NCBI GenBank assembly: GCA_010084195.1
Contig: RGPS01000020.1
Span: 1-46,078, forward strand
Reading direction: 5' to 3'
Origin: Terriglobia bacterium
Lineage (GTDB): Bacteria > Acidobacteriota > Terriglobia > Bryobacterales > Bryobacteraceae
DNA: 46,078 bases
Positions 1-46,078 of the stretch are shown here, piece after piece. How positions within the stretch are numbered: position 1 is the first letter of the stretch; each line of letters begins with the position of its first letter. The notes beneath the pieces are model-generated. The model did not search any database. It saw only the letters and a list, made by a program, of their open reading frames with translations, and was not told the DNA's origin. Position numbers and translations under genes: made by a program.

Positions 1-48
1 CCCCGCTTAAACCTGCCCTCCCACCAACCCCTCGGCCGGCCACAAAAA

Positions 49-88
49 GGGACATTTCTAATGAGGCGAAACAGGGGACATTTCTAAA
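49..88. repeat. Two direct copies of a GGGACATTTCTAA motif
   Basis: The motif GGGACATTTCTAA appears at 49-61 and 75-87, a 26-bp period, just inside the left edge and about 100 bp before the TonB receptor gene. Closely spaced copies of such a motif look like the end of a transposable element, but no transposase is visible in the window. The link to a mobile element is inference from pattern only. Confidence 0.35.
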
Positions 89-190
89 GAGCTACGACAA
101 TCTCCCTGGGGGGGGCTTGATTCCGGATTTCAACTGTGATAAACCTGTTCACCAGCATTTTAAGATTCAGTCTCAAACTATGGGGAGCGT

Positions 191-3100
191 ATGAATAGGG
201 AAAAACTAAAACGTTTAATTAATGGCGCCTGCGTCCTGGTGGGCGCTCTTGCACTGGCTGCCTCGTCCCTCGTTGGTCAGGCATTTTATGGCTCAGTTGT
301 CGGCAACGTCACTGATCCGTCATCCGCCGCCCTTCGTGGCGCGACGGTAACTTTGATAAACAACGGAACGCAGGAGCGTCGCCAGGGCCAGTCAGATGCC
401 AATGGTGCCTACCAATTTTTAAACCTGGTGCCGGCCACCTACCGTGTGGAAGTGGAACTTTCCGGGTTTAAGCGGGCAGCGGTACCCGCCGTGGAAGTAA
501 CGGTTTCCGGCACGATTCGCGCCGACGTTGTGATGCAACTCGGTGACGTGACCCAGTCTGTGGAAGTTTCCGCAGCCGCTCCCCTCCTTCAGACCGAAAA
601 TGCCAACCTCAGCCAAACGGTGAACACCCGCTCGGTGCAGGAACTTCCCGTAAATGGCCGGAATCTGCTGAACCTGGTCGCTCTCGTTCCCGGCGTCGTG
701 CCGCAGGGCAGCACGGAAGGCAACGCGCTGACGGGCAAGAACGTGTTTGCTGCCGGCAATTACCAAATTGGTGGCGGTATCGCCAACCAGAGTGCAACGT
801 ACTTCGATGGTGTTCCCGCGAACGCCGGGGTTGGCAATCTGACCGTTCTCGTTCCCAGCCCGGACGTAGTTTCGGAATTCCGCGTCCAGACCTCCAGCAA
901 TAGCGCCGAGTTTGGCCGCTACGCGGGTGGCGTGGTGAACATTGCTTCCAAGACGGGTACGAACCAGTACCACGGTGCGGTTTACGAATATATCCGGAAC
1001 CGGGCCTTAAACGCGAATGCCTTCTTCTCTAACGCCAACAATACAGGCAAACCCGCCTACACGCAGAATCAGTTCGGTGGCACGTTTGGCGGCCCGGTCA
1101 AGAAAGACAAGATCTTCTTCTTCGCCGGCTATGAAGGCTACCGGCAGCGCCAGGGTGCAAACTTCCTGGCGTCAGTTCCCCTTCCGGCTATGTATGGTGG
1201 CGATTTCACAGGCTGGAAGAATGCCGCCGGTGCCGTTGTTCCGATCTATGATCCCCTGACCCAGTGCGGCAAAAATGCCAATGCCGCTTGTGCGACCGGT
1301 GCCACCATTCAGCGTCAGCAATTCCCCAACAATACGATTCCGGCGAGCCGAATCAACCCGGTTTCGAAAAAAATGCTGGCTTTCCCGATCTTTGGCAATC
1401 CCAATCAGCCGGGGCAGGCGAACACCGCCATCGCGAACTACACCAAGAACGCGGTTTCCGGTGGCGACAACGATCAGGTGACGGGTCGTTTTGACTGGAA
1501 CTACAGCGACAAGCTCCGCCTCTTCGGGCGGTACACCCGGTGGAACTCCGCCAACACTCCGTTTGATCCGTTCGGAAACGGGATCTACGGCGGCGACCCC
1601 TACTCCCCGGAGACCTTTGTGACGGGCAATGCGGTCGCGGGTGCCACCTGGCTGCCGACCCCCTCCATCGTCGTTGACGTTCGGGCTTCTTACGGTCGCT
1701 GGAACTATCTCCGCGTCCAGCCCTTCACCGGCATCAACATGGAGAAGACGTTTGGTTTGCCGTCCTACTTTGACCGGGAACTCCCGAAACTCCGTGGTAT
1801 TGCGAACGAAACATCTGTTCCCAGCTACAGCATCGGCAATTACACGCCCCTGCCTGGTCAGCCCGGCTACAACAACGCGAAGATCTTTGCGATCGATAAC
1901 GACTATGTTCTGCTTCCGTCAGTCAGTTGGGTTCGCGGTCGCCACACCTTCAAGTTCGGTGCCGATATTCGCAACATGCAGAATAACTACTATCAGGCAA
2001 CTGCCGGCGGCACGTTTGCATTCACCAACAACTTCACCGCCCAAAACGGCGTTAGTCCCGGGGCCAGTGGCAGCGGACTGGCCTCCATGCTGCTCGGCTA
2101 CGGCAATTCAGGCTCGGTTCTTTCGTTCGCCCTTCCCTGGCAGAGTCTCAGTTATCAGGGCTACTATGCCCAGGACACGTGGCAGGTAAGCAACAAGCTG
2201 ACCGTTACTGCAGGGCTTCGCTGGGAAATCCCTGGTGTCTACACGGAGCGCTACGACCGTGGAGCATCTTTCAACCCGAGCCTGACAAACCCCGTTCTGG
2301 ACCAGTTGGGGATTAAGGTGAATGGCCAGCCCATCAAGGGTGCCCTCCAGTTCGTCAATACCCCCCAGCATCCGTTCAAGAGCCTCCGCAAAGAGGAGTA
2401 TGGTCTCTTCGCTCCGCGCCTTGGCCTCTCCTACCGTCTCGACGACAAGACCGTCATTCGTGCGGGTGGCGGCATCTACTTCCTGCCAACCAACCTCCAG
2501 TTCAACGAAGGTCCCTACGGCAACGTGATGAATCAGTTCACCAACCAGTGGCTCACTACCCTGGATGCTTCGGTGACGCCGCTCTTCTCCATCGATAATC
2601 CGTTCCCGAACGGCTTCATTCCGTCGCTGGGCAACCTGCCCCGCGATCAGGCGCAGAAACTGATCATTGGGTTCAATCCTTCCGCCCAGCTGGCCGCGAC
2701 TCCGCGTGCCTACAACGAACAATGGAACCTTACCGTGCAGCGCCAGGCTTGGCAGGGGATCGCAGTAGAAACGGCGTATGCCGGCTCTCACGGTGTCCAT
2801 CTGCCACGCGGCGGTTGGCAACGCAACGCTCTGCCCAGCCAGTACCTGTCGCTGGGTACCAGTCTGAATGACCAGGTGGCGAATCCGTTTTTTGGGCTTG
2901 TCACCGCGGGTAATCTCTCCCAGCCCACGGTGGCGCGTCAGCAACTTCTGCTGCCGTTCCCGCAATATACGGGCGTGAATGAACAGGGTGCTTATCTCGG
3001 AAACTCGACCTATCACTCTCTGCAGATGAAAGTGGAAAAGCGCTTCTCCGAAGGTGGAACAGTGCTCGCGGCCTACACGTTCTCCAAGATGTTGGGTGAC

Positions 3101-3763
3101 GTGGAAAGTCTCACCGCCTGGCTCGATACGGGCGTAGGCGGAACCAGCCTGCAGGATCCGAACAACCTCCGCAACGAGAAGGCGCTGTCCGGTTTCGACT
3201 CCCGTCGTCGTCTGACTGTGGCCTATGCTCTGGATATTCCGATCGGCAAAGGGAAGCGCTTCCTGAATGGTGGTCCGGCCATCGCTCAGAAGTTCACTTC
3301 CGGCTGGACAATGTCTGGCACCAGTACCTTCCAGGACGGCTTCCCCCTGGCAATGTCAGCCACTGGCGTTGCGACGGGTTCTGGCCTCGGGATTCGTCCA
3401 AACGTTGTGAACGGTTGCGACCCCAAAGTGTCAGGTACGGCGCAATCCAAGCTGGGCGGCTGGTTCAACAAGGCCTGCTACGTAGTTCCGCCAGCGTTCT
3501 CGTTCGGTAATCTCGCCCGGACCGACAGTCGCATACGAGGACACGGCATCGCCAACTACAACCTCTCCCTGGCCAAGAGAACGGAGATCACGGAGCGCTT
3601 CAAGCTGGAATTCCGAGCTGAGTTCTTTAACATCTTCAATCGGGTGCAGTTCTCCATGCCGGATCGCACAGTTACTACGGCGGCGAATCCGACAACCGGG
3701 TTTATCACCACCCAGCTCAACCAGCCTCGCTCGGCTCAGTTGTCACTACGACTGAACTTCTAG
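191..3763 (+). CDS. Oar-like TonB-dependent receptor with N-terminal carboxypeptidase-regulatory domain
   Basis: Predicted outer-membrane receptor of 1190 residues. A signal peptide (about residues 1-31, hydrophobic core VLVGALALAASSLVG) is followed by a CarboxypepD_reg-like beta-sandwich (about 32-120, with GNVTDPSSAALRGATVTL). A plug domain follows (about 130-270, with QELPVNGRNLLNLVALVPGV and GGVVNIASKTGTNQYHG). The rest is a beta-barrel ending in the aromatic residue F (LSLRLNF), as outer-membrane proteins usually do. This architecture is greatly expanded in Acidobacteriota and resembles myxobacterial Oar; the substrate cannot be told, though large glycans or peptides are usual guesses. 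A GGGGAG ribosome site sits three bases before the ATG. A perfect 20-bp terminator follows, so the gene is probably transcribed alone. No anti-sigma or SusD-like partner is adjacent. Confidence 0.93.
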   Translation: MNREKLKRLINGACVLVGALALAASSLVGQAFYGSVVGNVTDPSSAALRGATVTLINNGTQERRQGQSDANGAYQFLNLVPATYRVEVELSGFKRAAVPAVEVTVSGTIRADVVMQLGDVTQSVEVSAAAPLLQTENANLSQTVNTRSVQELPVNGRNLLNLVALVPGVVPQGSTEGNALTGKNVFAAGNYQIGGGIANQSATYFDGVPANAGVGNLTVLVPSPDVVSEFRVQTSSNSAEFGRYAGGVVNIASKTGTNQYHGAVYEYIRNRALNANAFFSNANNTGKPAYTQNQFGGTFGGPVKKDKIFFFAGYEGYRQRQGANFLASVPLPAMYGGDFTGWKNAAGAVVPIYDPLTQCGKNANAACATGATIQRQQFPNNTIPASRINPVSKKMLAFPIFGNPNQPGQANTAIANYTKNAVSGGDNDQVTGRFDWNYSDKLRLFGRYTRWNSANTPFDPFGNGIYGGDPYSPETFVTGNAVAGATWLPTPSIVVDVRASYGRWNYLRVQPFTGINMEKTFGLPSYFDRELPKLRGIANETSVPSYSIGNYTPLPGQPGYNNAKIFAIDNDYVLLPSVSWVRGRHTFKFGADIRNMQNNYYQATAGGTFAFTNNFTAQNGVSPGASGSGLASMLLGYGNSGSVLSFALPWQSLSYQGYYAQDTWQVSNKLTVTAGLRWEIPGVYTERYDRGASFNPSLTNPVLDQLGIKVNGQPIKGALQFVNTPQHPFKSLRKEEYGLFAPRLGLSYRLDDKTVIRAGGGIYFLPTNLQFNEGPYGNVMNQFTNQWLTTLDASVTPLFSIDNPFPNGFIPSLGNLPRDQAQKLIIGFNPSAQLAATPRAYNEQWNLTVQRQAWQGIAVETAYAGSHGVHLPRGGWQRNALPSQYLSLGTSLNDQVANPFFGLVTAGNLSQPTVARQQLLLPFPQYTGVNEQGAYLGNSTYHSLQMKVEKRFSEGGTVLAAYTFSKMLGDVESLTAWLDTGVGGTSLQDPNNLRNEKALSGFDSRRRLTVAYALDIPIGKGKRFLNGGPAIAQKFTSGWTMSGTSTFQDGFPLAMSATGVATGSGLGIRPNVVNGCDPKVSGTAQSKLGGWFNKACYVVPPAFSFGNLARTDSRIRGHGIANYNLSLAKRTEITERFKLEFRAEFFNIFNRVQFSMPDRTVTTAANPTTGFITTQLNQPRSAQLSLRLNF

Positions 3764-3787
3764 CGAGTGACGCGAAAATACAAAACC

Positions 3788-3831
3788 AAAGGAAACAGGG
3801 GCCTCTCACTGAGAGGCCCCTGTTTCCTTTT
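3788..3831 (+). terminator. Strong intrinsic terminator after the TonB receptor gene
   Basis: A perfect 20-bp inverted repeat (arms 3788-3807 and 3811-3830) with a 3-base ACT loop. The right arm ends in TTT and a further T follows. It begins 25 bases after the receptor stop codon. The A-rich left end also gives a T-run on the other strand, so it could work in both directions. Confidence 0.9.
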
Positions 3832-4180
3832 ACGGTCCACCACGTTCCCCAAAACCGCAGTTGAAGGGGCGTTACCGGCAGGCCGGAGTTCCGCGGGCTG
3901 GTCCAATTCCCCGGCCTTTTAAGGCGGTGTGGGATTCAGCCGCAAACGACTTTCAGCCGCAACATCTTTCACTCGGTAGCCGTTAGAAGTCAGGGGCCGT
4001 TTGAGGCTTGCCCGGTTACGCACCGCCCACAACTGCCCTTCTTAGAATCTGTCCAAGCGGAGCTTCCCGTTTCCGTATCCACGGGCGTTTGGGGGGACCT
4101 TGCAGGAGGCTTTAACTTTTCAATTCCGGGGCCTGTTTGGTTCCGGCTACGCTGGGTCAGGTTGAAGGTGATTCACTTCA
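3832..4180. other. Intergenic stretch with no gene seen
   Basis: About 350 bases between the receptor terminator and the end of the SRPBCC gene. I see no open frame with a plausible start, no tRNA-like fold and no obvious repeats. It may hold decayed sequence or the 3' region of the minus-strand gene. Confidence 0.5.
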
Positions 4181-4744
4181 CTAATGCGACAAAGCGGGCT
4201 TTGCCTGTTTTCGGGCGGCTTCTTCGGCCAGAGGCCTGAGTTTCGCCAGACCCTTTTCAAAGTCCGGGCCTACCATCTTGTCCATGCTGGCGAACACCTG
4301 AATGGCCTTCGTGGCGAATGTGCTCTCGCCGTCCATCGCCCACTCGACGGAAGTCCCGCTACCTTCCGGACGCAACGAAAAAGTGATCTTGCTGGCCGAG
4401 GCGAACGGCTTGGTGAAGGCCAGTTGGATGGCCAGCCTTTCGTCCGGGATCGCTTCCACGATCGTCATACTACCCTCACCCGCGACCTTGTTGCCCGACC
4501 AGGTGTAACTCGCTCCCACTCCGGCCCGTGGCCCCTCAAAGGCCTGTTTCATATCCGGATCGAGTTTGGCCCACGGTGACCACTCACTCCAATTGTGGAA
4601 GTCAGAGATCAGGTTATAGGTGGCGGAGGGTGGGGCCTCAAAGCTTGCGGTTCGCACCACTCTGTATTGAGCCGGCTGCAGCGAGATCACCACGGCCACC
4701 AACGAAACAGCTATCAGAAAAGCTATCAGGATTTTCAGGAACAT
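4181..4744 (-). CDS. SRPBCC (START/polyketide-cyclase-like) family protein with N-terminal anchor
   Basis: 187 residues. Residues 1-22 form a hydrophobic anchor or uncleaved signal (FLKILIAFLIAVSLVAVVIS). The rest matches the SRPBCC helix-grip fold: RTASFEAPPSATYNLISDFHNW, then WSPWAKLDPDM and a GEGSMTIVEAIPDERL strand pair. These proteins bind hydrophobic ligands in a deep pocket; the ligand here is unknown and no catalytic residue can be assigned. The gene lies 58 bases downstream of the DUF3011 gene on the same strand and may share its transcript. No Shine-Dalgarno sequence is seen; a hairpin ends directly before the start codon (see 4746-4770). Confidence 0.85.
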   Translation of the reverse strand: MFLKILIAFLIAVSLVAVVISLQPAQYRVVRTASFEAPPSATYNLISDFHNWSEWSPWAKLDPDMKQAFEGPRAGVGASYTWSGNKVAGEGSMTIVEAIPDERLAIQLAFTKPFASASKITFSLRPEGSGTSVEWAMDGESTFATKAIQVFASMDKMVGPDFEKGLAKLRPLAEEAARKQAKPALSH

Positions 4745-4745
4745 A

Positions 4746-4770
4746 GGAACTGGCTTAGTCTACCAGTTCC
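4746..4770 (-). promoter_or_regulatory. Hairpin abutting the start codon of the SRPBCC gene
   Basis: Perfect 8-bp inverted repeat (4746-4753 and 4763-4770) with a 9-base loop. On the minus strand the 3' arm ends one base before the ATG at 4744-4742. It could be a weak terminator of the upstream gene, though no T-run follows, or a translation-control structure. Function is inference. Confidence 0.4.
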
Positions 4771-4802
4771 CGTGTTTCCGGGAAAAGCCACATCAGGGCA
4801 GC

Positions 4803-5528
4803 TTACCGAGCGACTTCAAAGTCAGCGCGACAGCCTCGATCTACCCAGATACCTCTCTGGTCGTAACCCCACGAGTATCCCTGCCTGCACTCCGCCGTGC
4901 CGCGCTGCCGCAGCAGCAGGACACCGCCGCGCGTCTCGGCTTCGCAAAAAGAGCGCCGCCCGTTGGAGGCACACGAGACTACATAGGTGTCGCGTCCCCG
5001 ACCTCGCCCACGTCCCTCTCCGTATCCAGGGCCATTACCGTAACCGGGCCCATTGCCGTTACCTGGTCCATTCCCAAAACGCCGATCATCATTCCGGTCA
5101 TTGTTCCGACCGCCCCGATTGTCCGAGCCTCCGCGCCACTCCAGGTCAAACGTATAGCCCTCGCGCCCGCCCTTCGTGTCCTCAATCCGAATCACCGCGA
5201 TGCCGCGATTTTGCCCCGGATCCCGCATCAGGGACACCCGACCCCTGCCATCGATTCCTCGGAAACGAAAATCGTAGGGGTCCGCCGGCATCTGCTGATT
5301 GCACTGCATCCGTCGCCACTCGGCCGGTTGTCCGGAAAGCGTCACCAGGCGCCCCTGGTCGCCGGCAATCTCCACCACCGCGACATCGTCAACATCAACT
5401 TCGATAGTGCATTTGCCGTCGCCACCGCCGCCTGTGATCGACGCTCGGAAATTCCGTTGCGCCTGCATCTGCGCCTGCGCACCGCCTGCGGCAAGAAGTA
5501 CAAACATTATGGGGAGTAACTTTTTCAT
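4803..5528 (-). CDS. Secreted DUF3011 domain protein
   Basis: 241 residues from the ATG at 5528, chosen because an AAGGA site lies nine bases upstream and a clean signal peptide follows (MKKLLPIMFVLLAAGGAQA, cleavage before Q). A longer reading starting at 5627 would add 33 residues ahead of this signal and is unlikely. After the signal comes a beta-rich region (about 25-120), a Gly/Asn/Arg/Asp-rich linker with GYGNGPGYG-type repeats (about 125-175), and a C-terminal DUF3011 unit. That unit has four cysteines and the typical TRGGV and GYDQRGIWVDRGCRADFEV segments. DUF3011 has no established function; it is found in exported proteins. The location is probably periplasmic or outside the cell. 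It lies downstream of the LRR gene with a 104-base gap. Confidence 0.85.
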   Translation of the reverse strand: MKKLLPIMFVLLAAGGAQAQMQAQRNFRASITGGGGDGKCTIEVDVDDVAVVEIAGDQGRLVTLSGQPAEWRRMQCNQQMPADPYDFRFRGIDGRGRVSLMRDPGQNRGIAVIRIEDTKGGREGYTFDLEWRGGSDNRGGRNNDRNDDRRFGNGPGNGNGPGYGNGPGYGEGRGRGRGRDTYVVSCASNGRRSFCEAETRGGVLLLRQRGTAECRQGYSWGYDQRGIWVDRGCRADFEVAR

Positions 5529-5632
5529 GGCCTTAGTTCCTTTCGGCACTCGTAAAGACGTTTCGTCGCCCGGCCCGGGTTCCGCACCAGACCATGAAAC
5601 CACGTTCATGAACGCGAATTTAATCATTCAAC

Positions 5633-6370
5633 TTAGTCCGGCTCCGGAAATCTGCACTGCGGCAGCGCGGAGCGCAGGGTTCTTATGCCATCCGCGGAAA
5701 CACCAGTGCAGTTGACGTTTAGCTCGCTCAACGTCGATACCGACCCCAGTGCCTCAACGCACGCGTCGGTAATGTCGCACCGGGTCAGCCAAAGGACCTC
5801 CAGCTTTGGAAGCGTGGCGAGCATTTTCGCCCCAACGTCAGAAACATTGTGGGCGCATATGTCGAGGTGGCGAAGTGTGGGCATCTTCGACAGCGTCTCC
5901 ATGGCGGCGTCTGTGACGCGCGGTCCCAGCCAAAGGGTCTCCAGCGGCAGCGCAGCCAGCGCTGCCACTCCCCGGTCGGTCAAACCCGTCATGTGCATCT
6001 CCAGGTGCCGCAGCCCGGGAATCTTCGCCAGGGTTTCGGCACAGGTATCTCCCACAAACCGGCAACCTTCCAGTCGCAGATCCCGTAGTGGCAGGTGGGC
6101 CAGGGCTGTCAGATCCCCCCGATTTGCGGTGTACGCGAGGATCAGCGTCTCCAGCTTATTCAAATGTTGCAGATGGACAAACACCCCATCATCGACCCGC
6201 ATTTCTCCGAGCACCAGTTGCTTCAGTTCGGTGAGCTGCGCCAGGGGTGCCAGGTCGTTATTGACGAGCGGTCCGCCCCAGATCACCAGGTATTCCAGTT
6301 CCGATTCGAGTCCCAGGCCCTGTAGTTTGTCCGGTGTGAGGTCCTCACCACGGAACTCCAGTTTCCTCAT
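5633..6370 (-). CDS. Leucine-rich repeat protein
   Basis: 245 residues made almost entirely of leucine-rich repeats of about 23-26 residues, for example LRHLEMHMTGLTDRGVAAL, LRHLDICAHNVSDVGAKML and LEVLWLTRCDITDACVEAL. There is no signal peptide or membrane segment, so it is probably cytoplasmic and works by binding another protein. The partner is unknown. Its ATG overlaps the Lon stop codon in an ATGA (6367-6370), so it is translationally coupled to Lon. This invites the guess that it is a Lon adaptor or substrate recruiter; that is inference from position only. Confidence 0.85.
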   Translation of the reverse strand: MRKLEFRGEDLTPDKLQGLGLESELEYLVIWGGPLVNNDLAPLAQLTELKQLVLGEMRVDDGVFVHLQHLNKLETLILAYTANRGDLTALAHLPLRDLRLEGCRFVGDTCAETLAKIPGLRHLEMHMTGLTDRGVAALAALPLETLWLGPRVTDAAMETLSKMPTLRHLDICAHNVSDVGAKMLATLPKLEVLWLTRCDITDACVEALGSVSTLSELNVNCTGVSADGIRTLRSALPQCRFPEPD

Positions 6371-8829
6371 CGTGCCCGGGCTTTCCGCCCCTTCACCACC
6401 GGAGGCCTGGGTTCCACCAGCGCAATCGCAGCCACTTCATCCATGGTCCTGGCGTAGTGGATTTTCATATCGCCGAGTTGCTCTGCTTTCAGATCTTCGA
6501 GGACATTCACCTCATTGTCGGCCGGCAGAATCACTGCGGTCACGCCGCTTCGTTTGGCCGCCAGCACCTTCTCTTTGATCCCACCCACAGGCAGAACCTG
6601 GCCAGTCAGGGTAATCTCGCCCGTCATCGCCAGGCGGTCCTGGACACACTTATCGGTGAGCATCGAAAGCAGGGCGGTCGCCATGGTGACACCGGCCGAC
6701 GGGCCATCCTTGGGAATTGCCCCGGCAGGTACATGGACGTGGATATCGCTTGTCTTGAAGACATCCGGGTCAATGCCCAGCCTGGTCGCATTTGACCGAA
6801 CCCACGTCAGAGCCGCCTGCACAGACTCCTGCATCACCGAGCCCAGTTGCCCGGTCATAATCAGCCCCTTGCTGCCGCCCGGCATCCGTCCAGCTTCTAT
6901 AAAGAGGACGTCACCACCGACCGGTGTCCACGCCAGCCCAACGGCCACGCCCGGTCGACTGGTGCGTTCCGCCACTTCCGTTTCGGGCCGGAACCGGGGT
7001 GCCCCCAAAGATTCTTCCACCAGGGCCGTCGTTACTGTCGTGACTGCCGCCAGACCCTCCGCGTACCGTCGAGCCACCTTACGGCAAACCGTGCCGATCT
7101 CTCTTTCCAGGTTCCGTACACCCGCCTCGCGAGTGTAGCGACGCACGATGTGTCTCACCGCAGCATCATCAAACTCCAGATTCCGCGCTTCGCCCAGCCC
7201 GTTTTCCGTCAATTGCCTCGGGATCAGATACCGGAAGGCGATGACCACTTTTTCAGCTTCTGTATAGCCCTGGAGGTGAATAATCTCCATGCGATCCCGG
7301 AGTGCTTCCGGGATTGTGTCGAGCACGTTGGCGGTTGTTATGAACAGCACCCGCGAGAGGTCAAACGGCTGGTCCAGGTAATTGTCGCGGAACGTTGCGT
7401 TCTGCTCCGGGTCCAGAACTTCCAGCAGGGCCGAAGCGGGGTCCCCCCGGAAATCGCGACCGAGCTTGTCCACCTCGTCCAGGATGAAGACAGGGTCATT
7501 CGAGCCTGCCCTTTTCAGGGCCTGCATGATTTGCCCCGGCAGAGCCCCTATGTAGGTCCGGCGATGGCCCCGGATCTCGGCTTCATCGTGCATCCCACCC
7601 ATGGAGATGCGCTGGAACTTTCGGCCCAGTGCGCGCGCAATCGAACGACCCAGCGAGGTCTTGCCTACTCCGGGGGGGCCGGTAAAACAGAGAATCGGGC
7701 CCTTCATGGAGGGTTTCAGCTGCCGCACTGCCAGGAAATCCAGAATCCGGTCCTTTACTTTCTCCAGATCGTAATGGTCTTCATCCAGAATCTCGGCGGC
7801 CCGCTTGATGTCAATCGTTTCGCCAGTCGAGATCCCCCAGGGCAGCGTTACCATCCATTCCAGCCAGGTCCGAACGACATTATGCTCGGGTGAGGCTGAA
7901 GGGATCCGGCTGAAGCGAGTGAGCTCCTTAAGGGCTTCTTCTTTCACCGTCGCAGGCATGGCCGAACTCTCAATTTTCGTTCGAAATTCGGTTGTCTCGC
8001 TGTCCTGGTCCTCGCCTTCGCCCAGTTCCTTGCGGATCGCCTTTAGCTGTTCCCGAAGGTAAAACTCGCGCTGGCTCTGCGACAGTTGCCCCTGCACTTC
8101 GGCCTGAATCTTTTGCCGCAACTCCAGTAATTCGATCTCACGGGCCAGTTGCTGGTTGATGTATTCGAGCCGTTTTCGGGCATCATTCTGCTCCAGCACC
8201 AATTGCCGCTCCGCGTGACCAAGGCTGGGCAGCGCGCCCGCAATAAAATCCGCAAGCCTTCCAATTTCGACGATCTGGCCCGCAGCCCCCGCTACGTCGT
8301 CCGACACATTCGGCGTTGCCGCAATAATCTGGGTAAATTCGCTGACTACGTTCTGGCGCAGCGCCGTCAGTTCCGGCGTTACCTCCGGCTCTATCTCGGG
8401 CAGGCGTTCGATTTGGGCTTTCAGGAATGGCTCACCGGGGATGTAGCTGAGCGTCTTCATTCTGGACACGCCTTCGCAGAAAAGTAACTGGCCGTCCCGC
8501 ATGCGGACCATCTTGTGGATAATGGCCACCGTGCCAACCCGATTCAGCTCCTCAGTGCTCGGGTCTTCGGTTCTGGGGTCCAGTTGTGACACGATACCAA
8601 TCAGCCGGTTTTCACCCAAAGATTCCACCAGTGCGACGGAAGCCGGGCGACCTACGGGGAGGGGGAATAGCGCATTTGGGAAGAGGACGATGTCCCGAAC
8701 GGTCAGAATTGGCAATTCTTCGGGTTGAGCTGTCTCGGCGGAAACCGAATCGGTTGAGTTGGGCTCGTCCGTTACAGTGGACGATTCGGGGGTGTCGGGG
8801 CCTGTCTCTGAAACAGCGGTATCATCCAT
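6367..8829 (-). CDS. lon: ATP-dependent Lon protease
   Basis: AAA+ serine protease that unfolds and degrades damaged and regulatory proteins in the cytoplasm. From the ATG at 8829 the protein is 820 residues, the normal Lon size. It has the N-terminal LON domain (from LPILTVRDIVLFPNALFPLP), a coiled-coil middle, the AAA+ module (Walker A GPPGVGKT near 383-390, Walker B VFILDEVDK) and the protease domain. The catalytic serine is in DGPSAGV (about residue 711) and the lysine in GGIKEK (about 754). The start is uncertain: a GTG at 8868 adds 13 residues but has AGGAGG running straight into it, while the ATG has GGAGG only two bases away. The region before the LON domain is acidic and Ser/Thr-rich. 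The downstream LRR gene is coupled by ATGA. Confidence 0.96.
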   Translation of the reverse strand: MDDTAVSETGPDTPESSTVTDEPNSTDSVSAETAQPEELPILTVRDIVLFPNALFPLPVGRPASVALVESLGENRLIGIVSQLDPRTEDPSTEELNRVGTVAIIHKMVRMRDGQLLFCEGVSRMKTLSYIPGEPFLKAQIERLPEIEPEVTPELTALRQNVVSEFTQIIAATPNVSDDVAGAAGQIVEIGRLADFIAGALPSLGHAERQLVLEQNDARKRLEYINQQLAREIELLELRQKIQAEVQGQLSQSQREFYLREQLKAIRKELGEGEDQDSETTEFRTKIESSAMPATVKEEALKELTRFSRIPSASPEHNVVRTWLEWMVTLPWGISTGETIDIKRAAEILDEDHYDLEKVKDRILDFLAVRQLKPSMKGPILCFTGPPGVGKTSLGRSIARALGRKFQRISMGGMHDEAEIRGHRRTYIGALPGQIMQALKRAGSNDPVFILDEVDKLGRDFRGDPASALLEVLDPEQNATFRDNYLDQPFDLSRVLFITTANVLDTIPEALRDRMEIIHLQGYTEAEKVVIAFRYLIPRQLTENGLGEARNLEFDDAAVRHIVRRYTREAGVRNLEREIGTVCRKVARRYAEGLAAVTTVTTALVEESLGAPRFRPETEVAERTSRPGVAVGLAWTPVGGDVLFIEAGRMPGGSKGLIMTGQLGSVMQESVQAALTWVRSNATRLGIDPDVFKTSDIHVHVPAGAIPKDGPSAGVTMATALLSMLTDKCVQDRLAMTGEITLTGQVLPVGGIKEKVLAAKRSGVTAVILPADNEVNVLEDLKAEQLGDMKIHYARTMDEVAAIALVEPRPPVVKGRKARAR

Positions 8830-9008
8830 ACCCTCCAGATTACCGGAGTTGACGCCAGGAATCGGCACCTCCTCTCAAAAAACACCCCTGAACACGATGC
8901 GGCTGACTGTCGGGCACCCGTCGGACTTGCTCCCCGGCATTCGGTTGGCAGCGCAAGACACAACAAAGTGTTCGTGTTGTCCGTTCCGGCCTCAAGCCGG
9001 TTCCAAAT

Positions 9009-9611
9009 TCAATCAGACTCAGGCAACGAAGCTGGTTCCCGGCTGGGTCTTTCAGGCCCATTCCATCTTCTGGTGTCGGTGTCCTCAATTCCCAGCAAAT
9101 CCAGGATGCGATCCACCGAGGAATCGACCAGGTCTTCCACGCTCGCAGGATTGTTGTAAAAACCGGGAATCGGCGGCGCAATGATAGCCCCCATCTCGGC
9201 CAACGACGTCATGGTTCGCAGGTGACCCACGTGAAACGGGCTCTCCCGCACAGCCAGGATCAGGCGACGGCGCTCTTTCAGCATTACGTCAGCCGCCCGA
9301 ATGATCAGGTTAGAACTGATGCCGCAAGCGATTGCAGACATCGTGTGGATCGAACAGGGGGTAATGACCATCCCGTCGGAGCGGAAAGACCCGCTGGCAA
9401 GCGGGGCCGCAATATCTTCGAGGGGCCAGGAGTAGCGGGCAAGCGACTTCAGGTCCGCTGCCTTCTTTCCTGTCTCCAGGAACAGGGTCTTTTCTCCTGC
9501 CCTGGACAGAATCAGGTGCGTCTCGATTTCTGGGTGTCGGGCCAGCCGGTTTAGAAGGCGAAAAGGGTAAATTGCGCCGCTGGCTCCAGTTACGCCGATG
9601 ATGATTCTCAT
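9009..9611 (-). CDS. ubiX: UbiX family flavin prenyltransferase
   Basis: 200 residues. UbiX/Pad1 proteins attach dimethylallyl phosphate to FMN to make prenylated FMN, the cofactor of UbiD-type decarboxylases. The N-terminal Rossmann motif IIIGVTGASGAIYPFRLL and the central segments MVITPCSIHTMSAIACG and RRRLILAVRESPFH are typical and bind FMN and phosphate. The length fits the family. No ubiD is present in the window, so the decarboxylase partner must lie elsewhere. It reads toward lon, 179 bases before the lon ATG, and diverges from the HTH regulator at 9752. The last 25 residues are polar and not conserved in the family. Confidence 0.92.
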   Translation of the reverse strand: MRIIIGVTGASGAIYPFRLLNRLARHPEIETHLILSRAGEKTLFLETGKKAADLKSLARYSWPLEDIAAPLASGSFRSDGMVITPCSIHTMSAIACGISSNLIIRAADVMLKERRRLILAVRESPFHVGHLRTMTSLAEMGAIIAPPIPGFYNNPASVEDLVDSSVDRILDLLGIEDTDTRRWNGPERPSREPASLPESD

Positions 9612-9650
9612 TGTTTGTTCCGTTTTCAGAACAGCTAGACCTTTTTACTC

Positions 9651-9680
9651 TTGAAGTCCGAACAGAGTCAGCGATATAAT
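9651..9680 (+). promoter_or_regulatory. Sigma-70 type promoter for the HTH regulator gene
   Basis: TTGAAG at 9651-9656 and a perfect TATAAT at 9675-9680, separated by 18 bases. It points toward the ATG at 9752, giving a leader of about 65 bases. The best match to a consensus promoter that I saw in the window. Confidence 0.7.
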
Positions 9681-9751
9681 CCCGACTAGGCGAAGTTGAT
9701 TCAATCCAGAATCCGGACGTTATTTTTTTCAGCCCGAGACAGGATCATAAC

Positions 9752-10528
9752 ATGCTTGAAGCGGGCGCGCGGTTGCGGAAGGCGAGAGAAGATCTGGGCC
9801 TGAAGTTTCGCGATGTCGAAGCAGCCAGTCAAAAAATTGCAGATCGCCACAAGAATCAGGATTTCGTCATCTTTATCGGACGTCTGTCGGATATTGAAAA
9901 CCACGGCACCCTGCCGTCAATATTCCGGCTGTATTCACTGTGCTGTATCTATCGTCTGCGCCTGAACGACGTTCTTTCGTGGTTTGGCATCCCGGTTGAT
10001 TCCATGGCGGCCGATGCCGCCCTCGTCAAAATCGGCAACACGCACCTGATCGACTTTGACATCGGCGGCGCTGAAGCCATGGTTCCCATTTCTCTAAATC
10101 CGGGCCTCGATCTCCGGCAGACCATGTTTTTGACCTCGGTTATTCAGCGCTGGGGCAAGATGCCGCTGGCTTTGGTAGGCGGAACTGACCCTCGTCAATA
10201 TCAATATGGATTCATGGGCGCTGACGATGCGAGCATGAATCCGTCCGTTCCGCCTGGGTCCCTGCTGGTCATCGACCATACCAAACGCAGGCTTCAGGCT
10301 TCCGGCTGGGAGAGCGCAGCGCAGCGACCCATCTATTTCGTGCAGACCAGGACCGGCTGTTATTGCCGTTGGCTTAGCCTTCACGCCGGCATGATGAGTC
10401 TGATTCCTGATCCCTCGTCAGATGCCCCCGTCCTCACTTTTCCGGTTGAGGAAGTGGATGTCCTCGGCCAGGTTGTAGGGCTGGCTATAGGTCTGGATCT
10501 CGACGGTCGACGGAAGCCTCGCGCCTGA
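9752..10528 (+). CDS. HTH transcriptional regulator with a degenerate LexA/S24-like C-terminal domain
   Basis: 258 residues. Residues 1-70 look like an XRE-type helix-turn-helix with the start AGARLRKAREDLGLKFRDVE. The C-terminal half resembles the S24/LexA fold: DDASMNPSVPPGSLLVID corresponds to the LexA-type G-D-S-M-x-P motif, with Ser161 at the nucleophile position, and VDVLGQVVGLAI fits the closing strand. In the usual V-K-R-L segment the sequence reads YCRWL, so the general-base lysine is replaced by Arg206. Self-cleavage is therefore unlikely. This suggests a repressor that uses the fold for dimerisation or sensing, not for SOS-type cleavage. AGGA lies seven bases before the ATG. Its 3' end overlaps the opposed gene 10485-10937 by 44 bases. 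Confidence 0.75.
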   Translation: MLEAGARLRKAREDLGLKFRDVEAASQKIADRHKNQDFVIFIGRLSDIENHGTLPSIFRLYSLCCIYRLRLNDVLSWFGIPVDSMAADAALVKIGNTHLIDFDIGGAEAMVPISLNPGLDLRQTMFLTSVIQRWGKMPLALVGGTDPRQYQYGFMGADDASMNPSVPPGSLLVIDHTKRRLQASGWESAAQRPIYFVQTRTGCYCRWLSLHAGMMSLIPDPSSDAPVLTFPVEEVDVLGQVVGLAIGLDLDGRRKPRA

Positions 10529-10937
10529 GTAGTTCCAGCACGATAGTCATATCGCCGCGGTAGAGTTCACGCTCTACATCCCGGGACGCCAGCGGAAACC
10601 ACGCCGCCCAGGGTTCGAGTGCTATCCATGAAGCCAGCGAACTTGCACCGTCCCCTTCCCCCTCAAAAAGATACCTTCCCACGTCCTGCTTCTGTTGGGT
10701 GAGCGGCAAGGCCAGCCACTCACGAAACACCCGGACATGACTGTTGCTGAGCATGGCACTCGTGCCGTCTTCGCCGAGTCGCTGCGCCAGACCATAGTGC
10801 TGGTATTGGGCCGCCTGACCCGTGCGAAGTGACGCCAGATAAGCAAGTTTCCCGATCTGCGTCGGGATCCCCTCCAACGTTTGCCGCCATGAGTCTTCTA
10901 CAGCGGCAAGCCGCAACTGAGTTGTGTTTCCCGGCAT
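10485..10937 (-). CDS. Conserved-looking protein of unknown function
   Basis: 150 residues from the ATG at 10937, chosen because GGAGG lies five bases upstream; a reading from 11042 would add 35 poorly coding residues. The protein starts MPGNTTQLRLAAVEDSWRQ and is rich in Leu, Ala, Arg and Trp, with no signal peptide or membrane span, so it is probably cytoplasmic and helical. I do not recognise a family. Its last 44 bases overlap the 3' end of the regulator gene on the other strand, so the two transcripts are antisense to each other at their ends. Confidence 0.7.
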   Translation of the reverse strand: MPGNTTQLRLAAVEDSWRQTLEGIPTQIGKLAYLASLRTGQAAQYQHYGLAQRLGEDGTSAMLSNSHVRVFREWLALPLTQQKQDVGRYLFEGEGDGASSLASWIALEPWAAWFPLASRDVERELYRGDMTIVLELLRREASVDRRDPDL

Positions 10938-11183
10938 GCTGGCCTCCAAATAGATTGTATTCCCGTCGCCGGATTTCCCAGCCTGCGCCCGCATATTGGC
11001 TTCCGCAAAGGGATAGCCTGCGCATTTCCCGGATGAGTACATCCGGAACAGGAATCCAAAATCTTTCCGATATCATAAAGTCTTTGCAAAACCCGCCACT
11101 GCCCGACAATTTCACCTTACTCTCTCATTTAGGCGCCCGAAAACGCTGACATTTCAGTTCACTTCATTAAGGAGAACAAAACG

Positions 11184-11297
11184 ATGAAAAAGTTCATGAT
11201 GATCCTGACCCTCGCGGTCGCGTATTTTGCCGCTACGGCCACCGCTGGTGCCATCCCCCCCCCCGAATGCGAACCCCACTGCCCCTGGGTCCGCTAG
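11184..11297 (+). CDS. Very small secreted peptide with a C10 tract in the gene
   Basis: 37 codons. AAGGAG at 11169-11174 lies nine bases before the ATG, an excellent site. The peptide begins MKKFMMILTLAVAYFAATA, a textbook signal peptide, with likely cleavage after TAGA. About 14 residues would then be released: proline-rich, with two cysteines in a CEPHC arrangement that could form a disulfide or bind metal. The codons for the PPP run lie in ten consecutive C (11255-11264). Loss of one C would extend the product to 56 residues (stop at 11353); gain of one C would extend it to the TAG at 11396. It precedes the 7-TM gene by 94 bases. The family is unknown to me; small size makes this a prediction. 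Confidence 0.65.
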   Translation: MKKFMMILTLAVAYFAATATAGAIPPPECEPHCPWVR

Positions 11298-11391
11298 CAG
11301 CAACCGGGCTGGAGGCAGGGTCGGACGGCTCGATAGCCGCCCCCTGTATCTCTGATTCTGATGATGCTAGAATCGCAGCACGGCACCAACA

Positions 11392-12144
11392 GTGCTAGGC
11401 AAGTACACCTTCGCGCTGAACGCAGCCGCTTACGCTTTTACGGCATGGCGGCTGATTGCGCGTGGTCTGCCGAAACGCCAGCCTGCGCTCCTTGTGTTTC
11501 TGCTTCTCCGCTGCCTCCTGGCGTGGTCTTCGGTAGCGCTCACTGGTCGCGCCCCTCTGTACTTCTGGTCCTACGTCCTGCTCACGCCGTTTGATAGCCT
11601 CGTGAGTATTCTCGCCGTCCGCGAATCTCTCGGCTTGGTGCTGTATCAATATCCGGGGATACGATCTTTAGGCCGTTGGACGATGTACGGGGCAGTGAGT
11701 GTCTCTCTTCTTGTCGCGGTCGTTATCACTGCTGCATATTGGCGTGGAGACTCAGTCCGCAGTAATCTCTATTACATAGAGGTAGGCACCCGCTCTATCG
11801 CGTTCGGGCTGGCAGTAGTGGTGGCCTCGCTGTTGGTTTTCCTGTCGCATTACCGGCTGGACCTCAGCCGTAATCGCATCGTTTCGAGCGTGGCATTTGG
11901 ATGTGTGGTGCTCGCGGAGGCTGTGACTCTGTTTATTGATTCCAACTCGGTTCACCTGGTTTCCCCTCTCGTTGATAACGTCAACGGGATCTTTGGGACC
12001 ATGTGTGTGCTGCTTTGGGGCCTGTTCCTCGAACGAGAGGAAGTCTCCGAATCTCGCGCTCCCCGCCCGCCGCGCATGAAAGATGAGCGCAATCTTCGGC
12101 AATTGCAGGCGCTCGAGCAATTCGCGTCCAGAATCGGTCGCTGA
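11392..12144 (+). CDS. Seven-transmembrane protein of unknown function
   Basis: 250 residues from a GTG start. Seven hydrophobic segments can be read at roughly 5-24, 31-51, 55-77, 96-117, 130-150, 163-184 and 195-213. The C-terminal tail of about 35 residues is charged and probably cytoplasmic (REEVSESRAPRPPRMKDER). No catalytic motif was recognised. Proteins of this shape are frequent among unknown genes in Acidobacteriota, which is general knowledge and not a match. It may be co-transcribed with the small secreted peptide gene just upstream and ends at a strong two-way terminator. Confidence 0.75.
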   Translation: MLGKYTFALNAAAYAFTAWRLIARGLPKRQPALLVFLLLRCLLAWSSVALTGRAPLYFWSYVLLTPFDSLVSILAVRESLGLVLYQYPGIRSLGRWTMYGAVSVSLLVAVVITAAYWRGDSVRSNLYYIEVGTRSIAFGLAVVVASLLVFLSHYRLDLSRNRIVSSVAFGCVVLAEAVTLFIDSNSVHLVSPLVDNVNGIFGTMCVLLWGLFLEREEVSESRAPRPPRMKDERNLRQLQALEQFASRIGR

Positions 12145-12181
12145 TAACAACTTCGGTTTGGAACTTCTGCCGGTGTAAATG

Positions 12182-12210
12182 AAAACGCCCCTGATTGTCA
12201 GGGGCGTTTT
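12182..12210. terminator. Two-way intrinsic terminator between convergent genes
   Basis: Perfect 13-bp stem (12182-12194 and 12198-12210) with a TTG loop. The ends are AAAA on one side and TTTT on the other, so it can stop transcription of both the 7-TM gene (plus) and frr (minus). Confidence 0.9.
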
Positions 12211-12236
12211 GTTCGTTCGGGGCTGGAGACTTCGGG

Positions 12237-12803
12237 TTAGCGAATCTCCATGATTTCTTTTTCTTTGGCCTTGGCCAGCTGGTCCAGCTTCAGCATGGTG
12301 GAATCGGTCAGCTTTTGGGTCTCGTCGTGGCCCCGGCGATCTTCATCTTCGGCGATCTTCTTCTCTTTCGCGAGCTTCTTGATGTGTTCATTGGCATCGC
12401 GACGGATATTTCGCACGGCGACACGGTGATCTTCTGCCACTCCGTGAAGTTTTTTCGCCAGTTCCTTACGGCGTTCTTCGTTCAGCGGCGGGATCGGAAT
12501 GCGGATCATTTTGCCGTCGTTCGACGGGTTCACCCCCAGATCGGCGTTGCGAATCGCCCTTTCGATCGGGGCAATCTGCGACGTATCCCACGGCTGCAGC
12601 GTCAGCATTCCGGGCTCCGGAACGTGCAGATTCGCCAGTTGATTCACCGGCGTCGGCGTGCCGTAATAATCCACCCGAACGTTGTCCAGCAGATTGACAC
12701 TGGCGCGGCCCGTCCGGATCGTCGACATGGCGTGCTGCAGATCAGCCAGCGCTTTGTCCATCCGCTGTTTTGCGTTTGCTTCGATTTCCTTGACTGTGTT
12801 CAT
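12237..12803 (-). CDS. frr: Ribosome recycling factor
   Basis: 188 residues, the usual size. Together with EF-G it splits the post-termination ribosome. Family signatures are present: IRTGRASVNLLDNVRVDYYG, the LTLQPWD region, RIPIPPLNEERRKELAK and a C-terminal helix rich in Lys and Glu. It is the last gene of the rplM-rpsI-rpsB-tsf-pyrH-frr block and follows pyrH by 12 bases, so the two are almost surely one transcript ending at the 12182-12210 terminator. Confidence 0.97.
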   Translation of the reverse strand: MNTVKEIEANAKQRMDKALADLQHAMSTIRTGRASVNLLDNVRVDYYGTPTPVNQLANLHVPEPGMLTLQPWDTSQIAPIERAIRNADLGVNPSNDGKMIRIPIPPLNEERRKELAKKLHGVAEDHRVAVRNIRRDANEHIKKLAKEKKIAEDEDRRGHDETQKLTDSTMLKLDQLAKAKEKEIMEIR

Positions 12804-12815
12804 ATTGTGTTTGCT

Positions 12816-13523
12816 CTAGCCAATGATGGTGCCGACCGGCTCACCAGTCGCCATTCGCATTATATTGCCCGGAGTATTCAGATTGAAAACCTGGATGGGG
12901 AGTTTGTTGTCCCGGCACATCGCAATCGAGGTCGCGTCCATCACGCCGAGAGATTTTGTCAGTACTTCGGTGTAGCCAATGCGGTCAAACATCACCGCAT
13001 CGTCGAACTTGTTCGGGTCCTTGTCGTAAACCCCGTTGACCTTTGTGGCCTTGGCCACTACCTGCGCCTTGATTTCGAGCGCCCGCAGGGTTGCGGCCGT
13101 GTCGGTTGAAAAATAGGGATTGGAAGTACCTGCCGCGAAGATCACCACCCGGTTCTTTTCCAGGTGCCGCATCGCCCGACGGCGGATGTACGGCTCTGCA
13201 ACCTGATGCATTTCGATGGCGCTCATCACTCGAGTGTGTTGGCCGATCTGTTCCAGTGCGTCCTGAAATGCGATCGAGTTGATCACGGTCGCCAGCATCC
13301 CCATGTGATCTGCCGCCACCCGGTCCATGCTCTTGGCGGCTAATGCCACGCCACGGAAGATATTACCTCCACCGATCACCACTCCCACCTGGATGCCCTT
13401 ACTGGCTATTGCGGCAACTTCCAGTGCGAGGCTCTTGACGCGCTCGGCATCAAGACCAAAGGATTGGGGCCCAGCCAGAGCTTCGCCACTGAGTTTTAGG
13501 AGGATACGTTGGTATGCGGACAT
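12816..13523 (-). CDS. pyrH: Uridylate kinase (UMP kinase)
   Basis: 235 residues. Bacterial UMP kinases phosphorylate UMP to UDP with ATP and are hexamers controlled by GTP and UTP. Motifs seen: [11 protein letters not shown] at the N-terminus, [12 protein letters not shown], the UMP-binding [15 protein letters not shown] and the [16 protein letters not shown] loop. It lies in the conserved order tsf-pyrH-frr. A terminator (13552-13583) separates it from tsf, so pyrH-frr either depends on read-through or on its own promoter. No strong ribosome site is visible before the ATG. Confidence 0.97.
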
Positions 13524-13551
13524 GTTGGGTTACGGGGTTACTGCCGGGCAC

Positions 13552-13583
13552 AAAAAAGGGGGTAAGTGTTTCCACTTACCCCC
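13552..13583 (-). terminator. Intrinsic terminator after tsf
   Basis: On the minus strand a perfect 11-bp stem (13573-13583 with 13558-13568, 4-base loop) is followed by six T (13557-13552). It lies 16 bases past the tsf stop and 29 bases before the pyrH start, so it probably lowers pyrH-frr expression relative to the rpsB-tsf genes. Confidence 0.88.
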
Positions 13584-13598
13584 TGGATTACCTAAAAA

Positions 13599-14213
13599 CT
13601 ATTCTGCTCCACCGGCTGAATCGCCAACCTTGAAGCGGGCAAACCGTGCGACGGTGATGTTCTCGCCAAGCTTAGCGATCTTTTGCTTTACCAGCTGATC
13701 AATCGAAATCGAGTTTTCCTTCACGAACGGCTGTTCCATAAGGCAGATTTCTTCGTAGAACTTGGCCATCCGGCCTTCCACAATCTTCTCGGCAACCTTC
13801 TCGGGTTTGCCTTCGTTGACTGCACGGGCCTTCTGGATGTCCTTTTCTTTCTCCAGAACTTCCGGAGTCACCTGTTCGCGACGAACGAACTGGGGGTCCG
13901 CTGCGGCGATGTGCATCGCAAGGTCGCGAACCAGTTCCTGGAAGTCATCGGTCCGCGCCACAAAGTCGGACTCGCAATTGACTTCCACCATCACACCGAG
14001 CTGAGCGCCTGCATGGATATACGTGCCAATAGTGCCCTGTTTGGTGCTGCGGGAAGCCTTCTTGCCTGCCGACGCGATGCCCCACTTGCGGAGTACGGTC
14101 TCCGCTTCGTTGACATCACCCTTCGCTTCCACGAGGGCCTTCTTGCATTCCATCATTCCAGCGCCGGTGCGATCCCGGACCTGTTTGACTAAAGCTGCGC
14201 TGATTTCCGCCAT
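13599..14213 (-). CDS. tsf: Elongation factor Ts
   Basis: 204 residues from the ATG at 14213; the in-frame extension to 14279 adds a non-conserved 22 residues and is rejected, and GGAG lies nine bases before this ATG. EF-Ts exchanges GDP for GTP on EF-Tu. The UBA-like N-terminus (VKQVRDRTGAGMMECKKAL) and TDDFQEL core are clear. The protein is the short, roughly 200-residue form known from several phyla, not the longer E. coli form of about 283. It follows rpsB through a structured spacer. Confidence 0.96.
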   Translation of the reverse strand: MAEISAALVKQVRDRTGAGMMECKKALVEAKGDVNEAETVLRKWGIASAGKKASRSTKQGTIGTYIHAGAQLGVMVEVNCESDFVARTDDFQELVRDLAMHIAAADPQFVRREQVTPEVLEKEKDIQKARAVNEGKPEKVAEKIVEGRMAKFYEEICLMEQPFVKENSISIDQLVKQKIAKLGENITVARFARFKVGDSAGGAE

Positions 14214-14252
14214 ATTACAATTCTCCGATAAAACGGGACTTCGTTGAGATTT

Positions 14253-14331
14253 GGCAGACCACCACCGCCACCCCGGCAACCGGAGATTCGCTGCCCAGAA
14301 AGGCTGTGGCAGCAGGGAGCGGTGGTCTGCC
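14253..14331 (-). promoter_or_regulatory. Nested inverted repeats between rpsB and tsf
   Basis: An 11-bp inverted repeat (14253-14263 with 14321-14331) encloses a 57-base region with a second stem (GCTGCC at 14290-14295 with GGCAGC at 14308-14313). In RNA this would make a branched fold in the rpsB-tsf spacer. No T-run follows, so attenuation, RNA processing or stability control seem likelier than plain termination. Function is inference. Confidence 0.45.
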
Positions 14332-14336
14332 CGTGG

Positions 14337-15221
14337 TTAGTTCTGCGAAGCTTCGGCGACCGGTGCTTCGGCCGTTTCCGACGCCGGACCCTTACGAGAA
14401 GTGGTGTCGTCCATCATCAGGCTTTCCTGCATGATCTTCTCGGCGTACGTCGGGTCCATAAACTGCGAATCTTCAGACAGGTCATCGAGCGAGCTTTCGT
14501 CGGTCATGACCTTCTCTGCTGCAAAGTCGTGCTCAGTTGCCAGAGCGCGACCTTCAATCACGGCATCCGCAATCTTGCTGGTGAACAGACGGATGGCGCG
14601 CAGCGCGTCATCATTGCCCGGGATCACCCAGTCAACTTCGTCGGGATCGCAGTTGGTGTCGACAATAGCGACAACCGGGATACCCAGACGACGGGCTTCC
14701 TTCACAGCGATGCCTTCTTTATTCGAATCGATGATGAAGATCACGTCGGGCAGGCCCGGCATGTCCTTGATTCCGGCGAGGTTGGAGTCGAGATGCTTGC
14801 GCTCGCGCTCCATCCGGACGATTTCTTTCTTGAGACGGCCACCCCAGGAACCTTCAGCAGCCATCTGCTCTAGTTCCTTCAGGCGCTTGATTGACTTCTG
14901 CACCGTGACCATATTGGTCAGCAGGCCACCAAGCCAACGATTGTTGACATAGTACATCTGGCAGCGGTTGGCTTCTTCGGCGACAGCTTCCTGTGCCTGG
15001 CGCTTGGTGCCGACGAACAGGACGTTCTTGCCCTGAGCAGCCATTTCTACAACATATCGAGCTGCATCTTTGAAGAGCTTCAGCGTCTTCTGCAGGTCGA
15101 TAATGTAGATCCCGTTACGTTCGCCAAAGATGTATTCTTTCATCTTTGGATTCCAGCGCTTGGTCTGGTGCCCGAAGTGAACGCCGGCTTCGAGCAATTC
15201 TTTCATCGAAATTTGAGGCAA
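14337..15221 (-). CDS. rpsB: 30S ribosomal protein S2
   Basis: 294 residues. The start is a TTG at 15221, six bases after AGGAG; it gives [20 protein letters not shown], which lines up with the usual S2 N-terminus, whereas the next ATG five codons later is too far from the ribosome site. Other S2 signatures include [27 protein letters not shown] and [19 protein letters not shown]. The protein is longer than E. coli S2 (241): the extra C-terminal 50 or so residues are acidic and Ala/Ser/Thr-rich, probably disordered. It is transcribed from its own candidate promoter (15333-15360) through a leader of about 100 bases. Confidence 0.97.
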
Positions 15222-15303
15222 ACAAAACTCCTAAACTTACTAACCGCAAAACCACGCCGGTCCTATACACATCCAAAACCGCTGCACCCCCAAAACTGAG
15301 GGC

Positions 15304-15319
15304 CCATATCGGGATATGG
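15304..15319 (-). promoter_or_regulatory. Small inverted repeat in the rpsB leader
   Basis: CCATATC and GATATGG (7-bp arms, 2-base spacer), 83 bases before the rpsB start and 14 bases past the candidate -10 element. It may be an operator or part of a leader RNA fold; S2 operons are known to be controlled by their own product, but no match to that leader was tested. Confidence 0.3.
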
Positions 15320-15332
15320 AAAGTGTTCCGCA

Positions 15333-15360
15333 TTTATAGACAACCCGTTTGGCGATCCAA
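15333..15360 (-). promoter_or_regulatory. Candidate rpsB promoter
   Basis: Minus strand: TTGGAT (15360-15355), 16-base spacer, TATAAA (15338-15333). Placed in the 264-base gap between rpsI and rpsB. The -10 matches the consensus at five of six bases, the -35 only at three. Confidence 0.45.
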
Positions 15361-15420
15361 AGCGAGATTTGCCGGGGTCGAATGCAGGAGGAGCCGTACG
15401 AGGTTCCAGACGAACGGAAA

Positions 15421-15463
15421 CGGGGCCTGGTGTCCTCTCCCGAAGGAGAATGACCAGACCCCG
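15421..15463 (-). terminator. Long hairpin after rpsI
   Basis: An 11-bp outer stem with one G-U pair (15421-15431 with 15453-15463) and an inner TCTCC/GGAGA stem (15436-15440, 15445-15449) closed on the minus strand by a TTCG tetraloop. It begins 22 bases past the rpsI stop. Only a short T-run follows on the minus strand, so termination may be partial. Confidence 0.6.
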
Positions 15464-15485
15464 ACCACAAAACAACAAACTCGTT

Positions 15486-15887
<402 letters not shown>

Positions 15888-15909
15888 CTTCTGATACCTT
15901 TCCTTCAGA

Positions 15910-16338
15910 CTAAACGCTGAGTGCCGTGGGCAACTGTGCGGCGTGAGGATGCTTATCGCCCGCGTAAACCTTCAACTTCCGGTACATCTGTTTCCCAAGT
16001 TTCGTCTTGGGTAACATGCCGGAAACAGCGTCTTCGATCATACGTGCGGGACGCGTCGCGCGAACCTTCTGCGCGGTGGTTTCCACCAGACCACCGGGGT
16101 ATCCGGTGAAGTGGCGGTAAACTTTCTGGGCATCCTTTCTGCCAGTCAGTTTAACCTTCGCAGCGTTCACGACGATCACATGATCGCCCGTATCAATAAA
16201 TGGTGTCCAGGTGGCCTTGTGCTTACCCATCAACAGGTTAGCGGCCTTGCTGGCAAGTTTGCCGAGAACTATATCGTTGGCATCAATGATATGCCATTTT
16301 CTTTCGATGCCCGGCTTAGAGGGGAATACCGTACTCAT
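15910..16338 (-). CDS. rplM: 50S ribosomal protein L13
   Basis: 142 residues from the ATG at 16338; a GTG two codons upstream (16344) is equally well placed relative to GGAG, so the exact start is open. L13 binds 23S rRNA early in assembly. Signatures: [33 protein letters not shown] and the RHFTGYPGG loop. First gene of the translation block, with a candidate promoter at 16377-16405. Confidence 0.96.
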
Positions 16339-16376
16339 GAACACACGACTCCGTTGGATTACTGCTCAACTTACCT

Positions 16377-16405
16377 AGGCTACCGGATTTGGACGAAGAA
16401 GTCAA
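16377..16405 (-). promoter_or_regulatory. Candidate rplM promoter
   Basis: Minus strand: TTGACT (16405-16400), 17-base spacer, TAGCCT (16382-16377). The -35 matches the consensus at five of six bases; the -10 is weak. It would give a leader of about 30 bases to the rplM start. Confidence 0.4.
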
Positions 16406-16438
16406 ACGACTTAGCCGTTTTAGTCCGATTTGCTGCTC

Positions 16439-16470
16439 GCCAAAACATAACCCGGCAGATATGTTTTGGC
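16439..16470. promoter_or_regulatory. Perfect 11-bp inverted repeat upstream of rplM
   Basis: Arms 16439-16449 and 16460-16470 with a 10-base loop, beginning two bases after the Uma2 gene stop. A perfect TTGACA sits directly beside it on the minus strand (16476-16471). No T-run follows, so it could be an operator or a processing or partial termination site. Confidence 0.45.
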
Positions 16471-16472
16471 TG

Positions 16473-16991
16473 TCAATCCAGATCCTCCGGGAAAAGGTCG
16501 GCCATCGGCATCTCTACCTTGCCGTCGGTTGTGCGGAGGACTCCGTCCAGTGCCTCCAGGTGCCCCTCCCGGGTAACCACCCATCCGCGGCGGCTTGCGG
16601 GGTCCAAAACCCAGACATTCTCAGTTCCTGCCGTTAGATAGTCGTCGAGCCTCGCCTGCAGCGGGGGGAATGAATCGTCAGGGGAGAGGATTTCGATGCA
16701 AATGTACGTTGGAGATGAAAAGACCTGCTCGTCCGGTTCCGGCAGTCTCACAACGCAAACATCGGGAACGCGGTATCTCTGCGGACCCACGTTGACTCTC
16801 TGTTCAGGGAATGCGATGAGGCGAAGCAGCCGACGGCGCGCCCGGAACCATGCGAAAACTTCGCCCTGGAGCTTGCTGCAATCTTTTTGTCCCACGTTAC
16901 GTTCAATCAGAGCCCCGTCCACCAGATCGCAATCCGGACGGTACAGGGCCGAGAGATACTCTTCCACGGAAGTGAGCGTCAACACACTCAT
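16473..16991 (-). CDS. Uma2 family (DUF820) restriction-endonuclease-fold protein
   Basis: 172 residues. Uma2 proteins have a PD-(D/E)XK nuclease fold and are abundant in cyanobacteria and some soil phyla; their biological role is not established. Seen here: the N-terminal TSVEEYLSALYRPDCDLVDG, the active-site strand pair RVPDVCVV and ICIEILSPDDS, and the C-terminal YLTAGTENVWVLDP. The typical lysine after the acidic strand is not obvious, so catalytic competence is uncertain. It lies upstream of rplM on the same strand but is probably a separate unit. It diverges from the SNF2 gene by 25 bases. Confidence 0.87.
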   Translation of the reverse strand: MSVLTLTSVEEYLSALYRPDCDLVDGALIERNVGQKDCSKLQGEVFAWFRARRRLLRLIAFPEQRVNVGPQRYRVPDVCVVRLPEPDEQVFSSPTYICIEILSPDDSFPPLQARLDDYLTAGTENVWVLDPASRRGWVVTREGHLEALDGVLRTTDGKVEMPMADLFPEDLD

Positions 16992-17016
16992 GCGCCGAGG
17001 TTAGCATGTTCCTCCA

Positions 17017-19755
17017 ATGGCTGCTAGCCTCATGAGTGAAGGTATGAACCCGGCCCCGAACTCTCTTGGTCTAACCCCGCGCGCACGCCTCGTTATGTGC
17101 TGCGGCGACTCTGCGGCACAGGTCGATCCTGAGCTGATCTCAAGGCTCACCACCGCCGTCGAGCGGGGTTCAGGCTATGTACTATTGCTGCTGGGAGCGG
17201 GAGGGCCGGGCGGGCTCCAGTCGCCTGTCCTCTCCTGGTGGCATGAATTGGGGGCCCTCTACATAGCGGGAGTATGCGTCCAGGCCGGGCTCGACGCTCC
17301 GCCTCCCGGCCTCCGTGTTCCCTGTCCTCCCGACGAGCAACTGGAGCGGCTCACGCTTTCCGCTCCCCCCATGCAGGGGGCCGAGTACCTTACGCTGGCC
17401 GCGCTGAGCCATCTCTGGTACCAGCTCGACGCCGCTTTCGATACCGAGCTGTCGGAAGCAGCCTGCGATGTGCAGGAGTTTCTGAAGCGCCACAATCCAG
17501 CCTGGAATCTGGTCGGCCGGGTCCATTTCAACCTGGCTGAAAACAAGAAAGATCCCGACTCCCCCTTCGCTTTCCTGGCCACCTACACGACCAGGCTCTC
17601 GGCCCAGGCAAAAGCACAGCACGTGCCCCTCGGCCAGGCACTCCGCGAGTACTCCGGCGCGGCCAGCAAAGATCGGCTGCTTTCCCTTCTGCTTCCCGTG
17701 CAGCGCGCCGCCGAATCCTGTCTCTGGCTCAAGACCATGGTGGACGGCGGTGAACTTTTCCATCCCCTGCGCTGGAGTCCACGGGAGGCACTCTGCCTCC
17801 TGCGGGACGTCCCCAAACTGGAAGCCGCCGGTGTGGTGGTCCGCATGCCGGCCGCGTGGTCCGGTAACCGTCCTCCACGTCCGCGGGTGAAGGCTACGGT
17901 GGGTGGCGGACCGCCCACAACCGTTTCAGTTGGTCTCGATGCCATGCTGGATTTCCGCACCGAGGTGACGGTGGATGGCGAGCCTCTCACGGCGGCGGAA
18001 ATCCGCGAACTTCTGGCGCAGTCCGACGGTCTGGCGCTGGTTCGGGGTCGCTGGATCGAACTCGACCGCGAGCGGCTACAGAAGACCATGGACCGCTTCG
18101 GGCAAATTGAGCGCTCCGCCGCAGCAGGCGGTCTCAGCTTCGGCGAAGCGATGCGGCTGCTGTCCAGTGCCAACATCGCGGGCGATGATGTCGACGCCAC
18201 CGAAACCGCGCAATGGTCCCAGGTATCAGCGGGGCCGTGGTTGGCCAATACGCTGAAGGGAATGCGGGGCCCCGAGGGCCTGGCGGCGGTCGATCCGGGT
18301 GACGGGTTGCGCGGCACACTGCGCGCGTATCAACAAGCAGGCGTTCGCTGGCTTTACCTGCTGTCGCAACTGCGGCTCGGCGCCTGTCTGGCTGACGACA
18401 TGGGGCTTGGCAAGACCCTTCAGGTGCTTTCCCTGCTGGTAGTTCTGAAACGCCAGGCCGGGAAGGAACACCGCCCTTGTCTGTTAGTGGCACCCGCCTC
18501 CCTGCTGGATAACTGGGCGGCCGAGATCGAGCGCTTTACCCCCGGCCTTCAGGCGCTGGTGGCGCACTCTTCAGCGCTCCCGGCCGCCGAACTCAAAGCC
18601 ATGCCGGAGGCAAGGCTTGCCAAAGTCGACCTGGTGATCACCAGCTACGGCTCCTTGCTTCGTCTGCCATGGCTCACCGATTTCGCCTGGCGTGTGGTCG
18701 TGCTTGACGAAGCCCAGGCGATCAAAAATCCCGATTCGAAGCAGACCCGGGCGGTGAAAAAACTGCGGGCGGGTTCGCGAATCGCGCTGACAGGTACACC
18801 GGTGGAGAACCGGGTGTCGGATTTATGGTCGATCTTTGATTTCGTAAATCCGGGTCTCCTCGGCTCCGCGAAGGAGTTTGTCGGTTTCACGAAGCGAATT
18901 GCCGCTCAGCCGGACGGCTTTCGCCCCCTGCGCGAACTGGTCCGCCCTTATATCCTGCGCCGCCTGAAGACGGATAAAACCGTCATTGCCGACCTGCCCG
19001 ACAAGACCGAGCTCAAGGTCTGGTGCCCGCTCAGCCGCCCGCAGGCAGCGCTTTACGAACAGGCGGTGAAGGAACTGGCCAGTACGCTCCGACAGGCCCA
19101 GGGGATCAAACGCCGTGGCCTGGTGCTTTCGTTCCTGATGCGCTTTAAGCAGATCTGCAATCATCCGTCGCAATGGCTGGGGGACGGCGTCTGGAACGAG
19201 AATGACAGCGGCAAACTGGCACGGTTGCGGGATATCGCTGAGGTCATCGCGGCACGCCAGGAGAAAATGCTGGTATTCACTCAGTTCCGCGAGATTATTG
19301 AGCCTCTCACCGCGTTTCTGGGTTCGATTTTTCAGCGCCCCGGCCTCGTGCTTCACGGTGGAACCGAAGTGAAAGAGCGCAAGAACCTGGTCCGCCGCTT
19401 TCAGGATGACGAGTCGATTGGCTTCTTCATCCTGTCTCTCAAGGCGGGTGGCTCCGGGTTGAATCTCACTGCTGCATCTCACGTCGTCCATTTCGACCGC
19501 TGGTGGAATCCGGCTGTCGAAAATCAGGCCACGGATCGGGCGTTTCGCATCGGCCAAACGAAGAACGTGCTGGTCCACAAATTCGTTTGTCGGGGTACGC
19601 TGGAAGACAAGATTGACGAATTGATTGAGTCCAAACGCAGTCTGTCGCAGAACATTCTGGAAGGTGGTGCCGACTTGCTGCTGACCGAGATGAAGGATGA
19701 CGAATTGCTGGGGCTCGTAGCGCTCGATATCAACAAAGCACTCAAGGAGACCTAA
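17017..19755 (+). CDS. SNF2-family ATP-dependent helicase-like protein
   Basis: 912 residues. An N-terminal half (1-430) includes a region like the bacterial SNF2-associated domain (DUF3670). The SNF2 ATPase follows: LRAYQQAGVRWLYLL, Walker A DDMGLGKT (460-467), DEAQ box (564-567), ALTGTPVENR, then the helicase C domain with LHGGTEVKERKNLV, SLKAGGSGLNLTAASHV and DRAFRIGQ. Such proteins translocate on duplex DNA and remodel protein-DNA complexes or aid repair and transcription. The start is not certain: ATGs at codons 1, 6 and 10 are all possible. The SWIM protein begins three bases after its stop, so the two act together; SNF2-SWIM pairing in bacteria was noted when the SWIM domain was first described. 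Confidence 0.95.
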   Translation: MAASLMSEGMNPAPNSLGLTPRARLVMCCGDSAAQVDPELISRLTTAVERGSGYVLLLLGAGGPGGLQSPVLSWWHELGALYIAGVCVQAGLDAPPPGLRVPCPPDEQLERLTLSAPPMQGAEYLTLAALSHLWYQLDAAFDTELSEAACDVQEFLKRHNPAWNLVGRVHFNLAENKKDPDSPFAFLATYTTRLSAQAKAQHVPLGQALREYSGAASKDRLLSLLLPVQRAAESCLWLKTMVDGGELFHPLRWSPREALCLLRDVPKLEAAGVVVRMPAAWSGNRPPRPRVKATVGGGPPTTVSVGLDAMLDFRTEVTVDGEPLTAAEIRELLAQSDGLALVRGRWIELDRERLQKTMDRFGQIERSAAAGGLSFGEAMRLLSSANIAGDDVDATETAQWSQVSAGPWLANTLKGMRGPEGLAAVDPGDGLRGTLRAYQQAGVRWLYLLSQLRLGACLADDMGLGKTLQVLSLLVVLKRQAGKEHRPCLLVAPASLLDNWAAEIERFTPGLQALVAHSSALPAAELKAMPEARLAKVDLVITSYGSLLRLPWLTDFAWRVVVLDEAQAIKNPDSKQTRAVKKLRAGSRIALTGTPVENRVSDLWSIFDFVNPGLLGSAKEFVGFTKRIAAQPDGFRPLRELVRPYILRRLKTDKTVIADLPDKTELKVWCPLSRPQAALYEQAVKELASTLRQAQGIKRRGLVLSFLMRFKQICNHPSQWLGDGVWNENDSGKLARLRDIAEVIAARQEKMLVFTQFREIIEPLTAFLGSIFQRPGLVLHGGTEVKERKNLVRRFQDDESIGFFILSLKAGGSGLNLTAASHVVHFDRWWNPAVENQATDRAFRIGQTKNVLVHKFVCRGTLEDKIDELIESKRSLSQNILEGGADLLLTEMKDDELLGLVALDINKALKET

Positions 19756-19758
19756 GTT

Positions 19759-20748
19759 ATGGCCTATGGCTGGGGCTGGCGCCCCTACGTATCGGTTGCG
19801 GCGAGGCAGCGCAAAGCGGAGCGCGAAATCAAACTCCTGAAGAAGTCAGGCCGGACCATCTCGCCCGTCGAAATAGAGGGCCGGGCCATTGCGAAAACAT
19901 TTTGGGGCAAGGCATGGTGCGACAACCTGGAGAGCTATAGCGACTACGAGAACCGTCTGCCGCGCGGGCGAACGTATGTCCGCAATGGCTCGGTAGTGGA
20001 TCTGCAGATTTCCAGTGGTTCGATCCGGGCCCTGGTGATGGGCTCGGATTTGTATGAAGTGACGCTCGCAATTACGGCCCTCCCCAACCCCCGTTGGAGT
20101 GCGATTTGTGCGGACTGCGGCGATGCCATCGATTCGCTGGTTGAGTTACTGCAGGGCCGCTTCTCAAAAAGTGTCATGGAACGCCTCTGCCGACAGAATC
20201 ATGGCCTGTTTCCATCTCCCGGCGAACTCAGGCTTCGTTGTTCATGCCCGGATTCGGCAGGGATGTGCAAACATATTGCCGCCGTGCTTTACGGGGTGGG
20301 GGCCAGGCTGGATCATCAGCCCGAGCTGCTGTTCCGTTTGCGTGCCGTTGATGAGAAGGATCTGATCGTCAGTGCCGGGCGCGGGACTTCGATGGTGGCG
20401 AAAGGAGCAGCTTCGGGCAAAGTGCTTGCCGGCGATGATTTGGGCGATATCTTCGGGTTGGACATGGCATCGGACGCGGTCCCCGCCAGTACCCCTATTG
20501 CGAAGAAGGCTGTCGCGAAGAAGGCTGTCGCGAAGAAGGCTGTCGCGAAGAAGGCTGTCGCGAAGAAGGCTGTCGCGAAGAAAGCTGTTGCGAAGAAGGC
20601 TGTTGCGAAGAAGGCTGTTGCGAAGAAGGCTGTTGCGAAGAAAGCTGTCGCGAAGAAAGCTGTCGCGAAGAAAGCTGCGGTCAAAAAGGCAGGCAAAGCC
20701 AAAAATACCCCAAGTCGCGCTGCTCCCGGAAACAAACCGCCGCGATAG
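19759..20748 (+). CDS. SWIM zinc-finger protein with a histone H1-like lysine/alanine repeat tail
   Basis: 329 residues. The N-terminal part (1-150) begins WGWRPYVSVAARQRKAE and contains KTFWGKAWCDNLE, typical of bacterial SWIM proteins. The SWIM finger is complete: C161, C163, C170 and H172 (CxCx6CxH). From residue 248 the protein is a run of eleven AKKAV units and one AKKAA, followed by a basic end (KAKNTPSRAAPGNKPPR). The tail is highly positive, with a net charge of about +2 every five residues, like histone H1 tails and similar bacterial DNA-binding tails, so it probably holds the complex on DNA. Three bases separate it from the SNF2 gene, which suggests one complex. Confidence 0.92.
   Translation: MAYGWGWRPYVSVAARQRKAEREIKLLKKSGRTISPVEIEGRAIAKTFWGKAWCDNLESYSDYENRLPRGRTYVRNGSVVDLQISSGSIRALVMGSDLYEVTLAITALPNPRWSAICADCGDAIDSLVELLQGRFSKSVMERLCRQNHGLFPSPGELRLRCSCPDSAGMCKHIAAVLYGVGARLDHQPELLFRLRAVDEKDLIVSAGRGTSMVAKGAASGKVLAGDDLGDIFGLDMASDAVPASTPIAKKAVAKKAVAKKAVAKKAVAKKAVAKKAVAKKAVAKKAVAKKAVAKKAVAKKAVAKKAAVKKAGKAKNTPSRAAPGNKPPR
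20500..20679 (+). repeat. Twelve in-frame copies of a 15-bp repeat (AKKAV units)
   Basis: Unit GCGAAGAAGGCTGTC, copies starting every 15 bases from 20500 to 20665. Silent differences fall in blocks: five GTC-ending copies, four GTT-ending, two GTC-ending, one GCG-ending, and AAGGCT versus AAAGCT forms. The block pattern suggests growth by slippage or unequal exchange, so copy number may differ between strains. Confidence 0.95.
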
Positions 20749-20841
20749 AGTTCAGTCGGCTCCCGCGAAGGTCCGACCGGACCATAGGGTCCCGAATCGG
20801 GTTCCGGCGGCAGTATCGCTCCTTTTTATGGGTGTTCTCCG

Positions 20842-21219
20842 ATGTACAGAACTACAGTCTCGGGCGATATGTTTCCGTTTAGTGATTCTGGCGTGGCCTG
20901 TCTCAAGACCGGTTTTCTGCGATTCATGTCGGTGAGTCCTGTTTCGCCTGCGATCAATGCCAAAGCGGTCGCAGCCTTTCGAGTCGCTTCAGAAGCAGTC
21001 GGCCCTATTGCAATGGTCAAGCCTGGTCCGTTATATCCGATCACGCCTCATGCCGGAGTGGTCTTTGTCGAATTGCCTGAGTTGCGCATCCTGCCGCTGG
21101 TTGATTATTCGTCCCGTGGCCCATGCGCCTGCACCAGTAAAAAATGCGAGGAGTGCGGAGACTGCAGCCACAAAAAAACACCGACTTCCATGAAGCTATG
21201 GACACCGAAAAGCCCTTAG
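20842..21219 (+). CDS. Possible small cysteine-rich protein, unknown
   Basis: 125 codons in the 565-base gap between the SWIM gene and the lactate permease gene. The C-terminal part holds five cysteines in a cluster (CACTSKKCEECGDC), as in a metal-binding knuckle, and the middle (GPIAMVKPGPLYPITPHAGV) reads like a folded protein. There is no clear ribosome site, no recognised family, and competing short frames exist on the other strand, so this is weak. The rest of the gap (20749-20841 and 21220-21313) shows only a 6-bp hairpin near 21233-21251. Confidence 0.35.
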   Translation: MYRTTVSGDMFPFSDSGVACLKTGFLRFMSVSPVSPAINAKAVAAFRVASEAVGPIAMVKPGPLYPITPHAGVVFVELPELRILPLVDYSSRGPCACTSKKCEECGDCSHKKTPTSMKLWTPKSP

Positions 21220-21313
21220 GCCGAATTGTAATGGAGGCCACGGTAGCCTCCGGCATCCTCGCGCGGGTATTTCCATATCCTGCCGTTGCTGCTCTGATGC
21301 CACGCCAACCGCC

Positions 21314-22930
21314 CTACGGAGCCCAGCTGGGCATCACGTAGGCGTAGAACATCACAACCAGCCCGATCATACTGGCCAGGAAGATGCTGTGCTTCAGGGT
21401 GAACCGGAACAACTTCGTCTCGTCGCTGCGGCTCATTGCCGTCGCCGCCGAGGCGACGGCAATACTGTGCAGGCTGATCATCTTACCCATCACGCCACCA
21501 CTCGAATTGGCTGACGCCATCAGGACCGCGTTCATGTTCAGCTGGTGCGCTGTCACCACCTGAAGATTGCCGAACAGGGCGTTCGCCGACGTATCGCTGC
21601 CGGTAAGGAAGACGCCCAGCCAGCCCAACAAGGCGCTGAAGAAGGGGAAAATGACTCCGGTTCCGGCAAAGGCCAGGCCCAGTGTACCGGTCGCGCCCGA
21701 GTAATTCATCAGGATCGCGAGACCCAGCATGGTGGCGATCGTCAATTCGGCGAAGATCAACTGACGCACCGTGCTGCTCAAAACCTCGAAAAGGGTCTTG
21801 ACGGAAACCTTCAGCACCAACGCCGACAGGACGACTGAAAGCAGGCAGGCTGTACCGGCCGCTGACAGCCAGTCGAAGCTGTATTTCGCCGCATACGGAG
21901 CCGCTTTCGCGCTCACCGGAGGCATCGTCTGCACCAGATTATGCAACCCGGGCCATTCGAATACGATGCTCTGCTTGTTCAGCGTCGGCTTCAGCATCCC
22001 CCATACCAGGACGCAGATCACCAGCAGGATAAAGGGCGACCAAGCCAGCAACGTATCCCCGGTCGAAACCACGGGACGGGGCGCAATGGGACCATCACCT
22101 TCCATGTGGAACTTATCTTTTGGCTTCCAGAACTTCAGGAAAACGACCAGGCCACCCAGCGCCGAGAGCGACGACAGAATATCGACCAGATCGGGCCCCA
22201 TGAAGTTCGAAACCAGGAACTGCACGCCACCAAACGCGAACCCGCAGAAGAGCGCGGCGGGCAGAACGCCCCGGAGCGCTTTCCAGCCCCCCATCACCAG
22301 CATCAGATAGGCCGGAACAATGATCGAGATAGGAGCGCAGATTCGCCCGACGCCCGCGCTCAAACTGTTCAACGGCAAACCAGTCACGCGCTGCAGAGTC
22401 AAAATCGGGATGCCGATGGAGCCAAACGCCACAGGGGCAGTGTTTGCCAGCAGGCAAATGCCGCCGGCGTAGAACGGCGCAAAACCGAGTCCTGTCAGCA
22501 TGGCTGCCGCCACCGCGACGGGAGTCCCGAACCCGGCGGCACCTTCTATGAAGGCGCCGAACGCGAAGGCAATCAACAGAGCCTGGAGACGCCGGTCATC
22601 GGTTAGATTGCCGATGGAGTTCTTGACCACCTCAAATTTGCCCGTCTTTACGGTCAGGTTGTACAGCAGCACGGCGGTGAATACCACCCAGCCAATGGGG
22701 AACAAACCCTGCGCTGCGCCATAGAAGACAGTCGTCACCAGCAAAGGCGCTGGCATGCCGTATACGAACACAGCGACCAGCGCGGCGGTTCCGAGGCCGG
22801 TCAGCGCGGAAATCCAGGGCGCTTTCTTAACCACGGCCAGCATGAGCAGGATAGTGAAAATCGGTATAGCGGCCACCAGAGAGGAGAGGGCCAGGCTGTC
22901 GCCTACGGGAAGGTAATTGTGTTGCCACAT
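21314..22930 (-). CDS. lctP: L-lactate permease (LctP family)
   Basis: 538 residues from the ATG at 22930, where the sequence begins MWQHNYLPVGDSLALSSLVA, the usual LctP start; a longer reading from 22990 adds 20 atypical residues. Members import L-lactate, and often D-lactate or glycolate, with protons. About 13-14 membrane segments are visible, along with the conserved FGAFIEGAAGFGTPVAVAA and SGSDTSANALFG-like (TGSDTSANALFGNLQ) regions. No lactate dehydrogenase gene is adjacent, so the partner enzyme is elsewhere. It diverges from the acyl-CoA dehydrogenase gene, leaving a short promoter region of 74 bases. Confidence 0.94.
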   Translation of the reverse strand: MWQHNYLPVGDSLALSSLVAAIPIFTILLMLAVVKKAPWISALTGLGTAALVAVFVYGMPAPLLVTTVFYGAAQGLFPIGWVVFTAVLLYNLTVKTGKFEVVKNSIGNLTDDRRLQALLIAFAFGAFIEGAAGFGTPVAVAAAMLTGLGFAPFYAGGICLLANTAPVAFGSIGIPILTLQRVTGLPLNSLSAGVGRICAPISIIVPAYLMLVMGGWKALRGVLPAALFCGFAFGGVQFLVSNFMGPDLVDILSSLSALGGLVVFLKFWKPKDKFHMEGDGPIAPRPVVSTGDTLLAWSPFILLVICVLVWGMLKPTLNKQSIVFEWPGLHNLVQTMPPVSAKAAPYAAKYSFDWLSAAGTACLLSVVLSALVLKVSVKTLFEVLSSTVRQLIFAELTIATMLGLAILMNYSGATGTLGLAFAGTGVIFPFFSALLGWLGVFLTGSDTSANALFGNLQVVTAHQLNMNAVLMASANSSGGVMGKMISLHSIAVASAATAMSRSDETKLFRFTLKHSIFLASMIGLVVMFYAYVMPSWAP

Positions 22931-23004
22931 GAACGAAAGGCATGATATCAGTTCGGCTGCGTTGCCGCCAGCTAGAATCGAAAGAGCCATTCTGCTGAGC
23001 CAAT

Positions 23005-24171
23005 ATGAATTTCGTGGGCGTTGACTATCTACTGTTTGATTCCCAGCTTTCCGAACAGGAATTGCTGGTTCGCCGTACCGCGCGGCGTTTCGCGGACGAG
23101 CGTGCCGCGCCCCTGATTCGCGATTGTTTCCGGGATGGCCGTTTCCCCACAGAACTCATCGCCGAGATGGCGGAACTGGGCTTTCTGGGTGCGAACCTCG
23201 AAGGCTACGGCTGTGCAGGGATGAGCAATGTGGAGTACGGCCTCATCATGCAGGAACTGGAGCGCATTGATTCCGGCCTCCGCAGCTTTGTCTCGGTTCA
23301 GGGTGCCTTGGTGATGTACCCGATTCTGGCCTATGGTTCGGACGAACAGAAGAGCCGCTGGCTGCCGCTCCTGCAAGCGGGCAAAGCCCTGGGTTGCTTC
23401 GGCCTCACCGAACCCGACTTCGGCTCTAACCCCGCCGGTATGCGGACCACCGCTGTTCGCGATGGCGGCAACTGGGTCCTCAATGGCGAGAAAACCTGGA
23501 TTACCAACGGTTCGGTCGCTGACATCGCCGTCGTCTGGGCGCGAACTCAGGACGGCCTGCGCGGTTTCCTTGTTGAAAAAGGCACCCCGGGTTTCACAAC
23601 CTCAGATATTCACGGCAAGTGGTCCATGCGGGCCTCAACGACCTCCAGCCTGGCTTTTTCTGACTGCCGCGTTCCCGATTCCGCCATGCTCCCGGGTGCC
23701 TCCGGACTCAAAGGCCCTCTCGGCTGCCTCTCGCAGGCCCGCTTCGGCATCGGCTGGGGCGTCGTGGGTGCTGCCATGGACTGCTTTGAAACCGCGCGAT
23801 CTTACACGGTGATGCGCAAACAGTTCGATGGTAAACCCATCGCCAGTCACCAACTCGTTCAGGAAAAGCTCGCGCAAATGATCACTGAGATCACCAAAGC
23901 GCAACTTCTGGCCCTCCACTGCGGTCGGCTAAAGGATCAGGGCAAGCTGGAACCTGCCCATATCTCCATGCTCAAGCGCAATAATGTCGCCATCGCTCTC
24001 GATTGTGCCCGCCTCAGCCGGGACCTGCTCGGCGCGAACGGCATCACGGACGAGTATCCTGTTATGCGGCACCTTTGCAACCTCGAAACAGTGAAAACCT
24101 ACGAGGGCACTGACCATATCCATGCCCTGGTCATCGGCGAAAGAGTAACCGGCATTGCAGCCTACAAATAA
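23005..24171 (+). CDS. gcdH: Glutaryl-CoA dehydrogenase-type acyl-CoA dehydrogenase
   Basis: 388 residues. The FAD enzyme oxidises and decarboxylates glutaryl-CoA to crotonyl-CoA in lysine and aromatic breakdown. Family marks: GCFGLTEPDFGSNPAGM near 130, the GCDH-typical MRASTTSSLAFSDCRVP (about 210-227, containing the Arg and Ser near the substrate carboxylate), LSQARFGIGWGVVGAA, and the catalytic glutamate E367 in TYEGTDHIH. The length matches the family. The next gene starts 17 bases before its stop, so both are probably read from one message. No other lysine-degradation gene is present in the window. Confidence 0.93.
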   Translation: MNFVGVDYLLFDSQLSEQELLVRRTARRFADERAAPLIRDCFRDGRFPTELIAEMAELGFLGANLEGYGCAGMSNVEYGLIMQELERIDSGLRSFVSVQGALVMYPILAYGSDEQKSRWLPLLQAGKALGCFGLTEPDFGSNPAGMRTTAVRDGGNWVLNGEKTWITNGSVADIAVVWARTQDGLRGFLVEKGTPGFTTSDIHGKWSMRASTTSSLAFSDCRVPDSAMLPGASGLKGPLGCLSQARFGIGWGVVGAAMDCFETARSYTVMRKQFDGKPIASHQLVQEKLAQMITEITKAQLLALHCGRLKDQGKLEPAHISMLKRNNVAIALDCARLSRDLLGANGITDEYPVMRHLCNLETVKTYEGTDHIHALVIGERVTGIAAYK

Positions 24172-26440
24172 ACCCCGCGTTCCGGCGATCTTCTTCGCCC
24201 TCACAATTCTCCTCAGCGCATTCCTGCTGTTTCAAATCCAGCCCCTGATTGCCAAGCTGATCCTGCCCTGGTTCGGCGGTTCGGCAGCGGTCTGGACCAG
24301 TTGCATGCTGTTCTTCCAAATGGCCCTGCTGGGCGGATATGCCTACGCCCACTGGCTGAATGGCATGAAGGGGAGCCGCCAGGTAATGATCCACGCTGGT
24401 CTTTTGGCTGTCAGTTTCCTCTCCCTGCCCATTCTGCCCAGCGAATTCTGGAAACCTGCCACCCCCGGTGACCCCCTCCTGCGGATCCTCGGCCTGCTTA
24501 CCGCGACCGTCGGCCTGCCCTACTTCCTGCTTTCTTCCACCAGCCCTCTGCTGCAGACCTGGTACTCCCGCGCCAACGGTGGCGCCATGCCTTACCGGTT
24601 CTTCGCGCTCTCGAATGCCGGGTCCATGCTGGGCCTGCTGGCCTACCCCGTCATCGTGGAACCCTGGCTGACCAACCACAACCAGGCCTGGATGTGGTCC
24701 GGTGCTTACGCGCTCTTCGCTCTGTTGTGCGGCACCGTTGCTTATCGTGCCCGGTCCGGCACCAGTTCCCATTCCGACACCATGCCGGACACGTCGGCAC
24801 CGGCACCAACTATGGGAGATCGGGTCCTTTGGATGACGCTCGCCGCCTGCGCCTCAGCGTTGTTGCTCGCGGTGACGAACCACCTGACCCAGAATGTGGC
24901 GGCTATTCCCTTCTTGTGGGTTCTGCCACTCAGCCTTTACCTCCTGAGCTTCATCCTGTGCTTTGACAGTGATCGCTGGTATAAGCGCTGGCTCTTCTCT
25001 CGTCTGGGCGCGGTCGCCGTCCCCTGTATCGCCTACAGTATTTCGGATGAAGGCCAGATCTCCGACCTCCGGATCGCCGTTTCTTTCTTCTGTGCCAGCC
25101 TCTTCATTCTGTTCATGCTCTGTCACGGCGAACTCGCGGTGCGTCGTCCCGCCCCCGCTTATCTGACGTCGTTTTATCTGATGGTCTCCGTCGGTGGCGC
25201 GATTGGCGGGTTACTCATCGGCTTCGCGGCTCCTTACCTCTTTAACGCCCTTTACGACCTTCCGGTTGTGGTCTCCATGACCGGCTTTCTGCTCCTTTAT
25301 CTGATCGTCTCCAGCAGAAAGAAAGCAACAAACGAAGCCACCCCGGATAGTGAGTTCCTCAATACCCCACTCGACCGGTGGGTTGTTGGTGTCCCGATTT
25401 CCGGGCTTGTCGGCTATTCGCTTTGGCGGATTGCTTCCTGGAAGTTCCAGTCCGGGCTCGCCTTCCTCAGTGGCCCGAACGATTCCATGGTGCTGCTTTC
25501 CGGCACCGCTGCCCTGGCCCTGTACCTGCTGTGGCGGACGAGGGGCTCGCTGGATGACAGTCTGGTGATTACAGCCCTTGCCGCCGGTCTGGCCTTCGGT
25601 GTTACCGGCTACCTCGCGCGTGACACCTGGAAGGCCGTCAACCACTCGCGCGTTCTGGCGCGGAACTTCTACGGTGCGCTCGAAGTTCACGACCAATCGA
25701 CCGATGGCGACATGGGCCCGGCCCGGACTCTGAAGCATGGCACCATCGACCACGGTGAACAGTTTCTGTGGCCGCAGCACCAGCGTTTTGCCACTACCTA
25801 CTATGCACGTAAGTCGGGCGTCGGGCTGGCGATGCAGACTCTGCAGAACGAGGGTCCAATGTCGGTGGGCGTTATCGGCCTCGGGGCCGGAACGCTGGCG
25901 ACCTACGCTCGTCCGGTGGACAAGTACACCATCTACGAGATCAACCCCGCCGTGCTGAAGATCGCCCAGACGGAATTCACCTACCTCAAGTTCTGCATGG
26001 CACCGAAGGAAGTCATCATGGGAGATGCACGTCTTTCCATGGAACGTGAACCCTCACATAAATTCGATCTCCTTGCGGTAGATGCCTTCTCCGGCGACGC
26101 GATTCCCGTCCACCTCCTGACCCGCGAAGCCTACGCGCTTTACTGGCGACACCTGAAACCCGATGGTGTTCTCGCCGTCCATGTCTCTAATCGCTACCTG
26201 ACGCTGGCTCCGGTCGTAGACATGGGGGCGAAGGAATTCGGCAAGATGGCGCGGAATATTGCGTTTGAACCCGATGGGCGCAGTGTCACCGAAGAAACCA
26301 CGTCGGACTGGGTTTTGGTGACCTCCCGCCCCGGGTTTTTTGATCACGAAGAATACAAAGATGCCGAGAAAATCCAGCCCATCAAAGGCCTGAAGATGTG
26401 GACCGACGACTACAGTAACCTCTACCGGATCCTGCGTTGA
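24155..26440 (+). CDS. Fused MFS-like membrane domain and spermidine synthase-like domain
   Basis: 761 residues. About residues 8-490 are membrane segments in an MFS-like arrangement, starting FFALTILLSAFLLFQIQPLI. A cytoplasmic Rossmann domain follows, related to spermidine synthase/SpeE methyltransferase folds: VGVIGLGAGTLATYARP, then TIYEINPAVLKIA, GDARLSME and DLLAVDAFSGDAIPVHLLTREA. Family proteins are often annotated 'fused MFS/spermidine synthase'; true polyamine synthesis is not proven and no S-adenosylmethionine decarboxylase gene is nearby. The start overlaps gcdH by 17 bases. The stop overlaps the next gene's TTG (TTGA), making a three-gene coupled set. Confidence 0.88.
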   Translation: MQPTNKPRVPAIFFALTILLSAFLLFQIQPLIAKLILPWFGGSAAVWTSCMLFFQMALLGGYAYAHWLNGMKGSRQVMIHAGLLAVSFLSLPILPSEFWKPATPGDPLLRILGLLTATVGLPYFLLSSTSPLLQTWYSRANGGAMPYRFFALSNAGSMLGLLAYPVIVEPWLTNHNQAWMWSGAYALFALLCGTVAYRARSGTSSHSDTMPDTSAPAPTMGDRVLWMTLAACASALLLAVTNHLTQNVAAIPFLWVLPLSLYLLSFILCFDSDRWYKRWLFSRLGAVAVPCIAYSISDEGQISDLRIAVSFFCASLFILFMLCHGELAVRRPAPAYLTSFYLMVSVGGAIGGLLIGFAAPYLFNALYDLPVVVSMTGFLLLYLIVSSRKKATNEATPDSEFLNTPLDRWVVGVPISGLVGYSLWRIASWKFQSGLAFLSGPNDSMVLLSGTAALALYLLWRTRGSLDDSLVITALAAGLAFGVTGYLARDTWKAVNHSRVLARNFYGALEVHDQSTDGDMGPARTLKHGTIDHGEQFLWPQHQRFATTYYARKSGVGLAMQTLQNEGPMSVGVIGLGAGTLATYARPVDKYTIYEINPAVLKIAQTEFTYLKFCMAPKEVIMGDARLSMEREPSHKFDLLAVDAFSGDAIPVHLLTREAYALYWRHLKPDGVLAVHVSNRYLTLAPVVDMGAKEFGKMARNIAFEPDGRSVTEETTSDWVLVTSRPGFFDHEEYKDAEKIQPIKGLKMWTDDYSNLYRILR

Positions 26441-27630
26441 ACCTCCGCTGGGTGGCAGTTGCAGTCTTCGCGCTGGCTTCCACCTGGAACTATCTGGACC
26501 GTTTATTGCTGGCCGCTGCGGCTCCCGCCATCCGAGCCGAGTTTCATTTATCTAACGAAGATTACGGCTGGCTCCTGTCGGCCTTCGCTCTGTCCTACGC
26601 GCTCGCGTCGCCCGTCATCGGCTGGTTTCTGGATCGCTTAGGTCTGGAACTCGGCATCGTCCTCGCTGTCGGCCTCTGGTCCGTGGCCGCCGCGCTGGCG
26701 GGCTGGAGTCGCAGTTTCCTCCAACTGCTCGGTGCCCGGTCGTTCCTTGGCATCTGGGAATCGGCCGGCGTTCCGGCGGCAGGGAAACTGAATGCAGTCT
26801 ATCTGGAGCCGAAGAACCGGGCCCTGGGCGCGGCTATGACCCAGGTTGGCCTCAGTATCGGTGGTGTTGCGGCTCCTCTTCTCGTCGCGTATTTTGCCGA
26901 CTGGCGAACTCCCTTCTTTCTCTGCGCCGGGCTGGGCATCCTCTGGATTCCCCTCTGGATCTTCGTTCGCCGCAGAATTCCAGCCTGGGAAGAGATTCCG
27001 CAGCAGAAAAACCGAACCCAATCGCTTGCGATTCTGAAAGATTCCAGGCTTTTCCGCCTCGCTGTCGCCAATCTGCTTTGGATGGGAATCTATACCCTCT
27101 GGTCTAACTGGACCACCATCTTCCTGAAGCAGACCTACGGCATGACGGCTGCCGAAGCCAACCACTTTGCCTGGTTCCCGCCGGTGGCCTCAACGCTGGG
27201 GGCCTTTGCCGGTGGCTGGTTGTCGATGCGCCTCATGTCGAGAGGTGGTCAGGCCGTTCGGGCACGTGTCACTTGCACCCTGGTCAGCGCTGTTGGTTGT
27301 CTGGTGACCATAGCCGCGCCGCATGCCCCGTCGCCTCTCTGGGCGACGCTGATCATCGCCATGAGCTATTTCTGGGTAACGGCCGGCTCGGTCAATCTCT
27401 ACACAATCCCCGTTGATATTTGGGGTGGCGCAAACGCGGGAACGGCCATTTCCGCCCTCGTCTTCGCCTACGGTCTGTTACAGATGTTAATTTCGCCCCG
27501 CATTGGTGCTTTGGTCGATCACTTTGGCGGATTCCATCAAGTCTGCTGGCTGGTAGCCCTGCCCCCTCTGGTGGGCTGGCTGATCCTGCGGACGCTTGTT
27601 CCTAATTCAGCGGAACAGGCTTCCCTTTAG
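26437..27630 (+). CDS. MFS transporter, ACS (anion:cation symporter) type
   Basis: 397 residues from a TTG that overlaps the preceding stop (TTGA, 26437-26440). Twelve membrane segments; NYLDRLLLAAAAPAIRAEF and GWLLSAFALSYALASPVIGW are the hallmark N-terminal segments of the ACS family (hexuronate, phthalate, sialic acid and other organic anions). The substrate cannot be told from sequence. Its 3' end overlaps the opposed phosphodiesterase gene by 29 bases. Confidence 0.88.
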   Translation: MNLRWVAVAVFALASTWNYLDRLLLAAAAPAIRAEFHLSNEDYGWLLSAFALSYALASPVIGWFLDRLGLELGIVLAVGLWSVAAALAGWSRSFLQLLGARSFLGIWESAGVPAAGKLNAVYLEPKNRALGAAMTQVGLSIGGVAAPLLVAYFADWRTPFFLCAGLGILWIPLWIFVRRRIPAWEEIPQQKNRTQSLAILKDSRLFRLAVANLLWMGIYTLWSNWTTIFLKQTYGMTAAEANHFAWFPPVASTLGAFAGGWLSMRLMSRGGQAVRARVTCTLVSAVGCLVTIAAPHAPSPLWATLIIAMSYFWVTAGSVNLYTIPVDIWGGANAGTAISALVFAYGLLQMLISPRIGALVDHFGGFHQVCWLVALPPLVGWLILRTLVPNSAEQASL

Positions 27631-28900
27631 CGCCGGGCAGTTTCACGCCCAGCAGTTCCGCTAGCGTCGAGGCTACGTCAACGTTCTGGATCTTGTCCAG
27701 CTTCCCTCCCGCCTTCACCCCATACCCGCTCGCAATGAAGATGGCGTCCATGTCAGGGTCGCTGGCCAGATAGCCGTGGCTGCCCGCCTGTTGTGGCACT
27801 GCGGCCGTCACCGGGCCCCCGGTCGCGCCGCTGAACGAATACCCGTCCTTCGCCGTTAGCAGTAACTGGTACATCTGTGGGTCCTGATCGGCAGAGGGCA
27901 GGTGCATGGCTGGGAAGTCAGGCGGGCCCAGGATCTTGTCCAGGCCATCGACACCCTTCAGCGCCGCAATAACCTTCGGGGCCATCGTCGCGGCCTGATC
28001 GAAATAGACGTAGGCGGTGCCACCTTCGGCAAGGACGAAGACATCCTTGCCGAGACCTGCGGCTTCCAACGCGACCGCTGGACGGATCACGTTGGTGTAT
28101 TTCTTGAAGCCGTGGTCCGAGACGACGATGAAGGTAGTGTCCTTCTCCATCCCGGCGGCGCGGACCGCCTCGACCAGACGGGCGACGCAGCTATCCAGGA
28201 ACGCGATAGCGTCATTAGCCGCCAGATTCCCGGGACCGTACTGGTGGTGGGTCGTATCCAGTGTCAGCAGGTGGAACAGCAGCAGGTTGGGCTTGTGGTC
28301 TCGGATCAGATTCACGCCCGCCGTGGTCCAAGTCTGATCGCGGAACACAATGTTGGCTTTGGTGAAATTCTCGAGGTCGCCTGCGCTGAGGGCGCCCTTC
28401 TTCAGGAGTTCCTGTTCGACCGGGCCGCCGGGTGATGGCCATTCCGCGAAGGACCACGTAATGGTTTTGGCCTTTTCGATGGCAACCCAATCGACCTGGG
28501 CCGTGGTGAGCCCGGCCTTGAAGGCGGCGTCGTAGACGGTCGGCACGTGCACCATCTTTTCCTTCTCCAGCATCGGCTCCACCTTCACCGCAGGTCCGAC
28601 GCCGGTCTTTTGGATGGTGCCGTTAGCCAGCAGGCCATGTTCGTCAGCCCGCACACCCGAGACAATCGCGGTGTGGTTGGGCCACGTCACGGTGGGGTTA
28701 ATGGTGCCCATTCGCGCTGTTACACCCTTGGCGATGAGCCTCCGCAGGGTGGGAATCGGCAGTTTTGGGTCATCAAGGGCGTAGGCAGGAAAGCCATCCA
28801 GGCTAATCACCACCACCATCCTCTGTTTCGCCGGTTTTTGGCCGAAGGCAGGCACAGTCAGGGCGGCCACTGCCGCGATTACAACGATAAGTCTTCGCAT
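27602..28900 (-). CDS. Secreted alkaline phosphatase superfamily protein (type I phosphodiesterase/NPP)
   Basis: 432 residues with a signal peptide (MRRLIVVIAAVAALTVPAFG). The metal-binding and catalytic residues of nucleotide pyrophosphatase/phosphodiesterase enzymes are visible: D35 in ISLDGF, the threonine nucleophile T72 in NPTVTWPNHT, TLDTTHHQYGP, VVSDHGFKKY and GSHGY. It should be periplasmic and hydrolyse phosphodiester or phosphomonoester bonds using two zinc ions; the substrate is not known. It lies 24 bases before... the pyruvate kinase stop lies just upstream on the same strand (gap 23 bases), so the two may share a transcript although their roles differ. Confidence 0.9.
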   Translation of the reverse strand: MRRLIVVIAAVAALTVPAFGQKPAKQRMVVVISLDGFPAYALDDPKLPIPTLRRLIAKGVTARMGTINPTVTWPNHTAIVSGVRADEHGLLANGTIQKTGVGPAVKVEPMLEKEKMVHVPTVYDAAFKAGLTTAQVDWVAIEKAKTITWSFAEWPSPGGPVEQELLKKGALSAGDLENFTKANIVFRDQTWTTAGVNLIRDHKPNLLLFHLLTLDTTHHQYGPGNLAANDAIAFLDSCVARLVEAVRAAGMEKDTTFIVVSDHGFKKYTNVIRPAVALEAAGLGKDVFVLAEGGTAYVYFDQAATMAPKVIAALKGVDGLDKILGPPDFPAMHLPSADQDPQMYQLLLTAKDGYSFSGATGGPVTAAVPQQAGSHGYLASDPDMDAIFIASGYGVKAGGKLDKIQNVDVASTLAELLGVKLPGAKGKPVPLN

Positions 28901-28923
28901 GAGCTAACTCCTGCCGAATTCTA

Positions 28924-30336
28924 TTACGAAACCTGATGCAGCTTAATCAGATTCGTGGATCCCGAATGTCCGATCGGTGTGCCCGCAACAAATACCACCT
29001 TGTCGCCCGAATGCAACAGGCCAAGCGCAGGCAACAGGGTATCCATCTGCCCCAGCATTTCATCCGTGGTCTCCACCACGGGTGCCAGCACGGGCCGGAC
29101 ACCATAGTTGATCCGCAGGCGCCGGACGATATCGAGAGAGGTGCTCATGGCGATTACGGGCATCTGCGGTCGGAGCCTGGAAATCAGTCGGGCACTGTAG
29201 CCGCCTTCCGTAAACACGACGATCGCTTTCACGCCGGCTGCATGAGCTGCCACGAATGCAGCTTCGGCAACAATTCCGGAATCGCTCAGGTCCGCAGTCG
29301 GGGCGGAGCGAGTTTCGCCGCTTGCAGCCAGGCCTCGTTCCGCCTCCAGCGCGATCTTCGTCATGTAGGCCACTGCGGCAACAGGATGCTTGCCCACGGA
29401 GGTCTCTGCCGATAGCATGACGGCGTCACTCCCGTCATAGACGGCGTTCGCCACGTCGCTGACTTCAGCCCGGGTTGGGTTCGAATTTTCAATCATCGAC
29501 TCCAGCATCTGAGTCGCTGTAATTACGAACCTGTTCTTCTTTCGCGCCTCGGTAATCAGCATCTTCTGGATGGGCGGCACCATTTCGAGGGACATCTCGA
29601 CTCCCAGGTCACCCCTCGCCACCATGATTCCGCTGGCCACATCCAGAATCTCCTGGATGTTTGTCACAGCCTCCGGCTTCTCTATCTTGGCGATCACCGG
29701 AATCCGAACCGGGCCCATCCGCTCCAGCAATTCCCGGACATCGTTGGCCGACCGCACAAAGGACAACGCCACAAAATCCACACCCGCCCGCAGACCTGCA
29801 GCCAGATCCTCAATATCTTTTTCCGTCATGGAGGGGGCGCTTACCTTCACACCGGGGAGATTAATCCCTTTCTGGTCTCCTGCCACGCCGCCCGAAACAA
29901 TCTCGAAGTCCACGGCGACGCCGTCATTCGCCACCGCTCGCAACGTCACCGCACCGTCATTGAGCAGGACCCGGTCCCCGGTTCGAACGTCGCTGGCAAA
30001 CAACGAGTAGGTAGTTGAGGCCTGCGTGTCGTCGCCCAATATCTCTTCTGTCGTGATACGGAACCTGTTGCCCGTTTGCAGGACACACTTCCCGCCCGCA
30101 AAGCGCCCCAGGCGAATCTTGGGACCTTGTAAATCCAATAGAATTGCGACTGGAGTATCCAGTGCCGCTTCAACTGCGCGGATTGTCTCAATTCGTTTCT
30201 GGTGTTGCGCCCAGACGCCGTGGGAAGCGTTGAGCCGGAAGACCCGGGCCCCTGCTCGTATCAATTCCGTTACAAGTTCGGGCGAGTCACTGGCAGGGCC
30301 AAGCGTTGCCACAATCTTTGCGTTTGCCAGGGTCAT
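28924..30336 (-). CDS. pyk: Pyruvate kinase
   Basis: 470 residues from the ATG at 30336 (a TTG two codons earlier is possible). Catalyses phosphoenolpyruvate + ADP to pyruvate + ATP, the last step of glycolysis. The A domain starts AKIVATLGPASDSPE and carries LRAGARVFRLNASHG-type residues (RVFRLNASHG), AILLDLQGPKIRLG, VIAKIEKPEAV and the MVARGDLGVEM signature, and ATQMLESMI. The C-terminal domain (about 355-470) is complete. Length matches bacterial type enzymes. Expressed toward the phosphodiesterase gene. Confidence 0.97.
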   Translation of the reverse strand: MTLANAKIVATLGPASDSPELVTELIRAGARVFRLNASHGVWAQHQKRIETIRAVEAALDTPVAILLDLQGPKIRLGRFAGGKCVLQTGNRFRITTEEILGDDTQASTTYSLFASDVRTGDRVLLNDGAVTLRAVANDGVAVDFEIVSGGVAGDQKGINLPGVKVSAPSMTEKDIEDLAAGLRAGVDFVALSFVRSANDVRELLERMGPVRIPVIAKIEKPEAVTNIQEILDVASGIMVARGDLGVEMSLEMVPPIQKMLITEARKKNRFVITATQMLESMIENSNPTRAEVSDVANAVYDGSDAVMLSAETSVGKHPVAAVAYMTKIALEAERGLAASGETRSAPTADLSDSGIVAEAAFVAAHAAGVKAIVVFTEGGYSARLISRLRPQMPVIAMSTSLDIVRRLRINYGVRPVLAPVVETTDEMLGQMDTLLPALGLLHSGDKVVFVAGTPIGHSGSTNLIKLHQVS

Positions 30337-30789
30337 GCCCAAAGCATAGCTGACCGAATAATCCGCCTCCGGGCGAACGCCCCAGCCTGCCTCCCAGGCA
30401 CTGTGTTCGTTGCAAATAGCCCGTGTCCCGGCTGTCCCTGCGCGGCTGGGTGGCGGGACGAGCTGAGGTCACCCAAATCAGCTGAGGGGCAGGCTTTTGA
30501 AAACAGCAGCCCTGGGGTCTTGAAATGCCAGCCCTGGGGTCGGGGTCGCACATCGGCTGCGAGGCTCGCGCCACCTCTGTCGATCGCACCTCTGTTGATG
30601 GCACCTCTGCCAGGCTGAACAGGCGTCGGTAAATCCCCCCCAAAAAGCCTTGCCGGCGAGCACCTGCAAACCGTGCCATTGCACCACGCATTGGCGTCTG
30701 TTAGTATCAGGGAGACAAGAGATCCGGTTTTTCCTTCCTCTCTTGCCCCGGCCACGCAAAAAATCCAACGGAGTCAAGCACCAAACTGA
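30337..30789. other. Long spacer with short direct repeats, no convincing gene
   Basis: About 450 bases between divergent pyk and the RRM gene. It contains a direct repeat CAGCCCTGGGGTC (30507-30519 and 30529-30541), a paired AGCTGAGG (30461, 30480), three 15-bp degenerate units starting CACCTCTG (30572, 30587, 30602) and a 7-bp hairpin CAAGAGA/TCTCTTG (30716-30722, 30739-30745) in the RRM leader. Minus-strand open frames cover parts of it but have no start signals or recognisable product. It probably holds two promoters and a leader. Confidence 0.5.
30572..30616. repeat. Three degenerate 15-bp tandem units
   Basis: Units beginning CACCTCTG at 30572, 30587 and 30602; the first two agree at 12 of 15 positions, the third mainly in its first eight bases. 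Non-coding as far as can be seen. Confidence 0.6.
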
Positions 30790-31209
30790 ATGAGCTTTAC
30801 CGTATTTCTGGGCAACCTCCCTATCTGGGTAACTGCCGACGACATTAAGCAGTGGCTGGCCGCAGACGATCTCGTCGCGGATTCGGTCAAGGTGATTCGC
30901 AATCACGAGACGCAGGAGTCCAAGGGCTTCGCATTTGTGGAAGCCCCCACGGCGGACGAGATGGCGGCGATTATTCGTCGCTTTGATCGCGCTCCGCTGG
31001 AGGACAAGGTACTTCGTGCCAACCCCGCTCAACCTACTAAAGGTGCAGTGGGGCCCGCGAAGGCTGGTGCTCCGGCTGGACCTGGTGGCCCTGGTGGGGC
31101 TCCCCGGACCGCAGCTGGTGGTGCCCGGCCTGAACGGCGTGGTGGCGGCAGGAAGCGCGATCATGAACCGAAGAGCGCTTTCGCAACCGAGCTCGCCAAA
31201 GCCCTGTAA
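30790..31209 (+). CDS. RRM-domain RNA-binding protein with Gly-rich tail
   Basis: 139 residues. A single RNA recognition motif fills residues 1-80: RNP2 is VFLGNL (5-10) and RNP1 is KGFAFVEA (45-52), both with the aromatic residues that stack on RNA bases. The tail (85-125) is rich in Gly, Ala, Pro and Arg (GPGGPGGAPR, RRGGGRKR) like the small Rbp proteins of cyanobacteria, some of which respond to cold. The role here is unknown; post-transcriptional control is likely. GGAG lies 16 bases before the ATG, rather far. The Omp85-like gene follows after 169 bases. Confidence 0.92.
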   Translation: MSFTVFLGNLPIWVTADDIKQWLAADDLVADSVKVIRNHETQESKGFAFVEAPTADEMAAIIRRFDRAPLEDKVLRANPAQPTKGAVGPAKAGAPAGPGGPGGAPRTAAGGARPERRGGGRKRDHEPKSAFATELAKAL

Positions 31210-31378
31210 TTCGAACCTCGACGCCGCGCCCGAATCAAATCGGTGCGCGGCCTCCGGTTCATATCTCATATCTCACTCTGACGTTCGCGAGGGCTGCACA
31301 CCTGTGCAGGTTCCGCAACAGCTTTTCGGACCTGATCCCAATAAAATCAATATTTTGCCCCGTGGTGCTTACCGTGCC

Positions 31379-32665
31379 ATGGGGTTTTGTATGTTTGCCG
31401 CACTACGTCCGCTCGCCACCGTCTTTCTGGCGCTGTCTCCGGCCCTGCTAACCCCGGCGTTCGCCGGACAGGAGTTCCTTCGAGAGGCCGCAGAAACCAA
31501 TGTCAACCAGCGTTATCTCATCGAAAGCGTTTCGGTTGCCGGCGTACAGGTAAGTGAGGCGAAAATTCCGTCCGGGCTGCGCCAGAGCCTCCGGGCGTTG
31601 GTGGGAGCGCGCTGCGACATGGCTGTCCTCGACGAGCTGGCGTCCCAACTCCGGCGTGAACTGCACCTCCGGGCGGCCACCGAGAAGCTCACCAAAGGAA
31701 GCCAGCCGGACCGGATCCGCGTTAATTTCGACGTAGTTGCCAAAGAACGCCAGTTTGAGGTCTCGGTCCCCAAGTTTCTTTATCACTCCAGTCAGGGCTG
31801 GACCGGGGAAGTGGATGCGACCACCCGAGCGAGGGGCAATTCCCTTCGGATGGGAATTGTGAGCAATGGCGACGACCTCACAGAGCGCTTCACGGGCTAT
31901 TCAGCGCGCTACGAAAATTCACAACTTTCTGCCGGACGCCTCCGCCTCGCCGTCGGACTCGAAGACTTCCACCAGCAGTGGAATCAGTCCACCCGGAGCG
32001 CCGTAACCCCGGATTCGGGGCTGGACCTCTACCGATCCCGCCGGAACCTGGCACCGGAAGCCAGTTTTTCCATTACAAAGAACCTGTCGGTCTCCGGTGG
32101 CCTGAGTCTTCAAACGACCGAATCCGAGAACCGCCTGATCGGAAACCGGGCTTCCAATGCCATTACGGCGGGAGCGCGTTGGGTGGGAAGAGGCCTGGAC
32201 TTCCGGTACACTCTGCGGGCAGGGTTGCGGAGCCTGGGGTCAGATTATGGGTATTCCCGGCATGGTATTTCTGCTCGCTATGCGGCGAAATCGGGGCGCC
32301 AAACATTGTCTGAAGAGTTTCAGGCGGGCACCGCTGCGGGGGACGCGCCGCTATTCGAGCGGTTTATTCTTGGCAGCAGTTCTACCCTCCGCGGCTGGAA
32401 TCGATACGCGGTCGATCCTTTGGGGGGAACGAAGATGGCACACAATTCGCTCACCTGGGGCTACCAAATCGGAGAAGGCACCGTCGAAACTTTCTATGAC
32501 AGCGGTTCTCTCTGGACGTCCGGCAGTTCGCTTCCTGACCGCAAGACAAAAATCCGCCACTCTGTCGGGGCAGGCTTCCGTCAGGGAATATTTCTTCTTA
32601 CTGTGGCATTTCCTGTAGTCGAAGGTCGTGTCACGCCCGTCTTTATGGCTGGGATGAACTATTGA
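31379..32665 (+). CDS. Omp85/BamA-like outer-membrane protein with one POTRA-like domain
   Basis: 428 residues from the ATG at 31379 (424 from the ATG at 31391, which has GGGG six bases upstream). A signal peptide (MFAALRPLATVFLALSPALL..., cleaved after AFA) precedes one POTRA-like region (about 45-130, starting RYLIESVSVAGVQV). The remainder is a beta-barrel with the Omp85 signature FILGSSSTLRGWNRY, where RGW replaces the usual RGF, and a C-terminal aromatic (MNY). With a single POTRA it is too small for BamA and resembles two-partner or patatin-type Omp85 relatives. The open frame continues upstream through the RRM gene but without a signal peptide, so the longer start is rejected. It is coupled to the next gene by TTGA. 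Confidence 0.8.
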   Translation: MGFCMFAALRPLATVFLALSPALLTPAFAGQEFLREAAETNVNQRYLIESVSVAGVQVSEAKIPSGLRQSLRALVGARCDMAVLDELASQLRRELHLRAATEKLTKGSQPDRIRVNFDVVAKERQFEVSVPKFLYHSSQGWTGEVDATTRARGNSLRMGIVSNGDDLTERFTGYSARYENSQLSAGRLRLAVGLEDFHQQWNQSTRSAVTPDSGLDLYRSRRNLAPEASFSITKNLSVSGGLSLQTTESENRLIGNRASNAITAGARWVGRGLDFRYTLRAGLRSLGSDYGYSRHGISARYAAKSGRQTLSEEFQAGTAAGDAPLFERFILGSSSTLRGWNRYAVDPLGGTKMAHNSLTWGYQIGEGTVETFYDSGSLWTSGSSLPDRKTKIRHSVGAGFRQGIFLLTVAFPVVEGRVTPVFMAGMNY

Positions 32666-33279
32666 GGCACCGTACCAACATTGCCGTCGTCTTCGCGCTT
32701 GCGGCCTTACTGGCTGGAAGCGCCTCTGCTGTTGGCGTTGCGGAAATAAAGTTGGCGCTCCACGTGGATGACGACTTCCTGCGGATCTCGGCCCCGCGGC
32801 TCAGTTTCCTCAGTGGCAGCGCTCTCAATCGGTTGAAAAGTGGCTCCACCGTGGCTTTTGTGGGCCAACTCACGGTCTCCGATGTTCCCAATGCCGTGGT
32901 TGCCGATGCACGGTCCGTAGCTCGCTTCGCCCTGAGCTACGACATTTGGGAAGAGAAATTCTCAGTTACCCGTTTCGGAGATCGCCCCGAGGCCCGGAGT
33001 ACCGTAAGTCATCTTTCAGCCCAGGCGACTGAACGCTGGTGCCTGGACAGCATGGCCATCGCCTACGGCCAGCTGCCGGCCGACAAGCCTTTCTACGTAC
33101 AATTTGACCTCCGGCTGGAAGATCCGAAAGATCCTCTCGGGATTGTTGGTGATCCAGGCATCAACATCACCCGGCTGGTGGAGTTGTTCAGTCGCCCGGC
33201 CAGGAGTGCCCAGCCGCGCTGGCTGCTGAACACCGGGCCCCATAAGTTGGCCGAACTCCGGAAAGCGAGCCACAGTTGA
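32662..33279 (+). CDS. Exported protein, DUF4390-like
   Basis: 205 residues starting at a TTG inside TTGA overlap with the Omp85-like gene. Signal peptide NIAVVFALAALLAGSASA. The body (LNRLKSGSTVAFVGQLTVSD, LSYDIWEEKFSVTRFG, and QLPADKPFYVQFDLRLEDP) has the layout of DUF4390, which in beta-proteobacteria sits beside an NtrY-type sensor kinase. The same neighbour follows here, again by TTGA, which supports the assignment. Function is unknown; a periplasmic role as a sensor partner is inference. Confidence 0.6.
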   Translation: MRHRTNIAVVFALAALLAGSASAVGVAEIKLALHVDDDFLRISAPRLSFLSGSALNRLKSGSTVAFVGQLTVSDVPNAVVADARSVARFALSYDIWEEKFSVTRFGDRPEARSTVSHLSAQATERWCLDSMAIAYGQLPADKPFYVQFDLRLEDPKDPLGIVGDPGINITRLVELFSRPARSAQPRWLLNTGPHKLAELRKASHS

Positions 33280-34616
33280 GTCTGAGGACCAGACTGGCGC
33301 TGGTCTTCGTGGCAGCTACGCTGGTTCCCCTGGGGGCAACCCTTTGGCTGGCTTCGATTTTGCTGGACCAGAGCCTGCGTCTGCGGCCCTCGAATCAGCT
33401 AACGGTTCTGGCCGAGTCGCTGGAAAGAACCGGACGCGAGTATTACCGTCAGGCCTGCGACCAGCTTCGGTCGGATGCGGGCTCCGGTCGCCTGCAACCC
33501 GTTTCCCCGGATACTCCGGAACTGAAGCAAATGGCCGAGGAGTTTCGTTCCAGCGGAGAACCCGAACGCTTCGCCCGGACAGGATCCCAGCTCGTCTACT
33601 TCCTCGGTAACAAAGTATGGACGGAGGCCCTGCCCGTAAACCTGACACATCTGGCGGAGGAGATTGCCAACGCCCGCGTCACCGCCTCCAGGGACCTCCG
33701 CAGGGGCGTTTTCGGGGCTTGGTGGCTCCTCGCCGCCCTCATCTGGCTCTTCGCTCTGGGGCTTGTCTGGTGGGTGGCAACGCGATTCAGCCAGCCGATT
33801 GTGAAACTAACCGCTGCCATGAGGGCGCTGGCGGCCGGGAACTTCCGGATTCGCGTGGAACACAACCAGACCGCCTCTGAACTGGAGCGCAATCGGGATC
33901 GACTGGTCTACCTTACGCAACTGGCCAGCTGGCAGGTGTTGGCCCGGAAAATGGCCCATGAGGTGAAGAATTCCCTCACCCCCATCCGTCTCACCGTGGA
34001 AGAGATGGTGGCTCGGCACGATGAACCCGACCTCGAAGGCCGCAAATTATTTCTTGCTCAGGCTGCCAGTATCGTCACGGACGAAATTGAGTCGCTGGAG
34101 CGGCGCATTCGCGCCTTCTCAGAGTTTTCGTCCGAACCGCCGGTTTGCCCGGAACCCCTCGATCTTCCGGCACTTGTTGAGGAGCGGATTGCGTTCCTGC
34201 GAACGGCTCACCCGGAAGTCCGCTACGCGGTGGAAACTGCCGGCAATACGCCGCCAGCGTTGGCCGATCAGGACCTGGTGAAGGGGATACTGGTGAACCT
34301 TCTGGAAAATGCAGCCGAGGCTGCCGGCGAAGGTGGCAGAATTCTGACCAAAGTGGCCCCCGCCCAGGCACCGGACGGAGGGCAGCGCGTGGCGATCGAA
34401 GTACACGATTCGGGGCCTGGCCTGAGCGAGCTGGCACGTAAATCACTCTTCCAGCCCACCATTTCCTTCAAGCAGCGGGGTATGGGGCTTGGCCTGTCCA
34501 TTGCACGCAAGAGCGCCTTGCTCTCAGGCGGGGACATCCTGTTAATAACCGGCGAACTCGGCGGCGCCGGTTTTCGTGTTTTGTTACCCACCGGGGGAAG
34601 TCCTTCCTGGACCTAA
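33276..34616 (+). CDS. Sensor histidine kinase, NtrY-like
   Basis: 446 residues starting at a TTG overlapping the previous stop. Membrane segments at about 8-30 and 147-168 enclose a periplasmic sensor region of about 115 residues. A HAMP linker, DHp helix with phospho-acceptor H228 (MAHEVKNSLTPI) and an HATPase domain follow: LVNLLENAAEAA (N box), EVHDSGPGLS and RGMGLGLSIARK (G boxes). No PAS domain is visible, unlike many NtrY proteins. It should phosphorylate the regulator encoded three bases downstream. Confidence 0.95.
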   Translation: MSLRTRLALVFVAATLVPLGATLWLASILLDQSLRLRPSNQLTVLAESLERTGREYYRQACDQLRSDAGSGRLQPVSPDTPELKQMAEEFRSSGEPERFARTGSQLVYFLGNKVWTEALPVNLTHLAEEIANARVTASRDLRRGVFGAWWLLAALIWLFALGLVWWVATRFSQPIVKLTAAMRALAAGNFRIRVEHNQTASELERNRDRLVYLTQLASWQVLARKMAHEVKNSLTPIRLTVEEMVARHDEPDLEGRKLFLAQAASIVTDEIESLERRIRAFSEFSSEPPVCPEPLDLPALVEERIAFLRTAHPEVRYAVETAGNTPPALADQDLVKGILVNLLENAAEAAGEGGRILTKVAPAQAPDGGQRVAIEVHDSGPGLSELARKSLFQPTISFKQRGMGLGLSIARKSALLSGGDILLITGELGGAGFRVLLPTGGSPSWT

Positions 34617-34619
34617 AAA

Positions 34620-35966
34620 ATGGCCTCCAAACGAATTCTGGTTGTTGACGACGAAGAGAACATTGGCCGCTCGCTGCGGATGATTCTGGAGCGGGAAGGC
34701 TATCAGGTGAACGCCGTGACATCGGCGGCCGCCTTCCGCGCCTTCCCCGATTACGCGAGGATGGACCTTTTTCTGCTGGATGTCCGGCTTCCCGATGCCA
34801 GCGGCATTGATCTGCTGCGGGCTCTGCAGGCGGCCGAAGTCCAGGCACCCGTGATCATGATCTCCGGCCACGCGACGATTGCTGATGCTGTGGAAGCAAC
34901 CAGGGCAGGCGCGTTTGATTTCCTCGAAAAACCGCTGGGGCGGGATCGTGTCCTTGTGGCGGTAAAAAACGCGCTGGAGCAGGGCAAGCTGCGCCAGGAA
35001 AACAAGAAACTGAAGGAAACTGTCGGTCCAGGACCAAAGATGATTGGTTCCAGTCCGGCGTTTGAGCGCGCTGTGGAGCAGGCGACTATGGCGGCAAGGT
35101 CCGACGCCAGGGTCTTGCTGGTGGGCGAATCGGGAACAGGTAAGGAGTTGCTGGCAGCTCACATCCACCACAACAGCCCGTTTTCCAATGGCCAGTTTGT
35201 AAAAGTAAACTGCGCGGCAATTCCGGGAGAGTTGATTGAGAGCGAGCTCTTCGGCCACGAGAAAGGTTCCTTCACCGGGGCCACCTCCATGCGCCGGGGA
35301 AAGTTTGAGATGGCCGACAATGGCACTCTGTTCCTCGATGAAATCGGAGATCTCCACTCCAACTCGCAGGCGAAACTCCTGCGGGTTCTTCAGGAAGGCG
35401 AGTTTCATCGAGTGGGTGGGGAGCAGACGATTCGTGTCAGCGTCCGGGTGGTCTCGGCCACCAACCGCGATCTGCAGGCCATGGTGGCGCAGGGAAAGTT
35501 TCGCGAAGACCTTTACTATCGCGTAAGCGTGGTGCCACTTCGGGTTCCGGCCCTGCGCGAGCGGCCTCAGGACATTGCTCCCATGGCTGAGTATTTCCTC
35601 GACGAATTCTGCACCCGCAACGGTTTTCGCAAGCGACGGTTTCATCCCGAGGTTTGGCCTCTGTTCGAAAGCTATTCGTGGCCCGGCAATGCGCGCGAAC
35701 TTCGCAATGTTGTGGAGAGGATGGCAATCCTGTCGCAGGGAGAGCAGATTACTGCGGCCGCGATTCCTTTGGAGCTGAAGCTGCAAAAGGACAGCGGAGC
35801 ACGCTCTACGGTGCAGGAAGCCCGCGAATCGGCCGAACGTGAGCATGTATTGCGCGCTCTCGAAGAGGCCAGCTGGAATGTCTCCTCAGCGGCCCGGGCT
35901 CTTGGTATTGAGCGCACGAACCTCCATAAGCGCATTCGGGCGCTGGGGCTTACGCGTGGTAAGTAG
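34620..35966 (+). CDS. Sigma-54-dependent response regulator, NtrC/NtrX family
   Basis: 448 residues. Receiver domain with D54 as phosphorylation site, a linker, an AAA+ domain (Walker A GESGTGKE 169-176, the sigma-54 contact loop GSFTGA 216-221 in place of the commoner GAFTGA, Walker B GTLFLDEIG) and a Fis-type helix-turn-helix at the end (NVSSAARALGIERTNLHKRI). It activates sigma-54 promoters after phosphorylation by the kinase encoded just upstream. Targets are not visible in the window. Confidence 0.96.
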   Translation: MASKRILVVDDEENIGRSLRMILEREGYQVNAVTSAAAFRAFPDYARMDLFLLDVRLPDASGIDLLRALQAAEVQAPVIMISGHATIADAVEATRAGAFDFLEKPLGRDRVLVAVKNALEQGKLRQENKKLKETVGPGPKMIGSSPAFERAVEQATMAARSDARVLLVGESGTGKELLAAHIHHNSPFSNGQFVKVNCAAIPGELIESELFGHEKGSFTGATSMRRGKFEMADNGTLFLDEIGDLHSNSQAKLLRVLQEGEFHRVGGEQTIRVSVRVVSATNRDLQAMVAQGKFREDLYYRVSVVPLRVPALRERPQDIAPMAEYFLDEFCTRNGFRKRRFHPEVWPLFESYSWPGNARELRNVVERMAILSQGEQITAAAIPLELKLQKDSGARSTVQEARESAEREHVLRALEEASWNVSSAARALGIERTNLHKRIRALGLTRGK

Positions 35967-35970
35967 AGCG

Positions 35971-36057
35971 ATGGTCTCACCCATGTTGGTCTCACCCATG
36001 TTGGTCTCACCCATGTTGGTCTCACCCATGTTGGTCTCGCCCATGTTGGTATTACCC
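35971..36057 (+). repeat. 15-bp tandem repeat before a methyltransferase gene
   Basis: Unit ATGTTGGTCTCACCC. A 12-base first copy (35971) is followed by copies at 35983, 35998, 36013, 36028 and 36043; the last two have changes. Four copies keep GTCTCAC, which is the exact complement of GTGAGAC at the start codon of the next gene (36060-36066). Not a CRISPR: there are no spacers. Confidence 0.9.
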
Positions 36058-36063
36058 CTGTGA
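35971..36063 (+). CDS. Possible 30-residue repeat peptide (MLVSP units), coupled to the methyltransferase
   Basis: Read from the ATG of the first repeat copy, the array encodes MVSP followed by five MLVSP-like units and stops at TGA (36061-36063). That stop overlaps the GTG start of the methyltransferase in a GTGA. A leader peptide that hands ribosomes to the next gene is possible, since the GTG has no ribosome site of its own. There is no strong ribosome site for the peptide either, and it might be only a by-product of the repeat. Confidence 0.3.
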   Translation: MVSPMLVSPMLVSPMLVSPMLVSPMLVLPL

Positions 36064-36728
36064 GACGGTCTCTCGAACCCGAAATGATGGATGCACCGGA
36101 TATCCCGGACGCGCTGCTGCAAAAGTTCCACAAAGATCTGCGCCGGGTTCACAGCCTGTTGGGGACCTTCGGCACGGTTGAGAAGTTTCTGCGCGCCGAC
36201 CCCGAGCCGGTACGTCGCGTGCTGGATATCGGCTGTGGTGCCGGAGATCTCCTCATTTACCTTCGCCGTCGAATGGGGGTAGAGGTGGTCGGGGTCGACC
36301 CGAAGCCAGGCGGTAGCGGGGAAGTGACGATTTTACCCGCAAATGCCGTCTGGCAACCACTTCCTCAGGTGGATGTGGCCGTTTGCACGATGTTGTGCCA
36401 CCACTTGACTCCTGAAGAGAATATCGCTCTTATCCGGAACGTGGGACGGTCTGCTCGTCGCTTTGTCATTCTCGACCTGATCCGGCATCCCCTGCCCCTG
36501 GCGCTTTTCTCGGCGTTTATTTGCCCTCTCATTGGCCACGAAGCCGGTGCGGACGGGAGGCAATCGATTCGCCGCGCCTTTACACCGCCGGAATTTCGAA
36601 AGCTGGCTGAAGAGGCACTGGACGGAATGTCCGGGTTGACCGCTCCCTCGGTCACGATAGACGTACCACTTTGGCAGTCCAGGCAGGTGGTCGATATCCG
36701 TTTCCACAACCAGCGTCCGGTGTGCTAA
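36060..36728 (+). CDS. Class I SAM-dependent methyltransferase
   Basis: 222 residues from a GTG. The start RRSLEPEMMDAPD with DLRRVHSLLG is typical of a bacterial UbiE-like methyltransferase subfamily. SAM-binding motif I is VLDIGCGAGDLLIYL, motif II VEVVGVDPKP, and the later VDVAVCTMLCHHLTPEE corresponds to motif IV. The acceptor is unknown; the subfamily is often found beside polyketide or fatty-acid-like genes elsewhere, but no such gene is here. Preceded by the 15-bp repeat array. Confidence 0.88.
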   Translation: MRRSLEPEMMDAPDIPDALLQKFHKDLRRVHSLLGTFGTVEKFLRADPEPVRRVLDIGCGAGDLLIYLRRRMGVEVVGVDPKPGGSGEVTILPANAVWQPLPQVDVAVCTMLCHHLTPEENIALIRNVGRSARRFVILDLIRHPLPLALFSAFICPLIGHEAGADGRQSIRRAFTPPEFRKLAEEALDGMSGLTAPSVTIDVPLWQSRQVVDIRFHNQRPVC

Positions 36729-36739
36729 GATTCCGCCAG

Positions 36740-37357
36740 ATGTCTGCTCAGCCCCCAGCCGCGCGCGTGCCGGATCTCCATAAATCAGCGTTTTGGATCT
36801 ACGGCGTTACCGCGATGGTGATGCGGGAACCTCTGTCCATCGTCCTTCGCCACGCTTCGTCTGTCGGTTGGGCGAATCCGGACGTCCTGATGGAAGCTCT
36901 TCGGGGTCTGATTGTGTGGCTGCTGATGTCCCGCCAGTTCACTGTTGCGGGGGTCTATTTCGACCGTGTCTATTTGCAGCCGGACTCTGGTGCGCAGTTC
37001 GAAAATCGCAACTTTCCCGTTGATTTCATACTCGGGATTGGTGCCCTCCTGCTTGCCGTAGGGGCTTCAACGATTGTTGACGTGAAGGGTTCCCTCTTCG
37101 ATGTTGTAGTCGGTTTGGCCTTGCTCTGGGATCTACTGTGGCTGCTGGTCGCCAGGTTGATGGGCTACTCAGCGGTGCGGCTGATGGCTCCCGGTGCCCT
37201 CTTCAATCTCGGAATTCTGGTGGTCTTCTGGGGCGTGCATTCCCTGTTTGGCGATGGACTCGGTTACGGTGCCCTGCTGGTGAGTTCTGTCGTTCAAATG
37301 TGGCGTCTGATGGGTGACTACGACAGCCTTTACGCCAACCCTGGCAGCAAGAGCTGA
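36740..37357 (+). CDS. Membrane protein of unknown function
   Basis: 205 residues from the ATG at 36740 (an upstream reading from 36671 lies within the methyltransferase frame and is rejected). Five membrane segments at roughly 48-70, 92-113, 118-142, 150-172 and 176-196. No motif was recognised. It starts 11 bases after the methyltransferase stop and is likely in the same operon. Confidence 0.72.
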   Translation: MSAQPPAARVPDLHKSAFWIYGVTAMVMREPLSIVLRHASSVGWANPDVLMEALRGLIVWLLMSRQFTVAGVYFDRVYLQPDSGAQFENRNFPVDFILGIGALLLAVGASTIVDVKGSLFDVVVGLALLWDLLWLLVARLMGYSAVRLMAPGALFNLGILVVFWGVHSLFGDGLGYGALLVSSVVQMWRLMGDYDSLYANPGSKS

Positions 37358-37372
37358 GTTACCGCCACTGGT

Positions 37373-38071
37373 TTACCTCCATAAAGCCACGCGCAACCGG
37401 AAGTTCCGGGCCCGGGTCAGGGCTTCCTCGGTGCCTCCCGCTTCGTAGCCTTCCAGTAATTTCCGCGCCGCCGAGCGCCGGGCCCGATTATCCGGATCCT
37501 GCACGGCCTGGAACAGCATCGCCTCCACTGCGCGCCCCGGCGCATGGCTCAGGATTTCCATTTCGCTGAGCAGGGCTTCCTCTGTGGCTCGTTCGGCTGC
37601 CAGGCGATCAAAGGCACTTTGCGAATCGGGGCCGGCAAAATGCCCGTCGGCGAAGGCAACACAATCGACAGAAGCTTTCACCTGCAGCATACGCCGGAGA
37701 TTGTCCAGGTTCATGCGCCCTCGGGTATGCGCCGCGACATCACCCCGCAGCACCAGAGACGTATATTCCGGTTCGGCGCACACAAATCTCTTCACGCCCG
37801 GTTTCAACTCCGCCTTGTCGGGGTTTCGCAAGGCGTCGGCATAATGGACCACGGAATACTGCTGGGCTCTGGGGCTCACCATATCGAACCGGACACCCAG
37901 GAAGGCCACGGTCCGTCCCCCCTGATTTTCCACAATTACGGAATAGGGCAGCGCCGGACGCAGCAGGTCGCGGGGGGCCCGGCCCAATACCGCCACCAGG
38001 CCTTCCTCAAACGCGGGAGTCTCGGGACCATGGATCAGGATGCCATCCACCGGGGAAGGGAGGGTCTTCAT
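37373..38071 (-). CDS. Protein of unknown function
   Basis: 232 residues, no signal peptide or membrane segment. The N-terminal part is beta-rich (PYSVIVENQGGRTVAFLGVRF); the C-terminal part is helical and charged (RARRSAARKLLEGYEAGG, then RARNFRLRVALWR). I do not recognise a family. It converges on the membrane protein gene and diverges from selD; 105 bases separate it from selD. Confidence 0.65.
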   Translation of the reverse strand: MKTLPSPVDGILIHGPETPAFEEGLVAVLGRAPRDLLRPALPYSVIVENQGGRTVAFLGVRFDMVSPRAQQYSVVHYADALRNPDKAELKPGVKRFVCAEPEYTSLVLRGDVAAHTRGRMNLDNLRRMLQVKASVDCVAFADGHFAGPDSQSAFDRLAAERATEEALLSEMEILSHAPGRAVEAMLFQAVQDPDNRARRSAARKLLEGYEAGGTEEALTRARNFRLRVALWR

Positions 38072-38176
38072 ATTGCGGCTGCGCGTCCCGGCGCGGTTGG
38101 CGAGGACATCAGCCTGAAACTGCTATGGCGTAAATCGCCCATCGTCTTATGATTGTAGACGAAGATCGCAGGTAAA

Positions 38177-39214
38177 GTGACAGAGCCAAAAGAGTTTTCA
38201 CGCAAGCTGACCGCCCATGTGAAAGCCGCTGGTTGAGCGTCCAAGTTAAGTCCAAAGTTATTGGACAGGGTGCTGGGCGGCTTGCCCAAGATTACCGATC
38301 CGAACGTCCTGGTTGGCTTTGACACTGCCGACGACGCCGGAGTGTATCTAATCAACGACGATCTGGCCCTGGTTCAAACAGTGGACTTTTTTACCCCCAT
38401 CGTGGATGACCCCTGGACTTTTGGTGCCATCGCAGCTGTGAACGCCCTCTCCGACGTTTGGGCTATGGGCGGACGCCCGATCTCCGCGCTCTCCATCGTG
38501 GCCTTCCCCGGCACTGGCGATATGGATGTACTTGGCGAAATCCTGCGCGGCGGGCTCGACAAAATGCTCGAAGGTGGCTGCACCGTCATCGGGGGGCATT
38601 CCGTCAACGATCCGGAAATCAAGTTCGGCTACGCTGTCACCGGCACCATCCATCCAAAGAAAATCAAAGGGAATCGCGACGCCCGGGTTGGCGACGATCT
38701 TGTCTTCACCAAAGCCCTCGGTACCGGCGTGATCGGCACTGCGTTGAAGCGCGGCCTCGCTTCAGACGAAGCTGTCGCGGCTGCGACCGCTTCCATGCTG
38801 ACGCTGAACAAAGCAGCTTGTGAGGCTATGCTGCAATTTGACGTTCACGGCTGCACGGACGTCACGGGCTTCGGCATGATCGGCCATGCCCGTGAAATGG
38901 CAATTGCCAGCAACGTAACACTGGAAATCGAGGCCGCCCGCGTTCCCCTGCTCCCTGGGGCGCTGGAAGCCTGGGATGCCGGAGCAATTCCCGGAGGCCT
39001 CCGAAACAACATCGATTTTGCCGGATGCTCGGTTGAGACACTGGAAGGCGTGGATCCCCGAGTCGAAGGTCTTCTGTACGACCCGCAAACCGCCGGTGGC
39101 CTTCTCATTTCGATGCCTCCCGCGGACGCAGCTGGATTCGTCCGCACCTTTGTTCAGGCCGTTCGAATTGGCCGAGTGATACAAAAATCTGACCGCCCCA
39201 TACGCCTCCTATGA
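38177..39214 (+). CDS. selD: Selenide, water dikinase (SelD), itself a predicted selenoprotein
   Basis: 345 residues with one in-frame TGA (38234-38236) read as selenocysteine at residue 20. SelD makes selenophosphate from selenide and ATP. Starting from the GTG at 38177 (AGG four bases upstream) the N-terminus reads LTAHVKAAG-U-ASKLSPKLLDRVLGGLP; the U aligns with catalytic Cys17 and the K three residues later with Lys20 of E. coli SelD. The length then matches the family. Without the TGA reading, the protein would start at the TTG 38261 and lack its active-site residue and lysine. Further motifs: DDAGVYLINDDLALVQTVDF, NALSDVWAMGG and HGCTDVTGFGMIGHAREM. It is coupled to pyrF by ATGA. Confidence 0.9.
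38237..38266 (+). promoter_or_regulatory. Candidate bacterial SECIS element in selD
   Basis: Directly after the TGA. A 6-bp stem (GTCCAA 38250-38255 with TTGGAC 38261-38266) closes a 5-base loop AGTTA, with the loop starting 19 bases after the TGA and a G among its first two bases. These features fit the published general model of bacterial SECIS elements. An alternative pairing uses GTCCAA at 38239-38244 with the same 3' arm. It would bind SelB to decode TGA as selenocysteine. Confidence 0.6.
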
Positions 39215-40017
39215 CGACAACCCCGACGAACGATCCGCTGATCATCGCCCTCGATGTGGATTCAAAAGCGGAAGCCGATGCCCTTGTCACTGCTCTGGGC
39301 GACAATGCCACTTTCTACAAAGTGGGCATGGAACTCTATGCCGCTTCCGGCATGGACTACGTCCGCAGCCTGATTGATCGCGGCAAGCAGGTCTTCCTGG
39401 ATATGAAGTACTACGACATTGGTGAAACCGTGCGCCGGGCCGTAGCTGTAGCCGCCAAATCTGGTGCGACCTTCCTGACTGTCCACGCAGTCGGCCAGGT
39501 CATGAGAGCCGCCGTTGAAGGCCGTGGGGATTCGCCAATGAAGCTCCTCGCGGTGACGGTGCTCACCAGTCTGGACCAGAAAGACCTGGTCGAAATGGGC
39601 CACACCGGAACGGTCAGTGATCTGGTTGCGTCACGGGTCGTGCAGGCCCGCGCCGCAGGCATTGATGGCCTGGTCGCCTCGCCACTCGAAGCCGCCGCCA
39701 TACGCCAGATCGCCGGCCCCGAAGCAATCCTGGTGACCCCCGGAGTTCGCTCTGCCGGGGCGGCCAAAGGGGACCAGAAGCGCGTAGCGACACCTGTCGA
39801 AGCTCTCCGCGATGGGGCTAACTACCTGGTTATCGGTCGCCAGGTGACTCGTGCTGCCGACCCGGTTGCCGCTATCGCGCAGATTCGCGCAGAAATCCCT
39901 TCATTCCCGATGACACGATTCTGGTCGTATCCGGCTTTGCCGCTCACGCAGGAAAACTCGATTTGGCCACCACCATTGGTGTGGCGTATGCGGGCAGCCT
40001 CTGCGGCATCAGCCTGA
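39211..40017 (+). CDS. pyrF: Orotidine 5'-phosphate decarboxylase with a foreign C-terminal tail
   Basis: 268 residues. Converts orotidine monophosphate to UMP. The family starts properly: IIALDVDSKAEADALV, catalytic LDMKYYDIG (K and D residues), TVHAVGQVM, and the phosphate-binding LVTPGVRSAG and NYLVIGRQVTRAADP. Real PyrF proteins end about here (near 230 residues), but this frame runs on for about 39 more, ending in a tail (from PSFPMTRFWSYPALPL) that is the neighbouring dedA sequence in another frame. Its own stop codon appears lost. The enzyme core is intact, so activity may survive. It overlaps selD by ATGA. Confidence 0.92.
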   Translation: MTTTPTNDPLIIALDVDSKAEADALVTALGDNATFYKVGMELYAASGMDYVRSLIDRGKQVFLDMKYYDIGETVRRAVAVAAKSGATFLTVHAVGQVMRAAVEGRGDSPMKLLAVTVLTSLDQKDLVEMGHTGTVSDLVASRVVQARAAGIDGLVASPLEAAAIRQIAGPEAILVTPGVRSAGAAKGDQKRVATPVEALRDGANYLVIGRQVTRAADPVAAIAQIRAEIPSFPMTRFWSYPALPLTQENSIWPPPLVWRMRAASAASA

Positions 40018-40412
40018 GTTACGCCCTGGGACGAGCCGGAGGGCTCCACCTCATCGAGAAGTGGCCCTACGCGCAGCGTTCCGTCGGCAAACACATGCCA
40101 ACGGTAGAGCGGTGGTTCGACCGCTACGGAAAGTGGACCCTCTTCTTTGGCTATTTCATTGCGGGAATCCGCCACTTCACAGCGCTCACCGCCGGGATGG
40201 CAAAGGTCGACTTTCGAACCTTTGCGGTGTACGCCTATCCCGGAGGTCTGGTGTGGGTTGTGTCGTTCATTCTGGTGGGCTACTTCCTGGGTGACCAGTG
40301 GGAACACCTTCGCCACCAGTTCGAACGAGGTGCGGTTATCGGGTTAGTCGCCCTGGTCGTCCTTTGTACCGCCGGGTGGTGGTGGCAGCGGCGAAAATCA
40401 AAGCCCCAATAG
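39903..40412 (+). pseudogene. dedA family membrane protein gene lacking its 5' end
   Basis: Recognisable from an ATT at 39903: IPDDTILVVSGFAAHAGKL, then LCGISLSYALGRAGG and FFGYFIAGIRHFTALTAGMA, which are the conserved DedA (SNARE-associated) core, and further membrane segments to the TAG at 40410. The usual first 30-40 residues are missing, and no ATG, GTG or TTG exists in this frame between pyrF and a TTG at 39963, which lies inside the conserved core. The start of the gene seems to have been deleted and joined to the end of pyrF. DedA proteins are flippases or transporters for undecaprenyl phosphate and related lipids. An assembly error remains possible. The 3' end overlaps the PIN gene by 15 bases. 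Confidence 0.75.
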
Positions 40413-40793
40413 CAAGACACCTTCCGCAACTGCGGCCTCTCGCAGTTCCTTGTCCAGCGTGGCGAGCGGTAAACCCCTCCGACGTGCCAATTCCAGGCAG
40501 GCCGCGTCGTACAGGGTCAGCGCACGCGTCGTCGCTAAGCGAATCGTCGCGCTCCATGCCTGCCGGTCGGTATCAGGATCGACCTGAATTGGCAATGCTG
40601 CTAAATCGCCCAAGGCTGCGTCCCGGAAATCAGCGTCCGTTCGCCCCCTCCGCACGCCCATCTCCAGCACTTTGGCAACATCGAGCCGCCAAATGCCAGG
40701 AACCCACGCACCCTTAGTCAATGACCATGCCAAACAGTTCTCGGCGAGATATATCCATGCCAGGGTTGCCGAACTGTCCAGCACGACGCTCAA
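40398..40793 (-). CDS. vapC: PIN-domain toxin, VapC family
   Basis: 131 residues from a TTG at 40793. VapC-type toxins are Mg2+-dependent RNases that cleave tRNA or rRNA. Acidic residues are at the usual places: D6 (VVLDSSATLAW), D38, D96 (LTLYDAACLELARRRG) and D114 (ATLDKEL). The TTG overlaps the stop of the antitoxin frame (TTGA, 40790-40793), the tight coupling expected in a toxin-antitoxin pair. The antitoxin frame is broken (next entry). Confidence 0.88.
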   Translation of the reverse strand: MSVVLDSSATLAWIYLAENCLAWSLTKGAWVPGIWRLDVAKVLEMGVRRGRTDADFRDAALGDLAALPIQVDPDTDRQAWSATIRLATTRALTLYDAACLELARRRGLPLATLDKELREAAVAEGVLLLGL

Positions 40794-40977
40794 GGCCGCC
40801 CCTCGTCGCGGTCGTCCTTTAACGTGGCCCAGTCGAGAGGTTCAACCGCTAAGGCTTTTGCTCGGGCGCGAATACAATCTTCTCCCCCGGTTCCACCCGG
40901 TCGAGCAAGGCCCTCAATATGTTCTTCGCTTCGAGCAAGACAATCTCTTTTTCAAACCTACTGGAGATTGCTGCCAC
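40790..40977 (-). pseudogene. Phd/YefM-type antitoxin gene with a one-base frameshift
   Basis: Reading from a GTG at 40977 gives AISSRFEKEIVLLEAKNIL, RALLDRVEPGEKIVFAPEQKP and then TAG (40849-40851). The motif EAKNILRALLDRVEPGEKI is the hallmark of Phd/YefM/VapB-type antitoxins, but the usual next residues are lost. In the frame one base back, LAVEPLDWATLKDDRDEGRP continues to a TGA that overlaps the vapC start. Adding one base near the KP codons (40849-40854) would join both parts into a protein of about 62 residues. The C-terminal half normally binds and blocks the toxin. So the gene is either inactivated or has a sequencing error. Confidence 0.75.
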
Positions 40978-41006
40978 GCTCCGCTCAACCCTGCTACTAT
41001 CCGAAC

Positions 41007-41720
41007 TTGCGCATCGGACTCCACACCTCTACTTCGAAATCCTTGGAAAACGCCGCCCTCAAAGCGAACGATCTGGGAGGCAATACCTTTCAGATCTTCT
41101 CTGCCAGCCCCCGCATGTGGCGTGCTTCGGGGCCGGACCCCAACGATGTCCGCCGCCTCCGCGCCGCCCGCGAGCGGCTGGACATCGGGCCGCTGGTCAT
41201 CCACAACAACTACCTGACCAACCTCGCGAGCCTCGATCCCGACATCCGCGCGAAATCTATTAAGTCTTTCCGGGGGGAACTGGACCGCGCTGCCGCCATC
41301 GGAGCCGAATACCTGGTTCTCCACCCGGGTAATTACAAGGGCCAGCCACTGGAACAGGGCATCGCCGCCTTCGTGCTTGGCCTCGCCGAGTCGGCTGAAG
41401 GTTTCGAGCCGAAGGGCGTCACTGTTCTCCTCGAAAACACAGTGGGCTCCGGTAATCAGATCGGCTCCCGTTTCGAAGAACTCCGCATGATCCGCGACCT
41501 AGCGGCGCGTGAAACCACGCTTCCGCTCGGCTACTGCTTCGACACGTGCCATCTCTTCGCCGCCGGTTTTGACATTGCAACTCCCGAAGGTCTGGAACAA
41601 ACCCTCGCGTCCGCCGAGAAGATCCTTGGCCTAGCCGAAGTCAAGGTAATCCACGCCAACGACTCGAAAGGTGCCCTTGGTTCCCACCTCGACCGCCACG
41701 AAAACATTGGCCCAAAATAA
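41007..41720 (+). CDS. nfo: Endonuclease IV, truncated at the C-terminus
   Basis: 237 residues from the TTG at 41007, which begins RIGLHTSTSKSLENAALKA like other Nfo proteins; a longer frame from 40824 adds unrelated sequence. Nfo cuts DNA at abasic sites, using three zinc ions. Eight of nine ligands are visible: in VIHNNYL, LVLHPGNYKG, VLLENTVG, YCFDTCHLFA and HANDSKGALGSHLDRHENIG (His, Asp and His). The protein then stops two codons later with PK, whereas the family goes on for about 45 more residues with the last metal glutamate. The TPR gene starts at once after. Probably inactive or very impaired. Confidence 0.85.
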   Translation: MRIGLHTSTSKSLENAALKANDLGGNTFQIFSASPRMWRASGPDPNDVRRLRAARERLDIGPLVIHNNYLTNLASLDPDIRAKSIKSFRGELDRAAAIGAEYLVLHPGNYKGQPLEQGIAAFVLGLAESAEGFEPKGVTVLLENTVGSGNQIGSRFEELRMIRDLAARETTLPLGYCFDTCHLFAAGFDIATPEGLEQTLASAEKILGLAEVKVIHANDSKGALGSHLDRHENIGPK

Positions 41721-41724
41721 AGGC

Positions 41725-42552
41725 ATGAACCGTCGACTCTTCTTTGCTCTGTCCCTTCTCGCAGCGCCTCTGCTCGGCCAGGGTGGCCGGGGGGGCTCCG
41801 CAGGAATGCGTCAGGCCATCCAACTGGACCTGGAAGGGAAGACTGTCGAGGCCCGAGTCCTCATCCAGAAAGAGATCGACACAGCTGCCACGCCCGCCGC
41901 GAAGGCCAGTGCCCAACGATCCATGGCAATGTCCTGGGGCTTTGATGCCAACTGCGCCAAAGCGGTGGAATACGAACAACTCGTGATGGCGTACTGGGTG
42001 ACCCGCGAGAAGGACGAACCCGCCAACGCGTTCTATCAGCAGGGCGAAATGGCTAACGAGGCGGCTCGCGTCTGCATCGATTCCGGCGACCTCGATAACG
42101 CCCAAAAGTGGTACCGCAAGGGCACCGAACTGGGCCTGAAAGAACCCGGCATCTCCGCAGATCGCAAAGCGCTGTGGGCCTATCGGCTGGCACACGCCGA
42201 AGCCCGTCTCGCCGCCCGCCGGGGCAATGGGGCCGAAGCCGAAAAGCAGCTCGGCATCGCCCGGACTGCCCTCGACGCTATGACGGACCTTCGCAAACAG
42301 CAGGAGCCGTTCATGCCCTATCTGACCGGCTACGTCGCGCTTTACCTGGGCGATGCTGCCAAAGCCATCGCCGATCTGGAGAAGGCCAACCAGAACGATG
42401 CCTTCATCCAGTGCCTGCTCGGCATGGCGTGGGAAAAGCAGGGTGACACCGCAAAGGCCAAAGGGTTCTACAGCAAGGCGGCACTGGTCACAGGCCACAA
42501 CCCACCCGCCGCATTTGCGAAGCCCTTCTCACGTCGTAAGCTCAGCCAGTAA
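41725..42552 (+). CDS. Exported TPR-like repeat protein
   Basis: 275 residues from the ATG at 41725, chosen because it opens a signal peptide (MNRRLFFALSLLAAPLLG); an in-frame extension from 41671 lies in the nfo sequence and is rejected. The rest is helical with tetratricopeptide-like pairs, for example LDNAQKWYRKGTELGLKEP, GDAAKAIADLEKANQNDAF and GDTAKAKGFYSKAALVTGHN. Probably a periplasmic protein-protein scaffold. AAAGG lies very close to the ATG. Role unknown. Confidence 0.82.
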   Translation: MNRRLFFALSLLAAPLLGQGGRGGSAGMRQAIQLDLEGKTVEARVLIQKEIDTAATPAAKASAQRSMAMSWGFDANCAKAVEYEQLVMAYWVTREKDEPANAFYQQGEMANEAARVCIDSGDLDNAQKWYRKGTELGLKEPGISADRKALWAYRLAHAEARLAARRGNGAEAEKQLGIARTALDAMTDLRKQQEPFMPYLTGYVALYLGDAAKAIADLEKANQNDAFIQCLLGMAWEKQGDTAKAKGFYSKAALVTGHNPPAAFAKPFSRRKLSQ

Positions 42553-42564
42553 CCCGGCTCCGCG

Positions 42565-43311
42565 CTACCAGGTAACGGGGTTCAACCGCCCCAGGGCGAC
42601 CACATACCCGTCGGCCACTCTCTTGTAGGCCGATGATTTTTCGTTGCTCCACGTATAGCCGGTAATTTGATACGCGCTGTCCACATAGACGCGGAAGATA
42701 CCGTTGCGCCCAATTCCGCCAGGCTTTGTATAGCGTGAATCGCTCTTTCCGTGGTACGAGGCGCTGGAATCGATTACCGACACGTCGAAGTAGCCGACAA
42801 TCGAGGGTTCCGCGTTGTTGGCGAGGAACGTCTGGTTCGAGAGGATCCGGGCCTGAAACGTGGAGACCGCCTCCACCAGCATCATGTGACCACTGGACTG
42901 CTGACCTGCCGGGTACTTGATCGCGATCAAATCGCCCTGCGCCGTCTGGTCAGGCCCCTGTAACTTCGAAAACCCACTGGAGGCGATGATCGCATCGTAA
43001 TATTTTGCCGCGTTGGGACTGGTACTTGTGGTCTTCGCTTGATACTGGGCATTCGTAAAGCCATAGGTGTGCTTCATCAGCATGGTGATAAATGTCCCGC
43101 AGACGGAGACAGCCTGACGCGGACTACCGGTCCAGTCGATCTGATCTGTCAACGTGCCGTCACCGTCATACAGGTTCACGTTGGCCGGGTTGGCCAGCAG
43201 GTCAGTGACCAGTTGGTTGGCGTCAGCGGAGTGCTGTGGCGTGCTGCCAAACAGAATTGCGGCTGAGCAGGAGGCGACGATCGTATTGCGAATCCAGGTG
43301 CGAATGTTCAT
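42565..43311 (-). CDS. Exported protein, possible papain-like (NlpC/P60 or CHAP) fold
   Basis: 248 residues with a weak signal peptide (about 1-30, TIVASCSAAILFGS). A cysteine in SPRQAVSVCGTFITMLM, a histidine in SSGHMMLVEAV and an acidic position in GYFDVSVIDSS have the order Cys-His-Asp/Asn seen in NlpC/P60 and CHAP peptidases. The end is Tyr/Trp-rich (RVYVDSAYQITGYTWSNE). If active it could hydrolyse peptidoglycan peptides; homology was not tested, so the fold is only a suggestion. It diverges from the SMP-30 gene, leaving a 158-base shared promoter region. Confidence 0.6.
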   Translation of the reverse strand: MNIRTWIRNTIVASCSAAILFGSTPQHSADANQLVTDLLANPANVNLYDGDGTLTDQIDWTGSPRQAVSVCGTFITMLMKHTYGFTNAQYQAKTTSTSPNAAKYYDAIIASSGFSKLQGPDQTAQGDLIAIKYPAGQQSSGHMMLVEAVSTFQARILSNQTFLANNAEPSIVGYFDVSVIDSSASYHGKSDSRYTKPGGIGRNGIFRVYVDSAYQITGYTWSNEKSSAYKRVADGYVVALGRLNPVTW

Positions 43312-43469
43312 GGTGTTTCTTTTTCCTTCACTCAGCTATTGCGCGGCCGGAGCGTCGATTTTGCCGTGGCCCTGTACCGGTACTGTCTGGCGCGATGCGA
43401 GTGAAACATTCTGCCTTCATCGGCCACTAAGTGCACATGCCGTGCCCCATGGAATAGGCTGGTAGACGC

Positions 43470-44393
43470 ATGCCCCAATGGAACTTTGAACAGCTCGACC
43501 CCGCCTACGGAAAGGTCTCGGAAGGTCCCGCATGGGACGGTTCCGGCATCCTCTACACCCGCATCCAGCAGAGCCGCATCATGCGCTATGACCCTGCCAC
43601 CAACCAGGTGTCTGTGTGGCGGGACAACACGAACCACGCCAACGGCCTCACCTTCGATGCCCAGGGACGGCTCTATGCCTGCGAGGGCGGCGACTTTGAA
43701 AACGGTGGGCGCCGCGTCGTCCGGTATGAAGAAGATGGCTCTGTCACCGTCCTTGCCGATAGCTTTGAAGGCCAGCGCCTCAATATTCCCAACGATATTG
43801 TGGTGGACCCGCAGGGGCGCGTCTGGTTCACTGATCCCTTCTACGAAAGCGCCGCTGGCCCCTGGAGCAAAGACCGAACCCACAAAGATCTGCCCCACGA
43901 TTCGGTGTACCGCCTCGACCCTCAGGCGGATGGCACTTATTCGATCCACCGCGTGACGAACGATACAACGCGCCCCAACGGCCTTCTGTTCTCGCTCGAC
44001 TGGCAAACTCTCTACGTCGCCCAAAGCGGTCGGGAGAAGGGTGAGAAGCGCGAACTGCGCGCCTATCCGGTGAACGCCGACGGTTCCCTCGCTCCCATGA
44101 CGGTCCTCCACGATTTCGGAGAAAACCGGGGCATCGACGGCATGCGTCTCGATACCGAAGGCAACATCATCGCCACCTGCGGCTGGGAACTGGGTGGCCC
44201 CGGTCCGCGCATCAACGTTTTCTCTCCCTCAGGCGAAGTTCTGGAAATGCACCCCGTCCCCTGCACCCGTCCCACCAACTGCGCTTTCGGCGGTGCGGAC
44301 CTGACTGACCTCTACGTCACCACCATTGAAGGCTTCCTGTTCCGGACAAAGACGGAGCGGCAGGGCGCACCTCTTTATCGCGGACCAAAATGA
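43470..44393 (+). CDS. SMP-30/gluconolactonase family beta-propeller hydrolase
   Basis: 307 residues. Family members hydrolyse sugar lactones such as gluconolactone, using a single divalent metal at the centre of a six-bladed propeller. Typical segments: VSEGPAWDGSGILYT with the metal glutamate, NHANGLTFDAQGRLYACEGG, LNIPNDIVVDPQGRVWFTDP (Asn ligand), TRPNGLLFSLD and the aspartate in IDGMRLDTEGNI. There is no signal peptide, so it is likely cytoplasmic. The stop overlaps the next gene's ATG (ATGA). Confidence 0.9.
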   Translation: MPQWNFEQLDPAYGKVSEGPAWDGSGILYTRIQQSRIMRYDPATNQVSVWRDNTNHANGLTFDAQGRLYACEGGDFENGGRRVVRYEEDGSVTVLADSFEGQRLNIPNDIVVDPQGRVWFTDPFYESAAGPWSKDRTHKDLPHDSVYRLDPQADGTYSIHRVTNDTTRPNGLLFSLDWQTLYVAQSGREKGEKRELRAYPVNADGSLAPMTVLHDFGENRGIDGMRLDTEGNIIATCGWELGGPGPRINVFSPSGEVLEMHPVPCTRPTNCAFGGADLTDLYVTTIEGFLFRTKTERQGAPLYRGPK

Positions 44394-45334
44394 AACGTTC
44401 CTTCGCCCTGCTCGCCTTCCTTGCCGCGCCCGCCTGGGCGATCGTGATCACGACAGGCGACCCTAATTCCTCGGTCTACACCGTGGGTTATCAGGAGGTG
44501 GTGGGAGGCGTAAATCTCAGCGGGGTTGTCAAAGTCACCAGCAGCCGTGGTGCCTGCACCGGCAGTCTTCTGGGTGATGGTTATTCCATCCTGACGTCAG
44601 CCCACTGTGTCACTTCCGCATACGGATCTTCACTGGCGACCGGTATCACCGCCAGCTTTAAAGCTTCGTCCGGCTTTGTTCCGATCAGTGTGGATCTGAC
44701 GTTTATTGACCCGGCCTACACGGGAGACGCCACCCTCGGTGGAGACCTCGCCGTTCTGCGTCTGAATGGAGCCGCCCCGTCGTGGGCCTCCCGCTACTCG
44801 CTTTTTTCTGGAGGCATGCCGACCAACCCTCTCGTGATCGCCGGCTATGGCCTCAGTGGCGTTGGCGCAACGGGTGCCACTCTCGCCTACGGAACGCTGC
44901 GGGCAGGAACCAACCAGTACGTCACCACGGGGGCTGAGTTCGGCTGGTCCGGGAATCTGCTGATGGGCCAGTTCTACGACGCCAGTCGGGCCTCCAGCAA
45001 TGCCCTCAACGCCGCTAATACCTACTCAGCTTCCGACCAGGTAATGATCGCGTCCGGTGACTCCGGCGGACCTTCGTTTTATGCCGGCAGCATCGTGGGT
45101 GTGCACGATCTGCTCGTCTGCATTTCCCCTGAGAACAACGACAATATCTGTGCCGTGCCACCCTCCCTCACCACGTCGCTGAACTCTTCCTTCGGGCAGA
45201 TTTTTGCCGATGTCAGCGTCTCCGCCAAACGCGACTGGATCGAAGCCCAGATGCTCCCCGAACCCGGCACTTTCCTTCTGTTCGCCCCCCCGCTGGTATT
45301 TCTCTATCGCCGCAAACGACATTCGAAGCGATAG
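44390..45334 (+). CDS. PEP-CTERM sorted trypsin-like serine protease
   Basis: 314 residues. Signal peptide MKRSFALLAFLAAPAWA. The trypsin fold has the full triad: H72 in ILTSAHCV, D119 in GGDLAVLRL and S225 in SGDSGGPSF. The C-terminus is a PEP-CTERM signal: PEP at 290-292, a hydrophobic stretch and the basic end YRRKRHSKR. Exosortase/archaeosortase systems cut such signals and anchor or release the protein with the matrix, so an exosortase gene should exist elsewhere. Coupled to the SMP-30 gene by ATGA, though the two act in different places. Confidence 0.9.
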   Translation: MKRSFALLAFLAAPAWAIVITTGDPNSSVYTVGYQEVVGGVNLSGVVKVTSSRGACTGSLLGDGYSILTSAHCVTSAYGSSLATGITASFKASSGFVPISVDLTFIDPAYTGDATLGGDLAVLRLNGAAPSWASRYSLFSGGMPTNPLVIAGYGLSGVGATGATLAYGTLRAGTNQYVTTGAEFGWSGNLLMGQFYDASRASSNALNAANTYSASDQVMIASGDSGGPSFYAGSIVGVHDLLVCISPENNDNICAVPPSLTTSLNSSFGQIFADVSVSAKRDWIEAQMLPEPGTFLLFAPPLVFLYRRKRHSKR

Positions 45335-45349
45335 AATATCCCCAGCATC

Positions 45350-46078
45350 ATGACCCGACTCAGCCGAACCGCTCTCACCGCGGCCATCGCCCTTACGGCA
45401 GCCGCAGCAGACCCGAAAACTGTTCTCACCGGCGAGAACGCTTTCGCCAGCCATACTAACGTCAAGGCCGGTGTCTGGCGTCATATCACGGCCAAAGACC
45501 TGCCGAAGCCCGGTGCCACGCCCTCCTCCTCCAACGGGGCGAAGGTTGTAGCCCGACCGGCGGATGCCTGGCCCCAGACTCTGCCCGGCTTCAAGGTGGA
45601 ACTGTACGCTACGGGTCTGCTGAACCCCCGTCTGACCCGTACCGCCCCCAACGGTGACATTTTCGTCGCGGAGACCACCGGTTCCGGCGAAATCAAAATC
45701 TTCCGGGGCATCACGGCCGAGGGCAAAGCGAAGGAGACATCAACTTTCGCGACCGGCCTGAAACAGCCTTTCGGGATTGCGTTTTATCCCCCTGGCCCCA
45801 ATCCGCAGTTTGTGTACGTTGGCAATACGGATTCCGTAGTGCGCTTCGCGTACAAAAGTGGTGACCTGAAGGCGACCACCTCGCCTGAAACCATCATTTC
45901 GGGCATCCCTACCGGAGGTCACTCGACCCGCGATATTGCGTTTTCGCTCGATGGCAAGAAGATGTTCGTTTCCGTGGGTTCCCGCTCTAATGTGGATGAC
46001 CCCGACACCGTCCCGGCTGAAAAACTCCGCGCCAATATTCTCCAATACACTCCCGACGGCAAGTTCGTGAAGGTGTAT
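45350..46078 (+). CDS. Sorbosone/glucose dehydrogenase-like beta-propeller protein (partial)
   Basis: 243 codons from the ATG at 45350, open at the right edge, so the C-terminus is missing. A signal peptide is likely (TRLSRTALTAAIALTAAA). After a linker the sequence has WPQTLPGFKVELYATGLLNP, TAPNGDIFVAETTGSGEIKI, LKQPFGIAFYPPGPNPQFVY and GGHSTRDIAFSLDGKKMFVSVGS. These are typical of periplasmic PQQ-dependent sorbosone/soluble aldose dehydrogenases and their relatives. Such proteins oxidise sugars and pass electrons to a cytochrome; PQQ-binding residues cannot be checked because most blades lie outside. It follows the PEP-CTERM gene by 15 bases and may share its transcript. Confidence 0.82.
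   Translation, partial: MTRLSRTALTAAIALTAAAADPKTVLTGENAFASHTNVKAGVWRHITAKDLPKPGATPSSSNGAKVVARPADAWPQTLPGFKVELYATGLLNPRLTRTAPNGDIFVAETTGSGEIKIFRGITAEGKAKETSTFATGLKQPFGIAFYPPGPNPQFVYVGNTDSVVRFAYKSGDLKATTSPETIISGIPTGGHSTRDIAFSLDGKKMFVSVGSRSNVDDPDTVPAEKLRANILQYTPDGKFVKVY

Follow-up and report, generated by a model that had tools for sequence, protein, structure and literature searches.

The window, by which we mean the whole 46,078-nucleotide stretch of DNA that was analysed, is one contig (C102) of a draft Bryobacteraceae genome that comprises 6.5 Mb in 628 contigs and is 94.4% complete. It carries selD, the gene for selenophosphate synthetase, with pyrF immediately downstream (Table 1). The frame that opens at GTG 38177 contains a single internal TGA, flanked by the peptides KAAG and ASKLSPKLL, before it reaches its terminal stop codon, just as the first-pass annotation of this DNA had described. 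GTG 38177 is a plausible start for selD, and the product would then be a protein of 345 residues with selenocysteine (Sec) at residue 20. Even without the N-terminus, the downstream part of the protein scored 341 bits with the SelD family profile TIGR00476 (cut-off, 125), which identifies it as SelD; in the whole-genome search the same family gave 357 bits in a match that spans the site and has one TGA inside it. An Rfam scan of the window returned no matches, and a tmRNA search returned nothing bearing on selD.

Table 1. Features of the selD locus and other genes of the window
Feature	Position	Strand	Remarks
Lon protease	6367-8868		Ordinary neighbour
SNF2-type helicase	17017-19755		Closest to the SCO1167 family, score under the cut-off; ordinary neighbour
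Upstream neighbour of selD	37373-38071	-	No NCBIfam match
selD, selenide, water dikinase (selenophosphate synthetase)	38177-39214	+	GTG start; final stop TGA 39212-39214
In-frame TGA at the catalytic position	38234-38236	+	Putative Sec codon
Lys codon AAG	38243-38245	+	Three residues past the Sec position; invariant in 14-row alignment
SECIS hairpin	38250-38266	+	GTCCAA 38250-38255 pairs with TTGGAC 38261-38266; loop AGTTA 38256-38260
Shorter frame from mechanical caller	38261-39214	+	TTG start; start codon inside the hairpin 3' arm
pyrF, orotidine-5'-phosphate decarboxylase	39211-40017	+	268 aa, 260 bits; ATG overlaps the selD stop (ATGA)

The internal TGA had been assigned to the catalytic Cys/Sec position of SelD, with the essential Lys three residues later, and an alignment with known proteins had been proposed as a check. 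When the TGA was read as a residue, phmmer aligned it to the Cys of Escherichia coli SelD (3u0o) in a match covering residues 6 to 316 with 235 bits; the AGC..K motif (AGCASK against AGCGCK) and the Lys were in register, bearing out both the position and the spacing. The two proteins differ in that the E. coli chain has Cys where the window gene has UGA. We take Cys17 and Lys20 to be the essential residues of the E. coli enzyme. The first-pass annotation was also correct that automated gene calling would lose the active site: the mechanical ORF list starts selD at TTG 38261 and gives a protein of 317 aa from which the site is missing.

An internal TGA in a single gene could be a sequencing or assembly error, or the mark of a pseudogene, with TGC or TGT as the true codon; the window comes from a fragmented draft assembly, and Cys codons do occur at this position in relatives. 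We therefore examined 121 Bryobacteraceae genomes, including that of the window, drawn evenly from a larger group. A SelD query without the N-terminus gave a match, in some cases only a weak one, in 113 of the 121, and the catalytic codon was read in 103 (30 loci and 73 stretches), the other 18 having no match or a weak one. Sites were located with a pattern that permitted any residue or stop at the catalytic codon. Among the 103 readable genes this codon was TGA in 86, TGC in 14 and TGT in 3, a distribution that chance could not plausibly produce, so that the in-frame UGA is kept either as UGA or as a Cys codon throughout, as is expected of a selenoprotein family. Within the genus of the window's organism, the codon is TGA in G000 and G041 but TGT in G097. 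The first-pass annotation had regarded a Cys codon in a related strain, together with a TGA shown to be an error, as evidence against its reading; such relatives exist, one of them in the same genus, but the TGA is not an error, since it is common to 86 of the 103 readable genomes, the window's own included. The rest of the selD frame is open and conserved in relatives, and the hairpin described below is kept with compensatory changes in the TGA genes and not in the Cys genes. On this evidence, an error or a decayed gene has a negligible chance of being the explanation.

Downstream of the TGA lies a hairpin with a 6-bp stem and a 5-nt loop with G in second place, 19 nt separating the TGA from the loop. 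According to PMC13188914, the limits of the bacterial SECIS element (bSECIS) are a stem of 4 to 16 bp, a loop of 3 to 9 nt with G in one of the first two positions, a distance of 16 to 37 nt from the UGA and a minimum free energy (MFE) of at most -7.5 kcal/mol. The selD hairpin falls within these limits in its 6-bp stem, its AGTTA loop, its 19-nt distance and the MFE of a 42-nt piece: the 42 nt from the TGA fold with -11.3 kcal/mol (z, -2.1), the 6-bp helix lying inside a longer helix, whereas a 34-nt piece alone gives -7.0, which just misses the energy limit. The motif GTCCAA occurs twice after the TGA (38239-38244 and 38250-38255), and either copy is able to pair with TTGGAC 38261-38266. Folds of single sequences were split accordingly: the best fold of locus L019 and the 34-nt window centroid pair the first copy with TTGGAC, whereas in L021 and L029 it is the second copy that pairs, with one additional base pair. 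Only the second copy is conserved, the TCC codon of the first being present at +2 in 30 of 59 TGA rows.

A hairpin of this kind in a single sequence is weak evidence, but across relatives it is strong. On both strands of the window alone, with no energy threshold imposed, 215 of 1,261 TGA triplets are followed by a hairpin with a stem of 6 bp or more that respects the limits on loop and spacing; in 17 cases the spacing is 19 nt. A hairpin of this loose kind is also present in 4 of the 17 Cys genes. Across 57 distinct TGA rows (alignment A2), by comparison, 99.7% of 342 cells were paired, three of the six pairs had changes on both sides, and none of 500 shuffles attained any of five measures; across 20 Cys rows (alignment A3), 56.7% of 120 cells were paired and the shuffles did equally well. 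Within the family set, the complete six-pair stem is present in 86 of 86 TGA genes versus 1 of 17 Cys genes. Codon use follows the same division: in 59 TGA rows the codons were AGT for Ser at +5 (55/55), AAG for Lys at +7 (48/48), GAC for Asp at +10 (57/57), CCA for Pro at +6 (55/59), TTG for Leu at +9 (53/59) and GGT for Gly at -1 (58/59), whereas use at the same positions in 20 Cys rows was mixed. The codons that form the hairpin are thus held fixed in the TGA genes but vary freely in the Cys genes, and because compensatory changes and constraint are seen in the TGA rows and not in the Cys rows, the hairpin is judged to be under selection. This is the strongest sequence argument for a Sec-containing SelD, and it formed no part of the case made by the first-pass annotation. 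The codon counts and the A2 and A3 rows derive from loci L017 to L105 minus L104, de-duplicated, with two Cys rows titled Proteobacteria (L084 and L085) included; the pattern located no site in L094, nor in L116 and L121, which lie outside that range. This set of named records was retrieved in part with a pattern requiring Cys at the catalytic position, and its ratio of Sec to Cys is therefore not a frequency, for which the family set is to be used.

The same comparisons bear on the alternative that the TGA simply stops translation and that a shorter protein, without the catalytic residue, is made from TTG 38261, where the mechanical ORF call begins. The peptide LTAHVKAAG-TGA-ASKLSPK is conserved in relatives before and across the TGA. 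TTG 38261 itself is part of the hairpin's 3' arm, and the codon is CTG in 6 of the 59 TGA rows, with the pairing base matched in 5 such distinct rows among the 57. We consider a downstream start to be extremely improbable.

If the TGA is read through, the inserted residue could in principle be Trp, Gly or Cys, by way of an altered genetic code or a suppressor tRNA. Naturally varied decoding by tRNA-Sec has been described; this analysis found nothing in support of such a reading for selD. Moreover, selD itself ends in TGA right at the start of pyrF, TGA is also the final codon of selD in many relatives, and the genome encodes both selA and a tRNA-Sec with the anticodon UCA. Decoding as another residue can hardly be credited, and with it all three alternatives (sequencing error, downstream start and changed genetic code) were rejected on the basis of conservation, the hairpin, the terminal TGA and the decoding machinery.

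The first-pass annotation had proposed a check of the genome for selA, selB and tRNA-Sec, and this machinery was found in full with regard to selA and tRNA-Sec and in part with regard to selB. The tRNA-Sec gene (selC) lies on contig C513 (69.7 bits) and selA on C595 (482 bits; cut-off, 268). Only an N-terminal piece of selB, about the first third, is present, at a contig end (C5:3-866, minus strand; locus L010); it covers profile positions 1 to 236 and scores 231 bits, a little short of the required 242, and across 208 aa it shares 71% identity with the complete 615-aa SelB of the same-genus genome G041. The match ends at about residue 219 and is followed by some 70 residues of unrelated sequence up to the contig end, and PF09107, the SelB winged-helix family, had no match in this assembly. 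Both same-genus genomes searched, G041 and G097, have a whole selB. The simplest reading is that the truncation is probably an assembly fault at the contig end; possibly, selB is really broken in this genome. Contig C101 was considered as a second piece of selB and rejected, its frame reading by eye as elongation factor Tu.

A second tRNA-Sec match in the same genome (C502), just over the gathering score, is a tRNA-Ser according to ARAGORN, and of the five control genomes over that score two (Caulobacter and Thermus) were unexpected; for these reasons, matches were counted at an E value below 1e-11 rather than at the gathering score. By this measure 93 of the 121 family genomes have a tRNA-Sec match, the anticodon being checked in the match of the window's own genome, and a hand count by class gave 70 of 86 genomes with TGA-SelD, 17 of 17 with Cys-SelD and 6 of the 18 without a readable SelD. 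In the remaining 16 TGA genomes (L200 to L215), no tRNA-Sec was found, even in a repeat search with laxer filters, and the best place was a tRNA-Ser (15 genomes) or a tRNA-Leu (1 genome) by ARAGORN. These 16 genomes keep the SelD TGA and the hairpin, and in one of them, G045, SelB was found with 314 bits. The search scored 32 candidates per genome, and 144 on repeat, out of several hundred to about 2,000, in genomes that are mostly drafts; tRNA-Sec genes may therefore have been missed.

Taken together, these data indicate that selD almost certainly encodes a selenocysteine-containing SelD by means of an internal UGA and a downstream hairpin. The earlier reading to the same effect is thus upheld by what we observed, namely, the codon and its conservation as TGA in 86 of 103 genes, the hairpin and its constraint, selA, the tRNA-Sec with anticodon UCA and part of selB. 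Three observations weigh against it: the truncated selB of this genome, the 16 TGA genomes in which no tRNA-Sec turned up and the competing pairing that appears when single sequences are folded. By analogy with the established pathway, a ribosome reaching UGA 38234-38236 would receive Sec-tRNA(Sec), through its anticodon UCA, from SelB docked on hairpin 38250-38266; Sec would be inserted as catalytic residue 20, and translation would run on to UGA 39212-39214, which would end the protein. SelD would then make selenophosphate from selenide and ATP, and SelA would use this selenophosphate to convert Ser-tRNA(Sec) to Sec-tRNA(Sec), so that SelD would be an enzyme in need of its own product. Such dependence on selenium is already established for SelD proteins that contain Sec.

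The Cys-containing SelD proteins of the family (e.g., that of G097, TGT) are close relatives of the window protein: in the 14-row alignment, six rows have Cys and are 64 to 69% identical to it, and in five of the six pyrF was found beside selD. They differ in the Cys codon and in the unconstrained hairpin. Parsimony on a SelD tree required nine exchanges of Sec and Cys, of which no fewer than five fall on well-supported branches, with a bootstrap range of 8 to 10; the tree holds 100 of the 103 genes, three short fragments having been dropped, and its bootstrap had not settled. Since the tree is unrooted, it does not give the direction of these changes; PMC1794560 reports Sec-to-Cys changes in SelD and no Cys-to-Sec changes. 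A further difference lies at SelD residue 18 (38228-38230), two residues before the site, which is Ala in 59 of 59 TGA rows but is replaced by Gly in 17 of the 20 Cys rows, possibly as a partner change to the exchange of Sec and Cys.

We also considered what else selenophosphate and Sec might serve in this organism. Its genome has four molybdopterin oxidoreductase matches, none of which has an inner stop; the best of them (C601, L216) is a formate dehydrogenase alpha subunit (TIGR01591, 919 bits) with TGC at the motif ARVCHSP, the Cys of which we take to correspond to Sec140 of E. coli FdhF. The alignments obtained for this subunit were to other enzymes that have Cys at that position. Selenouridine synthase (TIGR03167) was not found in the window's own genome. 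Other selenoproteins probably exist in the Bryobacteraceae, since all 17 genomes with Cys-SelD have a tRNA-Sec match. With respect to gene order, a survey of up to about 1.5 kb downstream of selD found pyrF beside selD in 24 of the 30 family loci examined, including that of the window, and an in-frame ATGA overlap in 19 of the 24. The Cys formate dehydrogenase, the lack of inner stops in the four oxidoreductases and the missing selenouridine synthase could mean that Sec decoding is kept here largely for SelD, and the overlap could mean that, when selenium is scarce, ribosomes stopping at the Sec codon also reduce the translation of pyrF, thereby tying pyrimidine synthesis to selenium; this combined proposal is speculative, and we think it very unlikely to be correct.

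Sec-containing SelD has long been known and is common in bacteria; the mechanism is not new, and it is the host family that is little studied. The gene described here resembles other bacterial Sec-SelD genes in its family, its catalytic position, its UGA with a downstream bSECIS and the accompanying Sec machinery, and differs from them in its host, a Bryobacteraceae organism represented by a draft genome, and in the overlap of selD with pyrF, no functional difference having been found. PMC1794560 names FdhA and SelD as the most widespread selenoproteins, and PMC13188914 ranks SelD as the second most expansive family. For the Acidobacteria, PMC1794560 lists four selenoproteins of three families and gives the selenouridine trait as absent, and PMC12013277 gives three selenoprotein genes for Occallatibacter riparius. 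The literature searched contained no paper on SelD of the Bryobacteraceae or on a link between selD and pyrF.

In conclusion, the finding matters for the annotation of this family: of the 121 genomes sampled, 86 would lose the active site of SelD if gene calling treated TGA as a stop. Furthermore, with 86 Sec genes, 17 Cys genes, nine changes between the two states and a hairpin that is free to vary where Cys is encoded, the Bryobacteraceae provide a clean natural series for the exchange of Sec and Cys, and this series sits in the very enzyme that feeds the Sec pathway.
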